Part shown: positions 1-53,438 of the stretch, piece by piece | How positions within the stretch are numbered: position 1 is the stretch's first letter | How the letters are laid out: every line of letters starts with the position of its first letter | Assembly (NCBI GenBank): GCA_026388255.1 | Contig: JAPLKC010000095.1 | Location: 1-53,438, forward strand | From: Pseudomonadota bacterium | Lineage (GTDB): Bacteria > Desulfobacterota > Syntrophorhabdia > Syntrophorhabdales > Syntrophorhabdaceae | DNA length: 53,438 nucleotides | Direction of reading: 5' to 3' | Program-made: the position numbers and the translations under genes | Notes under the pieces: model-generated | The model's input: the letters and a program-made list of their open reading frames with translations, nothing else | Told to the model about the DNA's origin: nothing | Databases searched by the model: none

Positions 1-180
1 TTATTTGCAAGATGTATCTTCGTCCCCTGCACCTTTTTTATGAAACAGGTGAAAATCCGGAAGGCACAAATCTTCATAATGAAGACATGTTAAGAACAAA
101 TACGGGGTTGGGATCAAAGGGGATTCGGGCAACAGGCCGTCAAGGGCTGACCCTGATTTCCTGATTTTTTAATTTATGAA
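1..180. other. Left-edge stretch without a supported gene
   Basis: On the minus strand a frame stays open for a few dozen codons and closes at the TAA at positions 1-3, but no start codon, ribosome binding site or recognisable motif supports it. It lies upstream of nothing on the plus strand and downstream of the NAD synthetase gene. No strong terminator hairpin was seen. Confidence 0.3.
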
Positions 181-1842
181 TTAGTACCTGTACTTATTTG
201 TTATAGGGAAATTCCAGTCTTTTCCAAATGATCGCTTTGTGATTTTCGGTCCAGGGGCAGATTGCCGCCTTTTATACTCATTCCTATGCACCATATCTAT
301 AATGGTCTTTACAAGCCCGGCATCGTATCCTGATGCAATTAACTCGTCTGCTGTCCTGTTATCTTCTATATGCGCCGTGAGGATAGGGTCAAGCAAATCA
401 TACGGCGGAAGCGTATCCGTATCTTTCTGGTCATGCCTAAGCTCTGCTGAAGGGGATTTGTTTAATATCCTTTCGGGTATAACTTCCCTACCCTCTTTTT
501 CATTTACCCAATGAGAAAGTTTATATACGAGGGTCTTCGAAACATCTTTTATGACTGCATAACCGCCTGCCGTATCACCGTATAATGTTGAATATCCTGT
601 GCCAACTTCAGATTTATTGCCTGTCGAAAGGACAAACCATCCGTAGTTGTTTGAAAGCGCCATAAGGATATTTGCCCTGACGCGGGGCTGGAGGTTCTCC
701 AGTGTTATTTGAGATGCCGGGCCTTTGAAAGGTTTTTGCAGTATTCCTAAATACGTTTCAAAAAGTGTATCTATGGGCACCTCGATCAACTTAATACATA
801 GATTTTTTGCAAGTATTTCAGCATCAACCTTGCTCTCTTCAGATGTGTATTTGGAAGGCATGGACACACCAAACACATTTTCTTTACCAAGGGCATCTTT
901 CGCTATCGCAGCGACAAGTGCAGAATCAATCCCGCCGCTGAGACCCAATACGGCCTTTTGAAAACCGTTTTTTCTCACATAGTCCCTTGTTCCCAGACAG
1001 AGCGCATTATAGACTTCTTCAACGGGACTTTGCTGTTTAACCACTTTTTTTCGCAGGACCTTTTTCTGTTGTACCAATTTCACCGGAATCATTACGGTTA
1101 GGGCTTCATCCGATTCCATAACAGCTTCTTCTGTCTCTATATCTCTTATAAGAATACTTTCCTCAAATAACGGGCTCTTTGCAACAATTTCTCCATTTTT
1201 GTTTATGATCGAGCTATTGCCCCCAAAAACCCATTCGTCCTGTCCGCCTACAATATTTACATAAGCCAAATATCCATGGTGCTTAAGGGCCTCCACGCAC
1301 AGCCGTTTTTCTTTCTGCGTGTTGCCGGTTATCCAGTACGGAAATGCATCGACATTTACGATAAGTCCTGCATCATGAAATATATCGTTGCCAATAACAA
1401 CAGAGAAGCTCAAGCCTCCGACATTGAAGAATGGATTTCTCTTGCCTTTTAAAAAATACCGGGACTCGTCATATATGCCCTGTCCCCTGAATGTAGATTT
1501 ATAGCAGGTGTCCACAAGGCTCCTGTTTTGCATGACTGCTGCCGCATTATATATACCCTTGCCTCTGCCTTTATTTATTGAATCCACAAAGCCTACCACT
1601 GCAATAATCCCTTCTGTATGCGGGATTATCCTGCCAAGGCAAGCAATGTTATCTTTTATAAAGCCTTTATTAAACAGAAGATCTTCCGGGGGATATCCTG
1701 TAATTGCAAGCTCAGGAAATGCGACAATATCCGTATCATGTCCCTTTGCCTTTTTTATATACTCTATAATTTTGTCTGTATTACCTTTCAAATCCCCGAC
1801 AGTAGGGTTAATCTGTGCAAGGGCAATTCTCAATGTTTTCAT
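181..1842 (-). CDS. nadE: NAD+ synthetase, glutamine-type architecture with a degenerate amidase site
   Basis: The final step of NAD synthesis: ATP-dependent amidation of deaminoNAD. The 553 residues carry an N-terminal nitrilase/C-N hydrolase domain (about 1-260) and a C-terminal NAD synthetase domain (about 270-553). The synthetase half has the pyrophosphatase loop SGGIDSA near 303 and the STGNKSEVGTGY stretch, so the adenylating half looks functional. In the amidase half the triad glutamate (E44, in FPELAITGY) and lysine (K115) are present. The nucleophile context, normally ICEDIW, reads IGNDIF at 150-155, so glycine 151 sits where the catalytic cysteine should be. The enzyme therefore probably uses free ammonia, or gets it in some other way, instead of hydrolysing glutamine. 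Length fits the bacterial two-domain family. The ATG at 1842 is the natural start because the protein begins directly at the first nitrilase strand. Confidence 0.93.
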   Translation of the reverse strand: MKTLRIALAQINPTVGDLKGNTDKIIEYIKKAKGHDTDIVAFPELAITGYPPEDLLFNKGFIKDNIACLGRIIPHTEGIIAVVGFVDSINKGRGKGIYNAAAVMQNRSLVDTCYKSTFRGQGIYDESRYFLKGKRNPFFNVGGLSFSVVIGNDIFHDAGLIVNVDAFPYWITGNTQKEKRLCVEALKHHGYLAYVNIVGGQDEWVFGGNSSIINKNGEIVAKSPLFEESILIRDIETEEAVMESDEALTVMIPVKLVQQKKVLRKKVVKQQSPVEEVYNALCLGTRDYVRKNGFQKAVLGLSGGIDSALVAAIAKDALGKENVFGVSMPSKYTSEESKVDAEILAKNLCIKLIEVPIDTLFETYLGILQKPFKGPASQITLENLQPRVRANILMALSNNYGWFVLSTGNKSEVGTGYSTLYGDTAGGYAVIKDVSKTLVYKLSHWVNEKEGREVIPERILNKSPSAELRHDQKDTDTLPPYDLLDPILTAHIEDNRTADELIASGYDAGLVKTIIDMVHRNEYKRRQSAPGPKITKRSFGKDWNFPITNKYRY

Positions 1843-1930
1843 GGCTATTTTTTAGCACAATGAAATGAGAAAATACAGGTAAATGTTGGTCGGAAGGTAA
1901 TCTGCCGTAACCATTAATTTTGAACCCCTT

Positions 1931-3538
1931 TCATGCATCCCATGGAGGCGGAAGGATAGGAGATTCGAACTCTACCAGAAAGGGCTCATCCCAGATAATA
2001 TCCCGAACGAACACCTTCTTTAACCCGTCAAGGGTCTTAACCCTTTTTGCTTTAATGTTGAAGGCGCCTGCGATTTTAACAAAATCAGGGTTTTCCAGTT
2101 CCATAGTACCTGATATTCCATAACGCTCATCCATGATGTCTTCGAGAATGCCGAAGCTGTTATTGTTCTGGACAAAGATCACCACTGGAATATTATATTT
2201 TTTGATTGTTGCCAGCTCCGCTATTGTGGGAAGCAAGCTGCCATCTCCTGCCAGGCACAAGCAGGGCCTTTCAAGCCTTCCGATTTTTGCACCAATGCTC
2301 GCAGGCAGAGAGTAAAAAATAGGAGATATACCCCTCGGCATAAGAAAGGTATTTTGATGATATACAGGAAAGAAATACTCTGCCCAGTAAGAGGGATAAT
2401 TAAGGTCACAAACAGTTACCGTATCTTCAGGAATAACCTGTCTTATAAGCTCTATCATACGAAGTCCGGGCGATACTTTTTTTAAGGCATCATATTCTTT
2501 CCTCTGCATCTCTTTCATGTCCTTGAGGTTCCATTCAAATGTCCTCCCTTTAAGCGTCTGGTAAAGGCCTTTCAGGGGCTGCTCTATATCCCCTGTAATT
2601 TTTAATGTTGCAGGGTAATTTTTGTTGATCCATCGATCATCTATATCAATATGAATAAGCTCTCCTATTTTTACCCCTCTACGTTTTGCATCCGTGTCCC
2701 GAAGCCTTGTCCCGATAGCTATAACGATATCCGACGATGCTATCATGTCCCGTACAAGGCCCTTCTGTATAATATTCCCGAAGGCGTATATACTGTCTTC
2801 CCGAACTAGACCCTTACCGCCCGTGCTTGTAAGAAATGGTATGGACGCCTCTGTGCACATTTCATCGAGAATCAGCCTTGCCTCTTTGAACATCAGAGAC
2901 TTACCGCCAAGGATGACAGGTCGTTTCTTTCCGCGCAGGGCCTCTTCAAGTCCGTTCAGATCAAAATCAATCCCCTGACTTGTTTTTGATTCACTTCCGA
3001 TTCCCGATCCCTGGTCCACAACCAACGACCCTGAAGTTGTGTTTCTTTCCAGGAAATCATAGGGCAGGGAGACAACAACAGGTCCCTTTCTCCCGGAAAC
3101 GGCAGTTTTATATGCATCATCAAGCGTTTGGATTATTTCATGTGTGTTTGATACAACAAAAGTCTTTTTTGTAAAATGTGTGAATATCCCTTCCGGTTCG
3201 GCAAGTTCATGGAGTACCCCCCTGCCTCTTTCTTTCCTTTTTGTATCGATATGGATTATAAGAAGGGGTACATCATCGCCATAGGCCTCCATGCATCCGG
3301 ATACTGTATTTCCCAGACCCGGACCCGGCGTCACGATAACTACCCCGACATTGCCGGACGATCTGGCATATCCGTCAGCCATAAATAAGACATTCGCCTC
3401 ATGCCTGCCGACAAAAACATTGATATTATGCTTAGTTAGCTCTTCGTTTAACGGAAGTGTATGAATTCCCGGCAAATGGAATATATTATCGATATTATTC
3501 TTCTTAATAAACTCTATAACTGCCTGTTTTCCAAGCAT
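1931..3538 (-). CDS. Thiamine-diphosphate-dependent enzyme of the acetolactate synthase/decarboxylase superfamily
   Basis: The 535 residues show the three domains of the ThDP (POX/AHAS-like) family. The N-terminal pyrimidine-binding domain has the cofactor-activating glutamate in GRHEANVLFMADGYAR (about 43-58). A central Rossmann-like domain lies at about 190-320. The C-terminal pyrophosphate-binding domain has GDGSLLP followed about 25 residues later by QNNNSFG (the GDG-N motif). The substrate is not readable. Candidates include acetolactate synthase-like enzymes and 2-oxoacid decarboxylases. No small regulatory AHAS subunit follows and the sequence is divergent, so a biosynthetic ilvB role is not favoured. 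It is transcribed divergently from the XRE-cupin regulator across a 121-bp region with two matching palindromes, which suggests that regulator controls it. A link to arginine or polyamine metabolism is inferred from position only. Confidence 0.8.
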   Translation of the reverse strand: MLGKQAVIEFIKKNNIDNIFHLPGIHTLPLNEELTKHNINVFVGRHEANVLFMADGYARSSGNVGVVIVTPGPGLGNTVSGCMEAYGDDVPLLIIHIDTKRKERGRGVLHELAEPEGIFTHFTKKTFVVSNTHEIIQTLDDAYKTAVSGRKGPVVVSLPYDFLERNTTSGSLVVDQGSGIGSESKTSQGIDFDLNGLEEALRGKKRPVILGGKSLMFKEARLILDEMCTEASIPFLTSTGGKGLVREDSIYAFGNIIQKGLVRDMIASSDIVIAIGTRLRDTDAKRRGVKIGELIHIDIDDRWINKNYPATLKITGDIEQPLKGLYQTLKGRTFEWNLKDMKEMQRKEYDALKKVSPGLRMIELIRQVIPEDTVTVCDLNYPSYWAEYFFPVYHQNTFLMPRGISPIFYSLPASIGAKIGRLERPCLCLAGDGSLLPTIAELATIKKYNIPVVIFVQNNNSFGILEDIMDERYGISGTMELENPDFVKIAGAFNIKAKRVKTLDGLKKVFVRDIIWDEPFLVEFESPILPPPWDA

Positions 3539-3556
3539 TTATTGCCCTTTTATATG

Positions 3557-3574
3557 AGTTTAACATACTAAACC
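3557..3574. promoter_or_regulatory. Operator-like inverted repeat, copy 1
   Basis: AGTTTA-ACATAC-TAAACC: inverted arms around a 6-nt spacer, 19 bp upstream of the ThDP enzyme start on the minus strand. The same arm sequence and spacing recurs at 3619-3636, which makes chance less likely. It is the natural target for the XRE-type regulator encoded next door. Binding is inferred. Confidence 0.55.
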
Positions 3575-3596
3575 TGAAAGTTAAATAAATATTTAC

Positions 3597-3626
3597 TTGA
3601 CAATAAAACAGATAATTTAGTTTAAT
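3597..3626 (+). promoter_or_regulatory. Probable sigma-70 promoter of the XRE-cupin regulator
   Basis: TTGACA at 3597-3602 matches the -35 consensus exactly. TTTAAT at 3621-3626 (18-bp spacing) is a weaker -10, giving transcription towards the regulator start at 3660. The -10 overlaps the second palindrome (3619-3636), so an occupied operator would block the promoter. That arrangement fits autorepression. Confidence 0.5.
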
Positions 3627-3636
3627 ACTGTAAACT
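3619..3636. promoter_or_regulatory. Operator-like inverted repeat, copy 2
   Basis: AGTTTA-ATACTG-TAAACT: perfect 6-bp arms with a 6-nt spacer, centred about 32 bp upstream of the regulator's ATG and overlapping its likely -10. It is the second copy of the motif at 3557-3574, with centres 62 bp (about six helical turns) apart, so looping or cooperative binding is possible. Confidence 0.58.
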
Positions 3637-3659
3637 TTCTGTAAGCTTATACTGTTATT

Positions 3660-4211
3660 ATGAATATTGACGGATCGAGGATAGCTGAAAGAATTAAGAT
3701 GCTAAGGCAGGCCAAGTCTCTCACGCAGGAGGAGCTTGCTACAAGGGCAGGACTTACCAAGGGATTCATCTCCCAGGTTGAGAGGAATCTTACATCACTG
3801 TCCGTAGAGAGCCTGATAGGCATTCTTGATGCCCTTGATGAGAAACCGTCTGCTTTTTTTGATGGGGCAATAGATGAAAAAATTGTCTTTAAATTGAAAG
3901 ACAGAGTTGAGTTGGAATGGGAAGATGTAAAAAATTTTCAGATACTTGTTCCTGCTGCTCAGAACAGAATGATGGACCCTGCGCTGCTTGATCTTGATGC
4001 AGGTGAAAAAACACCTGAAGAAGAACCTCATGAAGGCGAGGAATTCGGTTTTGTACTGTCAGGCAGCATCGAGCTTGTGCTTGGCGGAAAACCTTACAAA
4101 TTAAAGAAAGGTGAATGTTTTTATTTTAAGGCAACAAGGAAACACTATATAGTAAATAGGCGAAATAACAGGGCATATATTCTATGGGTATCATCACCCC
4201 CTAATTTTTAG
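3660..4211 (+). CDS. XRE-family transcriptional regulator with C-terminal cupin domain
   Basis: 183 residues. Residues about 5-65 form an XRE helix-turn-helix (SLTQEELATRAGLTKGFISQ followed by VERN). Residues about 110-180 form a small cupin (HEGEEFGFVLSGSIELVLG, then KKGECFYFKATRKHYIVN). This is the architecture of PuuR-type and related metabolite-sensing repressors. The gene is divergent from the ThDP enzyme and lies just upstream of the pyruvoyl arginine decarboxylase/agmatinase run. A polyamine or related small molecule is therefore the most economical guess for the cupin ligand, but this is inference from family and position. The palindromes at 3557 and 3619 are its likely targets. An ATG start directly before the HTH agrees with family length. 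Confidence 0.9.
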   Translation: MNIDGSRIAERIKMLRQAKSLTQEELATRAGLTKGFISQVERNLTSLSVESLIGILDALDEKPSAFFDGAIDEKIVFKLKDRVELEWEDVKNFQILVPAAQNRMMDPALLDLDAGEKTPEEEPHEGEEFGFVLSGSIELVLGGKPYKLKKGECFYFKATRKHYIVNRRNNRAYILWVSSPPNF

Positions 4212-4328
4212 CGCCCTCGCGGGTAAAAAGGTATTTAGCAGGACTGAAAAGTAAAAACATTCTTAAGACTATGTATTTACAGGTTTTTACGGTTTGGAAT
4301 ATAATGCTTTAAATAGCATGAATATAAG

Positions 4329-4368
4329 GATTTCTTTGCCAAAGAAATCACCCACAAACGTGTTGGGT
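4329..4368 (+). promoter_or_regulatory. Two consecutive hairpins in the leader of the arginine decarboxylase operon
   Basis: GATTTCTTT-GCC-AAAGAAATC (4329-4349) is a perfect 9-bp stem with a 3-nt loop. It is followed at once by ACCCA...TGGGT (4350-4368), a 5-bp stem. Both sit 13-65 bases upstream of the GTG start at 4394. There is no U-tract, so a simple terminator is unlikely. A leader regulatory structure or an operator is possible. Function is unproven. Confidence 0.35.
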
Positions 4369-4393
4369 ATTTAAAAGTTTGGGAGGTGGTCAA

Positions 4394-4867
4394 GTGATTA
4401 TTAAAACACCCACGAAGTTTTTTCTTGTCAGCGGTTCATCTGAAGGATTCTCATTATTAAACGCATTCGATGGCGCCCTTCTGGACTCAGGCGTCGGAGA
4501 TACCAACCTCGTTAAGATGAGTAGTATCCTTCCTCCCGGCTGTGAAGAAATTAAACCACCACCAATTCCATTGCCTCAGGGAGCCCTTGTGCCTGTAGCC
4601 TACGCGTCTCTTAATAGTGACATTCCCGGAGAAACCATTTCTTCAGCAGTAGCAATAGGCATACCAAAGGATGAGAATCGTGCCGGCTTAATCATGGAAT
4701 ATTCGGCAAAGGCAGAGGAAAACATCGTGTTGGAACAGGTCAAGAAGATGGTTAAAAAGGGCATGGAGATGAGGAACAGGGAAATAAAAGAAATAATGGC
4801 TATTTCAGCTTCATATAAAATTGCTGCTATCGGCGCCGTGTTCGCCGGTGTAGTCCTGTGGGATTAG
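4394..4867 (+). CDS. Pyruvoyl-dependent arginine decarboxylase, first copy
   Basis: Decarboxylates arginine to agmatine using a pyruvoyl group made by self-cleavage. The protein is about 157 residues, typical of the PvlArgDC family. It has the processing motif [10 protein letters not shown], with cleavage expected between S43 and S44, and a conserved active-site-type glutamate in LIMEYS. The start is taken as GTG 4394: the reading frame is open from a TTG at 4379, but the Shine-Dalgarno GGGAGGTGG (4381-4389) would then lie inside the gene, and it is correctly spaced for 4394. The stop is followed 22 bases later by a second, clearly different copy, then agmatinase, so the three form an operon. 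The C-terminus ([14 protein letters not shown]) is hydrophobic, as in the family. Confidence 0.88.
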
Positions 4868-4889
4868 CATGGAGAGGAGGAATGCAAAA

Positions 4890-5435
4890 ATGACTCCAAA
4901 AAAGATTTTTTTTACGAAAGGGGTGGGCGTTCATAAAGATAAATTGTCATCCTTCGAGGTTGCCTTAAGAAATGCAGGCATTGAGAAATGTAATCTTGTG
5001 TATGTATCAAGTATATTTCCACCAGAGTGTAAGATTATTTCAAAGACTGCCGGTTTGAAGCTTCTCAGCGCCGGCGAGATTACTTATTGTGTAATGTCAC
5101 GAAATGAGACTTGTGAACCGAACCGTCTTATTTCTGCAGCAATCGGTGTTGCAAGACCAACGGATTACTCCCAATACGGTTATCTCTCCGAGCACCATGC
5201 TTTCGGTGAAAAAGCCATTGTCTCCGGGGAATACGCAGAAGATCTTGCGGCTACAATGCTTGCAACAACGCTTGATATTCCTTTTGACCCTAACCAGGCA
5301 TGGGATGAGCGGAAGCAGTCTTATACAGCAAGCGGCCACATATTCAAAACTAAAAATATCTGCCAGTCGGCTGAAGGCAATAAAGACGGTCTCTGGACTA
5401 CAGTATTGGCTACGGCAGTTTTTATTATAGATTGA
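4890..5435 (+). CDS. Pyruvoyl-dependent arginine decarboxylase, second copy
   Basis: 181 residues with the self-processing motif [10 protein letters not shown] (cleavage expected between S40 and S41) and the active-site segment SEHHAFGE, a hallmark of PvlArgDC. It is only distantly similar to the preceding copy, so this is an old duplication or two subfamilies, not a recent tandem copy. The start is ATG 4890. The frame is open from ATG 4869, but AGGAGG at 4875-4880 would then be coding, and it is well placed for 4890. Its stop lies 4 bases before the agmatinase ATG, so translational coupling is likely. The two copies may form a mixed oligomer or differ in substrate (arginine versus another basic amino acid). 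That is conjecture. Confidence 0.88.
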
Positions 5436-5439
5436 TACA

Positions 5440-6303
5440 ATGTCGCCAAGGCTTCCCTTCAGTTTCTGTGGGTTACCCAATGATGATAATGATTACGAGC
5501 AGGCATCTATCGTCATATTGCCGATTCCCTTCGATAAAACAAGCACATGGCAAAAAGGCGCCGACAAAGGCCCGGCAGCGATAATCGAGGCCTCTGAATA
5601 TCTCGAACTATACGATATAGAGACAGATAACGAGGTTTTCAGGAAGGGAATTTTTACTGCCAGGCCGATCCACTCGGCCTCTTCTTCCGCTTTGTTAAAA
5701 AAAACCGATTCAGTAGTCTCAAAATATCTTAAAGACAATAAATTTGTTGTAACCCTTGGAGGTGAACACTCTGTTTCTATCGGCGTTATCAAATCATATG
5801 CCGGGTGCTATAATGATCTGAGCATACTTCATCTTGATGCCCATGCCGACTCACGCGACTCATATGAGGGAACCCCTTACAGTCATGCCTGTGTTATCGC
5901 ACGTGTCCGGGAATTTACCGGAAACATTGTTTCTGTGGGGATACGCAGTATGGATGTCTCGGAACGCCCCGATATTGACAATAAGAAGACGTTTTTCGCA
6001 CATGATATACACGATTCTGACAAATGGATAAATAAAGTAGTTCCTTTGCTGACAGATAGCGTGTATATCACCATTGATCTTGACGTCTTCGATCCGGGTA
6101 TTATGCCGTCAACAGGGACCCCGGAACCGGGCGGTTTAGGCTGGTACCAGGTTATGAAACTCCTCTATGCTGTTTCTAAATCAAAACAGATAGTCGGGTT
6201 TGATGTTGTCGAGCTTTGTCCGTCAGATTCTAAAGCACCCGATTTTCTTGCAGCCAAATTAATCTACACACTTTTAAGCTATATTGATGTAAACAAGCAA
6301 TGA
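5440..6303 (+). CDS. speB: Agmatinase (agmatine ureohydrolase)
   Basis: Converts agmatine to putrescine and urea, directly downstream of the two arginine decarboxylases that would supply agmatine. The 287-residue ureohydrolase has all binuclear-manganese motifs: GGEHSVS (about 107-113), LHLDAHADSRD (about 130-140), ITIDLDVFDP (about 208-217) and GFDVVEL near the C-terminus. Length and motif spacing are those of SpeB-type enzymes. Arginase is less likely given the neighbours. The start ATG at 5440 lies 4 bases after the preceding stop. The gene is convergent with the solute-binding protein gene, with only 19 bases between stops. Confidence 0.93.
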   Translation: MSPRLPFSFCGLPNDDNDYEQASIVILPIPFDKTSTWQKGADKGPAAIIEASEYLELYDIETDNEVFRKGIFTARPIHSASSSALLKKTDSVVSKYLKDNKFVVTLGGEHSVSIGVIKSYAGCYNDLSILHLDAHADSRDSYEGTPYSHACVIARVREFTGNIVSVGIRSMDVSERPDIDNKKTFFAHDIHDSDKWINKVVPLLTDSVYITIDLDVFDPGIMPSTGTPEPGGLGWYQVMKLLYAVSKSKQIVGFDVVELCPSDSKAPDFLAAKLIYTLLSYIDVNKQ

Positions 6304-6322
6304 CTGCTGTGAACCCCTTAAA

Positions 6323-7120
6323 TTATTTCAGGTCTTGCAGCCAGTCCCCTTCCTTAAACCATTTTTCCATCATCATTTGAAGTGCACCGCTTCCTTTAAG
6401 ACTACCAATAACATTGTCAAGGAAGTTGACGAAAAGAGGATCGTTGGCCGGTATGGCAACGCCGATTGGTTCGAACGTAAGATTATTGGTGGCGACAATT
6501 CCCTTATCTTTGTGGCGTACTGTGGCTACCGAACCGGTTGCTCTGTCGGTTAAGATTGCTTTGACCTTGCCTTCCAGAAGAAGCTTCAATGCTTCATCCA
6601 TGTCTTTTGCTACTATCAGCTTTGCCTTGGATATGTTGTTCCTGACAATCATTTCACTTGTTGTTCCCTTTGGAGCAGCAATGGTAAAGTCAGGCTTGTT
6701 GATATCGTTTAAATTTTCTGCATTTAGGGCTGTTGCTTTTGTGGTCACAAGTGATTGACCCGAAATGAAGTAAGGGCCTACAAAGGCAACCTTGAGATTC
6801 CGTTCCGGTGTCATAGTCATAGCGGCGATTATTATGTCAATCTTACCGGCTTCGAGAGCTGATAAAAGGTCCGGGAAAGGGATTTCAACAAATTTTGGAA
6901 CTACTCCCATGCTGCTCGCTATGATCTTTCCCAAATCAATATCTAAACCCATCAGCATCCCGCTTTTTGATTTCGCACTGAAAGGCGGATATTCACCTGT
7001 GGTTCCGATGACAAGTTCACCTTTTTTTAGTATTTTATCAATTACCGGTCCCGCCTGGGCAACTGTTACTACAACAAGTAAAACAAGAATAACAGCTATG
7101 GTTGCAATGGCTTTTTTCAT
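6323..7120 (-). CDS. Polar amino-acid-type ABC transporter solute-binding protein
   Basis: 265 residues. An export signal (KK followed by a long hydrophobic run, likely cut after AQA near residue 23) precedes a family-3 periplasmic binding domain: KGELVIGTTGEYPPFS, GLDIDLGKIIASSMG, IDIIIAAMTMTPER, and a closing WFKEGDW. The family binds polar or basic amino acids. The RNLKVAFVGPY segment fits, but no ligand can be assigned. No permease or ATPase gene adjoins it, so it must partner with a transporter encoded elsewhere or act as a sensor input. Arginine would fit the neighbouring pathway, but that is only suggestive. A Shine-Dalgarno GGAG lies upstream of the ATG at 7120. Confidence 0.85.
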   Translation of the reverse strand: MKKAIATIAVILVLLVVVTVAQAGPVIDKILKKGELVIGTTGEYPPFSAKSKSGMLMGLDIDLGKIIASSMGVVPKFVEIPFPDLLSALEAGKIDIIIAAMTMTPERNLKVAFVGPYFISGQSLVTTKATALNAENLNDINKPDFTIAAPKGTTSEMIVRNNISKAKLIVAKDMDEALKLLLEGKVKAILTDRATGSVATVRHKDKGIVATNNLTFEPIGVAIPANDPLFVNFLDNVIGSLKGSGALQMMMEKWFKEGDWLQDLK

Positions 7121-7420
7121 TTCCTCTTTCTCCTTTTAGACATTTATTATGCCGCGAAATATCGTGTGAAATAACTCTATAAGGATATCACCTGCCTTGT
7201 CAAGAAAAATGCTGGACCCTTTCCCGGAAATTCCTTGACACATTGTTTCTAAATATCTACAATAAATAGCGACATCAAAGGGGACTTAAAGGCAGTGAAT
7301 AGTAGATAGTGAATAGCTAAAAAGGCAGAAAATATGAAAAGGCAGTGAATGGTAAAATAGGTTTTTGACTAACGACTATTCACTAACGACTATTCACTAA
7401 AATTAAAACAGGGGGTAATT
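7121..7420. other. Intergenic region with repeated AGTGAATAG/CTATTCACT units
   Basis: No gene is visible. The right half holds a set of inverted and tandem repeats (separate entry). The region separates the binding-protein gene from the ParB-like gene and must contain promoters for both divergent genes. No clear -35/-10 pair stood out. Confidence 0.5.
7294..7398. repeat. Inverted/tandem short repeats (AGTGAATAG family)
   Basis: AGTGAATAG occurs at 7294-7302 and 7308-7316, with a partial copy at 7344-7350. Its complement lies in two tandem copies of the 14-mer AACGACTATTCACT at 7371-7384 and 7385-7398. The two ends can pair into a long imperfect hairpin ending 22 bases before the ParB-like start. 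Such units are common as dispersed non-coding repeats. A role in regulating the next gene is possible but unproven. Confidence 0.6.
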
Positions 7421-8350
7421 ATGGCAACGAAGAAGACGAGTGCAAATCCTGAATTTCTGTACATTCCCGTAGACAAGATTGTAGTGTTGGAACAGGTGAG
7501 ATCGAATATTGATATTGAAACAGATTCATTCAAATCGCTCATGCAGTCGATCAAAGACAAGGGCATCTTAGAACCGCTTATCGTAACCGGACAGGATGAC
7601 GGGACATATCTACTCATCTGCGGGGAGAGGCGTCTTGTGGCAGCACGGCAGTTAGGGTTTGAATCCGTACCAATAAGAGTTATTGAAGCAGGTAAAGAAT
7701 TAGGGGACACCATAGCCCTTCAACTGACAGAGAATCTTCAGAGAGAAGACCTCAACCCTATTGATCAGGCGAAAGGAATACTCTCATTTATTCAGGCAAA
7801 ACATCCCGATAAAGGGTATGATGTTGACGGGGTGATGAGTGAACTGGTGATGTACAATAGGAGGCCCGAAGACCTGCCGGAAGAAATTGCTATCACTGTG
7901 ATAGCAATTTCTGAAATCTCCGGAAAGTCAATAATGACGCTGCATCGCACGATATCACTTTTAAAACTTTCTTCAGAAATTCAGGTAGAAATCCGGTCAG
8001 GAAATCTCCCTGTTTCTCAGGGTTATCTCTTTGCCGCAAACCTTGATTGTCCTGATCTTAAAAATATATTCGATACCGTCATAAAGACACCGATAACCAA
8101 TGCCACATTAGAAAGGATGCTCACAGCATACAAAGAAGTCAAACCTGACCCTGTTGATACGAAGCCAAAATCCGTTAAGAAACAAGTTAAAGGCCTGGTA
8201 TCCATTAAGACGGATTTTGAGAAAGGCCTTGGAACCTATGTACGGGAAGACGTTGAAAAATATCTCTATGAACTGCAGGTTTTCTGTGATTTTATACAAC
8301 AGCAGATGCCCAAAATACCATACGGTAAGAAAAGACCGCCACAAGTGTAA
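7421..8350 (+). CDS. ParB/RepB/Spo0J-family protein, orphan
   Basis: 309 residues. The N-terminal ParB CTPase/nuclease-like domain (about 14-110) has the GERRLVAARQLG box and the TENLQREDLNPIDQA box. A KorB-like helix-turn-helix region follows (about 160-205: SGKSIMTLHRTISLLKLS and then EIQVEIRSGNLPVSQGYL). The C-terminus is basic and probably dimerises. There is no parA neighbour and no parS-like site, so a role in chromosome segregation is doubtful. Orphan ParB-like proteins often act as regulators or belong to old mobile elements. Between the two domains the gene carries a perfect 31-bp palindrome that adds a short extra segment (EEIAITVIAISEIS). The start ATG 7421 follows a G-rich Shine-Dalgarno. 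Confidence 0.85.
   Translation: MATKKTSANPEFLYIPVDKIVVLEQVRSNIDIETDSFKSLMQSIKDKGILEPLIVTGQDDGTYLLICGERRLVAARQLGFESVPIRVIEAGKELGDTIALQLTENLQREDLNPIDQAKGILSFIQAKHPDKGYDVDGVMSELVMYNRRPEDLPEEIAITVIAISEISGKSIMTLHRTISLLKLSSEIQVEIRSGNLPVSQGYLFAANLDCPDLKNIFDTVIKTPITNATLERMLTAYKEVKPDPVDTKPKSVKKQVKGLVSIKTDFEKGLGTYVREDVEKYLYELQVFCDFIQQQMPKIPYGKKRPPQV
7882..7912. repeat. Perfect 31-bp palindrome inside the parB-like gene
   Basis: Arms AGAAATTGCTATCAC and its exact complement flank a single central T. The sequence stays in frame and encodes a hydrophobic stretch between the ParB and HTH domains. A perfect 15-bp-arm palindrome is far longer than expected by chance within coding sequence. It could be a binding site, for example for the encoded protein, or the scar of a palindromic insertion. 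Confidence 0.8.
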
Positions 8351-8361
8351 AAGACCGTGAA

Positions 8362-8440
8362 GCGTGAAGCGGGAAAGGCCGGGAAGCAAAAGAATCCGTG
8401 AAGCCCCCGCCAAGCGAGGACAGGCGTGAAGCGGGAAAGG
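8362..8440 (+). repeat. 17-bp direct repeat between parB-like and DUF1003 genes
   Basis: GCGTGAAGCGGGAAAGG occurs identically at 8362-8378 and 8424-8440, with further partial GTGAAGC copies between. The second copy runs directly into the Shine-Dalgarno of the DUF1003 gene. It looks like short-sequence expansion. No function is evident. Confidence 0.65.
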
Positions 8441-8446
8441 GAGGTA

Positions 8447-9079
8447 ATGTTGAAAACACCAGACGATCAAAAGAAGCCAATTTCGGGGAGCGTGAAATTG
8501 ATTAACCAGGCCGAAAAAGTGAGTCAGCGGGAACAAGAGATCGCAGAACAACTATTTCATTCGAAATGCGAGAGTTTGGGCGAACAAGAAAGGAATGTTG
8601 CACGACATCTCGCCGCAAGGACCCATATTGCGAGGAACACGTCTCAAGAGTTTGCCGACCAGTTGACATTAGGCCAGCGACTCGCTGATCGGGTAGCGGC
8701 TTTCGGAGGTTCCTGGACCTTCATCTCAGCGTTCGGAGCCGTGCTTTTCCTTTGGATTGCGCTTAACTGGTTCCTTCTTCTCAAATTGAACAGCACTTTC
8801 GACCCGTATCCCTATATTCTCTTAAACCTTGTCCTGTCAATGCTGGCTGCAATTCAGGCGCCGGTAATCCTGATGTCCCAGAACAGGCAAGCCCATAGGG
8901 ATCGCCTTGACGCCGAACATGACTATGAGGTGAATCTAAAGTCAGAACTCGAAATAATGACACTCCACGAAAAAATTGACGGACTCAGAGAGGAACAATG
9001 GAGCGAACTTATCGCAATTCAGCATGAACAGCTCAAACTCCTGGGACAACTTATTGATGGTTTGAAGAACCGTCAATAA
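8447..9079 (+). CDS. DUF1003 membrane protein
   Basis: About 210 residues. A charged N-terminal part (REQEIAEQLFHSK) leads into the DUF1003 core: GQRLADRVAAFGGSWTFI, two membrane segments (about 85-107 and 119-140) and the conserved tail after the second helix, QAPVILMSQNRQAHRDRLDAE followed by a glutamate-rich coiled coil. The family is widespread in bacteria and its function is unknown. The frame is open from GTG 8426, but GAGG at 8441-8444 would then be coding. ATG 8447 is close to that site and TTG 8450 is better spaced, so the start is uncertain by one codon. It lies 97 bases after the ParB-like gene and may be co-transcribed with it. Confidence 0.85.
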   Translation: MLKTPDDQKKPISGSVKLINQAEKVSQREQEIAEQLFHSKCESLGEQERNVARHLAARTHIARNTSQEFADQLTLGQRLADRVAAFGGSWTFISAFGAVLFLWIALNWFLLLKLNSTFDPYPYILLNLVLSMLAAIQAPVILMSQNRQAHRDRLDAEHDYEVNLKSELEIMTLHEKIDGLREEQWSELIAIQHEQLKLLGQLIDGLKNRQ

Positions 9080-9415
9080 AATCGTTCCTTCAGGTTCATT
9101 CGGATATATCCAACTCTCGCGAGAGAGCTTGGGACGGCTAAGGAGATATTGGTCTAAAGCAAACTTTTTGGCAGAATTGATTAGGGTGGCGGCTTAAAGC
9201 AGCGCAGATCGGGAGGCCGGGAAGAGCTTAATTTTACGGAAGTTGCTTCACAATTAAAAAGATCAGGGTTTTCTTAGAGTTGAAAATGATATAATAAAAA
9301 CAAGGGTATTGTATGGCAGAGAGTGGTAATATATGGCAACCGATAACTTGTCTTTTAATGACAGACGACTACAGCAAATTACCATAATTAAGTAAGATAT
9401 GGAGGAAAATAACCA
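9080..9415. other. Intergenic region before the glutaredoxin gene
   Basis: No gene is supported. It contains a 12-bp perfect palindrome CTCTCGCGAGAG (9114-9125) and, near its right end, the Shine-Dalgarno GGAGG for the glutaredoxin. No convincing terminator or promoter pair was identified. Confidence 0.45.
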
Positions 9416-9697
9416 ATGGCAATGACACATATCAGCGGCAGCGACAAAGGGGACCTGGTTCTCTACACATTGAGCACCTGTATATGGTGCAAAAAAACAA
9501 AGGCTTTTCTTAACAACCTTGGTGTACAATATGACTACGTGGATATGGACAACCTTGATGATGATGAAAGAGAAAAAAAGATGGAGGACCTGAAACGCTG
9601 GAACCCGAAATGTTCTTTTCCTTCAATTGTAATCAATAATGAGACATGCGTCGTTGGTTATGATGAGGAAAAGATAAAGGAAGTCATAGGAGTATGA
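9416..9697 (+). CDS. Glutaredoxin/NrdH-like thiol-disulfide protein
   Basis: 93 residues with a thioredoxin fold: a strand LVLYTLSTC, the redox motif CIWC (about 21-24), the cis-proline segment CSFPSIVIN and the glycine turn of GYDEEKIKE. Such small glutaredoxins shuttle electrons to ribonucleotide reductase or protein disulfides. The next gene, a ferredoxin-dependent disulfide reductase, overlaps it by 4 bases (ATGA). That strongly suggests this protein is the reductase's partner, reduced by ferredoxin and not by glutathione or NADPH. An additional cysteine pair (NPKCSFP and NETCVVG) is present. A good Shine-Dalgarno lies before the ATG. Confidence 0.9.
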   Translation: MAMTHISGSDKGDLVLYTLSTCIWCKKTKAFLNNLGVQYDYVDMDNLDDDEREKKMEDLKRWNPKCSFPSIVINNETCVVGYDEEKIKEVIGV

Positions 9698-10212
9698 GTT
9701 ATAAAGACACAGTAGACTTGCATGACATTGATACGCTCTTTGATACATTGTCACAAGATGCAGAGTCAGCCGGATACATTCTTAACCCTGATAAGGAATT
9801 TACAAAAGCCCTGATAAGGGGCCTCATTATTAATCAGGGAAGATACGGTTACCCCTCTTGCCCATGCAGGCTGGCCGATCAAAAAAAGGGAGATGATCTC
9901 GATATCATATGCCCTTGTAATTACAGGGATGCTGACCTGAACGAGCATGGCGCCTGTTACTGCGCCCTCTATGTAACCAGAGACATAGCAGATGGCAAGA
10001 GACCGTTGAAACCCATCCCAGAGAGAAGGCCACCCAAAGAAGAAAGGATTAAAAAGAGTCGCCCCGTTGAATCAGGCACTACCCGGCTCTCCCATCCGGT
10101 CTGGAGATGCACGGTATGCGGCTACCTCTGTGCAAGGGAAAACCCACCTGAAGTCTGTCCCATATGCAAAGCCCAAAAAGAACGTTTTGAAGAATTCCTT
10201 ACACGTATATAA
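9694..10212 (+). CDS. Ferredoxin:thioredoxin reductase catalytic subunit fused to a rubredoxin-like domain
   Basis: 172 residues. The N-terminal two-thirds match the FTR beta chain: CPC (about 50-52), CPC (about 69-71) and CYC (about 84-86) provide the [4Fe-4S] ligands and redox-active cysteines. The C-terminus (about 138-170) is a rubredoxin/rubrerythrin-type iron site, WRCTVCGY ... CPICKAQKERFEEF. The fusion resembles the ferredoxin:disulfide reductases described from methanogens and some anaerobic bacteria, which carry a rubredoxin domain and reduce NrdH-like proteins. No separate FTR variable subunit is adjacent. Start overlap with the glutaredoxin gene implies coupled translation. The likely route is ferredoxin to rubredoxin/FeS to glutaredoxin to target disulfides in the cytoplasm. 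Confidence 0.92.
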   Translation: MSYKDTVDLHDIDTLFDTLSQDAESAGYILNPDKEFTKALIRGLIINQGRYGYPSCPCRLADQKKGDDLDIICPCNYRDADLNEHGACYCALYVTRDIADGKRPLKPIPERRPPKEERIKKSRPVESGTTRLSHPVWRCTVCGYLCARENPPEVCPICKAQKERFEEFLTRI

Positions 10213-10235
10213 TTTGTGTATGCTGAGAGGCGTAA

Positions 10236-10460
10236 TTGAATATAAGACATAACATTACCCTTGATGAGGATATTTCTCGGGAATTGGATACAATTTCCAA
10301 CGAACTCGGTGAAAAGAAAAGTTCTGTAATAGAAAAGACACTCGCTGTTTATTTTGATTTTCTTGATCCCAAGCTTGTACAAAAAAGAATGAAGGACCTC
10401 AAAAAAAGGCGGGACACGATTATAGACGCAAAAGAAGTATGGAAAGAGATCGGGAATTAA
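10236..10460 (+). CDS. Ribbon-helix-helix (CopG/Arc-like) antitoxin-type protein, orphan
   Basis: 74 residues beginning at TTG 10236, with GAGAGG placed 5 bases upstream. The N-terminal strand RHNITLDEDI, helix SRELDTISNELGEKKSSVIEKTL and basic/acidic tail are the ribbon-helix-helix pattern of DNA-binding antitoxins. No complete toxin follows. An ATG at 10439 overlapping its end opens only 31 codons (beginning MERDRELKGVYALKF), which could be the stub of a lost RelE-type toxin. It is more likely a remnant or solitary regulator than an active pair. Confidence 0.65.
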   Translation: MNIRHNITLDEDISRELDTISNELGEKKSSVIEKTLAVYFDFLDPKLVQKRMKDLKKRRDTIIDAKEVWKEIGN

Positions 10461-10798
10461 AAGGCGTGTACGCTCTCAAATTCCTTGGCTTCCACAGGTG
10501 TGAGAGCAGGAACAAACTTAGTTCCTATGAGTAAAAATCAGTTGCAATTTTATTCAGTTTGCAGGAAAATGGAAAGAAAAAGGGTGGGTATAACAGGAAT
10601 CAATCGGTTTAGAAACTCCTTGTTGCCGGAGGAAAGTTGTTTATGATTTTATGGGCCCCTCCACCCTCACTTTTGTTCCTTCCTTGCATCATATCAGTTG
10701 GTAAGATCTGATTTCGTTATTTTTTTTATTATTTTTATAATGGCATCATCATTTATTTTCTTAATTTTTTGTAGAAATAAGCTTATAATACTTCAACC
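10461..10798. other. Non-coding stretch, possibly decayed toxin gene
   Basis: Apart from the 31-codon stub ending near 10534 there is no open frame of note. Toward the right it becomes very A+T-rich (10720-10790), marking entry into the restriction-modification patch. Confidence 0.4.
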
Positions 10799-11077
10799 AT
10801 GATTGAAGCCTATTATGATAAAAATAGATTTAAATTGTACAAGAACAACTGCATAGAAGCCTTGGAAACAATTCAAGAAGACTCTGTTGACTTGATATTT
10901 GCTGATCCACCATATAATCTCTCAAATGGTGGCTTTACATGTCACGCTGGCAGGAGAGTAAGTGTAAATAAAGGAAAATGGGATGAAAGTAGAGGCATGG
11001 AGAAAGACTTTGAGTTTCATAAAGAGTGGTTGGCTAGCTGCAAGAAGGTTTTTAAACCTAATTTCTTTTGCGTGTGA
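10799..11077 (+). pseudogene. Truncated DNA N6-adenine/N4-cytosine methyltransferase (N-terminal fragment)
   Basis: 92 codons that match only the start of a beta-class, MboII-like DNA methyltransferase: catalytic motif DPPYNLSNGG (about 42-51), the HAGRRVSVNKGKWDESRG block and the helix ending KKVFKPN. Family members then continue for about 170 residues with the AdoMet-binding FxGxG motif and the target recognition part, all absent here. The frame instead ends after FFCV, only 6 bases before the next gene. An internal deletion removing the rest of the gene is the simplest reading. Without the AdoMet motif it cannot be an active methylase. The region is strongly A+T-rich compared with its neighbours, a sign of transfer. 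Confidence 0.82.
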
Positions 11078-11083
11078 CTTATT

Positions 11084-11797
11084 ATGAAGCAATATGAAAT
11101 GGTCATAAATGTTATGACACAAAATGGAGGTTATGCAACATTGGGATTTTTGAATCAAAATATAAATGTGAAAGATTGGAAAACCAAAACCCCATTCGCA
11201 TCTATTAGAAGAATTGTGCAGGATAGCAAATACTTTTTTAAAATACGGCCTGGGCTTTGGGCATTAAAAAGTCATCAAAAAGAAGTGTTGAAAGAATTTA
11301 ATATCGAAAGTAAAAAGAAAGCAGACATTGAAAAATTTAATCATACATATTATCAAGGCTTGATAGTTGAAATTGGTAATCTTAAAGGATACAAAACCTA
11401 TGTCCCTCCTCAAGATAAAAACAAACTTTTTCTGGCCAAGAAGTTATCATATCTGGCGGGATTAGAGCATATATATGAGTTCACTTATGAAGACGTTTTG
11501 AGAAAGGCAAAAACAATAGATGTTATATGGTTTAATGATAGAAAATACCCAAATTCATTGTTTGAGGTAGAACATACAACAGACATTTATAAATCTTTAC
11601 TTAAATTTTATGACCTACAAGATTTTAACACAAAATTTCACATTGTAAGTTCTGTTACAAGAAAAAGAGAATTTGAGCAGAAAATTAATTCTAACGCGTT
11701 TCAGTCAATAAAGAACAAAGTCCATTTTGTAGATTATGATTTCATTTCAGATTTGCACACCAAAACATTTGAATTGGCAGTTTTGGGAAGTTTATGA
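11084..11797 (+). CDS. Probable type II restriction endonuclease with N-terminal winged-helix domain
   Basis: 237 residues, not a close match to anything I recognise by name. Residues about 1-65 resemble the HARE/HB1-type winged helix found in restriction and chromatin-related proteins (YEMVINVMTQNGGYATLGFL ... FFKIRPGLWAL). The remainder has a PD-(D/E)XK-like core: IDVIWFND followed by SLFEVEHTT, giving D-x(n)-E-x-E catalytic residues near 146 and 160. It follows a beta-class methyltransferase fragment, the usual partner in MboII-like systems, so restriction activity is the likeliest ancestral role. It has no frameshift although its protecting methylase is destroyed. It may be inactive, repressed, or protected by a methylase elsewhere. 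Confidence 0.65.
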   Translation: MKQYEMVINVMTQNGGYATLGFLNQNINVKDWKTKTPFASIRRIVQDSKYFFKIRPGLWALKSHQKEVLKEFNIESKKKADIEKFNHTYYQGLIVEIGNLKGYKTYVPPQDKNKLFLAKKLSYLAGLEHIYEFTYEDVLRKAKTIDVIWFNDRKYPNSLFEVEHTTDIYKSLLKFYDLQDFNTKFHIVSSVTRKREFEQKINSNAFQSIKNKVHFVDYDFISDLHTKTFELAVLGSL

Positions 11798-12036
11798 TGT
11801 GTTATAAGAAAAAAATATTAACCAATGAACTGATTTTATTATTAAAATCTAATAAAAGAAAATTTATCGAAGCTAGTCTAAACGATGGTATTATTAATGC
11901 TACTCATTTTATCTGGTTCGGCGGAAAAACGATATATGACATGGGTATCGATAGTAATGAGGTTAAATGGAATATTAACAGTTTTCAGAATTGGTATCAA
12001 AGTGCATACTGGAGAATAGACCAAATAGTCGGCTAA
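11794..12036 (+). CDS. Small hypothetical protein following the endonuclease
   Basis: 80 residues overlapping the previous stop by 4 bases, so translationally coupled if real. Lys/Asn/Ile-rich like the endonuclease, with the same low G+C. No domain is recognised. It contains aromatic residues (FIWFGGKTIYDMG, FQNWYQSAYWR) typical of a folded protein. It may be part of the restriction system or a fragment of a longer gene. Confidence 0.4.
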   Translation: MMCYKKKILTNELILLLKSNKRKFIEASLNDGIINATHFIWFGGKTIYDMGIDSNEVKWNINSFQNWYQSAYWRIDQIVG

Positions 12037-12205
12037 AGAAACAAGGAAGTTTAGGAACATCCTTCATTATTTCAATAACTTTTTCATGTAAAATTTCCGC
12101 AGCATTTCCGGCTGAAGCCATTATTTGATGCATGACGGGGTGGCAAGGACGAGCACACCGGAAGCACAGGCGAGCGAGGTCACAACTCAAGTTCAGGTCA
12201 TATAG

Positions 12206-12560
12206 TTATAAAACAAAATCCGGATAGTTTTCCGGATTCACTATTGAAAATGTGGCGTCCTTGTATTCATTCAGCCATGATTTTGGCTGTTTATATTTTT
12301 TTAGTTGAGACCACTTGAACGGAAAGCTTACCATCCCGCTCTTCCAGGAAATCCAGCTCCTGACCATCGTAAGTTCGCCAGAAATAAAACGTGCCATACA
12401 GGGACTGATAGGCATATTTTTTCATCCGTTCGACAACGAGAAAGTTTTCCCAGAGCTGCCCTGCATCGTTCCGGCTGTCAAGCAGATTAAACATATTAAT
12501 AATTGCATTGCGAATCCCGTTATCCAGAAAATAGTATTCTGATAATGTAAATCCACAAAT
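12206..12560 (-). pseudogene. C-terminal remnant of an AAA-family ATPase (DUF4143)
   Basis: Read on the minus strand from about 12560, the frame gives the characteristic DUF4143 end: SEYYFLDNGIRNAII, then the NDAGQLWENF box, FYFWRTYDGQELDFLEER and DGK. A frameshift near 12320 then moves the family tail (FKWSQLKKYKQPKSWLNEY) into another frame that closes at 12206. The ATPase N-terminus is absent. The gene is therefore both truncated and frameshifted. Its truncated left boundary lies next to the 48-bp repeat at 12581. The stretch 12037-12205 between it and the upstream gene holds no supported gene. Confidence 0.8.
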
Positions 12561-12580
12561 TAAACAAGTTATTTGGAATT

Positions 12581-12628
12581 ACACTCCATAAATTAGTATA
12601 TTTTCTCTACATTTTCCGCTCAACACTT
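12581..12628 (+). repeat. 48-bp imperfect direct repeat, copy 1
   Basis: Matches 15035-15082 at 42 of 48 positions without gaps (begins ACACTCCATAAA; ends AACACTT). The two copies bracket the SulP gene with little else between, 2454 bp apart. They may be dispersed repeat elements or the scars of an insertion. Confidence 0.7.
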
Positions 12629-12666
12629 CGCCAGGCTGGTCCATTTGGATGATGTCAACTTGCCCG

Positions 12667-14937
12667 TCAGTCCATCAATGCACGTAATGCTTCGTTGGCA
12701 TGCACGAGGCGCCCCCCGAGGCAATTGACAATGAACCTGTGGAATGCCAGGGCTACCAGAGGCTCATCCTCCTCCAACTTTTGCAGCGCCTCCTCAGACA
12801 GCCGGTAAAACACACTCGGCCTGTCTGTTATGACTGACGCGGTGGAGAGCAATCGCAGGTACAGCCCAAGCTCGCCGACAACTGTACCCGGGCCCATCGT
12901 TCTCAACCGAACGGCTTTGCCTTTGCCTTTGCCTTCAAGCTGTGCGGTAACCTGACCTGATTCAAGGAAATAGAGTGATTGGGGAGGATCGCCCTGGCGC
13001 ATAAGATAATAACCTTCGGGTACCTCTTGTCGTTCCAGATACTTCATAACAGACCCGGCTTCTGTGCCGGGAGGCATAAAATCACTCAACTGGTCTTCCA
13101 GGCTGAGTCTCTGTCCATCATGAGTTATTTGCCCTTCTATAAGAATCCGGTTCTCACACCATTCCATAGCGCGGTCAAGATCGACAAAGGTGCGGAAGTG
13201 CCCGTCCTCTTTTACATCGAATCCGCCCCGTATAAACTGGCCCGTTACAATGGGTATAAGATGAGAAAATATCAGCTTAAAACCTTCAGTCTCCGCGTAC
13301 TGCTTCATCTTTGTGAAGCTATTCGCCGCAGAGGAATCAACTCCGTTAACAAACCGAAAGTCGAGAAGAATATAACAAATAGATTGCCGTGTCTTGTCCC
13401 TGGCACGTTTACGGATTTCTTCGAGCAGATTGTTTGCAGTCCCGAAGAATATGAAACCCTGCAATTTCAGGATATAGATGGACTCGCCCTGTTCTGCAAG
13501 CAGATGCCTGTCGTCTGGAGGGCGGTCTACGCTGCTGTAATAATTCGTGCCTGAAAAGGACTGCTTGATCACACTTACGCGGCTGTATCTGACCACAAAT
13601 ATCACAACTGCAACGATGAGTCCGGCAGCTACACCCTCGAGGAAACCAAAAACGCCTATTACAACAAGGATGAAAAGGATAAGCAAACAATCGATTCTGG
13701 GTAATTTAAACCAGCTCGCGTAGAGCCACTCGTAAAGAAAGGTCAGGCTTATATACACAAGAACCCCGCCCATTACGGGCATCGGAAAATAAGATAACAT
13801 TGTACTCCCGAAGAGGAGGGCCAAACCGCATACAGCCGCCGACAAAAGGCCTATTATCCGGCTCTTTACGCCCATTCTGTGGCCGAGCGTAGACAGGCTG
13901 AGTGAATGGATGCCGACAATTCCACCAACAAGGCCTGCCAGGACATTTACCAGGCCGGTAGACCGGAGTTCCCTGTTCAGGTCTATCTCTTCGCGTACCA
14001 CAAGCTCGATGCCGCTTGCATTGAGGAGCAGCGCTATGCAACTGATTATCATAATTGTACCGATTCTGTTGAACTGGCCGAGAATGATGGTCCAGTCAAT
14101 CTGAGCCCAGGATGATAATGACAACGGTTGTGCCAGCCCCACTTTCTGGAAAGACCCCATAAGCCAGCCATGGTCCCGGGCTACGGCCAACGAGGTATCT
14201 GTCACAAGCAGGATTGAGTAAAATAACCCCATGGAGATTAGAAGCCATGCCGGCATGACGATATAATGATTTCGCCAGCGCAGGATCGAAAACAATATGA
14301 CGGCAAGCAACAATCCCGGCAGCCATTTAACAAGAATGTCGGATTGCAAGAGGGAAAACAAGTCCATTAATGTAAAGGGCTTTCCTGTCATAAAACTGAA
14401 AGCCCCTCTCATGAGCAGCAGTCCGGTACCGGCAAGAAAACCTCCTATGACCGGATACGGGATAAACCGAATCAGGTTTCCCGCCTTAAGAAAGCCCAGG
14501 GCAAGAAACAAAGCGCCGGTGCTCAGAGAAGTAATAATGATTATGGCTACGACGTTGATAAAGGCTGCGTCTCCTGTTCCGGAGGAAGTCATGGCAGTAG
14601 CAATGATTGATGCAACAAGCGCGAGAATTGCCGGAGGGATTTCGCTGGGATGCACCACCGTTCCCGCGTAAGAGCTTGTTAGAGCAGTACCTATGCCGAT
14701 TATAACCGCACCAAGAAGGATAAAGCTGACCCCCTGGGAGACGTAGCCCGAGAGAGGGCCTGAGAATATCAGTGCAGCGAATGCCGTCGACGTGATAACA
14801 GTAAGGATTCCCGATATAAAACCAGCCGTCAGGATAGCAGGATATTTTTGTAGGAAAGAGGGGTTTCTCCCACAGGCAGGCGGAACCATGCGGCTGCAGG
14901 ATAGCGGTTCAGATTCAGATGTGCATGGGAATGACAT
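12667..14937 (-). CDS. SulP-family anion transporter with STAS and cyclic-nucleotide-binding domains
   Basis: 756 residues. Residues about 25-420 form the SulP membrane domain with roughly 12 hydrophobic segments. A STAS domain (about 490-595; YILLDFRFVNGVDSSAANSF) and a cNMP-binding domain follow (about 635-745; EGYYLMRQGDPPQSLYFLESG, GTVVGELGLYL). SulP-STAS-cNMP proteins are found in many bacteria. Substrates include sulfate, bicarbonate and dicarboxylates and cannot be told here. The nucleotide domain lacks an obvious PRTA-type arginine in the phosphate cassette (GELGLYLRLLSTASV), so cAMP binding is uncertain. The gene stands alone, between the DUF4143 remnant and the polyamine genes, and is bracketed by a 48-bp direct repeat. 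The start ATG 14937 gives a 25-30 residue cytoplasmic N-terminus. Confidence 0.92.
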   Translation of the reverse strand: MSFPCTSESEPLSCSRMVPPACGRNPSFLQKYPAILTAGFISGILTVITSTAFAALIFSGPLSGYVSQGVSFILLGAVIIGIGTALTSSYAGTVVHPSEIPPAILALVASIIATAMTSSGTGDAAFINVVAIIIITSLSTGALFLALGFLKAGNLIRFIPYPVIGGFLAGTGLLLMRGAFSFMTGKPFTLMDLFSLLQSDILVKWLPGLLLAVILFSILRWRNHYIVMPAWLLISMGLFYSILLVTDTSLAVARDHGWLMGSFQKVGLAQPLSLSSWAQIDWTIILGQFNRIGTIMIISCIALLLNASGIELVVREEIDLNRELRSTGLVNVLAGLVGGIVGIHSLSLSTLGHRMGVKSRIIGLLSAAVCGLALLFGSTMLSYFPMPVMGGVLVYISLTFLYEWLYASWFKLPRIDCLLILFILVVIGVFGFLEGVAAGLIVAVVIFVVRYSRVSVIKQSFSGTNYYSSVDRPPDDRHLLAEQGESIYILKLQGFIFFGTANNLLEEIRKRARDKTRQSICYILLDFRFVNGVDSSAANSFTKMKQYAETEGFKLIFSHLIPIVTGQFIRGGFDVKEDGHFRTFVDLDRAMEWCENRILIEGQITHDGQRLSLEDQLSDFMPPGTEAGSVMKYLERQEVPEGYYLMRQGDPPQSLYFLESGQVTAQLEGKGKGKAVRLRTMGPGTVVGELGLYLRLLSTASVITDRPSVFYRLSEEALQKLEEDEPLVALAFHRFIVNCLGGRLVHANEALRALMD

Positions 14938-15267
14938 TCACTAAATGATAACGGTACGTTAGCAAAGTGTCAAGAGGAATCGGGGAGCCGGAAAATAGAC
15001 ATACACTTTCATACAATCGGAGAAAATAGGATTAACACTCCATAAAATAATATTATTTCTCCACATTTTCCGCTAAACACTTTAAGTCAGGTACTGTATT
15101 CGTGTATTATTACACGGAGAATCCGGGTGATTTGTTGAGGCAAATTGGTTGTTACAAAAACAGCTTCAGTACAACATGCATGATCGATTTGATACCTTGG
15201 AAGTTGATATTAAGGCAAAAAAATAATAAAATAAAGCACATGCAATTTATTGCTCAGGAGAGTGTTT
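14938..15267. other. Intergenic region containing the second 48-bp repeat
   Basis: Divergent promoter region between the transporter and the carboxy(nor)spermidine dehydrogenase gene. It holds repeat copy 2 at 15035-15082. A short open stretch after it is too small to call. The strong Shine-Dalgarno AGGAG at 15256-15260 fixes the downstream start. Confidence 0.5.
15035..15082 (+). repeat. 48-bp imperfect direct repeat, copy 2
   Basis: See 12581-12628: same orientation, six mismatches in 48 positions. Lies in the 5' intergenic region of the SulP gene. Confidence 0.7.
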
Positions 15268-16506
15268 ATGAATAATACAAAGAATCAGGGAAGAATTATG
15301 ATAATCGGTGCCGGAGGCGTTGCCGCCGTTGCAATGCACAAATGCGCACAGATTCCTGAAGTCTTCAAGGAAATAATGGTTGCAAGCAGGACACTCTCAA
15401 AATGCGAGGCTATCAGAAGGGATATCAACAAGAGGTACGGCAGGGACATTCAAATAGCGCAGGTAAATGCCGACAACGTGCAAGAGCTTGCCGCTCTGAT
15501 AAACAGATTTCAACCGGACCTTGTACTTAATCTCGCCCTTCCCTACCAGGATCTGCACATTATGGATGCCTGTCTGGAAACAGGGGTACATTACATAGAC
15601 ACCGCAAATTATGAACCTCTCGATGAAGCCCACTTTGAATATAGTTGGCAATGGGCCTATCAGGAAAGATTTAAAGAAAAGGGGGTCATGGCAGTTCTCG
15701 GTTCAGGATTCGATCCCGGTGTAACGAATATCTTCACAGCCTATGCGCAAAAGCATCTCTTCGACGAGATCAATTATCTGGACATACTGGATTGCAATGC
15801 CGGAACACATGGCCATATCTTTGCCACAAACTTCAATCCTGAGATCAATATAAGAGAAGTAACACAGGTAGTAAGACATTGGGAAGGCGGGAAATGGATT
15901 GATACGCCTGCCATCATCGAAGAAGGCAGCGTGCATTTCAGTTTTGATTATCCAATTGCAGGGGCAAAGGAGAGCTATCTTCTCTACCATGAAGAGCTGG
16001 AATCGCTGGTCCTCAATATCAAAGGGCTGAAGCGTGCCCGGTTCTGGATGACCTTCTCCGAAAATTACCTGAACCATTTAAGGGTGCTTCAGAACGTGGG
16101 CATGACGCGCATAGACGAAGTCGACTTCGAGGGACAGAAGATCGTACCCATAAAATTTCTCAAGGCCCTGCTTCCTGAACCTGCATCCCTTGGGACGGGA
16201 TATACAGGGAAGACGGTTATCGGCAACATTATGACCGGGAAAAAGGACGGGAAGACCATTACCAGGTACATTTACAATGTCTGTGACCATGAAGATGCCT
16301 TTAAGGAGACGGGAACACAGGCGATTGCCTATACGACGGGCGTACCTGCCATGATCGGGGCCATGATGGTACTCACAGGGGTATGGCAAGGGACCGGGGT
16401 ATATAACATAGAGCAGCTCGATCCCGACAAATTCATGGAGGCGCTGAACAAATACGGTCTGCCCTGGCAGGTTGTTGAGCACACACCGCTTCCAGACAAG
16501 GTATGA
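15268..16506 (+). CDS. Carboxynorspermidine/carboxyspermidine dehydrogenase (saccharopine dehydrogenase family)
   Basis: 412 residues. Reductively condenses putrescine (or diaminopropane) with aspartate semialdehyde to carboxyspermidine (carboxynorspermidine), NADPH-dependent. The Rossmann motif MIIGAGGVAAVAMHKCAQ is at the N-terminus. Saccharopine-dehydrogenase-fold signatures include NLALPYQDLHIMDACLETGV, YIDTANYEP and GSGFDPGVTNIF. The next gene is the matching decarboxylase, which fixes the assignment to polyamine and not lysine metabolism. The start is ATG 15268: the frame is open from TTG 15250, but AGGAG (15256-15260) lies between and is correctly spaced. Ten bases separate it from the decarboxylase, so they form an operon. 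With the agmatinase operon at 4.4-6.3 kb it gives a full arginine-to-spermidine route. Confidence 0.92.
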   Translation: MNNTKNQGRIMIIGAGGVAAVAMHKCAQIPEVFKEIMVASRTLSKCEAIRRDINKRYGRDIQIAQVNADNVQELAALINRFQPDLVLNLALPYQDLHIMDACLETGVHYIDTANYEPLDEAHFEYSWQWAYQERFKEKGVMAVLGSGFDPGVTNIFTAYAQKHLFDEINYLDILDCNAGTHGHIFATNFNPEINIREVTQVVRHWEGGKWIDTPAIIEEGSVHFSFDYPIAGAKESYLLYHEELESLVLNIKGLKRARFWMTFSENYLNHLRVLQNVGMTRIDEVDFEGQKIVPIKFLKALLPEPASLGTGYTGKTVIGNIMTGKKDGKTITRYIYNVCDHEDAFKETGTQAIAYTTGVPAMIGAMMVLTGVWQGTGVYNIEQLDPDKFMEALNKYGLPWQVVEHTPLPDKV

Positions 16507-16516
16507 AGCATAACTT

Positions 16517-17857
16517 ATGACTGTTGATAAACAAATTGAAGAGATAATCCAGGCAATTAAGGCGAAAGATAAATCCGCTGCAAGCCGATATCATGCTTTA
16601 TCCGGCAATGAGAGAAGGAAAGTGCTTGAAGCTCTAAACGCTGACGGTCTCAGGTCATTGACGGATTTGATCAAAGATGCCAAAGAAAGAAGCTTTACTG
16701 CGGCAGAAAAAAGATTCCTCGAAATCGCTGCCGGTGCTATAGCAACTCCTGTATATCTCCTTGATGAAACCCTCATAGAAGAAAACATGCGGACATTGCA
16801 GTATGTAAAAGACCGCACTGGCTGCAAGATATTGCATGCCTTGAAATCATACGCATCATTCGCAACCTTTCCCATGATGAGCAGATATCTGGACGGAATC
16901 TGTGCCAGCGGTCTCAATGAAGCCAGACTTGGCCATGAAGAATTCAAGAAAGAGGTGCACACCTTCGGGACAGCATATAAAGAAAAAGAGATCCGACAGA
17001 TATTGAAGTATTCCGACTCCATCATATTCAATTCATTTTATCAGCTTGAGAAATATGGGAAAATAGCCCGGAAAAAGGGCGTTGAAACAGGCTTGAGGGT
17101 GAATCCGGGACATGCCGAGGTTGCAACAGAAATGTACAATCCGTGTGCCGGCTATTCGAGGCTTGGCATAGTTCATGATACGTTCAGCGAGCTATTCCCG
17201 AAGTACAGGGAACTGGTTGACGGACTGCACTTCCATGCCATGTGTGAGCAGAATTCAGACGTCCTTGAAAGAATTCTAAAATCATTCGAAAAGCTCTACG
17301 GGCAATACATTAAGGGGTTGAAATGGGTGAATTTCGGGGGCGGGCACCACATAACCCGTGACGATTATGACATAGAGCGCCTTATCAATATTATAAACAA
17401 ATTCAAGAAAAATTACGGGGTACAGGTGTATCTCGAACCCGGCGAAGCCAGCGTACTGAATGCAGGGGTTTTGATCTCCTCTGTACTGGATATTGTAAAA
17501 AACAAGATGGAGATCGCGATAATGGACGCATCGGTGGAAGCACATATGCCCGATGTGCTGCTTATGCCCTACAGGCCCCACATAATGGGATCAGCCCGGC
17601 CGGATGAGAAGAAATATACCTGTAGAATCGCCGGGCCAAGCTGTCTTGCCGGGGACATAGCGGGCGATTATTCCTTTGATGAGCCCTTAAAAAGGGGAGA
17701 TAAACTTGTTTTTACAGACATGGCTCTATACAGCATCGTGAAGAGCACTACTTTTAACGGCATAAACCTCCCGGATATCGCAGTGATAAGAGCTGGGGGG
17801 AAGGTAGAGATAGTGAAGAGATTCGGCTATAAGGATTACAGGGGCAGGCAATCATAA
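16517..17857 (+). CDS. nspC: Carboxynorspermidine/carboxyspermidine decarboxylase with N-terminal extension
   Basis: PLP-dependent alanine-racemase-fold decarboxylase that releases spermidine (or norspermidine). The barrel starts at about residue 75 (ATPVYLLDE). The Schiff-base lysine is K110 in HALKSYASF. HFHAMCEQ, VNFGGGHH, YLEPGEASV and the C-terminal CLAGD active-site segment (GPSCLAGDIAGDY) follow. Known enzymes are about 375-385 residues. This one has 446 because of about 70 extra N-terminal residues, helical and charged (QIEEIIQAIKAKDKSAAS...). There is no internal Met between residue 2 and 91, so the extension is not a start-site artefact. It could aid oligomerisation or be a fused remnant. 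Substrate (spermidine versus norspermidine branch) cannot be told from sequence. Confidence 0.92.
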   Translation: MTVDKQIEEIIQAIKAKDKSAASRYHALSGNERRKVLEALNADGLRSLTDLIKDAKERSFTAAEKRFLEIAAGAIATPVYLLDETLIEENMRTLQYVKDRTGCKILHALKSYASFATFPMMSRYLDGICASGLNEARLGHEEFKKEVHTFGTAYKEKEIRQILKYSDSIIFNSFYQLEKYGKIARKKGVETGLRVNPGHAEVATEMYNPCAGYSRLGIVHDTFSELFPKYRELVDGLHFHAMCEQNSDVLERILKSFEKLYGQYIKGLKWVNFGGGHHITRDDYDIERLINIINKFKKNYGVQVYLEPGEASVLNAGVLISSVLDIVKNKMEIAIMDASVEAHMPDVLLMPYRPHIMGSARPDEKKYTCRIAGPSCLAGDIAGDYSFDEPLKRGDKLVFTDMALYSIVKSTTFNGINLPDIAVIRAGGKVEIVKRFGYKDYRGRQS

Positions 17858-18004
17858 TTCCCGGCGTACCAATTTGCCTTAACTCAATGTAACTTTATCA
17901 CCATCAAGCCCGCACAATTCTCAATTTAGTTTAAAATAAGTTATCGAAGTAACAAAGGGTCAATTAGCGCACGCACAGAAAAATGAAAATCGCTGTAAAA
18001 TGAA

Positions 18005-18047
18005 TGGGCCGTGGAGGATTCGAACCTCCGACCAATTGATTAAGAGT
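18005..18047 (-). repeat. attachment-site-like copy of the tRNA-Lys 3' half
   Basis: Identical over 43 bases to 29298-29340. It contains the T-arm and acceptor 3' strand plus the anticodon arm's 3' side, then diverges within the anticodon loop. It lacks the 5' half and CCA, so it is not a functional tRNA. Interpreted as the distal att copy. Confidence 0.85.
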
Positions 18048-18097
18048 AGTATGGTGTTGTACATTAATATTAATCATTATCATTAGTTACAATTGTG

Positions 18098-18116
18098 TGG
18101 TTGCGTTTTGGTTGCG
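18098..18116 (+). promoter_or_regulatory. Paired TGGTTGCG motifs, possible integrase arm sites
   Basis: TGGTTGCG at 18098-18105 and again at 18109-18116, 11 bp (one helical turn) apart, 50 bp inside the left att copy. Arm-type sites of tyrosine integrases have this form and position. There is no direct proof. Confidence 0.4.
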
Positions 18117-18426
18117 CATAAACATATATGCCAATTTCACAGGAGTAATAAAGAAACATGCGAGAAACTTGTCTACGCCTTCCATCGTGGAAACCGTATA
18201 TTGTCCATAAATTGATACTACACCAGATTATATACAGTATTAGAACTCTAATGAGAGCGGCTTCGTTTTCATAGGCATTTTGTAAGTTACTTTTATCATC
18301 AATTCGGTTTTTCTCCTGCCATGAAATGTTTCAAATCGTTATTGTTAAGTTTGTTTTAAACAGCATATACAATATCGGCAGAGATATTTTATCTAATAAG
18401 CAAATTGTAAAATACAAATCCTTTGC

Positions 18427-18813
18427 TTACTTTTCGGCATTGAGCATGGAATCGATCTTGGCAATGATCTTTTCAACGCTCGTGCTCTTGGAGGCCATAT
18501 GGCGTCCACCTATGAATCCTCCAGTAGCATCCATTTCCTCTTTTGTAACCAGTGATGAAAGAAAAAGGAGCGGGATACTCTTCGTTGCATCTGTCTTTTT
18601 TAATAAATTTGCCACATCTGCCCCGTCTACAAAGGGCATTTTTATGTCCGTCACAATAAGGTCAGGGCCAATCTCCTGTGCCAATGCAACAACGCGGCTT
18701 CCATCCGTTGTGATAACAATTTCGAACCTGCCGGTCTTTTCGAGTTTTAGCTTAAACGCATCCAGAATGGTATCATCATCATCAACCCATAGAATTTTTT
18801 TCATCTCTGACAT
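18427..18813 (-). CDS. Single-domain response regulator (CheY-like receiver)
   Basis: 128 residues consisting of one receiver domain: acidic cluster DDDD (11-14), phosphoacceptor D56 in DLIVTDIKMP, the conserved hydroxyl in LFLSS and, at the position of the usual lysine, a degenerate end (GGRHMASKSTS). No output domain is present. It is the last gene of the island's signalling run, so it is likely the terminal phosphate sink or a diffusible output fed by the upstream hybrid kinases. The start is ATG 18813. A GTG 21 bases upstream is in frame, but AGGAG falls between the two. Confidence 0.9.
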   Translation of the reverse strand: MSEMKKILWVDDDDTILDAFKLKLEKTGRFEIVITTDGSRVVALAQEIGPDLIVTDIKMPFVDGADVANLLKKTDATKSIPLLFLSSLVTKEEMDATGGFIGGRHMASKSTSVEKIIAKIDSMLNAEK

Positions 18814-18867
18814 ATGTTTTCTCCTTTCCCGCACGCTGTGCGAGCTATTTTCTCTTTGATGCCATTG

Positions 18868-20823
18868 CTACAAAGTGTCCTTTTTGTACTCAATCCTGAG
18901 ATTCGTAAAGTAATCCTTCAATCGTACAAGATGCCCTAAGGCCTTGTCTGTGTTCCCATCCTTGACCGAATTTTCAATATCTGCGCACACCCCGCTCAAA
19001 ACAGCAAAGCAATAAATACTGAAACTCCCCTTCAATTTGTGCGCAATTGCTTTCGTGGCATCAAAATCATTATTGTGGAGTGACTCCTGCAATGCCGATA
19101 TATTGATGTCCATCTTCTTTAGGAATGATGGTATGAGTTCCTCAAGATCAGGGTCTATTATGGCAAGGTAATCGAGCTTTTCTTCAGGATGGGAACTCTG
19201 ATTTTCCGACACCTGGGGAGGCAATCCGGTAAAAAAATCAAGAGGTGTATTATTTGCTTCGGCTGATTGCCGCACGATTCTGAGAAGATCCTCTCGTTTA
19301 GCAGGTTTTATAAGGTAGCCTGTAAAACCAGCCTCTGCACATCTCTGCTTTGCTGCGTCATCGTCATGACCTGAAAGGGCTATGACCGGAACGGGCCTTA
19401 TTTTTTCCGATTCTTCCCATTCACGGATGGCACGGACGGCTTCAATGCCGTTCATAACTGGCATCTCCACATCCATAAAAATAACATCATATATTGATTC
19501 ACGATGTTTTTCATAGGCGTCCCTGCCGTTTTCCGCACAATCTAAGATAAACTTCGGATAAGTAAGGTGTTTTTCCAGTATCTTCAGGTTAAAAGATTCG
19601 TCATCGACAAGGAGGATTTTCTGGTCGTGGATATACTCCAGGCCAGATAACAATTTTTCTTTTTGCTGTTCCCTACTGTCAAGCGTTTTATCATCACGGA
19701 CATCTACCTTAGCGGCAAGAGGCAACATGATTGTTATCGTTGTCCCTTCATGTTCGGAGGTCTCCATCGCAATTGAGCCGCCTTGCGTCTCTGCGATGAG
19801 CTTTGCCGAGTAGGTTCCCAGGCCCGTCCCCCCGCTTTTACCTGCTGTTGCATATTTCTCAAAAAATGTTGAACGGATTTTTTCCGGTACGACGCCACTG
19901 TTGTGGATACTTATATGCCCCTCCTGACCGGCTGATGCGAGGGCGACGGAGACGGCTTCTCTCTGTGGCGATGCTTCAATGGCGTTTTTTATGAGATTTG
20001 AAAACATGGAATAGCAAAGGAGCTCTTCTCCCTGTAAAAAAAACCTTTCATACTCCTGTATCGGATAACCTTGAAGAGTTATTTCAAGACTTATACTTTT
20101 TGATGCTGCAATTCCTCTGTTCTCTGAAAAAATCTTACTAATTATCTTTACAACATCCACAGAGGCAGGCTCAAATTGATACATTCCTCTCTCCATCTTG
20201 AAGAGGTCAAGTGAAAGGTTGATCATCCGCAGCATCCTGTATCCTGATTCTTCGATAGCCCGAAGATGTTCTGCACTTTCACCGGCAGCCAGTCTTTCCT
20301 GAAGAATAATTTGCGGCAGACTTATGATGCTGTTCAGGGGTGCTTTAAGGTCATGGCGGACAATATTTTCAACGTCCTCACGGAGGCGTGCTGCTTCACG
20401 CAATTCTTCATTCTGCCTTGCTAATATTTCCCTTGCTTCTTTAAGGGCAAGATGCGTTCTAACCCTTGCTTTTACCAGAGGGGGACTGACGGGCTTGGTG
20501 ATATAATCTACTCCCCCAAGTTCAAAACCTTTGAGTTCATCCTCCACTTCACTCTTGGCTGTCACAAAGATAATCGGTATATCTCTGGTTTTAATATCCG
20601 CTTTCAGCTTTGCACAGGCTTCATATCCGTCCATAACGGGCATCATAACGTCAAGGAGAATCAGATCGGGAACAGGATCTTTTGCGGCGAGACGCAGGGC
20701 CTTTTCCCCGTTTGTTGCCACAATTGTTGTATACTCGTCTTTCAGCACCTCAACGAGTATCTGGATGTTTGCAGGTGTATCATCCACAACAAGGATTGTC
20801 TTTCGTTCCTTCACGTCAATCAT
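18868..20823 (-). CDS. Hybrid phosphorelay protein: receiver - histidine kinase - receiver - HPt
   Basis: 651 soluble residues. Receiver 1 spans about 8-125 (VVDDTPAN; phosphoacceptor D58 in LILLDVMMP). A coiled linker follows, then the dimerisation domain with H157 (VRHDLKAPLNS) and an HATPase (about 270-375; GGTGLGTYSAKLIAE). Receiver 2 is at about 405-525 (DVIFMDVEMPVMNG). The C-terminal HPt domain has its histidine in AIAHKLKGSFS. With all four phosphotransfer modules it can run an internal relay and hand phosphate on. It has no membrane segment, so it must be driven through its N-terminal receiver by another kinase. It lies 9 bases after the HD-GYP gene, so it is probably co-transcribed. 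Confidence 0.93.
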   Translation of the reverse strand: MIDVKERKTILVVDDTPANIQILVEVLKDEYTTIVATNGEKALRLAAKDPVPDLILLDVMMPVMDGYEACAKLKADIKTRDIPIIFVTAKSEVEDELKGFELGGVDYITKPVSPPLVKARVRTHLALKEAREILARQNEELREAARLREDVENIVRHDLKAPLNSIISLPQIILQERLAAGESAEHLRAIEESGYRMLRMINLSLDLFKMERGMYQFEPASVDVVKIISKIFSENRGIAASKSISLEITLQGYPIQEYERFFLQGEELLCYSMFSNLIKNAIEASPQREAVSVALASAGQEGHISIHNSGVVPEKIRSTFFEKYATAGKSGGTGLGTYSAKLIAETQGGSIAMETSEHEGTTITIMLPLAAKVDVRDDKTLDSREQQKEKLLSGLEYIHDQKILLVDDESFNLKILEKHLTYPKFILDCAENGRDAYEKHRESIYDVIFMDVEMPVMNGIEAVRAIREWEESEKIRPVPVIALSGHDDDAAKQRCAEAGFTGYLIKPAKREDLLRIVRQSAEANNTPLDFFTGLPPQVSENQSSHPEEKLDYLAIIDPDLEELIPSFLKKMDINISALQESLHNNDFDATKAIAHKLKGSFSIYCFAVLSGVCADIENSVKDGNTDKALGHLVRLKDYFTNLRIEYKKDTL

Positions 20824-20832
20824 GAGTTATTC

Positions 20833-21999
20833 TTACACCTTTTTTTCTTCCTCAATGGCAATCTTTAAAAACTGGGCCTTTTCTTCAATATCTTTGTCCG
20901 TATCCTTGAAGTGTTCCGCTACAACCCGGAATTCTTCGGCATTTTCCACAAAAGCATCCGTTACATCAGGGTCAAAATGGATGCCCCAGCCTTCTTTTAT
21001 GATTTCAACAGCCTTTTCATGGGGCATGGGTTCCTTATAAACACGTCTGCAAATAAGGGCATCATAGACGTCTGCTATCGCCATCAGTCTGGCTGAAATA
21101 GGAATCTCGTCACCCCCGATGCCCTCCGGATAACCGCTGCAATCCCACTTTTCCTGATGATAAAGGGCTATTTCACTGGCAAGGCCAAGGAAAGAGTTCG
21201 GCTCATCGAGGAGCTTCTCCGATTCTTCTATTGCATGACGGCCCAGGACGGTGTGTGTCTTCATAATCTCAAACTCCTCGGCGGTAAAGCGGCCCGGCTT
21301 GAGGAGAATCCGGTCCGGTATGCCTACCTTTCCAATATCATGCAAAGGTGCTGATTTATAAAGGAGTTCAATATTCTCGTCTGTCAGGAAATGGCTGAAA
21401 CGTGGATGTTTCTGGAGTTTTTTTGCCAGTAGCTTCACATAATTCTGTGTACGGCGGATGTGATTGCCCGTATCGCTATCACGGGTTTCAGCCAAAGATG
21501 CCATAGCCACAATTGTCATATCCTGTGCGGTTGTTAATTCCTTCATTCGGCGTTTTATTTCCTGTTCCAGGTACTCATTTTTATCTTTGAGAAAATCCCG
21601 GGCAGTTTTAAGGGTAAGATGCGTTTTTACTCGAGCCATGACAATGGGAGGGCTGATAGGCTTTGTGATGTAATCAACCGCCCCTAGTTCGAAGCCTCTC
21701 TGCTCGTCCTCCACTTCAGCCTTAGCTGTAAGGAATATTACAGGTATATCAGCCGTTTCAGGGTTCTCTTTCAGCTTCGAAATAACCTCATATCCATCCA
21801 TCTCCGGCATCATGATGTCGAGGAGGATCAGATCAGGCATAGGCTTGGCTGCTGCAACCTGGAGCGCCCGTGTACCGCGGTTTGCAACCTTTACTGTGTA
21901 TAAATCTTTCAAAAGACTGCTTACAAGGGCAAGATTCGCCGGTGTATCATCCACGACCAGAACGACCGGTTTTTGTTCAAAGCTCACAGCATCAGCCAT
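20833..21999 (-). CDS. Response regulator with HD-GYP output (RpfG-like c-di-GMP phosphodiesterase)
   Basis: 388 residues: receiver at about 10-130 (VVDDTPAN; acceptor in LILLDIMMPEMDG), coiled linker, and HD-GYP domain at about 155-350. The latter has GNHIRRTQNYV, the metal-binding HDIGKVGIPD, KTHTVLGRHAI, YHQEKWDCSGYPEGIGG and the MAIADVYDAL segment. Only one mismatch to the usual pattern stands out: HQEKWDCSGYP in place of HHERWDGSGYP. The predicted activity is phosphorylation-controlled hydrolysis of cyclic di-GMP (or cGAMP). Its receiver is closely similar to receiver 1 of the downstream hybrid protein, suggesting duplication within the cluster. It is the only enzyme output of the island. 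Confidence 0.93.
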   Translation of the reverse strand: MADAVSFEQKPVVLVVDDTPANLALVSSLLKDLYTVKVANRGTRALQVAAAKPMPDLILLDIMMPEMDGYEVISKLKENPETADIPVIFLTAKAEVEDEQRGFELGAVDYITKPISPPIVMARVKTHLTLKTARDFLKDKNEYLEQEIKRRMKELTTAQDMTIVAMASLAETRDSDTGNHIRRTQNYVKLLAKKLQKHPRFSHFLTDENIELLYKSAPLHDIGKVGIPDRILLKPGRFTAEEFEIMKTHTVLGRHAIEESEKLLDEPNSFLGLASEIALYHQEKWDCSGYPEGIGGDEIPISARLMAIADVYDALICRRVYKEPMPHEKAVEIIKEGWGIHFDPDVTDAFVENAEEFRVVAEHFKDTDKDIEEKAQFLKIAIEEEKKV

Positions 22000-22052
22000 A
22001 TGGTCCTCCTCATTGTTTCATTTTTTGCTATACTATATTGTACGTGGTTTTA

Positions 22053-24797
22053 TCATGTATGAAATTCCTCAATTGCCCTCCTGCATATCCTTTCCGCCTC
22101 CTCAAAGTCATATCCTTCTATGGCCCTGGAAACAGCATCAAGTTCTGCGGCAGGGATGACAGCAGACAAATCCTCCCGGTTTTCCTCGAAGAGTTCTCCT
22201 GCTTCGGAGTCAGAGTTCTCAAGGAGGGTGATTAATTCGTCAAGTACTGCCTTCCCCTTCGCGGGATCACCGGAAGAGGGAGGGGTAATAATCTCTGCAG
22301 CAACCCCGGGGGCAGCACTCAAGGCGCTGACCATTCGTGAGAGGGCTTCATCGAGGGCATTTAGTTTCGCATCCAGCACTTCTGAAGATTCATTGTTCCG
22401 GATAGCGGCCTCAACAACAGCAGCCTTCTCCTGGACATCTGATGCGCCTATATTGCCGGAGACACCCTTGGTGGTATGGGCCAACCGCTCCGCTGTCCCT
22501 CGATCATCAACCTTAAGACTCTGGCGTATCCGGGCCAGGGTCTGCCCCTGGTCTTCAATGAATTTTTTCAGCAAGCTCATGTATAACTTTTTCTTACCCA
22601 TGACCCGCTTTAGGCCTAGGCCCGTGTCGAGACCGGGAATATTGGGCAGGTCGTCCTGCTGTGCAGGTTTGAGTTCTTCCTTTTCTGTCTTTTCTGCATG
22701 CATCCCGGCGACTTCCTGGCGCTGGCTGGCCTGGCGGGGTTTTACCCACTTTAGCAATTTGCCGAAGAGTTCATCGGGGTCAATAGGCTTACCGATGTGG
22801 TCATTCATACCGGCTTTGTAACATTTATCAATGTCATCGGCCATGACATTTGCCGTCATGGCGATAACGGGTAGATATTTGAAACATTCCTGCTTGCGTA
22901 TTTCCTGTGTCGCTGTAATACCGTCCATGACGGGCATCTGCATATCCATGAGCACAATATCATATGTATGCTTATCCAGCATCTCCAATGATTTCTGTCC
23001 GTCTTGGGCAATGTTGACCTCGAATCCTGCATCGGTAAGAAGCTCACAGGCAAGTTGCTGGTTGAATTCGTTATCTTCTACGAGGAGGATGGATACACCC
23101 TTCATGGCAGCGAGATTTTCCATCAATGGAGCCGCTTTTTGTTCTTCCCGGGACATCTCAGCCGGTTCTCCACCCAGCACATGAACGAGGGTGTCGAGCA
23201 TCGTTGAAGCGCTTACCGGTTTAATAAGTACGTCCTCAAGCCCTGCCATGGCCGCCTCTCTCAATACCTCCTCGCGGCCGTAAGCCGTGACCATGACCAT
23301 ATGCGGCAGGGGACTCAAAGGCAGATCCCGGATAGCCCTGGCTGTTTCAATTCCGTCCATTCCCGGCATTCGCCAATCGAGCAATACAACCTCGTAAGGT
23401 TTGCCCGATTTGGCAGCAGAACTTATCTCCTTCAAGGCTTCTTTGCCGGAGGCCACATCATTCACTATAAAGGTCATGCCGGTAAGCATGTCAGAGAGAA
23501 CAACGCGACTCATCTGGTTGTCATCAACCACCAGTACCCGGCGACCCCGCAGGTCAGGTTCCGGCAGTAACTTCCTTGCTTTGGCAATGCCCTTGCCTAA
23601 TCGTGCCGTAAACCAGAAAGTGCTGCCTTTGCCATATTCACTTTCCACGCCCACATCGCCGCCCATAAGGCTGGCCAGTTTTTTGGAGATGGCCAATCCC
23701 AGCCCGGTACCGCCGTACTTTCGCGATGTGGATGTATCCGCCTGCTGGAAGGATTGGAACAGCTTGCCTATCTGTTCCTCTGTCAGTCCGATGCCCGTAT
23801 CCTCGACGGCAAAACGAAAAAGTCCGTCACTGTCTGTTTCTTCAACAACTTCCACAGAGATAACCACTTCTCCCTGCTCGGTGAATTTAACGGCATTATT
23901 GGCATAATTAACCAGGATTTGACCGAGCCGCAGAGGATCTCCCACAAGATATTTGGGTGTTCCTTTCTCGATACGGAACACAAGCTCCAATCCTTTGGTG
24001 GCAGTCTTTTCGGAAATAAGGTTGGAAACATTATCCATAACCTTCTCCAGTTCAAATTCCGTATGCTCTACTGATAGCTTTCCTGCCTCTATCTTGGAAA
24101 AATCAAGAATATCGTTGATTATGCCGAGCAGATGTTGTCCTGACTGTTGAATCTTCTGTATGTAGTCGCGCTGCTTTCGATTCATATCCGTTTTCATTGC
24201 CAGACTGGAAAACCCGATTATAGCGTTCATGGGCGTACGGATTTCATGGCTCATATTGGCCAGAAAGTCAGCCTTGGCTTTGGCGGCAGAGTCAGCTTCC
24301 TGTCTGGCTTCATCAAGATCTTCTAAGATGTTTAACATCGCTTTTCGTGCTTTGTCCATCTCCGCAATCTGATTCTGGAGATCCTCCTCGGATTCCTTTC
24401 GTTCCCGAAAGGAGGTTTGCAACTGCTTGGTCATGCTGTTGAAGGCCTCGGAAAATTCACCCATAAAGCTGACTCTTTGAGCGAAATCTCCTGTGGCAAT
24501 CTGTTTGGTGACCCAGGTCAAGGTTCTCAGGCTGGCGTGGAGACTCTTGAGCGACTGGCCGATGATCAATCCTACCTTGGGCGGGTCGATATCGATCTCA
24601 CCCCTCCCCAGATGATAGGCAAAGGCGGTCATTTCATTATATTCAGCAATGAATTTGTTGATATAATCGACGGCCTGCCGGATTTCATTGTCCGGATATT
24701 CTTTCGGAAGTTCGACAGGTACGGGCTTCTTGCCTTTGAGGATGGAATAAAAGACTTCCGTGATCTTGTCGATATCCTTCTCGTTGATCTCGATCAT
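22053..24797 (-). CDS. Soluble hybrid histidine kinase with HAMP-like region, two receivers and HPt
   Basis: 914 residues. A helical N-terminus contains a HAMP-like segment (about 90-135; [20 protein letters not shown]) although no membrane helix precedes it. A coiled coil, the HisKA H-box ([21 protein letters not shown], about 180-200) and HATPase ([13 protein letters not shown] ... [13 protein letters not shown], to about 405) follow. Then receiver 1 (about 420-540), receiver 2 (about 568-690; [14 protein letters not shown]) and an HPt domain (histidine in [17 protein letters not shown]). This is BarA/ArcB-like without the membrane sensor. The upstream V4R protein (10 bases away) and the PAS/PocR sensor are its likely signal inputs. 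Confidence 0.92.
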
Positions 24798-24806
24798 TTT
24801 ATGTCC

Positions 24807-25334
24807 TTAAGCTGTTGGTTTGATATCAAACCGGCATACCCGGTCACCTGAGCACCAGCAATCGACCTCTTTTACAGCGAAATTTTTTCCTGAAAATCCA
24901 AAAAGCAGGCCGCTGATGAATCCTTCATCATAGGTGCAGATTGTTTCGTCGGAGACTGGAAGCCCTGAGCAATCGAGGTCTTCTGCAACAGTCAAGGTAA
25001 ATTCCATTTTATCTAAATCTGCTTTTTCCACTCTCAGGATACCGATCTTTAAAGCAGCCAGCAGATCCTGCAGTTCTTTCACAAAAGCGCCGAAATCGGT
25101 CTTTTGAGTAATCAAGTTCTTGAAGAGTTCCCGGCCTGCGAGTTCACCGGCCTTGTAATAAATTCGCTCGGCCGTTGCCGTGTCAAACTCCTGGATGATG
25201 ACATCTCTCAGCGTAAACTGCATGAGACGATAGACCGCCACATCCATGTTTGCTCCGAGGTTGGGCCTCCCTTCGCCGATATTTCCGATCATGCTCCAAT
25301 CAAACAACGAAGTGTCTCTTTCCTCTTTGAACAT
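24807..25334 (-). CDS. V4R (4-vinyl reductase-type) domain sensory protein
   Basis: 175 residues. The C-terminal half carries the V4R signature: YDEGFISGLLFGFSGKNFAVKE followed by DCWCSGDRVCRF, with three cysteines that could bind a metal or an iron-sulfur centre. V4R domains are small-molecule-binding modules found in hydrocarbon- and aromatic-sensing regulators (PoxR/XylR/DmpR type) and in bacteriochlorophyll enzymes. Here the domain is free-standing. It lies between the membrane PAS/PocR sensor and the hybrid kinase, so it may present an aromatic or similar ligand to either. The ligand is inferred from family only. Confidence 0.82.
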   Translation of the reverse strand: MFKEERDTSLFDWSMIGNIGEGRPNLGANMDVAVYRLMQFTLRDVIIQEFDTATAERIYYKAGELAGRELFKNLITQKTDFGAFVKELQDLLAALKIGILRVEKADLDKMEFTLTVAEDLDCSGLPVSDETICTYDEGFISGLLFGFSGKNFAVKEVDCWCSGDRVCRFDIKPTA

Positions 25335-25368
25335 GGGTTCCTCCTTGGATTCTCGGTTGGTAGCTCAT

Positions 25369-28300
25369 TTACTCAACAATCTTATACTTTTTCTCCTTGC
25401 CCGTTTGCTCCAGGATCGTATTGATTTCCGCCTTGAGCTGAATCATCTTTTCCTCGCGGTTGATGGTCAGGCGACTGAACCGCTCCAGGTCTTCCATGCG
25501 TTCCTTCAGTTCTTTCTCTGCCTGCTTGAGCGAAGTGATATCTACCAGCCATCCCAGGATGCTCGGCTGGTCTTCGTACGTCGTCGGCAAAAAGGTCAAC
25601 ATAATATCGACGGGGGATCCGTCCGCGCCGTTCATCCTGATCTCATAATTGCTGACGATACCATCGCGTTGCAGGGCTTCAATTATCGGCACCCGATCAT
25701 CCGGGTTGAGATATATTTTTGTAATGGGATCGCCAATCTTGATGTTCAGTGTGCTTAAGAATTGCGGATTGGCAAACTTCAGGAATCCACTCGTTGATAT
25801 GCCGACACAGATGGGGCTGCTGTCCATCATACCCTGCAGCCTTTCCCGCTCTTTGTGAATAGCGTCTTCCATCGCCTTACGCTCCGTGATATCGCGAAAC
25901 GAGATTACCGTCCCGACCACCTGGCCGTCTTTCCAGACCGGAGTTGTGGAGTATTCCACGGGCACCGCCGTGCCGCCCTTGCGCCAGAGCACCTCATTGT
26001 CCACAGTGCGGGTCTTGCCGTCCTGGGAGGACAGGTACATGGGGCACTGCAACCGCGGGAATGCCGAGCCGTTGGGATAGGCGTAGTGGACCTCGGCATG
26101 CATTAATTTGCCGAGCAGTTCTTCTTCTGTATAGCCAAGGATGGAGCTCACCGCGGGATTGACGAATGTAACCCTGCCCCCAGCATCCAAACCGAATATC
26201 CCCTCACTCACGGAGCTGAGAATTAAGCGGCCTCGCTCCTCGCTGGTATGCAGTTCGTCGGTCCGCTCCTGAACCAGAAGCTCCAGGCGGTCTTTATAGC
26301 GCTCAATTTCTGCACGGGCCGTGTTGGCGTCCTCAGCCAGACTCATGGCAACGGCGCGTTCCCGTTTAGATTCCTCGACCCGCTTGGCTATGGAGATCTC
26401 CGCCTGTCGGGCCTGGTTGCGCTCCACGGCCATGGCAGCCACTATTTGGGCCATTTCCACAAGGAAACCCAATATAGCTTCGAGTTTGTCCTCACTCACT
26501 ATGGGCACTTCCTTGATGGCCTCCAGATATGGCTCTATATCCAGGCCACACTCTTCGGCCTGGCGGCGAAAAAATTCCATATCCGGAAGACCGGTGAAAA
26601 ACTGCCCCACGAAGGCGTTGGCGATGTGCTTCCCATCGATGATGATAGGCGAGGCGGCGTCAGTCAGACCGTTTTTGCAGGGGTAAACGGAAAACGGCTT
26701 GCCTTCGTTAAGATTCAGGGCAAGCCCGGTGTCGCTTTCTATGCAGCGGGCGCAGGTCTTTTCGTTGACGCGGTGAAAGTCCGTGCAGGCCCTCTGCCAG
26801 CGTGCCGCGGCGAGGACTTCGCCTTTCAGGTCGATGATGGCGGAGGCTATTCCTACCGACTCACAAAAATCCACTAGCAGGCGCTTGAACTGATCCACGC
26901 TGAGTATTTCGGCCAGGGTGTTTGGGGCAATCTCCGGCTGCTCTGGCTCCATGACGGTCGATTCTGCCTTGGCCAATTCTTCATCCAACCCACCCATTAG
27001 CTCGTGTTCCTGATAAAATGCCTTCTCGCCTGCCTTTACGGCCAAGGCATTCACCTGCTCCTTGATCTCGATGATTCGTTCTTCCCGGCCTAAGGAAAGG
27101 CGGTTGAACCGTTCTATCTCCAAAACCTTGGCCTTGAGTTCCTCCTGGGCCTGTTCTGCCCGGGCGGCCGCCTCCTCGGCAACCTCCTTTTCCACCTTCA
27201 GGCCTTCAGCCCGTTTGCGTTCAGTGATGTCGTGAAACGAAACGACCGCCGCGATTACCCGGCCGTCTTTCAAGACCGGTGTTGTTGAATATTCCACGGG
27301 CACCGGCGTGCCGTCCTTGCGCCAGAACACCTCATTGTCCACTGTGCGGACCTTGCCGTCCTGGGAAGTCAGGCACGTGGAGCATTGCAACCACGGGAAT
27401 TCCGAGCCATCCGGATGGGCGTAGTGAACCCTTTCATGCAGCAGTTCGCCAAGCATCTCTTCTTCTGTATAACCAAGGATGGCGCTCACCGCGGGGTTGG
27501 CGAATGTCACCAAGCCATTGGTATCCATACCGAATATCCCCTCGCTCACGGAACTGAGAATCAACCGGCTCCGCTCTTCAGCCTGAGCGAGCAGTTCCTT
27601 CTGCCCCTCGAGTTCATCTGTTCGAGCCCGCAGTTGACTCTCTGAATCAGCAAGGGCCACTGCCTGGTATTGACTCTCTTCGAGTAGGCTCTTCATACTG
27701 AAATTCGATTGCGTAAATACATAAATCACCGCAATAAAGCTTAGTGACAATAAAATGGTAAGCAGGGTAAGAATAATACCGAATGACCGGTACATGCTGA
27801 TCTGTCCTGTTGGCCAGAGTAGGACCACAGAAATGCCCTCATAAAGTGTGGCAGCTTGTGCTGATAGATATTGCCCTCCCTTAAAAGTCACTTCCGCCTC
27901 GGCCTTGAGTTGTTTTTGAAAAACAGGTTCGAATGGTCCCGGACCGTATTGTTTTGAAAGGATAATTTTTTGTTTCTGCTCGTTATCCAGGGGCCATAGA
28001 GTTTTCAGACGTGCTTCCGGCTGCGAAGATATAAAGATGATGCCGTTTTGGTCCACCAGGAACCAAACATACTGCTTGAGCTTTATCTCTATGTCTTCGA
28101 GTTCCTTCTTTATTACCACAACTCCGACGATCTGACCTTCCTTATCCTTGACGGAAGCGCTTGCGAAAAATCCGCGTATCCCCGTTACCGTACCGACGGC
28201 AAAATGCCGGCCAACGCCGCCTTTTATCGCCTGCTGAAAATAAGGCCGAAATGTATAGTTCTGCCCTACAAAACTGTCCTTCGCGTTCCGGTTGGAGGAT

Positions 28301-28659
28301 GCCAGCGTTAATCCGTCATGATTGATAAGATAACAGGCGGCTGCATCCAAAGACTTGTGATATCGATCCAATATGTTGTTTATTTTCTCGATGTTCGCAG
28401 GGGTATTGGCCTGCAAAACAGGAAGTGTTAAGGGGGATCCGGCAACGGCCACTGCCGCGCTTTCGATTCTCTTTAATTCATTGGTCAAGTTAAGTGATAT
28501 AATGAGATTCGCATCTTCCACATCATGCGTTACTGTGCGCGTTGCAATTTCTACTAGGTGGCCGGTAAAAATCCAGCCTGCAGCCGTCACAATGAAGATT
28601 GCGCACAAGGCTGTAATAGCAAACCATTTTTTGGTAAAATGAAGTGTTGGCATGATCAA
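25369..28659 (-). CDS. Membrane sensor: extracytoplasmic cache-like domain, PAS, PocR, two PAS, no kinase domain
   Basis: 1096 residues. TM1 (about 12-32) and TM2 (about 290-312) bound a periplasmic double-cache-like domain (YHKSLDAAACYLINHDGL, ASVKDKEGQIVGVVVIKKE). Then come PAS 1 (about 365-485), a coiled segment, a PocR ligand-binding domain (about 590-755, with the Cys cluster CTDFHRVNEKTCARCIESD and YPCKNG), a coiled coil, PAS 2 (about 805-930), PAS 3 (about 935-1055) and a coiled tail. PAS 1 and PAS 2 are near duplicates over about 120 residues. No HisKA, HATPase, GGDEF or methyl-accepting region is present, so it must signal through a partner, most simply the soluble hybrid kinase two genes on. 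It is first in the operon-like run. Confidence 0.88.
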   Translation of the reverse strand: MIMPTLHFTKKWFAITALCAIFIVTAAGWIFTGHLVEIATRTVTHDVEDANLIISLNLTNELKRIESAAVAVAGSPLTLPVLQANTPANIEKINNILDRYHKSLDAAACYLINHDGLTLASSNRNAKDSFVGQNYTFRPYFQQAIKGGVGRHFAVGTVTGIRGFFASASVKDKEGQIVGVVVIKKELEDIEIKLKQYVWFLVDQNGIIFISSQPEARLKTLWPLDNEQKQKIILSKQYGPGPFEPVFQKQLKAEAEVTFKGGQYLSAQAATLYEGISVVLLWPTGQISMYRSFGIILTLLTILLSLSFIAVIYVFTQSNFSMKSLLEESQYQAVALADSESQLRARTDELEGQKELLAQAEERSRLILSSVSEGIFGMDTNGLVTFANPAVSAILGYTEEEMLGELLHERVHYAHPDGSEFPWLQCSTCLTSQDGKVRTVDNEVFWRKDGTPVPVEYSTTPVLKDGRVIAAVVSFHDITERKRAEGLKVEKEVAEEAAARAEQAQEELKAKVLEIERFNRLSLGREERIIEIKEQVNALAVKAGEKAFYQEHELMGGLDEELAKAESTVMEPEQPEIAPNTLAEILSVDQFKRLLVDFCESVGIASAIIDLKGEVLAAARWQRACTDFHRVNEKTCARCIESDTGLALNLNEGKPFSVYPCKNGLTDAASPIIIDGKHIANAFVGQFFTGLPDMEFFRRQAEECGLDIEPYLEAIKEVPIVSEDKLEAILGFLVEMAQIVAAMAVERNQARQAEISIAKRVEESKRERAVAMSLAEDANTARAEIERYKDRLELLVQERTDELHTSEERGRLILSSVSEGIFGLDAGGRVTFVNPAVSSILGYTEEELLGKLMHAEVHYAYPNGSAFPRLQCPMYLSSQDGKTRTVDNEVLWRKGGTAVPVEYSTTPVWKDGQVVGTVISFRDITERKAMEDAIHKERERLQGMMDSSPICVGISTSGFLKFANPQFLSTLNIKIGDPITKIYLNPDDRVPIIEALQRDGIVSNYEIRMNGADGSPVDIMLTFLPTTYEDQPSILGWLVDITSLKQAEKELKERMEDLERFSRLTINREEKMIQLKAEINTILEQTGKEKKYKIVE

Positions 28660-29294
28660 AATATCCCTGCTGTAAGATAAATTCGTTTTTTTAAAAATGT
28701 ATTTAATATTCTATTCATCACTGACAATACCCCGCGCGTTTGAGGTTTTTGGCAGGTAGCAAATATTCGGTACCATGCCCTATCAGCCGCTGCACCTCAA
28801 ATTTTTGAGATGTTAAAAAAATATGAGGCACTATTGTTTTAATAATACTATAAATTATTTATGGAGAAAAAGTAATATATTACTGGTTGAAATACCTCAT
28901 ATTAGTCTAGATTGGCATTTTGTGGACTTCATTAAGGCAACTGTATATCTCATAGATAGAAAACAAGCTGCCAGACATTTGCATATTTCATTCAGTATTC
29001 AATAAGTTCAATTAAATATATATGGTGCAGATTTGTATTTGCTATACATAACATATCTTGCTTTCACTCTTAATATTAGTTACTTACGCCCTATTTTCCT
29101 TTATCCATTTTTTATTCAATTCAAAGTCATCGTTTCCACTTGACTGGGTACGTTGCACGACAATCTCAATAGCCTTGTAGCAGTCCCTTTGCACCTTCAG
29201 GGGTGGTGATCCTATTTCCCCCGAGAACAAATATTGCCCTTGTAGTGTACTCTCATGTTTGAACCGAAAGAAGATGATATTTTCTGTGAATTTT
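28660..29294. other. Intergenic region inside the right end of the island
   Basis: 635 bp without a confident gene. The half nearest the sensor gene is A+T-rich and must hold the promoter of the minus-strand signalling run. Near the tRNA a minus-strand frame stays open without a start codon (separate entry). Confidence 0.45.
29084..29294 (-). pseudogene. Possible coding remnant abutting the tRNA (no start codon)
   Basis: On the minus strand a frame is open from within the tRNA 3' half down to the TAA at 29084-29086, about 70 codons outside the tRNA. Its composition looks protein-like (KVQRDCYKAIEIVVQ, NDDFELNKKWIKENRA) and it has no ATG, GTG or TTG that would give a sensible start. It could be the C-terminal end of a gene severed at the att junction, such as an element gene completed only in a circular form. 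In the predicted circular joint the frame would meet a stop inside the 43-bp repeat. I recognise no family. Confidence 0.25.
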
Positions 29295-29371
29295 TGGTGG
29301 GCCGTGGAGGATTCGAACCTCCGACCAATTGATTAAGAGTCAACTGCTCTACCGGACTGAGCTAACGGCCC
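29295..29371 (-). tRNA. tRNA-Lys (anticodon CTT)
   Basis: Complete cloverleaf on the minus strand: acceptor GGGCCGT/ACGGCCC, D arm with AGCTCAGTCCGGTAGAGC, anticodon stem GTTGA/TCAAT around loop CTCTTAA (anticodon CTT), T arm with GGTTCGAATCC, discriminator A and an encoded CCA (29295-29297). Its 3' half is duplicated at 18005-18047. The duplicated segment reconstitutes the tRNA exactly, so the gene stays functional after the presumed integration. Confidence 0.97.
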
Positions 29372-29515
29372 CGGGATGGTTTTATATAGCATATAAACCA
29401 AAGAAAATTCAAACCAATTATTTATATTAGTTATAGCAAAAGATATTTTTCACATATGTATTCAAAAATAAATTGACTAAAGGGAATCTGTATGATAAAA
29501 AAAGACTGGTTTTGA

Positions 29516-29767
29516 ATGGATGTGTCTATGTCTGACAACAAAAATAATGTAGTCAGATCTCTTATAAGCTTTAGTTCGCTTGGCTTGGAGATGGGTCTTT
29601 CCGTGGCCATAGGCATTGGGATGGGATACTTCCTTGATTCTTATTTTAAGACATCCCCCTACTTAACCATACTATTTATGCTTTTTGGCATCGTAGCAGC
29701 ATTTAAAACAATATATATGCTGTTGAAAAAGGTTAAAAAGGAAGATGAAAGAGACAACAATTATTAA
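29516..29767 (+). CDS. atpI: AtpZ/AtpI-family small membrane protein
   Basis: 83 residues with two membrane helices (about 28-47 and 51-70) separated by the conserved motif GYFLDSYFKTSPYLT. This is the AtpZ/AtpI-type accessory protein encoded at the head of F-ATPase operons and implicated in c-ring assembly or magnesium handling. The next frame overlaps it by 23 bases. In-frame starts at 29516 and 29528 are possible, with no clear Shine-Dalgarno to choose between them. It opens a split F0 operon of the type seen in many Deltaproteobacteria. Confidence 0.85.
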   Translation: MDVSMSDNKNNVVRSLISFSSLGLEMGLSVAIGIGMGYFLDSYFKTSPYLTILFMLFGIVAAFKTIYMLLKKVKKEDERDNNY

Positions 29768-30137
29768 TATTGAGCATGTTAATGTTATCGTACTTGTAAT
29801 AGGTTCCATATTGTCCATATTGATTATGAGAGAATTCAAATACCTCTTCAGTTTTGCCGTTGCAAGTGCCATTATGACATTAAATTTCAGGTTTTTAAAA
29901 AAGATCATGGAAGCAGGATTCCTTGAATCCGGTGGTGGTAAAAAAGGCTTTCTTATTGCGCTTCCTTTAAAATTTCTTGTTCTTACAGGTCTGATAGTGG
30001 TTGTATTTTTATATGGAGAAATAGATATAATTTTTTTTATGATCGGTTTATCGACTGTATTTATATCCATAGTGATAAACCAGATAGCTATTTTATTTAA
30101 TCCTGAAGCAAAAAGGAGGCAAAAAGATGGGGCATGA
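29745..30137 (+). CDS. ATP synthase subunit I-like membrane protein
   Basis: 130 residues with about four hydrophobic segments (about 11-28, 33-50, 68-86, 91-112) and a basic tail (NPEAKRRQKDGA). The position between atpZ/I and atpB and the topology match the ATP synthase I family (second small assembly protein). It overlaps atpB by 11 bases, so translation is coupled. Confidence 0.78.
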   Translation: MKETTIINIEHVNVIVLVIGSILSILIMREFKYLFSFAVASAIMTLNFRFLKKIMEAGFLESGGGKKGFLIALPLKFLVLTGLIVVVFLYGEIDIIFFMIGLSTVFISIVINQIAILFNPEAKRRQKDGA

Positions 30138-30825
30138 AGTTTTTACATGGGCTTCTTTATTTCCATTTTTGAAAAATTTACCACCCCATGTATCAAATGC
30201 GATTATTGTTTCAATAATACTCCTTATTATTGTAATTTTGGGATATAGGCAACTGAAGCGTACAGAAGACGAGGTAGTGCCCGAACCTAAATGCACATTC
30301 AGGAACTTTATTGAAATGATAGTTGAGAATCTCTCGAGTATTATAGTGGATTCCATGGGTCCCAGGGGTAAGGAGTTTGTTCTGGTTGTTGGAACGCTTG
30401 CACTTTTTATCCTGTTTAATAATCTTTCAGGGCTTGTACCGGGTTTATTACCGGCCACTGACAGTGTTAACACAACATTCGCCTGCTCATTAACAGTTTT
30501 TGTTATGACACATTATTACGGGTTTAAAGAGCATGGCATAAAATATTTGAAGCAATTCGTGGGGCCTATGTGGGCTATTGCACCACTAATGATACCTGTA
30601 GAGATTATCGGACATATAGCCCGGCCATTATCACTTGGGTTAAGGCTTTTTGGAAATATAACAGGCGACCATCTCGTAACTGCCATTTTTTTTGGTCTCG
30701 TACCTTTGTTGGTTCCTTTGCCTGTTATGTTTCTCGGGTTGTTTGTAGCATTTGTTCAAACGTTTGTGTTTATGCTGTTGTCCATGGCGTATTTTTCAGG
30801 GGCAATTTCGCATGAAGAGCATTAA
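30127..30825 (+). CDS. atpB: F0F1 ATP synthase subunit a
   Basis: 232 residues. Forms the ion half-channels against the c-ring. It has five or six membrane helices and the conserved helix 4 region with the essential arginine in LSLGLRLFGNITGDH, plus MIPVEIIGHIARPLS and the C-terminal helix ending VFMLLSMAYFSGAI. Length is typical. It sits between subunit I and atpE. The stator and F1 genes (atpF, H, A, G, D, C) are not in the window, so they are encoded elsewhere. Confidence 0.95.
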   Translation: MGHEVFTWASLFPFLKNLPPHVSNAIIVSIILLIIVILGYRQLKRTEDEVVPEPKCTFRNFIEMIVENLSSIIVDSMGPRGKEFVLVVGTLALFILFNNLSGLVPGLLPATDSVNTTFACSLTVFVMTHYYGFKEHGIKYLKQFVGPMWAIAPLMIPVEIIGHIARPLSLGLRLFGNITGDHLVTAIFFGLVPLLVPLPVMFLGLFVAFVQTFVFMLLSMAYFSGAISHEEH

Positions 30826-30851
30826 AATCTAATAGAAAGGGGTGAGATTTA

Positions 30852-31178
30852 ATGAAAAAATTTTTAACAGTTACGTTGCTTCTTATGGTTTTCGTAGGCT
30901 TTTCCTTTGGTATCGCAATGGCTGCTGAAGAAGCAAAGGGGCTTGACCCGCAGGTAAAACAGATGATTGCCCTTGCAGCCGGTTTTGGTATTGCCCTTGC
31001 AGCCTTTGGTGGAGCACTTGGACAGGCGAAGGGTATTGTGGCTGCACTTGACGGGATAGCAAGAAATCCGGGAGCACAAGGGAAGATAGTCACTCCTATG
31101 ATCATCGGTCTGGCTATGATTGAATCACTCGTAATATATTCCCTCGTTGTTTCATTGCTTTTAATTTTCAAGCTTTAA
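30852..31178 (+). CDS. atpE: F0F1 ATP synthase subunit c with N-terminal signal-like extension
   Basis: 108 residues, longer than the usual 75-90 because of an N-terminal hydrophobic signal-like peptide (about 1-25, ending AMAAEE) before the two-helix hairpin. Q58 in helix 1, and E91, S92 and Y96 in helix 2 (MIESLVIYS), occupy the positions of Q32, E65, S66 and Y70 that coordinate sodium in the Ilyobacter-type ring, with the same 33-residue Q-to-E spacing. Threonine 67 is replaced by leucine. Sodium coupling is therefore possible but not certain. RNPGAQGKI forms the polar loop. A hairpin follows the stop. Confidence 0.95.
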   Translation: MKKFLTVTLLLMVFVGFSFGIAMAAEEAKGLDPQVKQMIALAAGFGIALAAFGGALGQAKGIVAALDGIARNPGAQGKIVTPMIIGLAMIESLVIYSLVVSLLLIFKL

Positions 31179-31187
31179 TAAAAGCAT

Positions 31188-31219
31188 TTACGGGGCAGGC
31201 GACTATGTCTGTCCCGTAA
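31188..31219. terminator. Hairpin between atpE and the convergent gene
   Basis: TTACGGGGCAG and CTGTCCCGTAA pair over 11 positions (one G-U) around a 10-nt loop, 10 bases after the atpE stop and 15 bases before the convergent stop. There is no U-tract, so intrinsic termination may be weak, but the position suits a shared terminator. Confidence 0.6.
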
Positions 31220-31234
31220 GGTATTGCCCCTCTG

Positions 31235-32383
31235 CTATTTGAGACAATTCTGAAAAATGCGCTGTACATCGACAGCATGGCTGTTAATATGCTTTTGAAT
31301 GACTGTGTAATCAGATGGATCATGGATACGATACTGATCTATGCATGAAGAAAAAAGGGCTCTCATTTTGTTTTCGTTCATGGATTTCAGTGTGTCTATA
31401 AAAACATCGATCTTTATACCGGGGCAGTCACCTTTGAATTCCATTTTCCTTAAAGCATCAAGAAAACCCTCCAACACCGCCTTGAGAATAGACGCCTCAA
31501 CCCAATAAGGTTCGCCAACCCCTTCCAATTTATCTAACCGCATTTTTATGGTGATATCGAAAAGAAATAGCATGAGCGCCTTCAATGGATCAACTCTTTC
31601 TTCCCCGCTCGGTAATTCAATCGGTTCGTAACCACGGACAGTTACCAATCTGACATCTACAATCCCATCAACAGTTTTCACCACAAAATCGCCGGCGCCG
31701 TGGTGCCAGGGATAAATCCGGCAATAGGTGTCTGAATTATAATAAAGAGTGAGGATCTTCGATGCCTGCCTGATGATTTCATGAACTTCATAATCTGAGG
31801 CAAACCGGTATCCTCCATTCATATCCCAGATTATGATACGTTCCACATTGTTGTCATCCTTAGAGAAATGCCATTCATGGTAATTTTCAAACCACTGCGA
31901 CATTGTCATGAGGATCGTCTCAGACATTTCCTCCCTTATCAAAGTTATCGCCTGCCTGTAATAGGCACGTGGAAGATAGGGAAGTCCTTTCTGATAATAC
32001 AGGTGCTGGATAAGATCAAATTCCCGGTTGAGTGTTTCCTTTGCTTCGCCGGAGATGGCAGTGCTTACAGAAAATTGTTCCTGTTGATCCTGCGAAAAGA
32101 CTTCTGCGCTAACAATTTGATAAAGAGTGCCATACTTTTCGTAGCGGATTATTATTTTCTCAATATCTATAATCTCTACCTTTTTGTCCCACAAATGTGC
32201 AAGAAGATGCACAAGGTGCTGTCCGTTGTCGAGGAGGATAAAGCCCCTGACAGCAGCAAAATAGTCCCCAAGGGTCATAAAAGGATGATTTTCAAAAGGA
32301 GTCATGATAAAGGGCCGTTCAAGCGTAATGGTATCAATAGGCACATCCCCTTCGGGAGACGAAAAGCAATAAGATACAAGCAT
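31235..32383 (-). CDS. Unrecognised cytoplasmic protein, 382 residues
   Basis: No signal peptide, membrane segment or family motif that I recognise. The sequence is acidic and rich in aromatic residues (QWFENYHEWHF, RIIIWDMNGGYRF, YPWHHGAGDFVV). The last of these recalls the HGD-type catalytic loop of phosphotransferases, but the remaining kinase motifs are not evident. Composition and a complete uninterrupted frame suggest a real, conserved gene. It is convergent with the atp genes, and the upstream region (32384-32758) separates it from the diverging PAS-GGDEF gene. Possible roles cannot be inferred from context. Confidence 0.75.
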   Translation of the reverse strand: MLVSYCFSSPEGDVPIDTITLERPFIMTPFENHPFMTLGDYFAAVRGFILLDNGQHLVHLLAHLWDKKVEIIDIEKIIIRYEKYGTLYQIVSAEVFSQDQQEQFSVSTAISGEAKETLNREFDLIQHLYYQKGLPYLPRAYYRQAITLIREEMSETILMTMSQWFENYHEWHFSKDDNNVERIIIWDMNGGYRFASDYEVHEIIRQASKILTLYYNSDTYCRIYPWHHGAGDFVVKTVDGIVDVRLVTVRGYEPIELPSGEERVDPLKALMLFLFDITIKMRLDKLEGVGEPYWVEASILKAVLEGFLDALRKMEFKGDCPGIKIDVFIDTLKSMNENKMRALFSSCIDQYRIHDPSDYTVIQKHINSHAVDVQRIFQNCLK

Positions 32384-32758
32384 ATAAGTTTCCTTTCAAA
32401 AGAGTTTACATAAAACAATGAGGATCATGATTATTCCCCCCTCACCCTTCCCTCTCCCACGAGGGGCGAGGGAATAATGAACTGTCATGTCATATGATAA
32501 ACCACTTTCCCTCTCATTGCAAAAAGAAATAGGGAAAAGAAGCCTCTCTTTGGACTCAGAGATTCATATTGCCTTGCAGGCACTGAGGATAAAATTATTA
32601 CTCTGTCGAATGAACTACCCCGCAGCAGAGCTGCGAGGTATCAGCGGAATGAGGATGTGATTATTAATTGAAAAAAACAAGGGTGTCCTGTATGATATTG
32701 AAGCAATGGAAGTTTGCCTGAAACTCTTCAGCAAGATATGGTTTACATTGGAGTAAGC
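32384..32758. other. Divergent intergenic region
   Basis: About 375 bp without a gene. It includes a C-rich segment near 32436-32472 (CCCTCACCCTTCCCTCTCCC then GAGGGGCGAGGGAA) that can form a GAGGG/CCCTC hairpin and resembles dispersed repeats seen near genes in many proteobacteria. Promoters of both flanking genes must lie here. Confidence 0.4.
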
Positions 32759-34861
32759 ATGGACAACAGGGAGAAGAAAATAACAAAGGCACAGCTCGTA
32801 TGCGAATTGACGGAAATACGCCGTCGTGTTTTTGATCTGGAAAACTCGGAAGCAGCATATAAGCAGGCTGAAACCGCTTTAAAGAAAGATAAAGAAGTAT
32901 TATATGCATTAATCAATGCCACCAGAGAAACACTGGTTCTGATTGACGCTGAAGGCATAATTCATGTGGCCAATGATACATTGGCTCAAAGAATAGGCAA
33001 AAGTGTCCGTGAACTTATAGGTACCTGCCTGTATGATTATTTCCCCCCTGATATTGCAAAACATCGAAAAGAACAATGCGATAAAGTGTTTATTACAGGC
33101 AAACCGGTAAGTTCTGAGGATTTCCGGGCAGGCAGGCTTTATTTGATGCACGTTTTCCCTGTCTTTAATGACAATGGAGGGGTGTCAAAAGTATCCATTT
33201 TTGCCACGGACATTACTGAGCGCATGATAGCTGAAGAATTATTAAAAGACGAAAAGGAAAGGTTTTCTAAAATACTTGAGAACGACCCCTGCAGCATCGC
33301 AGTTATCGGCAGGGATGGGACATACCGGTACGTCAACCCTGAATTTACCCGGATAACAGGATATACGCTTATTGATATCCCTACCGGAAGAGATTGGTTT
33401 GAAAAGGCATATCCGGATCCGGAATACCGAAAAAAGGTATATAAAGTATGGAAAGGCGATGTAATTAATGATGTGGGAAAAGGCGCTGATTCTGAATTCA
33501 AAATAACCTGCAAGAATGGCGGGCAAAAGGATATCGAATTCAGAACAACCTATTTGAAAGACTTCAGCGTTACTGTAATGAACGATATCACTGCCCGTAG
33601 ACAAGCCGAGAGCCTTCTCAAAGAATCGGAAGAACGCTACCGTATCATCACAGAAAAATCAACGGTTGGTGTTTATCTAATCCAGGGCAATAAATTCCAG
33701 TATGTCAACGATGCTTTTGCACAGATTCACGGATATGATCCCGATGAAATAATTGACAGATTCGGCCCGTTAGACTTCATCCTCCCTGAAGACATCCCTC
33801 TAATCAAGGAAGGCGCCAAAAAACAGTTGGATGGTCATATTAAGGGGGCCCATTTTGAGTTCAAGATAAAACGGAAGGACGGTTCAATACGTCATGTTGA
33901 GATCTTTATAGCCCGCTTAATGCATAAAGGGGCGCCGGCAATTTCAGGAACATTAGTGGATATTACAGAGCGCAAAGAGGCAGAAAAACGGTTGGCTGAA
34001 GAAAGAATGAGATTTCTGAAACTGTCGGAGAATGCACCTTTCGGTATGGTTATGATTGATATTAAGGGTAATTTTACTTATATCAATCCCAAGTTTAAAG
34101 AACTATTCGGTTATGATATAAATGATGTACCTGACGGAAAGACATGGTTTAGAAAGGCGTATCCCAATCCTGATTACAGACATAAGGCAATCTCTGCGTG
34201 GATGAATGATTTAAAAGAGACAAAGACAGGCGAATCAAGACCGGAGATTTTTAATGTTATTTGTAAGAATGGAACGGAAAAGATAGTAAATTTTATCCCC
34301 GTGCTGTTAGGTACAGGCGATACTTTAATGAGTTGCGAAGATATCACAGAACGAAAGAGGCTTGAAGAACAACTCCACACAATGTCAATTGTTGACGAAC
34401 TTACAGGTTTATATAATAGACGGGGATTTTTTACCCTTTCTCAGCAACAGTTTAAATTAGCAGAGAGGAGCAGGAAAGGCATGGCGCTGTTTTTTATCGA
34501 CCTCGACCGTATGAAGTGGATTAATGATACGCTGGGTCACCATGACGGTGACAGGGCGCTTATTGAAATTGCGGATGTTCTCAGAAAAACGTTCAGGGAA
34601 ACAGACATTATCGGACGTATCGGGGGGGATGAATTTGCGATCCTTGCGATGGATATACAGGCAGATATTAAACCGGAAATCTTTCTCACACGTCTCCAAC
34701 ATCATATTGACGCGTTTAACAGGCTTAAACACAGAAGTTACAAGCTCTCCTTGAGTGTAGGCATAGCGCATTACAATCATGAGAAACCCTGTTCTCTTGA
34801 TGAACTTATATCAAGGGCAGACATATCGATGTATGAGGAAAAAAAGAATAAACAACGTTAA
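32759..34861 (+). CDS. PAS-domain diguanylate cyclase (four PAS, one GGDEF)
   Basis: 700 residues, apparently soluble. A coiled N-terminus is followed by four PAS/PAC units (about 40-160, 165-290, 295-415, 420-535), each ending in the typical DITER/DITAR exit helix, and a GGDEF domain (about 545-700; DELTGLYNRRGFF, FIDLDRMKWINDTLGHHDGD, GRIGGDEFAILA). The signature is intact, so it should make cyclic di-GMP. No EAL domain is present and no inhibitory RxxD five residues before GGDEF is obvious. The start is ATG 32759. The frame is open from TTG 32714, but GGAG at 32750-32753 is correctly placed for 32759. It could oppose the HD-GYP enzyme in the island. Confidence 0.92.
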   Translation: MDNREKKITKAQLVCELTEIRRRVFDLENSEAAYKQAETALKKDKEVLYALINATRETLVLIDAEGIIHVANDTLAQRIGKSVRELIGTCLYDYFPPDIAKHRKEQCDKVFITGKPVSSEDFRAGRLYLMHVFPVFNDNGGVSKVSIFATDITERMIAEELLKDEKERFSKILENDPCSIAVIGRDGTYRYVNPEFTRITGYTLIDIPTGRDWFEKAYPDPEYRKKVYKVWKGDVINDVGKGADSEFKITCKNGGQKDIEFRTTYLKDFSVTVMNDITARRQAESLLKESEERYRIITEKSTVGVYLIQGNKFQYVNDAFAQIHGYDPDEIIDRFGPLDFILPEDIPLIKEGAKKQLDGHIKGAHFEFKIKRKDGSIRHVEIFIARLMHKGAPAISGTLVDITERKEAEKRLAEERMRFLKLSENAPFGMVMIDIKGNFTYINPKFKELFGYDINDVPDGKTWFRKAYPNPDYRHKAISAWMNDLKETKTGESRPEIFNVICKNGTEKIVNFIPVLLGTGDTLMSCEDITERKRLEEQLHTMSIVDELTGLYNRRGFFTLSQQQFKLAERSRKGMALFFIDLDRMKWINDTLGHHDGDRALIEIADVLRKTFRETDIIGRIGGDEFAILAMDIQADIKPEIFLTRLQHHIDAFNRLKHRSYKLSLSVGIAHYNHEKPCSLDELISRADISMYEEKKNKQR

Positions 34862-34887
34862 GGGCTGGACAATAACCCTTAACGTTG
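34853..34887 (+). terminator. Strong hairpin at the end of the PAS-GGDEF gene
   Basis: CAACGTTAAGGG and CCCTTAACGTTG form a perfect 12-bp stem with an 11-nt loop. The gene's stop codon lies inside the 5' arm. There is no following T-run, so it may act as a Rho-assisted terminator or mRNA-stabilising end. Confidence 0.65.
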
Positions 34888-34907
34888 ATGATTTCCAATA
34901 AATAATC

Positions 34908-36059
34908 ATGAAAATCACAAAAAGAACAGAAAAAATAGTCCCTTTTTATGTTATGGAGTTGCTTGAAAAGGCAAAGGCCATGGAATCGCGGGGTGAAAAC
35001 ATCGCGCACATGGAAGTGGGTGAGCCTGATTTTGCCACTCCACAGGCAATAAAGGAAAAGGCCATAGAATCAGTAAGAGAAAGCCGGACCTTCTATACCC
35101 ACAGCCTTGGAATACCTGAACTGAGAAATAAAATAGCGGAACATTATAGTAAAAATGAAAACATAAACGTTTCTCCGGAAAGGATTGTAATTACCAGCGG
35201 AGCATCAGGGGCTTTTTTACTGCTGTCGGCCATACTCCTTGATAGAGGGAAACCTCTCGGCGTTTCTGATCCGGGTTACCCGTGCTACAGAAACTTTGCC
35301 CTGCTCGTCGATTCGCCGCTAATCTCGATACCTGTAAACGAAGAAACGGCATTCGAAGTCACGGTGGATCATCTTCGACGTTTAAAAAGACTTCCCCATG
35401 TCCTTATCGTGTCTACGCCATCAAATCCGACGGGCATTGTTTATCGTGAAGAAACCATGTATGAACTTTCCGGGTTTCTTTCCGGGAAGGGCAAAGTCAT
35501 TGTTGCAGATGAACTATACAAAGGACTTATTTATGGAAAAGAGTCAAGGACAGCACTTGCCCTTTCGGAAGATATCTTGGTTATTAACGGATTCTCAAAG
35601 ACCCACGCCATGACAGGGTGGAGGCTCGGGTGGATGGTTGTGCCGCAGTCCCTCATAAGACCCATACAGAAAGTCGCCCAGAACGTTTTTATATCCCCTC
35701 CGACCATATCACAATATGCCGCACTGTGTGCATTTGATGTGGCTGATGATCTGGAAAAGATGAGGAAAGCCTATGAGGCCAGGAGAGACTTTTTGCTTCC
35801 GAGGCTTAAAAAAATGGGTTTCCATATACCGGTGGACCCGGAAGGCGCCTTTTATATCTATGCGGGTATTGACAAATGGGGACTTGACAGCATGGAATTT
35901 GTTGAAAGGGCGTTGAATGAAGCAAAAGTCGCCCTCACACCCGGATATGATTTCGGTTTTTACAAGGCAGGTTCACATATTCGTTTCTCTTATGCAAACA
36001 ACATGGAAATGTTGAAGGAAGGCTGCGAACGTTTAGAAGCCTGGCTGCAAACACTGTAA
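34908..36059 (+). CDS. Class I/II aminotransferase (aspartate aminotransferase-like, PLP-dependent)
   Basis: 383 residues. The fold-type I aminotransferase has MEVGEPDFATP near the N-terminus, VITSGASGAF (cofactor phosphate region), VSTPSNPTG, VADELYKGL (aspartate contacting the pyridine nitrogen) and the Schiff-base lysine in GFSKTHAMTGWRLGW, with the substrate-carboxylate arginine in SHIRFSYA. Substrate is undetermined. Aspartate, aromatic or branched-chain amino acids are all possible for this subgroup. The gene begins 21 bases after the hairpin ending the GGDEF gene and appears to be transcribed alone. The Shine-Dalgarno is weak. Confidence 0.9.
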   Translation: MKITKRTEKIVPFYVMELLEKAKAMESRGENIAHMEVGEPDFATPQAIKEKAIESVRESRTFYTHSLGIPELRNKIAEHYSKNENINVSPERIVITSGASGAFLLLSAILLDRGKPLGVSDPGYPCYRNFALLVDSPLISIPVNEETAFEVTVDHLRRLKRLPHVLIVSTPSNPTGIVYREETMYELSGFLSGKGKVIVADELYKGLIYGKESRTALALSEDILVINGFSKTHAMTGWRLGWMVVPQSLIRPIQKVAQNVFISPPTISQYAALCAFDVADDLEKMRKAYEARRDFLLPRLKKMGFHIPVDPEGAFYIYAGIDKWGLDSMEFVERALNEAKVALTPGYDFGFYKAGSHIRFSYANNMEMLKEGCERLEAWLQTL

Positions 36060-36261
36060 TTCCAATTCCAAATCAAAGCGCTATCATCGTTGTCTTCGTC
36101 ATCGGCTCCTCTATTTCTGGGGCTCACGTCGCCCCCTCCACCAGCAAAGCTGTCGGAGCCTCCCCTTCTCGCTCACTTTGTGAGCTAAATAATATGCTTG
36201 CCTCTCGACGTTTTGCTTAGGACAACCCGACACCGATACTTATCCTAATGGAAAATTGGGT

Positions 36262-36990
36262 TTAAAGAACAGATTGCCTTGCCCTCCGCCTTTTAATGAG
36301 CGTGACAATAAAGATTACGATTGCCAGGACTATTGACCCGCCAAGCACGGCAATACAACTGAAAATAGTTGTCATAATCTTTTCCTGAAAACCCTTCCCG
36401 ATGGCAAATACTACTTCCTGACCGGTTTTCCCTTCAGAATACCATGCAGCAATCTCGTAAGCCCCCGGCTGTGTTATGGTAAATTCCAGCACCGCAATCC
36501 CTGACTTCCCGAATGAATAGGAATAGCTCATCGAGGGGCTTGCAAGCGCAACCGGTTGTCCGGTAGCTTTGGACAAAACGTTGCATCTCATTTGTGGTAT
36601 CTTCTGGCCTGTCTGATACACCTTATCCCCTATTAAACTCTGATATTCATAAAAAATGATATATTTACCCTTTACTGTCAGGTTCATATCATATTTGCCC
36701 GGAACAACTATCCGCGCAAGCGATTTATCGAGGCCGCTCAGACTGTTGAGAAGAAGCAATACAAACGATGCAATGCCAACCACGAGTATAAGCGCGGACA
36801 GGGCGTAAAACCAGCGACTCGGGCCGTGTTTTTGACCAATATTTCCATAAGGCGGCGCCTGTGAAATTACTGGCTCATTTGGGGTGCTTATTGCAGAGCT
36901 TTCCTGCATGGCAATCTCAACAGGCTGCCCACAATTCGAACAAAACTTTGTGCCTGATTTTACTTCAGATTTACAATATGGACATTGCAT
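36262..36990 (-). CDS. Zinc-ribbon membrane protein
   Basis: 242 residues. An N-terminal zinc ribbon (CPYCKSEVKSGTKFCSNCGQ, two CxxC pairs) is followed by a Ser/Pro linker, one membrane helix (about 81-103), an extracytoplasmic beta-rich domain of about 100 residues (YDMNLTVKGKYIIFYEYQS ... GAYEIAAWYSEG) and a second helix near the C-terminus (about 208-232) with a basic tail. The topology suggests a cytosolic zinc ribbon sensing or anchoring an external domain. No family beyond the ribbon is recognised. It lies in a minus-strand trio with two related genes, convergent with the aminotransferase and divergent from the giant-protein locus. Confidence 0.8.
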   Translation of the reverse strand: MQCPYCKSEVKSGTKFCSNCGQPVEIAMQESSAISTPNEPVISQAPPYGNIGQKHGPSRWFYALSALILVVGIASFVLLLLNSLSGLDKSLARIVVPGKYDMNLTVKGKYIIFYEYQSLIGDKVYQTGQKIPQMRCNVLSKATGQPVALASPSMSYSYSFGKSGIAVLEFTITQPGAYEIAAWYSEGKTGQEVVFAIGKGFQEKIMTTIFSCIAVLGGSIVLAIVIFIVTLIKRRRARQSVL

Positions 36991-37020
36991 ATTATGCCTC
37001 GCTTTCTTTTTTTAGAGCCA

Positions 37021-37584
37021 TCAGTACATGGCTTTGCTTTTCATTAAAACGGTTTTAAATCTCCAGCCATTGTTATTTATTACATTTTCAACGATTGAAC
37101 GGGTTTTTCCATAATCCCAGGTATAGTCAATAATCTTACCACCAGGACCGTACCGTACCTCTTTGACTTTGCCAAAGAGGGTTTTGCCGCTTGTAAAACT
37201 CCCGGTTTTAAATCCCCCGTCAATATCCATCCCTGAACCGGTTTCTTTGATCATCTCCCAAAATACTGCTGTATGTTCAGCTTCTTTTACCAGCAAACAT
37301 GCCGCATATTCTACTTTCTTTTTGCCCACGCCCCAGTTTGCATCTGCCAACACACTCTTTATTTCCAGATCTGTTTTGTCGCTCCTGCTAACGGACAATC
37401 CAGGATATTTTGATAACTCCTGCTCCACTGCGCTCAGTACAGGTTCTTTTGAGCTTGCAGCGGTGTCGACAACACCGGCAGTTTCGGGTCTGGTCGGACG
37501 ATCTTCATCAACATTCAATTTTGTTCCGCATTGTCCGCAAAAATGATCTTCCAGTCCTACTCTGTTTCCGCAATTACTGCAAAA
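37021..37584 (-). CDS. Double zinc-ribbon protein, start unclear
   Basis: The open frame runs from an in-frame TAG at 37585 to the stop at 37021. Its N-terminus encodes a perfect zinc ribbon, FCSNCGNRVGLEDHFCGQCG, but no ATG, GTG or TTG precedes it in frame. The first usable codon, TTG 37518, would skip both CxxC pairs. After a Pro/Ser linker comes a domain of about 115 residues (VEQELSKYPGLSVSRSDKTD ... GNVINN-like tail NGWRFKTVLMKSKAMY) that I do not recognise. The upstream DUF4870-like gene ends, overlapping by 11 bases, in the other frame, so the true 5' end may have been lost by deletion or be supplied by frameshifting. Confidence 0.65.
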   Translation of the reverse strand, partial: FCSNCGNRVGLEDHFCGQCGTKLNVDEDRPTRPETAGVVDTAASSKEPVLSAVEQELSKYPGLSVSRSDKTDLEIKSVLADANWGVGKKKVEYAACLLVKEAEHTAVFWEMIKETGSGMDIDGGFKTGSFTSGKTLFGKVKEVRYGPGGKIIDYTWDYGKTRSIVENVINNNGWRFKTVLMKSKAMY

Positions 37585-37894
37585 CTATAGGGAGTTTGAA
37601 CCATTCTCCTTTCAATGCCTTAATCATCAGAACAATCCAGAGCAGTAAACCCGTCAACAATAGCAGAACTGATATTAACCACCCTAAGTATGGGATTGCC
37701 CCCAGAAACATTGATGCAACAGTAATAAATGAAAAAGTTACCAGTGATTGCATCGCGTGAAAACGAACGAATCTGTTGCTTTTCTCCAGGATCAGAAAAG
37801 CAATGCCGGTAATCCATCCCAGCAGATAACAGAGTAAACCTTCAATGTTTTCATCGATTCCAAGTGATGTTTTAGACTTACAATCTTCTTCCAT
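37574..37894 (-). CDS. DUF4870-like small membrane protein
   Basis: 106 residues with three or four hydrophobic segments (about 17-35, 52-68, 69-95). It includes the family's NRFVRFHAMQSL motif after the first helix and the closing LKGEWFKLPIV. In the family the LP(I/V) element is followed by a further dozen residues. Here it stops after two, exactly where the zinc-ribbon frame begins. The family (Tic20-like in appearance) has no established function. It forms the head of the minus-strand zinc-ribbon trio. Confidence 0.8.
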   Translation of the reverse strand: MEEDCKSKTSLGIDENIEGLLCYLLGWITGIAFLILEKSNRFVRFHAMQSLVTFSFITVASMFLGAIPYLGWLISVLLLLTGLLLWIVLMIKALKGEWFKLPIVLQ

Positions 37895-38043
37895 GACATG
37901 CCCTATCTATAAACAGTTCAAAAAGCTTAAACGGTTCAGTTGGGGTCTTCCCTTCTCACGTTGCCCCATTCACAGACATACGCCTGAAAACAAGGGTATT
38001 AAAACACACTTCAGTTGTCAATATAAATGTAGTAAACTTTGGA

Positions 38044-38640
38044 ATGGAATCAAAAACATTGAAATGGTTTTTTATTATAGTGATTCTCTGTACCGCCCTT
38101 TTGTGTCCTGGGTTTGCTCTGCCGGTGGAGGGGGCTACCCCCACTACGGGAGAACAGGCGCAAGCCGATGCACAAGACATCAAAGAGATAGATAGCTTAC
38201 AAAGCTTCGCATCAGATAGAGAAGAATTTATATGGAAGGGCTGGGCCTTTAACCTTGGGAAGGATGTTACTGAAATTATTGCCAACCTCGGAAAACCTGG
38301 CAGAATTACAACAAAGAGGATCAGAAACCGCCACGATCCAAAGCAGACAGACATAATTTCCAACCTCTTTTACGATGGACTGGAGGTTGCAACGTATCAG
38401 GCGGGCTACGATAAAAAAGAGTTTATTATATTGGTAGCCATTAAGAACAGTAGATACAAAGCAAAATTTGATATCGTTATCGGCAGTAAAAAAGATAATA
38501 TAATAAGCATACTGGGAAAGCCTTCAAAGCAGAAGAAAAATATCCTCACATATGAGGATAAAAGCGGTTATGCTGATGTAAATTTTTATTTCAGAAACAA
38601 TATGGTATATAAAATTGAATGGCTCGTCTTTCCTGATTGA
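38044..38640 (+). CDS. Exported protein with repeated SmpA/OmlA-like folds, first gene of the giant-protein locus
   Basis: 198 residues. A signal peptide (about 1-30; KWFFIIVILCTALLCPGFA, with a possible lipobox-like cysteine at 21 but not followed by a typical lipoprotein N-terminus). The mature part has a hint of two SmpA/OmlA-like units: WAFNLGKDVTEIIANLGKPG and DIVIGSKKDNIISILGKPS, each with the G-x3-D/K-x2-I-x3-LGKP pattern. Such folds occur in envelope assembly proteins. It lies 34 bases before the TPR gene on the same strand. Export and fold are inferred from pattern only. Confidence 0.75.
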   Translation: MESKTLKWFFIIVILCTALLCPGFALPVEGATPTTGEQAQADAQDIKEIDSLQSFASDREEFIWKGWAFNLGKDVTEIIANLGKPGRITTKRIRNRHDPKQTDIISNLFYDGLEVATYQAGYDKKEFIILVAIKNSRYKAKFDIVIGSKKDNIISILGKPSKQKKNILTYEDKSGYADVNFYFRNNMVYKIEWLVFPD

Positions 38641-38674
38641 TACATGGATCTTTTAAAAAAAAGGAGCAAAAATA

Positions 38675-39862
38675 ATGCATAATCAAATAAAAATAATCAT
38701 ACCGGTTTTTTTATTGTTTTTGTTCTTCAATCTGCAAGCCATTATTGGCAGCGATATCGAATCGCCAGGCACATGCTATGCTCAGGCTACAGGCACTTCC
38801 ACAAACGCTTTTGATCAAAAGAACAATCTGGAGATGGCGAAAAAACTCCGCGCGCAAGGGACGGACCTGCAAAAGAAGGGGCAACTTGCCGACGCTATCG
38901 ACAAATACGAACTGAGCCAGAGCTATTACCCTGATGCAACACTTGCCGGTCATATTAAGACACTTCGCAATGCCCTTGCAAAGCAGTATATGGAGGCAGC
39001 AAAAAAGCTCCGGGAAGAAGGCGCCGTGCTTCAACAACAGGGCAAGATAGAGGCTGCAATAGAAAAATATATGCTGGCCCAAAAATATTATCCGGATGCT
39101 AAATTGGCAGAGCATATATCGGGGTTGCAGAAAGCTTATAGTAAACCGAAATTTGAACTTGGCGGGAAGCCTGAAGGATTTAAGGAGGAACTGGTTGCGA
39201 TTGAACGATTAAAAAAAGACCCAAGCAGGGCTAACATAGACGCCCTTGCCGAGTTGCGTTATCAGTATGCCCTTACCCTCACCCAGGTTGCGGCTAAGAA
39301 AAACAATGAAGATGCATATAAACTTGCATTTCAGTATGCTCAGTCGGCGACTGAACTCTCCCCGGATAACGCCGATTATTGGTCTGTTTTGGGACAACTC
39401 TACGATACTATGGGGGATGATGCGATTGCAGAAATAATGGCTGAAGATGCCCTGCAAAGGGCTGTGGCGATCAATCCGAATGACGTGAGGAAACGATTAC
39501 TTCTTGGACAATTCTTTTTTCGACACGAAAACTATACAAATGCTCTCAAGCAGTTTGAAACAGCACTGAAGATAGATCCGAAATTTCTTTCATCTCCATT
39601 AATTGCGACTATGTGCTCATCTTATATTCTAAGCGCAGGGCCTGCGAGGGGTCTCAATTTTTTCAGAGAGATTCTTCCGACGCAAGCTAATCCGGACAGC
39701 GTCAGATTGGCCATTGCCATACTCCTTCATGAACAAAAAAACACTGTTCAGGCGAGGGAGGAACTCAATAAGATTGTAAATAGAAAAGAGGCCTCTTCAG
39801 AAAATCGTGAGTATGCCTTAATGCTACTGGAAGATTGGAAAAAGGAGGGGGTGAAACCATGA
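38675..39862 (+). CDS. Exported tetratricopeptide-repeat protein
   Basis: 395 residues with a signal peptide (about 1-30; IIIPVFLLFLFFNLQAIIG). Two similar helical repeats at about 52-140 (KKLRAQGTDLQKKGQLADAI and KKLREEGAVLQQQGKIEAAI, each followed by DKYELSQSYYPDA-like helices) precede classical TPRs at about 195-335 (YALTLTQVAAK ... ALKQFETALKIDPKFLSS). Probably periplasmic or outer-membrane-facing and a scaffold for protein interaction. AAGGAG precedes the ATG. Its stop overlaps the start of the first giant gene (ATGA at 39859-39862), so the two products are made together and likely interact. Confidence 0.88.
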   Translation: MHNQIKIIIPVFLLFLFFNLQAIIGSDIESPGTCYAQATGTSTNAFDQKNNLEMAKKLRAQGTDLQKKGQLADAIDKYELSQSYYPDATLAGHIKTLRNALAKQYMEAAKKLREEGAVLQQQGKIEAAIEKYMLAQKYYPDAKLAEHISGLQKAYSKPKFELGGKPEGFKEELVAIERLKKDPSRANIDALAELRYQYALTLTQVAAKKNNEDAYKLAFQYAQSATELSPDNADYWSVLGQLYDTMGDDAIAEIMAEDALQRAVAINPNDVRKRLLLGQFFFRHENYTNALKQFETALKIDPKFLSSPLIATMCSSYILSAGPARGLNFFREILPTQANPDSVRLAIAILLHEQKNTVQAREELNKIVNRKEASSENREYALMLLEDWKKEGVKP

Positions 39863-42800
39863 AGAGCATCCTCCGATCCATTTTATTTTGCTTCCTTGTA
39901 GCTTTTTTTACAATCGGAGCAGATTATTCCCCATCCGGCTACAATGTCTTGATAGATCGTGAAAACCTTTATCAACCATATGCTGAACTGAAGCCGAAGA
40001 TTTTTGAGTTAGAAGGTGCATTAAACCCTGACGGCACAATCAATAAAAACGCTGAAGGCTACCAAAGGGCAGTGGAAAAACTGAAACCTGTTTATGAATC
40101 AATGATGAAAACAGGACAGGCAGGTGAGGAAAAACGAAAGGTTATTTTGGATTATTTGTATAATAAAGCGAAGATAGAGAAAAAAAACGAACCCGAATTA
40201 TCAGGAACAGATCCGTCTGAGCGCAAAGGTATCTTTTCAGACCGTGAGAGCACAGCAAAATCTGCTTCAGACTATGAAAAAATTGCAAAACAATACGAGG
40301 CATACGCAAAAGATAATGGATTTACCTTTCAACGTGAGGGTGACTATATAAACATCAAAGAACTCGATGTCCCGCTTCATCGACCGGCAGGGCCTCAGGA
40401 TCCAATTGGCAGCAGCGCCCATGATGCAAGAGTAGACGCGCAGACAAGCGGGACGGAAACAGCAGGATCTGCTTATGGACAGAAAAAATATCAGGGCGTG
40501 GGAGGGGAGTTTGCGGATCAGGACGTGAAAGGAAAGGCCCTCGACAGTATCAAAAAGATTCAGGAACCCTTAAATAAAACTGCAGAAACATCATGGCAGC
40601 AATACGAGCAACAAATGAAAATCGCCAAGGAGGCAAACAGGATAAATCAAGCCGCAGGGCGACCGGAAGATGAGCTACTTAAGGCCGTTAAGGAAGGAAA
40701 GATGGACCCTGATTTGATGCCGGAGCTGAAAGAAACGGTAAAAGAAAGGGCGCTAAAGCAGACTAAGGAAGCCTGGCCCGAAATAGAGAAAAAAAATGCC
40801 AAAAATATAGAAGAGCAGACAAAGAAGATTACTGATCCGGAAACACCTCCTGCAGAAAAACAAAGGCTGAAGGCCGAGTTGAATGATGCCATTCGACGGC
40901 AGCAGAAAACAACGCAAACAATAATGAATAGTGACGAAGGGGCTGCGTTTAAGTCAGTGACAGGCAAAACACCGGAAACCTCGATAAATGAATTGAAAAC
41001 AACAGTTTCTACGACAGTAACATCGAAGATTAAATCCGCGGCTTCGACCTTTAACCCTTTTGAGCCGGTAATAGGCTATGTAAAAACACCGACAAGCGCA
41101 ACAGCAGGTGCAGGTGCGGCCCTGGCCGTCCTTTTTCTCTATGAAACATGGAGAGAAAAGAAGAAAGAACAGCAGCCCTGGGAGAGTGAACCGGAGGTGG
41201 CAGCAAAGGCTCTCTGGGAGGCAACAGGCATACCGGGAGCTATAAGTATTGGGGATAACGCAGCCCAGAAAGCACTCAAAGAGTACCGGGACTGCGTGAA
41301 TGCCGGCAGAAAAGACTGTTCCAAGATGACGACCGTACTCAAAGCAAACGTCTATGCCGTCAAAGATGCCGGCATTGCCATTGTAACGGGCATTGCTAAC
41401 ATACCCAATTTTGTCATCAATACCCCGCTTCGCTGGGATGCCGATAGCGCTGAGGAAACAGCAAAGGAAATGGAAAAACGCGTTGAACAATACCGTCCCA
41501 TAGGGGCTTTAAGAAAGCTTGCGTTGGAACTCTCAGGGCTGGCGAATGAAGCAGATACCCAATTGAGATCCTTTGTCCCTCTCGACGAGCAGGCATGGAA
41601 CCTGCAAAAACAGGTGATCTCTATAAGCAGCAGTCAACTGCAATTGGACGGATCTATTAAAAGGCTGAAAAATCTGTGCGTATCAGCGAAAGAGATGAAT
41701 AAAAAAACCGCAACTGTGAAAAATCCTGCTGAAATATACGCGAATCTTACAAAACGGCTTGCTGTGGTGAAGCAATACGCCCAACAAACATGCAGCGCTT
41801 CAAATCAAGCGATAAAGACTTTCAATGAAGGCAAAATTGACGAAAAAGGCCTCGAATCATACAAGGCCAATATAAAATCAACATACCTCGATCAAGCCGA
41901 GACGCAGTACGCCTATGCCCAACAGGAAATGACGGCGCTGAAAGGTGCTGTCGGTGAAAAGACCGATCTTGCATCTCAGGCCGTGAACGCACAGAAGGAA
42001 TTTAAGGAATACATGGATTTCATACAGGCTGTATCCAAGAACGCCGCCAAACTGAACGATGATTACGTGAAAAAGATCATTCAACTTAACGCTACCGTCA
42101 CAGATTTTAACAATGCTTTGGGCAGATTTCATACAGGCGTGAAATATTTTTATAACGAGAAAGACGTTAAGGAACAGCAGGAAATTTTAGAGATTGCCCG
42201 CCAGGTTGATGCGCTGAAAATTGATACCAAAAGCGCCGTGGAACACGAGGGCAAGATCAAAGACTTTTACCGTTTTACCATTGATGTTACAAAACTTGCG
42301 CAAATAAAACCCGAATCCTGTCCGGAGATGGATCAACTTGTTTTACCGCCTCAGGGCGCTGATCCTTTAGCCCCGGCATTTGAGGAGGCCGGGAAAATGA
42401 TCGCTGAAGGGCGCAATTGTTATGCCAATTTAAAAGGCACTGCACAGGTTAAGACCGAAGTTTCAATCAGGGTATCGCCTGCAAGCGCCGAGATATTTGT
42501 TGGCGATATGATGACTTTTATTGCATCGCTTACTCCGGAAACAAAAGACACGCAGAATTATTTCAGATGGACGGTGAACAATCAGGAATCAGGCAACAAG
42601 GGCAGTTCTCAGTCCTTAAAGATCGGACGCCAAGGCAGCCACACAGTCAGGGTGGAGGCGTTCAGAACTACGGGCAGCACAGGACAGAAAATAGGCGAGG
42701 CAACATATTCGCTCATTGCAAAAGAAAAAGAACAGGTAAAGGTATCAATCTATATCTCCGGGCCGGGTCAAATAAAGATGGGCCAATCAGGCACATACAC

Positions 42801-43353
42801 GGGGATGATCTCCGAGACGAATGTTCCCGAATCTTCATTATATTTCAAATGGACAATCGATGAGAAGGAAGCCGGCAGCGGAAAGACTATCTCGTTCAAT
42901 GGAAACACTCCCGGTGTACATGCAATCGGGGCAGAACTATGGATGAGGGGAAATCCGGACACGAGGGTTACACAGGCAGGGTACGCGGTAGTCGTGGAAG
43001 GTCAGCCTGCGCCTCCAAAGGATAAAGACAGTACAATAAAGAAAAATCAGTACGAAGAGTGCATAAGCAGTGAAAAGAAGTATTACGAAAACGCGGTGAA
43101 TTGGTTTCCCAAGATCAGGAACAAGGATTCTTATCCACACTATAGCTGTCAGCCCATGGGTGCAACTCAGGAATATCCCCCCAAGCAGTGTTGTGATGCA
43201 TACTATACAACCCGAAATCAACCGGGCACGTGGAACGAAGCTTGGCTTGTATTGCAGGAATGCGGATGGAAAGAGGAAACAAAAAAGAGAAAAGAGGCCT
43301 TTGATAAAAAAGTGGAGGCATGCCGTAAAAAATATCCTGATGCAAAGCCGTAA
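39859..43353 (+). CDS. Giant exported protein A (1164 residues) with two C-terminal Ig/PKD-like modules
   Basis: Signal peptide at about 1-22 (MKSILRSILFCFLVAFFTIG). A long charged, largely helical region follows (about 100-400 and 570-830). A hydrophobic segment lies near 405-425 (AGAGAALAVLFLYE), and a second weaker one near 495-515 (AGIAIVTGIANIPNFVI). Two Ig/PKD-like modules lie at about 865-955 and 958-1048 (each ends ...VRVEAF / AIGAELWM and has an F-x-W core). The tail of about 115 residues has six cysteines (YSCQPMG, KQCCDAYY, ECGW). No known family. Starts at ATG 39859: the open frame is longer but AGGAGGGGG lies just upstream. It is followed 53 bases later by a second giant with related C-terminal modules. 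A surface or envelope complex is the best guess. Confidence 0.85.
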   Translation: MKSILRSILFCFLVAFFTIGADYSPSGYNVLIDRENLYQPYAELKPKIFELEGALNPDGTINKNAEGYQRAVEKLKPVYESMMKTGQAGEEKRKVILDYLYNKAKIEKKNEPELSGTDPSERKGIFSDRESTAKSASDYEKIAKQYEAYAKDNGFTFQREGDYINIKELDVPLHRPAGPQDPIGSSAHDARVDAQTSGTETAGSAYGQKKYQGVGGEFADQDVKGKALDSIKKIQEPLNKTAETSWQQYEQQMKIAKEANRINQAAGRPEDELLKAVKEGKMDPDLMPELKETVKERALKQTKEAWPEIEKKNAKNIEEQTKKITDPETPPAEKQRLKAELNDAIRRQQKTTQTIMNSDEGAAFKSVTGKTPETSINELKTTVSTTVTSKIKSAASTFNPFEPVIGYVKTPTSATAGAGAALAVLFLYETWREKKKEQQPWESEPEVAAKALWEATGIPGAISIGDNAAQKALKEYRDCVNAGRKDCSKMTTVLKANVYAVKDAGIAIVTGIANIPNFVINTPLRWDADSAEETAKEMEKRVEQYRPIGALRKLALELSGLANEADTQLRSFVPLDEQAWNLQKQVISISSSQLQLDGSIKRLKNLCVSAKEMNKKTATVKNPAEIYANLTKRLAVVKQYAQQTCSASNQAIKTFNEGKIDEKGLESYKANIKSTYLDQAETQYAYAQQEMTALKGAVGEKTDLASQAVNAQKEFKEYMDFIQAVSKNAAKLNDDYVKKIIQLNATVTDFNNALGRFHTGVKYFYNEKDVKEQQEILEIARQVDALKIDTKSAVEHEGKIKDFYRFTIDVTKLAQIKPESCPEMDQLVLPPQGADPLAPAFEEAGKMIAEGRNCYANLKGTAQVKTEVSIRVSPASAEIFVGDMMTFIASLTPETKDTQNYFRWTVNNQESGNKGSSQSLKIGRQGSHTVRVEAFRTTGSTGQKIGEATYSLIAKEKEQVKVSIYISGPGQIKMGQSGTYTGMISETNVPESSLYFKWTIDEKEAGSGKTISFNGNTPGVHAIGAELWMRGNPDTRVTQAGYAVVVEGQPAPPKDKDSTIKKNQYEECISSEKKYYENAVNWFPKIRNKDSYPHYSCQPMGATQEYPPKQCCDAYYTTRNQPGTWNEAWLVLQECGWKEETKKRKEAFDKKVEACRKKYPDAKP

Positions 43354-43406
43354 TAAACATGAAAAGTGAGAATGCAATTCATTCATAAACATATGAGGTA
43401 ATTAAA

Positions 43407-46400
43407 ATGGTAAAACCCAAACACTGCAACATCTTGCATATAATCCTCTGTTTCATAATGATATCCGCCGGCATAGCTACCGGACTCTATGCCCAAACCG
43501 GCCCTGCCGGGGCGGCAAAGGATGACCGCGACCCCATACAGGTAAAACTTCTCGGCTCCCCGAGATTTGTAAATGCGCCAAAAGATGTTGCCATCGCCAG
43601 GATGCTTCTTAGTGTCAAAAACGGCAGTCTCAGCCCCGAAGGTTTTTTCAAGGGACTCGGTAACACTGGCGGCAATATGAAAGATGTTATACGGGTAAAG
43701 ACAAGCCTTAATAATGAAGGCCTTGGAAGCGAGTTTCTGGGTGAACATTACGGCGAAGGCGGCACCCGTGTTGAGGAAAAGCTTTTAAGCTGGCGGCGGG
43801 CTCAGACCGAAGCAGCCATAAAAGATGTAATTAAAGGCAGAAGCAGCAACTCCAGCGTTTTCGTTGCATATGTGGGGAGTTGGGTGGGCCAGCCTTCAAC
43901 AGCGTTAAAATTCGAAGGCGATATTGATTTCAGTTTCGTATCCAGGGACACAAACATTATTTCTGCGCTTAAGAGTGCCTTTGAGGCAAAGCTTATGGAG
44001 CGCACAGGACTTTCCTCCCAGGCAATAGATTCGGTCTGCACAGCCCACGGCAAGGCCGGGCTTGAGGTCTACATCGGGCAGCACGGGGCGGAATTCGCCT
44101 TGTCTCAGATGAAGATAGTGGATGAAATTTTGTTTTCCGAAGAAGGATTGAGGCGTCTTTCCGAAGACTCAGCAGCAGGCACTGTGCGGGGCGCACTCGG
44201 AGAAGCAATTGACCGGGTTGTCAGGGAGTCCGAATTTCAGACATCAGATCCTCGCATAGCCTCTTCTAAATACAATGCAGAGCCGGGTCTTTCTATGGAA
44301 AATCTGCGCCACTTTTATTCCGATATCGTGAAAGAAGGGATCTACAGCCCTGTTGATACGGTTATTAAGGCTGCTAAATATGTTGACCGTAGCAATAACG
44401 CACTAATGAAATATCTGGGCATAGGTTCTTCCGATCCCGGCTTGAGCGCTTTAAGCGGAGAGCTTGACAAGCTGAAAAAAGAGTCAAAAGTAAAACAGAT
44501 GGATCAAAAGATCAGGGCTTATTTCCAGGAGAAATACGGGGCTATGCCTTTTTCACGGTTTGAGATCACTACGTCCAATACAGGCGGTCCATGGCTTGTC
44601 ACAAGGCCGAACAAGGAGATTATAAACAGGTTTAATGAAGACTGTGTCAGCGCAATGTGGAAGAATGTGGAAACAGGGTACGGCAAAAGGATTGACGACA
44701 TCAAAAAACAGCTTGATCGTTTAAGCGAACTTGAAGGCAATGAATCCACAAAAGAGCAGGCGAAACAGTTGGAGGATAAACTAAGTAAAGAGATTGACGA
44801 CCTTGAAAAGATGGCAGATACGGAGATGGGCGTATTACGGGACGCCGGGCTGACGCATGAAGGCGTTGCAAAGCTTCACGAAGATTTCAAGTCACTTGCA
44901 GGCGAATTCAGACAGGGGAGAGGAAAGGCCACCCCTGACATGCTAAAGGACAAACAATACCTGAAGGCACAGTTCGAGGCAAAGACAAAATTAGGCCGTA
45001 TGCTCGGCATTGCATATCTGATGAACAAGATCGAGAAGGGATTGGACTTGGGCGATAAGGGTATAAGCTCGATAAATTTTTATCTCGACATCCTTGACGA
45101 CAAACTGCTCGGTGAACTCAGGGGCGATAACCCTGATTTCGACAGGTTTGTGACCGAATACAAGGAGACAAAAACTCTTAAAGACTCCCGGTCAAAATCC
45201 TCTGCCCTGAAGGGTTTGAAAGGCACTGTTGCGAACGGAATACAGCAGGTTAACCGTAAATGCAACGAGGCCATACAATCTACTGCAGTGGGGCGCGGAG
45301 CAGTAAAGGGTTTAATCGCCATCGGACTGATTGAGGAAGGAGCAGCCTATCGCGATGCATATTTGAAGGGCGGCTGGGGCGAACTGGCTACCGAATTCTT
45401 CCGCAGGCGCGTGCCCTTTGGTTCTTCCGTAGAACAGGCAATTATGGGGAATTACCTCGAAGCAGGATGGGAAGTTGTCACTACCCTCGTTCCACCCTTA
45501 GGTCTTGCGCAGGCTGCATACGGGATAGGCAGGTATGTGCTGATTGATATGCCCGTCACTTTTTACTGGACCGAGCAGCTTAACGTCTTTGTTGACACCC
45601 TCTATGCCACAGCTACATTCAAGCTCATAGGTGTTGAATCATACGAATCTGCAAAGATCGGTACGTGGCGTCTCATTTCTGCTAAATATTCAGGCGGTGT
45701 GCTGAATGTTGAACAGTTTTCAAGATATAAAAAAGAACAGGTCGAGGCAATGCGGCAGCAGTTAAAAAAAGGTCTTTCACAGCGGGACATGTCTTTAAAG
45801 GCGTATTACACTTTGACCGACAGGGCCTTTATAAATGAAATGCTGAAGAAAAACATAGCAGCAACCGACCCGGCGCTCAACCTCATCCAGCAGATGATGA
45901 GCAACGAGTATGTGGGGTCAAGGCTCCTGCAGCATTACGGAGACATCTACACAATGCGCTGGGAGGAGGCAAAGCTCAACTTCGTACTGAACATGATTCA
46001 TCAGCTCGAGGATAGAAAAGCTATTGACGATGCCCTGCTGAGGGGGATGCTGCCCGAACTGTTCGCTGAATTGAACAAGATTGCCAAAGAGCTGAAGATC
46101 GATGCAGCACTGGAAAAAGAAATGGACAAGGAGCTTGATACGAACAACCTTAAGTCCGTATTCAGGTGGCTCTGGAATGTAAAGCGCGATTTGTTAAGTG
46201 AAGGACAGATGGAGAGCGATTATACAAAGGCCGGCGAAATTGTGAAAAAATACCTTGACGCCTACAAGATCGTCTATGAAGCACGGCAGGAATCCGAGGC
46301 AATCTTTGCCGCAGGCAGCCCTGCCGAACATGGGGTAAGGATACTGACCGGGTCGGATTTTCTTATTGCAAAACCCGAAGGGGACAAGAGAACTGCGCTT

Positions 46401-48137
46401 CAATATTATCAGTTTGTAATAAATACAAAGAATTCTGTTGAGAAACAGCTTCTCGAAATCAAGACGACCTGTATCCCGGAGGCAAAACTCGACAGCGAAT
46501 ACGATAAGAAAACTCTCGGGTACGTAGTCCAGAATAGTGTGTGGCAGGGTCTATGGAGTGCGCTTTTTCAAAAGGACCATACCCTGTATGGTTCGGCTCC
46601 TAAATGGGCAAAGGAGCATAATGTACAGAGCACTGCCGCAATTAAGGGCTTCAGAGAGTATTATTCGAAAAACTGCGTATTAATCAGCATTGAAGGCAAT
46701 CCTGCGCCGCCATATGCACTCGGACAGGATGTAAAGTTAAAGGCAATCGTGAAATTCACTGTGCCGCCGAAAGAGCCGCCTGTTCTGCGTTATGTATGGA
46801 GCGACATGAAGGGCTCGCTTCGCTTTGCCGAGCAGTCCGATACACTTAAAATCAATACATCGGTTGCCGGAACATTCGGTGTAAAAATAGAAGTTCAGAA
46901 AGCGGAAGCTGGCAAGTGGGAAAAGTTCGGCGAAGCGACGTATACATTTACCATTCAGAAGGCATCAGTAAGAATATCCGCGGATGACAAAGCCGTTGTG
47001 GGTCAGATTGTAGAATACAAAGCAGCCGTTGACATAGACCTCTCCCTCAAACCCTCTCTCAAGTATGCATGGAGCTACGAAGGACAGTCAAATATCTTCA
47101 GCAATGCCGAAGGATTTAAATGGTCTCTGGTAAAACCAGAAACAATCAATGTTAAGCTCGTTGTTTATCAGGTAATAGAGGGAAAATCCATGCTGGTAGG
47201 CGATGCCAAGCATCAGATGGTCGTAGAAAACCCAACGGTTTCCATGTACATTGACGGACCGAAAAGGACCATGATCGGGCAGGATATAACACTCACAGCA
47301 ACAATAAGATCCATAGACAAAAAGGCACAGTTTGCTTATATGTGGTATCAGAACGGTCAACAACTTGGCAGCAAAGGCAACACCCAGACTATCCAGGCGC
47401 CAAGACAAGGCAGTTACACCATTAAGACTGAAGCATATCAGGCAATTATGGGAAAGTGGCAGAAGGTCGGAGAAGCAACTTATCCCCTTGAGGTCCAGGC
47501 GGCGTATGGATACATATATATCAGCACAGCCAAAGACAAAATAAAAGTAGGTGAATCGACAACATTAAACGGTATGGTTTCCGAGACGAATGTTATGAAC
47601 CAGGGGCTGTTCACGTTTAAATGGATTGTAAACGGACAGGCCAGGGGCGCAGGCAGTTCATTCAACTTTGCAGGGAGTTCGCCGGGAAGATATGAGGTGT
47701 TCCTGGAACTCTGGATGATGGAACAATCGCAACAGGTACGGCTTGCGCAGACAAGCCGCTTCGTTACGGTAGAAGATGCTTCAAAAAAACCGGGCAGCGA
47801 TACAACCAAAAAACCTGATGTGCCCAAGCCGCCTCCAAAAAAATACGAGCAGCTCACAGACAAGGAAAGACAGAATGTACTTGACTGTCTATGCCAGTGC
47901 AACAGCACTGCAGTTCCCGGCGCTGTTTCCACTTATTATGATCCTAAACCAAGTAACAGCTCCCCGCACTGTGCTAAAACATCCAACGGCCCATGCATCA
48001 ACCAGGGATTCGGATGCTGGAGGCATTTCCCCATAAACACCGGGGATTGTTCAAAGAAGTGTTATGGAAAGTATAATGTGGAATCGGTCCCTGATGCAGC
48101 AGTAAATCTGGGTAAAGGAACGGATACGAAGAAATAG
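43407..48137 (+). CDS. Giant exported protein B (1576 residues) with N-terminal nucleotidyltransferase-like motif and four Ig/PKD-like modules
   Basis: Signal peptide at about 1-31 (IILCFIMISAGIATGLYAQ). At about 150-172 the sequence GSWVGQPSTALKFEGDIDF has the GS...DxD pattern of the nucleotidyltransferase fold. Large helical regions follow (about 300-560, 770-1060). A hydrophobic stretch (about 690-720) includes PPLGLAQAAYGIGRYVLI. Four beta-rich Ig/PKD-like modules lie at about 1090-1185, 1186-1275, 1276-1365 and 1366-1460. The last is closely related to the second module of giant A (MVSETNV, SPGRYEVFLELWM). The tail of about 110 residues has ten or so cysteines (CLCQCN, GFGCW, CSKKCYG). 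The Shine-Dalgarno GAGGT precedes the ATG. Function unknown. Paralogy with giant A suggests a two-protein system. Confidence 0.85.
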   Translation: MVKPKHCNILHIILCFIMISAGIATGLYAQTGPAGAAKDDRDPIQVKLLGSPRFVNAPKDVAIARMLLSVKNGSLSPEGFFKGLGNTGGNMKDVIRVKTSLNNEGLGSEFLGEHYGEGGTRVEEKLLSWRRAQTEAAIKDVIKGRSSNSSVFVAYVGSWVGQPSTALKFEGDIDFSFVSRDTNIISALKSAFEAKLMERTGLSSQAIDSVCTAHGKAGLEVYIGQHGAEFALSQMKIVDEILFSEEGLRRLSEDSAAGTVRGALGEAIDRVVRESEFQTSDPRIASSKYNAEPGLSMENLRHFYSDIVKEGIYSPVDTVIKAAKYVDRSNNALMKYLGIGSSDPGLSALSGELDKLKKESKVKQMDQKIRAYFQEKYGAMPFSRFEITTSNTGGPWLVTRPNKEIINRFNEDCVSAMWKNVETGYGKRIDDIKKQLDRLSELEGNESTKEQAKQLEDKLSKEIDDLEKMADTEMGVLRDAGLTHEGVAKLHEDFKSLAGEFRQGRGKATPDMLKDKQYLKAQFEAKTKLGRMLGIAYLMNKIEKGLDLGDKGISSINFYLDILDDKLLGELRGDNPDFDRFVTEYKETKTLKDSRSKSSALKGLKGTVANGIQQVNRKCNEAIQSTAVGRGAVKGLIAIGLIEEGAAYRDAYLKGGWGELATEFFRRRVPFGSSVEQAIMGNYLEAGWEVVTTLVPPLGLAQAAYGIGRYVLIDMPVTFYWTEQLNVFVDTLYATATFKLIGVESYESAKIGTWRLISAKYSGGVLNVEQFSRYKKEQVEAMRQQLKKGLSQRDMSLKAYYTLTDRAFINEMLKKNIAATDPALNLIQQMMSNEYVGSRLLQHYGDIYTMRWEEAKLNFVLNMIHQLEDRKAIDDALLRGMLPELFAELNKIAKELKIDAALEKEMDKELDTNNLKSVFRWLWNVKRDLLSEGQMESDYTKAGEIVKKYLDAYKIVYEARQESEAIFAAGSPAEHGVRILTGSDFLIAKPEGDKRTALQYYQFVINTKNSVEKQLLEIKTTCIPEAKLDSEYDKKTLGYVVQNSVWQGLWSALFQKDHTLYGSAPKWAKEHNVQSTAAIKGFREYYSKNCVLISIEGNPAPPYALGQDVKLKAIVKFTVPPKEPPVLRYVWSDMKGSLRFAEQSDTLKINTSVAGTFGVKIEVQKAEAGKWEKFGEATYTFTIQKASVRISADDKAVVGQIVEYKAAVDIDLSLKPSLKYAWSYEGQSNIFSNAEGFKWSLVKPETINVKLVVYQVIEGKSMLVGDAKHQMVVENPTVSMYIDGPKRTMIGQDITLTATIRSIDKKAQFAYMWYQNGQQLGSKGNTQTIQAPRQGSYTIKTEAYQAIMGKWQKVGEATYPLEVQAAYGYIYISTAKDKIKVGESTTLNGMVSETNVMNQGLFTFKWIVNGQARGAGSSFNFAGSSPGRYEVFLELWMMEQSQQVRLAQTSRFVTVEDASKKPGSDTTKKPDVPKPPPKKYEQLTDKERQNVLDCLCQCNSTAVPGAVSTYYDPKPSNSSPHCAKTSNGPCINQGFGCWRHFPINTGDCSKKCYGKYNVESVPDAAVNLGKGTDTKK

Positions 48138-48235
48138 ATTGCCACGGGCAAGCCCGTTGACAGGGCATAGGAAAAAGCATAAATTACAACCGGGCTTGTT
48201 TGCGCCATATTGTGGCATTTAACGGAGGAATATAG

Positions 48236-48646
48236 ATGAGTATAATGGATGACATAAAACGTCTCGGCATAAAGCTTGAGACATCCGAAAAGGATGAGAT
48301 CAAAAATATTATTGAGCATATCACAAGAGAGAAAGAAGATGAATTTGTAAGGGACGCACTCATCGAGGGGGCAATAGGGGAATTCATCAATGAGACCCGC
48401 CCCGATGTAATGGAGGCTCTTATTGCTGAAAAGGACAGGCAGAACAAAGAATGGATAAGGATGAGTCAGAGGAAGTTCGATGAAAAAGGGAACAGGATCT
48501 GTGATGAGCAACACTGTTCTTCAATAATTGAAGTGGCCCAATGCAACTACTGCGGAAAGTATATATGCAAGGAACACAACTTCTTAGAAGGTTCTAAGTG
48601 TTGTTATGGATGTTGGGTTTTCAATTTCGGAGAAAAGAAGCAATAG
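48236..48646 (+). CDS. Small protein with C-terminal zinc-finger-like motif
   Basis: 136 residues. A charged helical N-terminus (DIKRLGIKLETSEKDEIKNI ... DALIEGAIGEFINETRPDVM) leads to a Cys/His-rich end (about 100-130): CDEQHCSS, CNYCGKYICKEHNF, SKCCYGCW, which has the spacing of a treble-clef or B-box-like zinc site. No signal peptide, so cytoplasmic, unlike the four genes before it. It lies 98 bases after giant B on the same strand, behind an excellent Shine-Dalgarno (GGAGG). It may be the regulator or chaperone of the locus, or unrelated. Confidence 0.75.
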   Translation: MSIMDDIKRLGIKLETSEKDEIKNIIEHITREKEDEFVRDALIEGAIGEFINETRPDVMEALIAEKDRQNKEWIRMSQRKFDEKGNRICDEQHCSSIIEVAQCNYCGKYICKEHNFLEGSKCCYGCWVFNFGEKKQ

Positions 48647-48771
48647 ACTTCAGGAGTGGATTGGTCTTGTTGCCGGGGCTGCCGGTATGGTGTATTTTGT
48701 GAACGGTTTTTTTGCAATTTTCTGATATTGTTATTTTAAGTCATTTATAATGCCATTTCTTTGAATAGATG

Positions 48772-49293
48772 CTATTCCACCAGTATCAATCCGTATATAT
48801 CCCTGTCCTGTGAATGGTCTTTTACCACTTTGATGGGAAGCCCATTTTGCTTCGCTGTCCTGAATACATCGATCCCGCATGACTCCATGGAAGGTCTTGC
48901 CTTGTCGGAATGGAGACAGGCGCCGGAAACATTGCATTCTTTGCATCTCGTGCAGGGGCCGCTGCCGATTGCCCACGTCTTGTAATAACCATCAAGAAAA
49001 ATGGTTCTTTCCAGATCCACTATGATTTCATTGAATTCGTCGATATATTTATACCCCTTCCGTATATGGCGGTGCAGAAGGATTCCGCATCGGTAAGAAT
49101 CAAGTATCTTTCGCATTTCTTCCGGTGTGGGTGTACGGGGAGGGCAGCAGAGGCTTTTGCCGTACATAAAACAGCCGAACTGGCACCGCATCCTTACCCA
49201 GGGCTCGGTAAAGACTTTTGATGTCTCAACGACAACCGCATGGTTCACTTCTTTTTTCAGTGCAGCTTCAAGATAAGGCTTTAACATTTCCAT
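48772..49293 (-). CDS. DUF2284 metal-binding protein
   Basis: 173 residues with the DUF2284 pattern: two cysteine clusters, CQFGCFMYGKSLCCPPRTPT (about 37-56) and CTRCKECNVSGACLHSDKARP (about 114-134), plus MESCGIDVF. The cysteine spacing suggests iron-sulfur or zinc binding. The family is common in anaerobes and methanogens, with no agreed function. It stands alone between the giant-protein locus and the antitoxin cluster. The ATG at 49293 has a GGTGG upstream. Confidence 0.88.
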   Translation of the reverse strand: MEMLKPYLEAALKKEVNHAVVVETSKVFTEPWVRMRCQFGCFMYGKSLCCPPRTPTPEEMRKILDSYRCGILLHRHIRKGYKYIDEFNEIIVDLERTIFLDGYYKTWAIGSGPCTRCKECNVSGACLHSDKARPSMESCGIDVFRTAKQNGLPIKVVKDHSQDRDIYGLILVE

Positions 49294-49413
49294 AAAACAC
49301 CACCTTTCGTTTTATTGAGTGTTTTTCAATACAGTTCCTTCGTCTCCGGAAGAACTTTTCCTGCGGGGCACAAGGGGTCACCCATCATAGCCTTTACCTG
49401 CCTGTGCCTTGGA

Positions 49414-49833
49414 TTAGGCAGACAGACCTCTCCCCTCACGCTTTCCTATACCTTCGGCGATAAGAGCGAGAACAAGTGTATTCAGGCTCACTCCTTCCTG
49501 TTTTGCCCGTTTCACAAGTTTTGCATGAAGTGTCAATGGAATCCGTTGAACAAACTTACCGGAAACTTTTGGCATTATTTCCTCTTCAGGTCTCCAGCGG
49601 GGTTCAGGAACCGGCCTGCCCATGTCTACCTGAGCGGCAATCCAGCATTCAAAGGCATCTTTCCCTTCAATAATGGCTTCTTCAAGTGTCTCACCGTCGG
49701 CCATACACCCAGGCAAATCGGGAAATGTAATAAGATAACCGCCACCTTCATCTTCATCAAGAGGCCGGATAATATGGGCATATGCCTCAAACGGCCAGGG
49801 TGATTTTACGGAAGGTATAGTTTTAATACTCAT
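49414..49833 (-). CDS. hicB: HicB-family antitoxin
   Basis: 139 residues. The N-terminal HicB partial RNase H-like fold has GGYLITFPDLPGCMADGETLEEAI, then EDAFECWI-like helix. The C-terminus (VSGKFVQRIPLTLHAKLVKR ... GVSLNTLVLALIAEGI) is a ribbon-helix-helix DNA-binding domain for autoregulation. The start overlaps the end of the upstream hicA pseudogene, the usual hicAB order. With its toxin disrupted, this antitoxin may be a free repressor or silence another HicA. Confidence 0.93.
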   Translation of the reverse strand: MSIKTIPSVKSPWPFEAYAHIIRPLDEDEGGGYLITFPDLPGCMADGETLEEAIIEGKDAFECWIAAQVDMGRPVPEPRWRPEEEIMPKVSGKFVQRIPLTLHAKLVKRAKQEGVSLNTLVLALIAEGIGKREGRGLSA

Positions 49834-50074
49834 GTTGTGCCTCCTTTACAGCATTTATAAGTGTTACAAGTTGCTTGATATATGCCGGTTTTATCGGCTT
49901 GTTAGCCGGTATGCTTATATGTTCATTAATGCCGGGATATGACAGGGTATGGTGACTGCCTCACTTATTTCTGATCTCAATCCCATATCGTTCCGCTATG
50001 GCAATCACGTCCTCAATCCGCCAATCCCTCGGGTTGTTCCTCATTTTTTCAAGGGTCTTTTCTGCCGTGCTCAT
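49823..50074 (-). pseudogene. hicA: hicA toxin gene interrupted by an in-frame TGA
   Basis: Translation from ATG 50074 gives a HicA-like N-terminus (EKMRNNPRDWRIEDVIAIAE) up to EIRNK, then TGA at 49961-49963, then in the same frame GSHHTLSYPGINEHISIPAN and the family's end KPAYIKQLVTLINAVKE. The codon lost is where HicA proteins have a residue just before the catalytic GSH, so a single nonsense change is enough. No frameshift is visible. It is recent enough that the downstream half is unblemished. A sequencing error or suppressed stop would restore an 83-residue toxin. Confidence 0.85.
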
Positions 50075-50389
50075 AAATATGATAGTATTGTATATGATAC
50101 TATGTGTCAAGAAAAATATGTTTATTTTTTGATGAGGCTTCCTGACTTTCTAATGGCATAGCCGGAATACTTTTTCCGGCGACGATGGAACTTAAAAGGC
50201 TTCCAGCCACTTAATGGAAAGTTGAGATGTCTTTCTATAATATCAGCACGTCAGATATTTTTTAGAAGTGATATCGTGCGGAACAAGGAGGCACAAGCCT
50301 TTCCTGAGATTTCAATGATGGTGTTCAATGTGAACACCACTGCCTCCGATAGAGTATCAGGTTTCCGTATTGGCAAAAGAGAGAAGAAA
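50075..50389. other. Intergenic region with a small hairpin
   Basis: No gene is supported in 315 bp. GCCGGAA-TACTTT-TTCCGGC (50161-50180) forms a 7-bp stem. The right half resembles the left only in A+T content. It separates the hicA remnant from the next antitoxin-like gene. Confidence 0.4.
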
Positions 50390-50593
50390 TTATGTCCCGA
50401 TTTCCTTTAACATTTTCATTTCTTTTCGTAATATTGTATTTATTACCTTATCAAGCCCAATATTTCTTTTTAAAGCCTTCTTGCTGAAAAATTCCTTAAC
50501 TTCTTTATCTAAATATATCGGAATTTCTAATTCTTCTATCGGTCTATAAAATTTTCCCTGTTCTGCTTTTGAAAAATCATAGTTTTTTTTCAT
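50390..50593 (-). CDS. Small CopG-like antitoxin, orphan
   Basis: 67 residues starting MKKNYDFSKAEQGKFYRPIE, a common opening of BrnA/CopG-type antitoxins encoded with RelE/BrnT-like toxins, followed by a ribbon-helix-helix-like segment (IPIYLDKEVKEFFSKKA). No toxin gene is adjacent in the expected position. It may be an orphan or the remains of a pair. Confidence 0.7.
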   Translation of the reverse strand: MKKNYDFSKAEQGKFYRPIEELEIPIYLDKEVKEFFSKKALKRNIGLDKVINTILRKEMKMLKEIGT

Positions 50594-50730
50594 TGCCTGT
50601 TTAATCCCATGTAAATTTCATTAATTACCTTATGATAAGAGTAACATATCTCTTTTTATGAAACAAGGGAGTGATAATATAGCGCCAATAAACAGTCCCT
50701 GCGATATATTTTTAAGCTGCTTCTTATCGA

Positions 50731-50943
50731 TTACATATCATCGGGTTTGAGAGCTGTTCTTTTTGCAATCCGGGTTAACATTTTTGGGCCAATCTCTTCA
50801 CCGTCGTGAAAAGCAAAAACGTAATCAGGCCAACCGGGGCGGTGAAGAATTTTATGAGAACCGGACTGTCTTTTTATAGACCATCCTGTCTTTAACAAAG
50901 CGTTTAAAACCTTTTTAGCGCTCGTGCTTGACCATTCACTCAT
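50731..50943 (-). CDS. hicA: HicA-family toxin
   Basis: 70 residues with the double-stranded-RNA-binding-like HicA fold: AKKVLNALLKTGW, then SIKRQSGSHKILHRPG with the catalytic histidine in GSH, and the C-terminal FHDGEEIGPKMLTRIAKR. HicA cleaves mRNA when free. It overlaps the hicB gene upstream by 4 bases (ATGA), so the pair is encoded antitoxin first, the reverse of the pair at 49.4-50.1 kb. Intact. Confidence 0.92.
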   Translation of the reverse strand: MSEWSSTSAKKVLNALLKTGWSIKRQSGSHKILHRPGWPDYVFAFHDGEEIGPKMLTRIAKRTALKPDDM

Positions 50944-51146
50944 GCTGCGGCAAAAGTAATGTTTAGATCAGTGAGGTATTGTTCGCCATGCTCCAAGCGT
51001 TCGGCAATTACTCGGAGGGCAAGAGCTTGAGCCTTCGCCATGGCCTCTTCAGGATTCCTTCCGTATGCCATAGCACCCGGTAAATCAGTTACTTCTGCTA
51101 TCCAGCGACCATCTTCCTCTTGTTCTATTTCAACAGAAAATCTCAT
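50940..51146 (-). CDS. hicB: HicB-family antitoxin
   Basis: 68 residues: MRFSVEIEQEEDGRWIAEVT then DLPGAMAYGRNPEEAMAKAQ, the short RNase H-like HicB module. It lacks the C-terminal DNA-binding domain seen in the other hicB, so autoregulation must differ. The start is ATG 51146, behind AGGAGG. The frame is open a further nine codons but the Shine-Dalgarno would then be internal. Overlap with the toxin start ensures equal expression. Confidence 0.92.
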   Translation of the reverse strand: MRFSVEIEQEEDGRWIAEVTDLPGAMAYGRNPEEAMAKAQALALRVIAERLEHGEQYLTDLNITFAAA

Positions 51147-51203
51147 AACGCCTCCTGCAATTATTATTAACAATTATTGTATGATTTACAACAGTTATAT
51201 TTT

Positions 51204-53438
51204 TTATTGCCTATCTGATTCAACAATTTTTATTTCTTCTTCCGTCAGCCCGTACAACTCATACATAAGCCGGTCTATCTGCCGGTCGGTGGCGTCTATT
51301 TGACGTTGGATGGCGGTTTTGTCATGCGGTGTCATTGCCCCGGCAAGTTGCTTGTGGAGGGCAAGCATCTGCTCTACGAGGGAGACCATGCTGGAGTGGA
51401 GGGTAGAATCGGTAGAATCTGCAAAATTGATGGTACGTATAGGCAAAGGCACCATGTACTGACGTTTCCACCGGTAAAAACCTCCCCTGATTTCAGAACT
51501 TATTTTAGAAAATAAAAACGTCCAGAGCGTTGAGTTGAGTATACCTAAAAGGTATTTATCCTCAGTTCCGAGAATATAGGTTGTTGTATCGGAATAACTG
51601 TTGTAATCATCAATAATAAATTGACCTTTTATGGCTATTTCAGCATAAATTATTTTAGGTTTTTCGAACTCTTTATAATAATCACATGCTCGCAATTCCC
51701 ACCAATATTGACCTTTGTCATACCTTTTTTTCGCTTTGTCTGCAAAAGGTGTGAGGTGGTCGGCGATTGCAGGATAATTCTTTTTGAACCAACCCCAGGC
51801 ATCGCGGACATCTCCTGATTGTACCCGTGTCCACCCCTTTGGAATAAGAATAAGGAATTGTTTCGTTGCTGGTGGTTGATACCGTTTGACATCTCTCCCT
51901 AACAAAAACGGCTTGATAAGCTCTGCGCTTTTCGGGTCTTCTGCGATGAGTTGTTCCCGTGTCTGTGCGTCGATGACAAAGGCTTCGTTAAGACCCGTTA
52001 ATACGCCACGGTAGATTTTGCCTTTCACATATTCTCCGAGAGGTACCCCCTGTTTCCGTATCTTAGCAAGAAGTAACTGTGTCCGGTCGTCGGAGAGAGA
52101 CCAGCCTTTGTCATCAAGAGTTGTTTGATTAATGTTGTAACTATTTGAATTTACAAAATCTTTCAGACTTATGAAGTCCAGGGTTTTGACCTGAACGGCA
52201 TTAAAACTCAATTTCGGTACTGCCTTTGAAATACGTATAATACATGGATATGTAGTAGCCTTCTGAAATACGGGTAAATCACCGAAATCAACAATCTCTT
52301 CAATGCACTTGCCTTTTAGCCATTTCCTCAAGGGTTCACCATAGCTTGCCCGCATCCATTTATTCGCAACGATGTAGGAAAAGATACCGCCATTGTTGAG
52401 AAGGGAAACGCCTTTCTCGATAAAATAGGCGTAAAGATCGGCTGAGCCATCATAGACCCTATAATGCTTCTGAAAATACTGTTTTAAGCCACCCAGCATC
52501 TCCTGACGGACATACGGAGGATTGCCTATTACCGCATCAAAACCACCCGCCTCTATGATCTCCTGAAATTCCTTTTTCCAGTCAAAGACATTGATCCGGT
52601 AGCGTTCCGTATCATCAAACAGGCCCATTTGCCTGTTGTCGTAAAAATCAGGGCCGATGAGAGAGTTGCCGCATTTTATATTGTCGCTGAGATCCGGGAG
52701 CGCCCTTTCATGGAAGAGCGCCATCTGTTGCGATATGGATTGCTCAGTTTCGCCCTCCAGCACTTTCAGCAGAAGTGAAAGTTTTGTAACCTCCACCGCC
52801 TGGGTGTCAATGTCCACGCCATAGATGTTGTTGAGGAGTATGCGCTTTCTCTCACCTGTTGTGAGTCTCCATTCACCCCCTGAGGCCTGATACAGGGCGG
52901 GTGATTTGCCTCTTGCCAGTTTTTCAGGGGTGTGCCCGCTATACCAGTCTCTGTGCCAGTCCAGGAGGCATTGATACGCACCGATAAGGAATGAGCCTGA
53001 GCCACAGGCAGGATCGAGTACCTTTATGTTTGCCGCCTGTTTTGGCGTCTTGCCTTCAAGAAGTTTTCCAACGGTGTTTTTCACAATATAGTCAACGATG
53101 TAGCGCGGGGTATAGTAGACACCGCCTGCCTTTTTCACTTCCGGCTTATCTTCTATCACTGCTCTGTGCCCTGCCGTAAGATGTATCACCTTGCCGAGAA
53201 ATTGTTCATAGACCTGGCCTAAAATATCTGCCGAAAGGACTGAAAATTCATAGGGGCTGTCAGGGTAGTAAAGATTTTTAATGATCTCTTTTATGACCTT
53301 ATCGTCTATGAGGAGATTGAGAGTTAAATCATCGGGCGGCTCAGGGCGCATTTTTTCCATTCGGAAATGGAACAACCCTGAATTATAACGCTCATCGGCC
53401 TGGCGGAACAACTGACAGAGCCTTTCATATACATTAGT
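51204..53438 (-). CDS. Type IIG (Eco57I-like) restriction-modification enzyme, partial
   Basis: At least 744 residues; the N-terminus lies beyond the right edge because the frame is open to the last base (TNVYERLCQLFRQ). Adenine N6-methyltransferase core: KAGGVYYTPRYIVDYIVK, motif I VLDPACGSGSFL, motif IV VIGNPPYVRQEML. The C-terminal half resembles the target-recognition part of Eco57I-family enzymes (SADLYAYFIEKGVSLL, ADKAKKRYDKGQYWWELRAC, NSTLWTFLFSKIS). A coiled tail follows (about 680-735). In this family the endonuclease domain is usually N-terminal, so restriction activity cannot be judged here. BREX PglX-type methylases share this layout. The neighbouring hicBA pair is 57 bases downstream. 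Confidence 0.88.
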   Translation of the reverse strand, partial: TNVYERLCQLFRQADERYNSGLFHFRMEKMRPEPPDDLTLNLLIDDKVIKEIIKNLYYPDSPYEFSVLSADILGQVYEQFLGKVIHLTAGHRAVIEDKPEVKKAGGVYYTPRYIVDYIVKNTVGKLLEGKTPKQAANIKVLDPACGSGSFLIGAYQCLLDWHRDWYSGHTPEKLARGKSPALYQASGGEWRLTTGERKRILLNNIYGVDIDTQAVEVTKLSLLLKVLEGETEQSISQQMALFHERALPDLSDNIKCGNSLIGPDFYDNRQMGLFDDTERYRINVFDWKKEFQEIIEAGGFDAVIGNPPYVRQEMLGGLKQYFQKHYRVYDGSADLYAYFIEKGVSLLNNGGIFSYIVANKWMRASYGEPLRKWLKGKCIEEIVDFGDLPVFQKATTYPCIIRISKAVPKLSFNAVQVKTLDFISLKDFVNSNSYNINQTTLDDKGWSLSDDRTQLLLAKIRKQGVPLGEYVKGKIYRGVLTGLNEAFVIDAQTREQLIAEDPKSAELIKPFLLGRDVKRYQPPATKQFLILIPKGWTRVQSGDVRDAWGWFKKNYPAIADHLTPFADKAKKRYDKGQYWWELRACDYYKEFEKPKIIYAEIAIKGQFIIDDYNSYSDTTTYILGTEDKYLLGILNSTLWTFLFSKISSEIRGGFYRWKRQYMVPLPIRTINFADSTDSTLHSSMVSLVEQMLALHKQLAGAMTPHDKTAIQRQIDATDRQIDRLMYELYGLTEEEIKIVESDRQ

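Follow-up and report, generated by a model that had tools for sequence, protein, structure and literature searches.

A free V4R protein, encoded between a kinase-less membrane sensor and a soluble hybrid histidine kinase in the window (the whole 53,438-nucleotide stretch of DNA analysed here), belongs to a pairing that recurs in many phyla. Its near-invariant partner is not the hybrid kinase but the input module at the N-terminus of that kinase, a helix followed by two tandem HAMP-like repeats (di-HAMP), and the association of the two lies far beyond chance. From the order of the genes, fusions found in nature, sequence co-variation and predicted folds we propose, with a probability of roughly 0.6, a split receptor of separate chains in which V4R relays or gates the signal between the tail of the sensor and the di-HAMP receiver. 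For most bacterial sensors, input and output are assumed to share a single polypeptide or to be arranged as in chemotaxis. Assembly of a receptor from separate, exchangeable pieces is apparently undescribed; no description of the V4R/di-HAMP pair was found among the open-access papers searched.

Results

The genes in question all lie on the minus strand, to which all coordinates below refer. The open reading frame list places the sensor (1096 aa) at 25369-28659 and the V4R protein (175 aa, five cysteines, no histidine) at 24807-25334. They are followed by the hybrid kinase (22053-24797, 914 aa), in which Pfam recognizes HisKA, HATPase_c, REC, REC and Hpt domains behind the helix and di-HAMP module, with the phospho-acceptor motif SHEIRTP at residue 183 and no membrane helix. 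Next come a REC-HD-GYP response regulator (20833-21999) and, as end gene, a second soluble hybrid kinase with the Pfam order REC-HisKA-HATPase-REC-Hpt (18868-20823, 651 aa). The response regulator is a likely c-di-GMP phosphodiesterase, judging from its HD_5 and Response_reg matches and its motifs HDIGK at 220 and HQEKWDCSGYP at 281 (general form HQEKWDxxGYP). Successive gaps measure only 34, 9, 53 and 9 nt, and we therefore treat the five genes as one unit (28659-18868); matches to promoter and terminator patterns did not exceed those in shuffled sequence. Reading frames and Pfam thus bear out the sequence-only reading in its description of a sensor without transmitter and a free V4R protein next to a hybrid kinase.

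The sensor starts with TTG; an ATG two codons further in would give 1094 aa. Its order is membrane helix, dCache, membrane helix, PAS, first tail copy, PocR, PAS, PAS-like, C-terminal tail. Hydropathy puts the two helices at about residues 12-34 and 291-317, with the periplasmic dCache_1 domain (residues 41-244; 27928-28539; Pfam E 8.3e-15) between them. PAS matches cover residues 365-480 and 814-928, and the PocR ligand-binding domain residues 584-743 (26431-26910; E 1.8e-46), whereas Pfam finds no HisKA, HATPase_c, GGDEF, MCP or other output domain in the protein. The PAS/PocR membrane sensor had been recognized from the letters alone; dCache and the conserved tail had been overlooked. This tail, of some 50 residues with the consensus LERFxRLTIxREEKMIxLKxEINxxxxxxGxxxKYKIV, is our proposed docking element (25372-25527; alignment A1, profile E 1.2e-26), and an internal copy directly precedes PocR (27013-27153; profile A1 E 7.6e-15). 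Among kinase-less sensors the tail is C-terminal except where V4R is fused behind it, and it stays constant while the input domains vary (dCache, SBP_bac_3, GAF, PocR, HK sensor, TPR).

The hybrid kinase had been described as lacking a sensor. That is too simple: the protein is soluble, and its first 138 residues (24384-24797; alignment A2, AlphaFold) form the conserved helix and di-HAMP input module. We base the di-HAMP assignment on a confident single-chain AlphaFold model (pLDDT 91.6) and on HAMP (PF00672) scores that straddle the Pfam cut-off of 25 bits, at 24.8 in the window kinase and 34.2 in a relative (L011); the top Foldseek matches of the module, to the poly-HAMP region of Aer2, are not significant (E 0.06).

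Of the 80 loci fetched, 77 have a gene for a helix and di-HAMP protein immediately downstream of V4R, typically at a distance of about 20 nt; these counts are not phylogenetically independent. The outputs joined to the di-HAMP module are histidine kinase (34), GGDEF (18), class III cyclase (12), SpoIIE phosphatase (9) or none (3). Examples are a V4R/di-HAMP kinase pair in Desulfamplus magnetovallimortis (L023), a cultured organism, and a di-HAMP-GGDEF partner at L074. In an unbiased sample of 297 genomes, V4R occurs in 30, di-HAMP in 30 and both in 24, against 3 expected, and in all 24 the two genes are adjacent. The sequences of the partners also co-vary (r 0.80, a value reached in none of 2000 permutations; r 0.70 within a closer group). 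Adjacency of this kind shows functional linkage, not contact. At L036, a reading frame in which V4R seems joined to a part upstream is probably over-long, and was entered in the counts as a free V4R with partner.

The place of the sensor is less fixed. At about 47 loci having room for a sensor upstream, the pair stands without one, and this is the commoner arrangement; V4R therefore does not need the sensor. A tail-bearing kinase-less sensor lies directly upstream of V4R in 24 loci, two of them as fusions. Output at these loci is a kinase 19 times, a di-HAMP protein standing alone three times and SpoIIE once. The tail is tied to REC-HD-GYP as well: such a gene adjoins di-HAMP at 13 of 18 loci with a tail, as opposed to 2 of 42. 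Co-occurrence of the genes across genomes was found for V4R and di-HAMP, the sensor being often absent, and the proposal of a three-gene split receptor-kinase complex survives in part: adjacency, upstream tail-sensors and fusions speak for it, but the hybrid kinase can be replaced by other di-HAMP outputs.

These counts bring up an explanation that we consider unlikely, though the least so of those weighed here: V4R and the di-HAMP kinase might by themselves make up a complete cytoplasmic sensor of two parts. The membrane sensor would then be a co-regulated, separate input to the kinase or to its response regulators that bypasses V4R. Completeness of the pair at most loci in the sensor's absence fits this idea, as does the presence of tail-sensors beside ordinary kinases with no V4R. 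Its difficulty is that the gene directly downstream of the tail-sensor is V4R rather than the kinase, and that natural sensor-tail-V4R fusions exist, in L014, L041 and their sister genomes. Moreover, tail-sensors are strongly linked to kinase output, accompanying 19 of 34 histidine kinases as opposed to 1 of 39 other effector outputs (Fisher 3e-7, ignoring relatedness). Finally, HNOB, a relative of V4R, can stand in its place: an HNOB gene adjoins the tail gene in both tail-bearing genomes that have one, in the order tail-sensor, HNOB, hybrid kinase at L186.

Two observations that the sequence-only reading had expected to speak against it turned up in part. Tail-sensors in a wider sense, mostly with weaker tails and often beside ordinary kinases, occur without this V4R in 18 of 27 tail-bearing genomes; and in one homologue (G116, L199) a GAF-PAS-tail-PocR segment is fused straight to HisKA-REC-REC-Hpt, a case that also supports a connection between sensor and hybrid kinase. 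Both weaken the exclusivity of the three-gene set. They would also suit a scheme, improbable in our judgement, in which the tail docks with the kinase itself, or with the di-HAMP coil, and leaves V4R an accessory role only, be it as carrier of cofactor or ligand, as chaperone or as ligand-supplying enzyme. Roles of V4R-fold proteins in bacteriochlorophyll and bilin gene clusters (PMC10151467) count in favor of such an accessory function; V4R could have an enzymatic role or serve the output protein as a chaperone. A mere accessory is hard to reconcile, however, with a V4R that has co-varying di-HAMP partners carrying four unrelated kinds of output, and that follows right after the tail in the fusions.

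The V4R protein itself scores 50.7 bits with the family profile (PF02830), above the curated cut-off of 31. Its predicted structure matches MopR, MJ1460, Bet3 and H-NOX, the phenol sensor domains of MopR, PoxR and DmpR being closest, whereas a sequence profile search against solved structures gives no match at E 0.001 and yields MJ1460, MopR, CapR and PoxR when E is allowed up to 10. A sensor-tail-V4R fusion was modelled from an alignment of V4R rows alone, and the model used solely for the V4R fold; it is of moderate quality (pLDDT 76, linker below 50) and contains no tail-V4R interface. Across 48 V4R sequences C133, E156, C159 and C167 are invariant, as is C161 (24834-24938; alignment A3; C122 falls outside this stretch). 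The first four align with the Zn site of MopR at identical spacing (23/3/8), which suggests a Zn site of three cysteines and one glutamate. Heme binding via histidine was rejected, as the protein has no histidine and hence no proximal heme ligand; neither the window V4R nor genome G000 gives an HNOB (PF07700) match. Another free V4R protein, of 149 aa, is encoded in the same genome, next to a kinase of 293 aa that lacks a sensor; by BLAST, the two genes are neighbours at all 26 loci that could be tested.

The structural kinship with phenol sensors recalls the earlier suggestion of aromatic compounds as ligands, according to which PocR and V4R would bind hydrocarbon-type molecules and gate the kinase. 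The title of a paper cited in PMC5847659 predicts simple hydrocarbon derivatives as ligands of PocR. But in MopR-type sensors phenol is anchored by a His106/Trp134 dyad (PMC10715001), and this dyad is missing here because V4R has no histidine and carries Phe112 at the Trp134 position; nor were aromatic catabolism genes seen adjoining the five-gene unit. We regard an aromatic-compound receptor as very improbable, and find the suggestion unsupported.

Discussion

One could envision the split receptor operating as follows. The membrane sensor would read a periplasmic cue through dCache and cytoplasmic cues through PAS and PocR, with the conserved two-helix tail replacing a kinase. The free V4R-fold protein would receive this signal by docking the tail or modulating it, and might contribute its own cue through the Zn/Cys site, by responding to oxidants or thiol status or by binding a small hydrophobic molecule. 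V4R would then act on the head of the soluble output protein (N-terminal helix plus di-HAMP coil), here the hybrid kinase, and switch the output. Phosphate would travel from REC-Hpt to the neighbouring REC-HD-GYP protein, and c-di-GMP would be lowered. In this scheme all physical contacts and the Zn site are putative, and so are the kind of cue sensed, the way control runs and the effect on c-di-GMP.

These properties inspire analogies with several known systems. Stand-alone H-NOX proteins of Vibrio, Shewanella and Caulobacter control the histidine kinase HnoK; their Zn/Cys site responds to oxidation, and a c-di-GMP phosphodiesterase forms the end of the pathway (PMC7108781, PMC12329717). Here, too, a free protein of the V4R/HNOB fold is encoded beside a histidine kinase, and the spacing of its predicted Zn/Cys site is nearly that of redox-active Vc H-NOX (C149/Q171/C174/C182; PMC7108781); in contrast, it has no heme ligand histidine, and it comes with an extra kinase-less tail-sensor, a di-HAMP-headed kinase and four output types. 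MopR, DmpR and PoxR (XylR_N-V4R) share the fold and the C/E/C/C site, but there V4R is fused to an AAA+ regulator and the phenol dyad is present. In MsvR of methanogens, C206, C232 and C240 are redox-active (PMC3729527), and three V4R cysteines have the identical 26/8 spacing. MsvR is also the best NCBIfam match (NF053755), yet at 57.6 bits the window V4R falls far under the equivalog cut-off of 220 and has no DNA-binding domain. In outline, a kinase-less transmembrane receptor, a soluble coupling protein and a soluble kinase recall the chemoreceptor-CheW-CheA arrangement, although no MCP signalling, CheW or CheA domain was matched by Pfam in the seven proteins scanned at the locus, the coupling protein has the V4R fold and the outputs are exchangeable. 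The tandem soluble HAMP repeats of Aer2 weakly resemble the kinase head; here the HAMP-like repeats are N-terminal on kinases, cyclases and phosphatases.

The small free protein thus appears to be the constant part around which, in many phyla, sensors and outputs are swapped. This offers a function for free V4R proteins, most of which currently have none, and a likely partner for many "orphan" PAS/Cache proteins without output domains. For sensor building, the peptide of about 50 residues and the 138-residue socket would make a ready plug-and-socket pair that can be tested directly. It is tempting to speculate, if only tentatively, that V4R/HNOB-fold proteins are a general class of diffusible couplers, fitting a di-HAMP socket on kinase, diguanylate cyclase, class III cyclase or SpoIIE phosphatase and a standard tail on kinase-less sensors, with several sensors sharing one output. 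Were this so, the tail-sensors found in tandem at L006 and L016 would be shared inputs.

Unit Architecture

Five consecutive minus-strand genes, separated by gaps of 34, 9, 53 and 9 nt, form the unit: the sensor (28659-25369; dCache_1, PAS domains and PocR in Pfam), the V4R protein (25334-24807; Pfam V4R), a hybrid kinase (24797-22053; Pfam HisKA-HATPase-REC-REC-Hpt), a REC-HD protein (21999-20833; Pfam REC-HD_5, carrying both the HD and the GYP motif) and another hybrid kinase (20823-18868). Open reading frames and Pfam bear out the sequence-only reading of a sensor beside a free V4R protein and add the dCache domain, which lies between the sensor's two membrane helices. Pfam found no output domain in the sensor, and the first hybrid kinase has no membrane helix.

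The Constant Part and Its Outputs

The constant part of the system is V4R plus the kinase head (residues 1-138 of the window kinase). Scanning a single genome for each species gave 146 stretches encoding V4R relatives. In the best 80 of these 146 (54-90% identity; records named Deltaproteobacteria, Nitrospirae, Planctomycetota, Lentisphaerae, Hydrogenedentes, Acidobacteriota, Spirochaetes, Clostridium and others), the gene after V4R starts with the head in 77. Among 297 evenly drawn genomes of the phylum, V4R and the head occur in 30 each and together in 24, about 3 being expected by chance (Fisher 2e-24), and V4R distances correlate with head distances (0.80; 0 of 2000 permutations as high), these p-values being indicative only since related genomes are non-independent. 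The two are adjacent in 24/24 genomes having both. Exceptions to this order include fusions (genomes G043 and G116), a V4R adjoining a headless PAS-GGDEF protein (G235), and V4R without evident partner (locus L008 and genome G229 among the cases).

The AlphaFold model of the head (pLDDT 91.6) shows four helices joined by short connectors (6-20, 38-64, 78-101 and 114-137); together with a repeated GD motif, this fits one N-terminal helix and, behind it, a tandem pair of HAMP repeats. The core conserved in the alignment is LxxLTWxTxxIAxGDFxxxVxFMGxFSxAFNxM. The Pfam HAMP score is 24.8 (cut-off 25) in the window kinase and 34.2 in one relative; the best fold matches, Aer2 poly-HAMP structures, are weak (E 0.06). 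Behind the head lie a kinase (34 loci), GGDEF (18), class III cyclase (12), SpoIIE (9) or nothing (3); the output is cut off in one remaining locus and of another type in one.

The same genome encodes a distant second free V4R (149 aa; contig 100, 12519-12776; locus L002 1240-2608), directly preceding a soluble 293-aa AtoS-like kinase with no sensor domain and only coiled coil in front. The pair is adjacent in 26/26 testable loci of its family; free V4R with sensorless kinase is therefore a repeated layout.

Exchangeable Inputs

A tail of about 50 residues (DLERFxRLTIxREERMIxLKEEINxLLExxGxxxKYKIV) marks kinase-less proteins tied to V4R in 24 loci, 22 directly before V4R and 2 fused (single chains of sensor, tail and V4R in L014/L201 and L041/L200); in free sensors it is the C-terminus. 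Front ends vary (dCache, SBP_bac_3, GAF, PocR, kinase-type sensor domain, TPR). The partner outputs are kinase (19), stand-alone head (3) and SpoIIE (1); no tail-sensor occurs at the 18 GGDEF or 12 cyclase loci. REC-HD-GYP follows in 13/18 tail loci vs 2/42 others. Two tail-sensors stand in tandem in L006 and L016. A second, internal tail occurs in the window sensor, where it directly precedes PocR, and in the sensors with PocR at L003, L005 and L016, as if two sensors had merged.

A profile search found the tail in 27/297 genomes. The strongest matches (E below 1e-20) all adjoin or are fused with V4R; weaker ones often stand beside ordinary kinases, so the tail is not exclusive to V4R loci. 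The V4R relative HNOB occurs in only 2 of 29 tail-bearing genomes, beside the tail gene in both. L186, with dCache-PAS-PAS-tail sensor, HNOB and hybrid kinase in order, is the window layout with H-NOX replacing V4R. In L186 (4915-10035) and L190 (4798-10522), tail-bearing kinase-less sensors directly adjoin HNOB genes and kinases; L190 also encodes a XylR_N-V4R-PAS protein with the same tail. In L199 (3731-8188), part of the split system occurs as a single chain: a GAF-PAS-tail-PocR stretch fused to HisKA-REC-REC-Hpt, a full hybrid kinase. In L187 (3772-7104), L188 and L192, the neighbors of tail-bearing proteins are other kinases and genes that encode no kinase; in the L187 protein a HisKA_3 kinase is followed by GAF and then the tail, which therefore also terminates chains that contain a kinase.

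The split receptor-kinase complex proposed earlier finds partial support in V4R/head adjacency and sensor-V4R fusions and needs widening: the unit would represent a V4R/di-HAMP module whose inputs and outputs can be exchanged. It may work like stand-alone H-NOX with HnoK, and its kinase-less receptor recalls chemotaxis, yet it lacks the defining features of either family. An open-access literature search found no published description of such a module.

The Possible Cue of V4R

In a modelled fusion, the V4R part matches MopR, PoxR, DmpR, MJ1460 and Bet3, and H-NOX less closely. The window V4R contains no His, lacks the phenol dyad on sequence comparison, and has five Cys, each invariant in 48 sequences. 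In the alignment, the MopR Zn ligands correspond to C133, E156, C159 and C167 (ligand types in PMC10715001); two more invariant Cys, C122 and C161 (about 24969-24971 and 24852-24854, minus strand), are additional to this Zn-type site and have no place in the MopR ligand set. MsvR, whose Cys are redox-active, shares the 26/8 Cys spacing (PMC3729527). In heme-free V. cholerae H-NOX, oxidation produces disulfides at the C149/Q171/C174/C182 site, near which C177 lies; the oxidized protein inhibits in trans the kinase HnoK, itself feeding into a c-di-GMP phosphodiesterase (PMC7108781). C161 sits between ligands like C177. Because of this likeness of Cys sites to MsvR and H-NOX, we favor, at perhaps even odds, a redox or thiol switch over a hydrophobic ligand as the cue.

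Genomic Setting

A tRNA-Lys gene (29295-29371) lies upstream of the unit (18868-28659). GC is 50-51% at 21-27 kb, against about 43% in the surroundings. Horizontal arrival of the unit is possible; among 39 genomes of the family, only the window genome and G034 have the tail-sensor/V4R/di-HAMP set.
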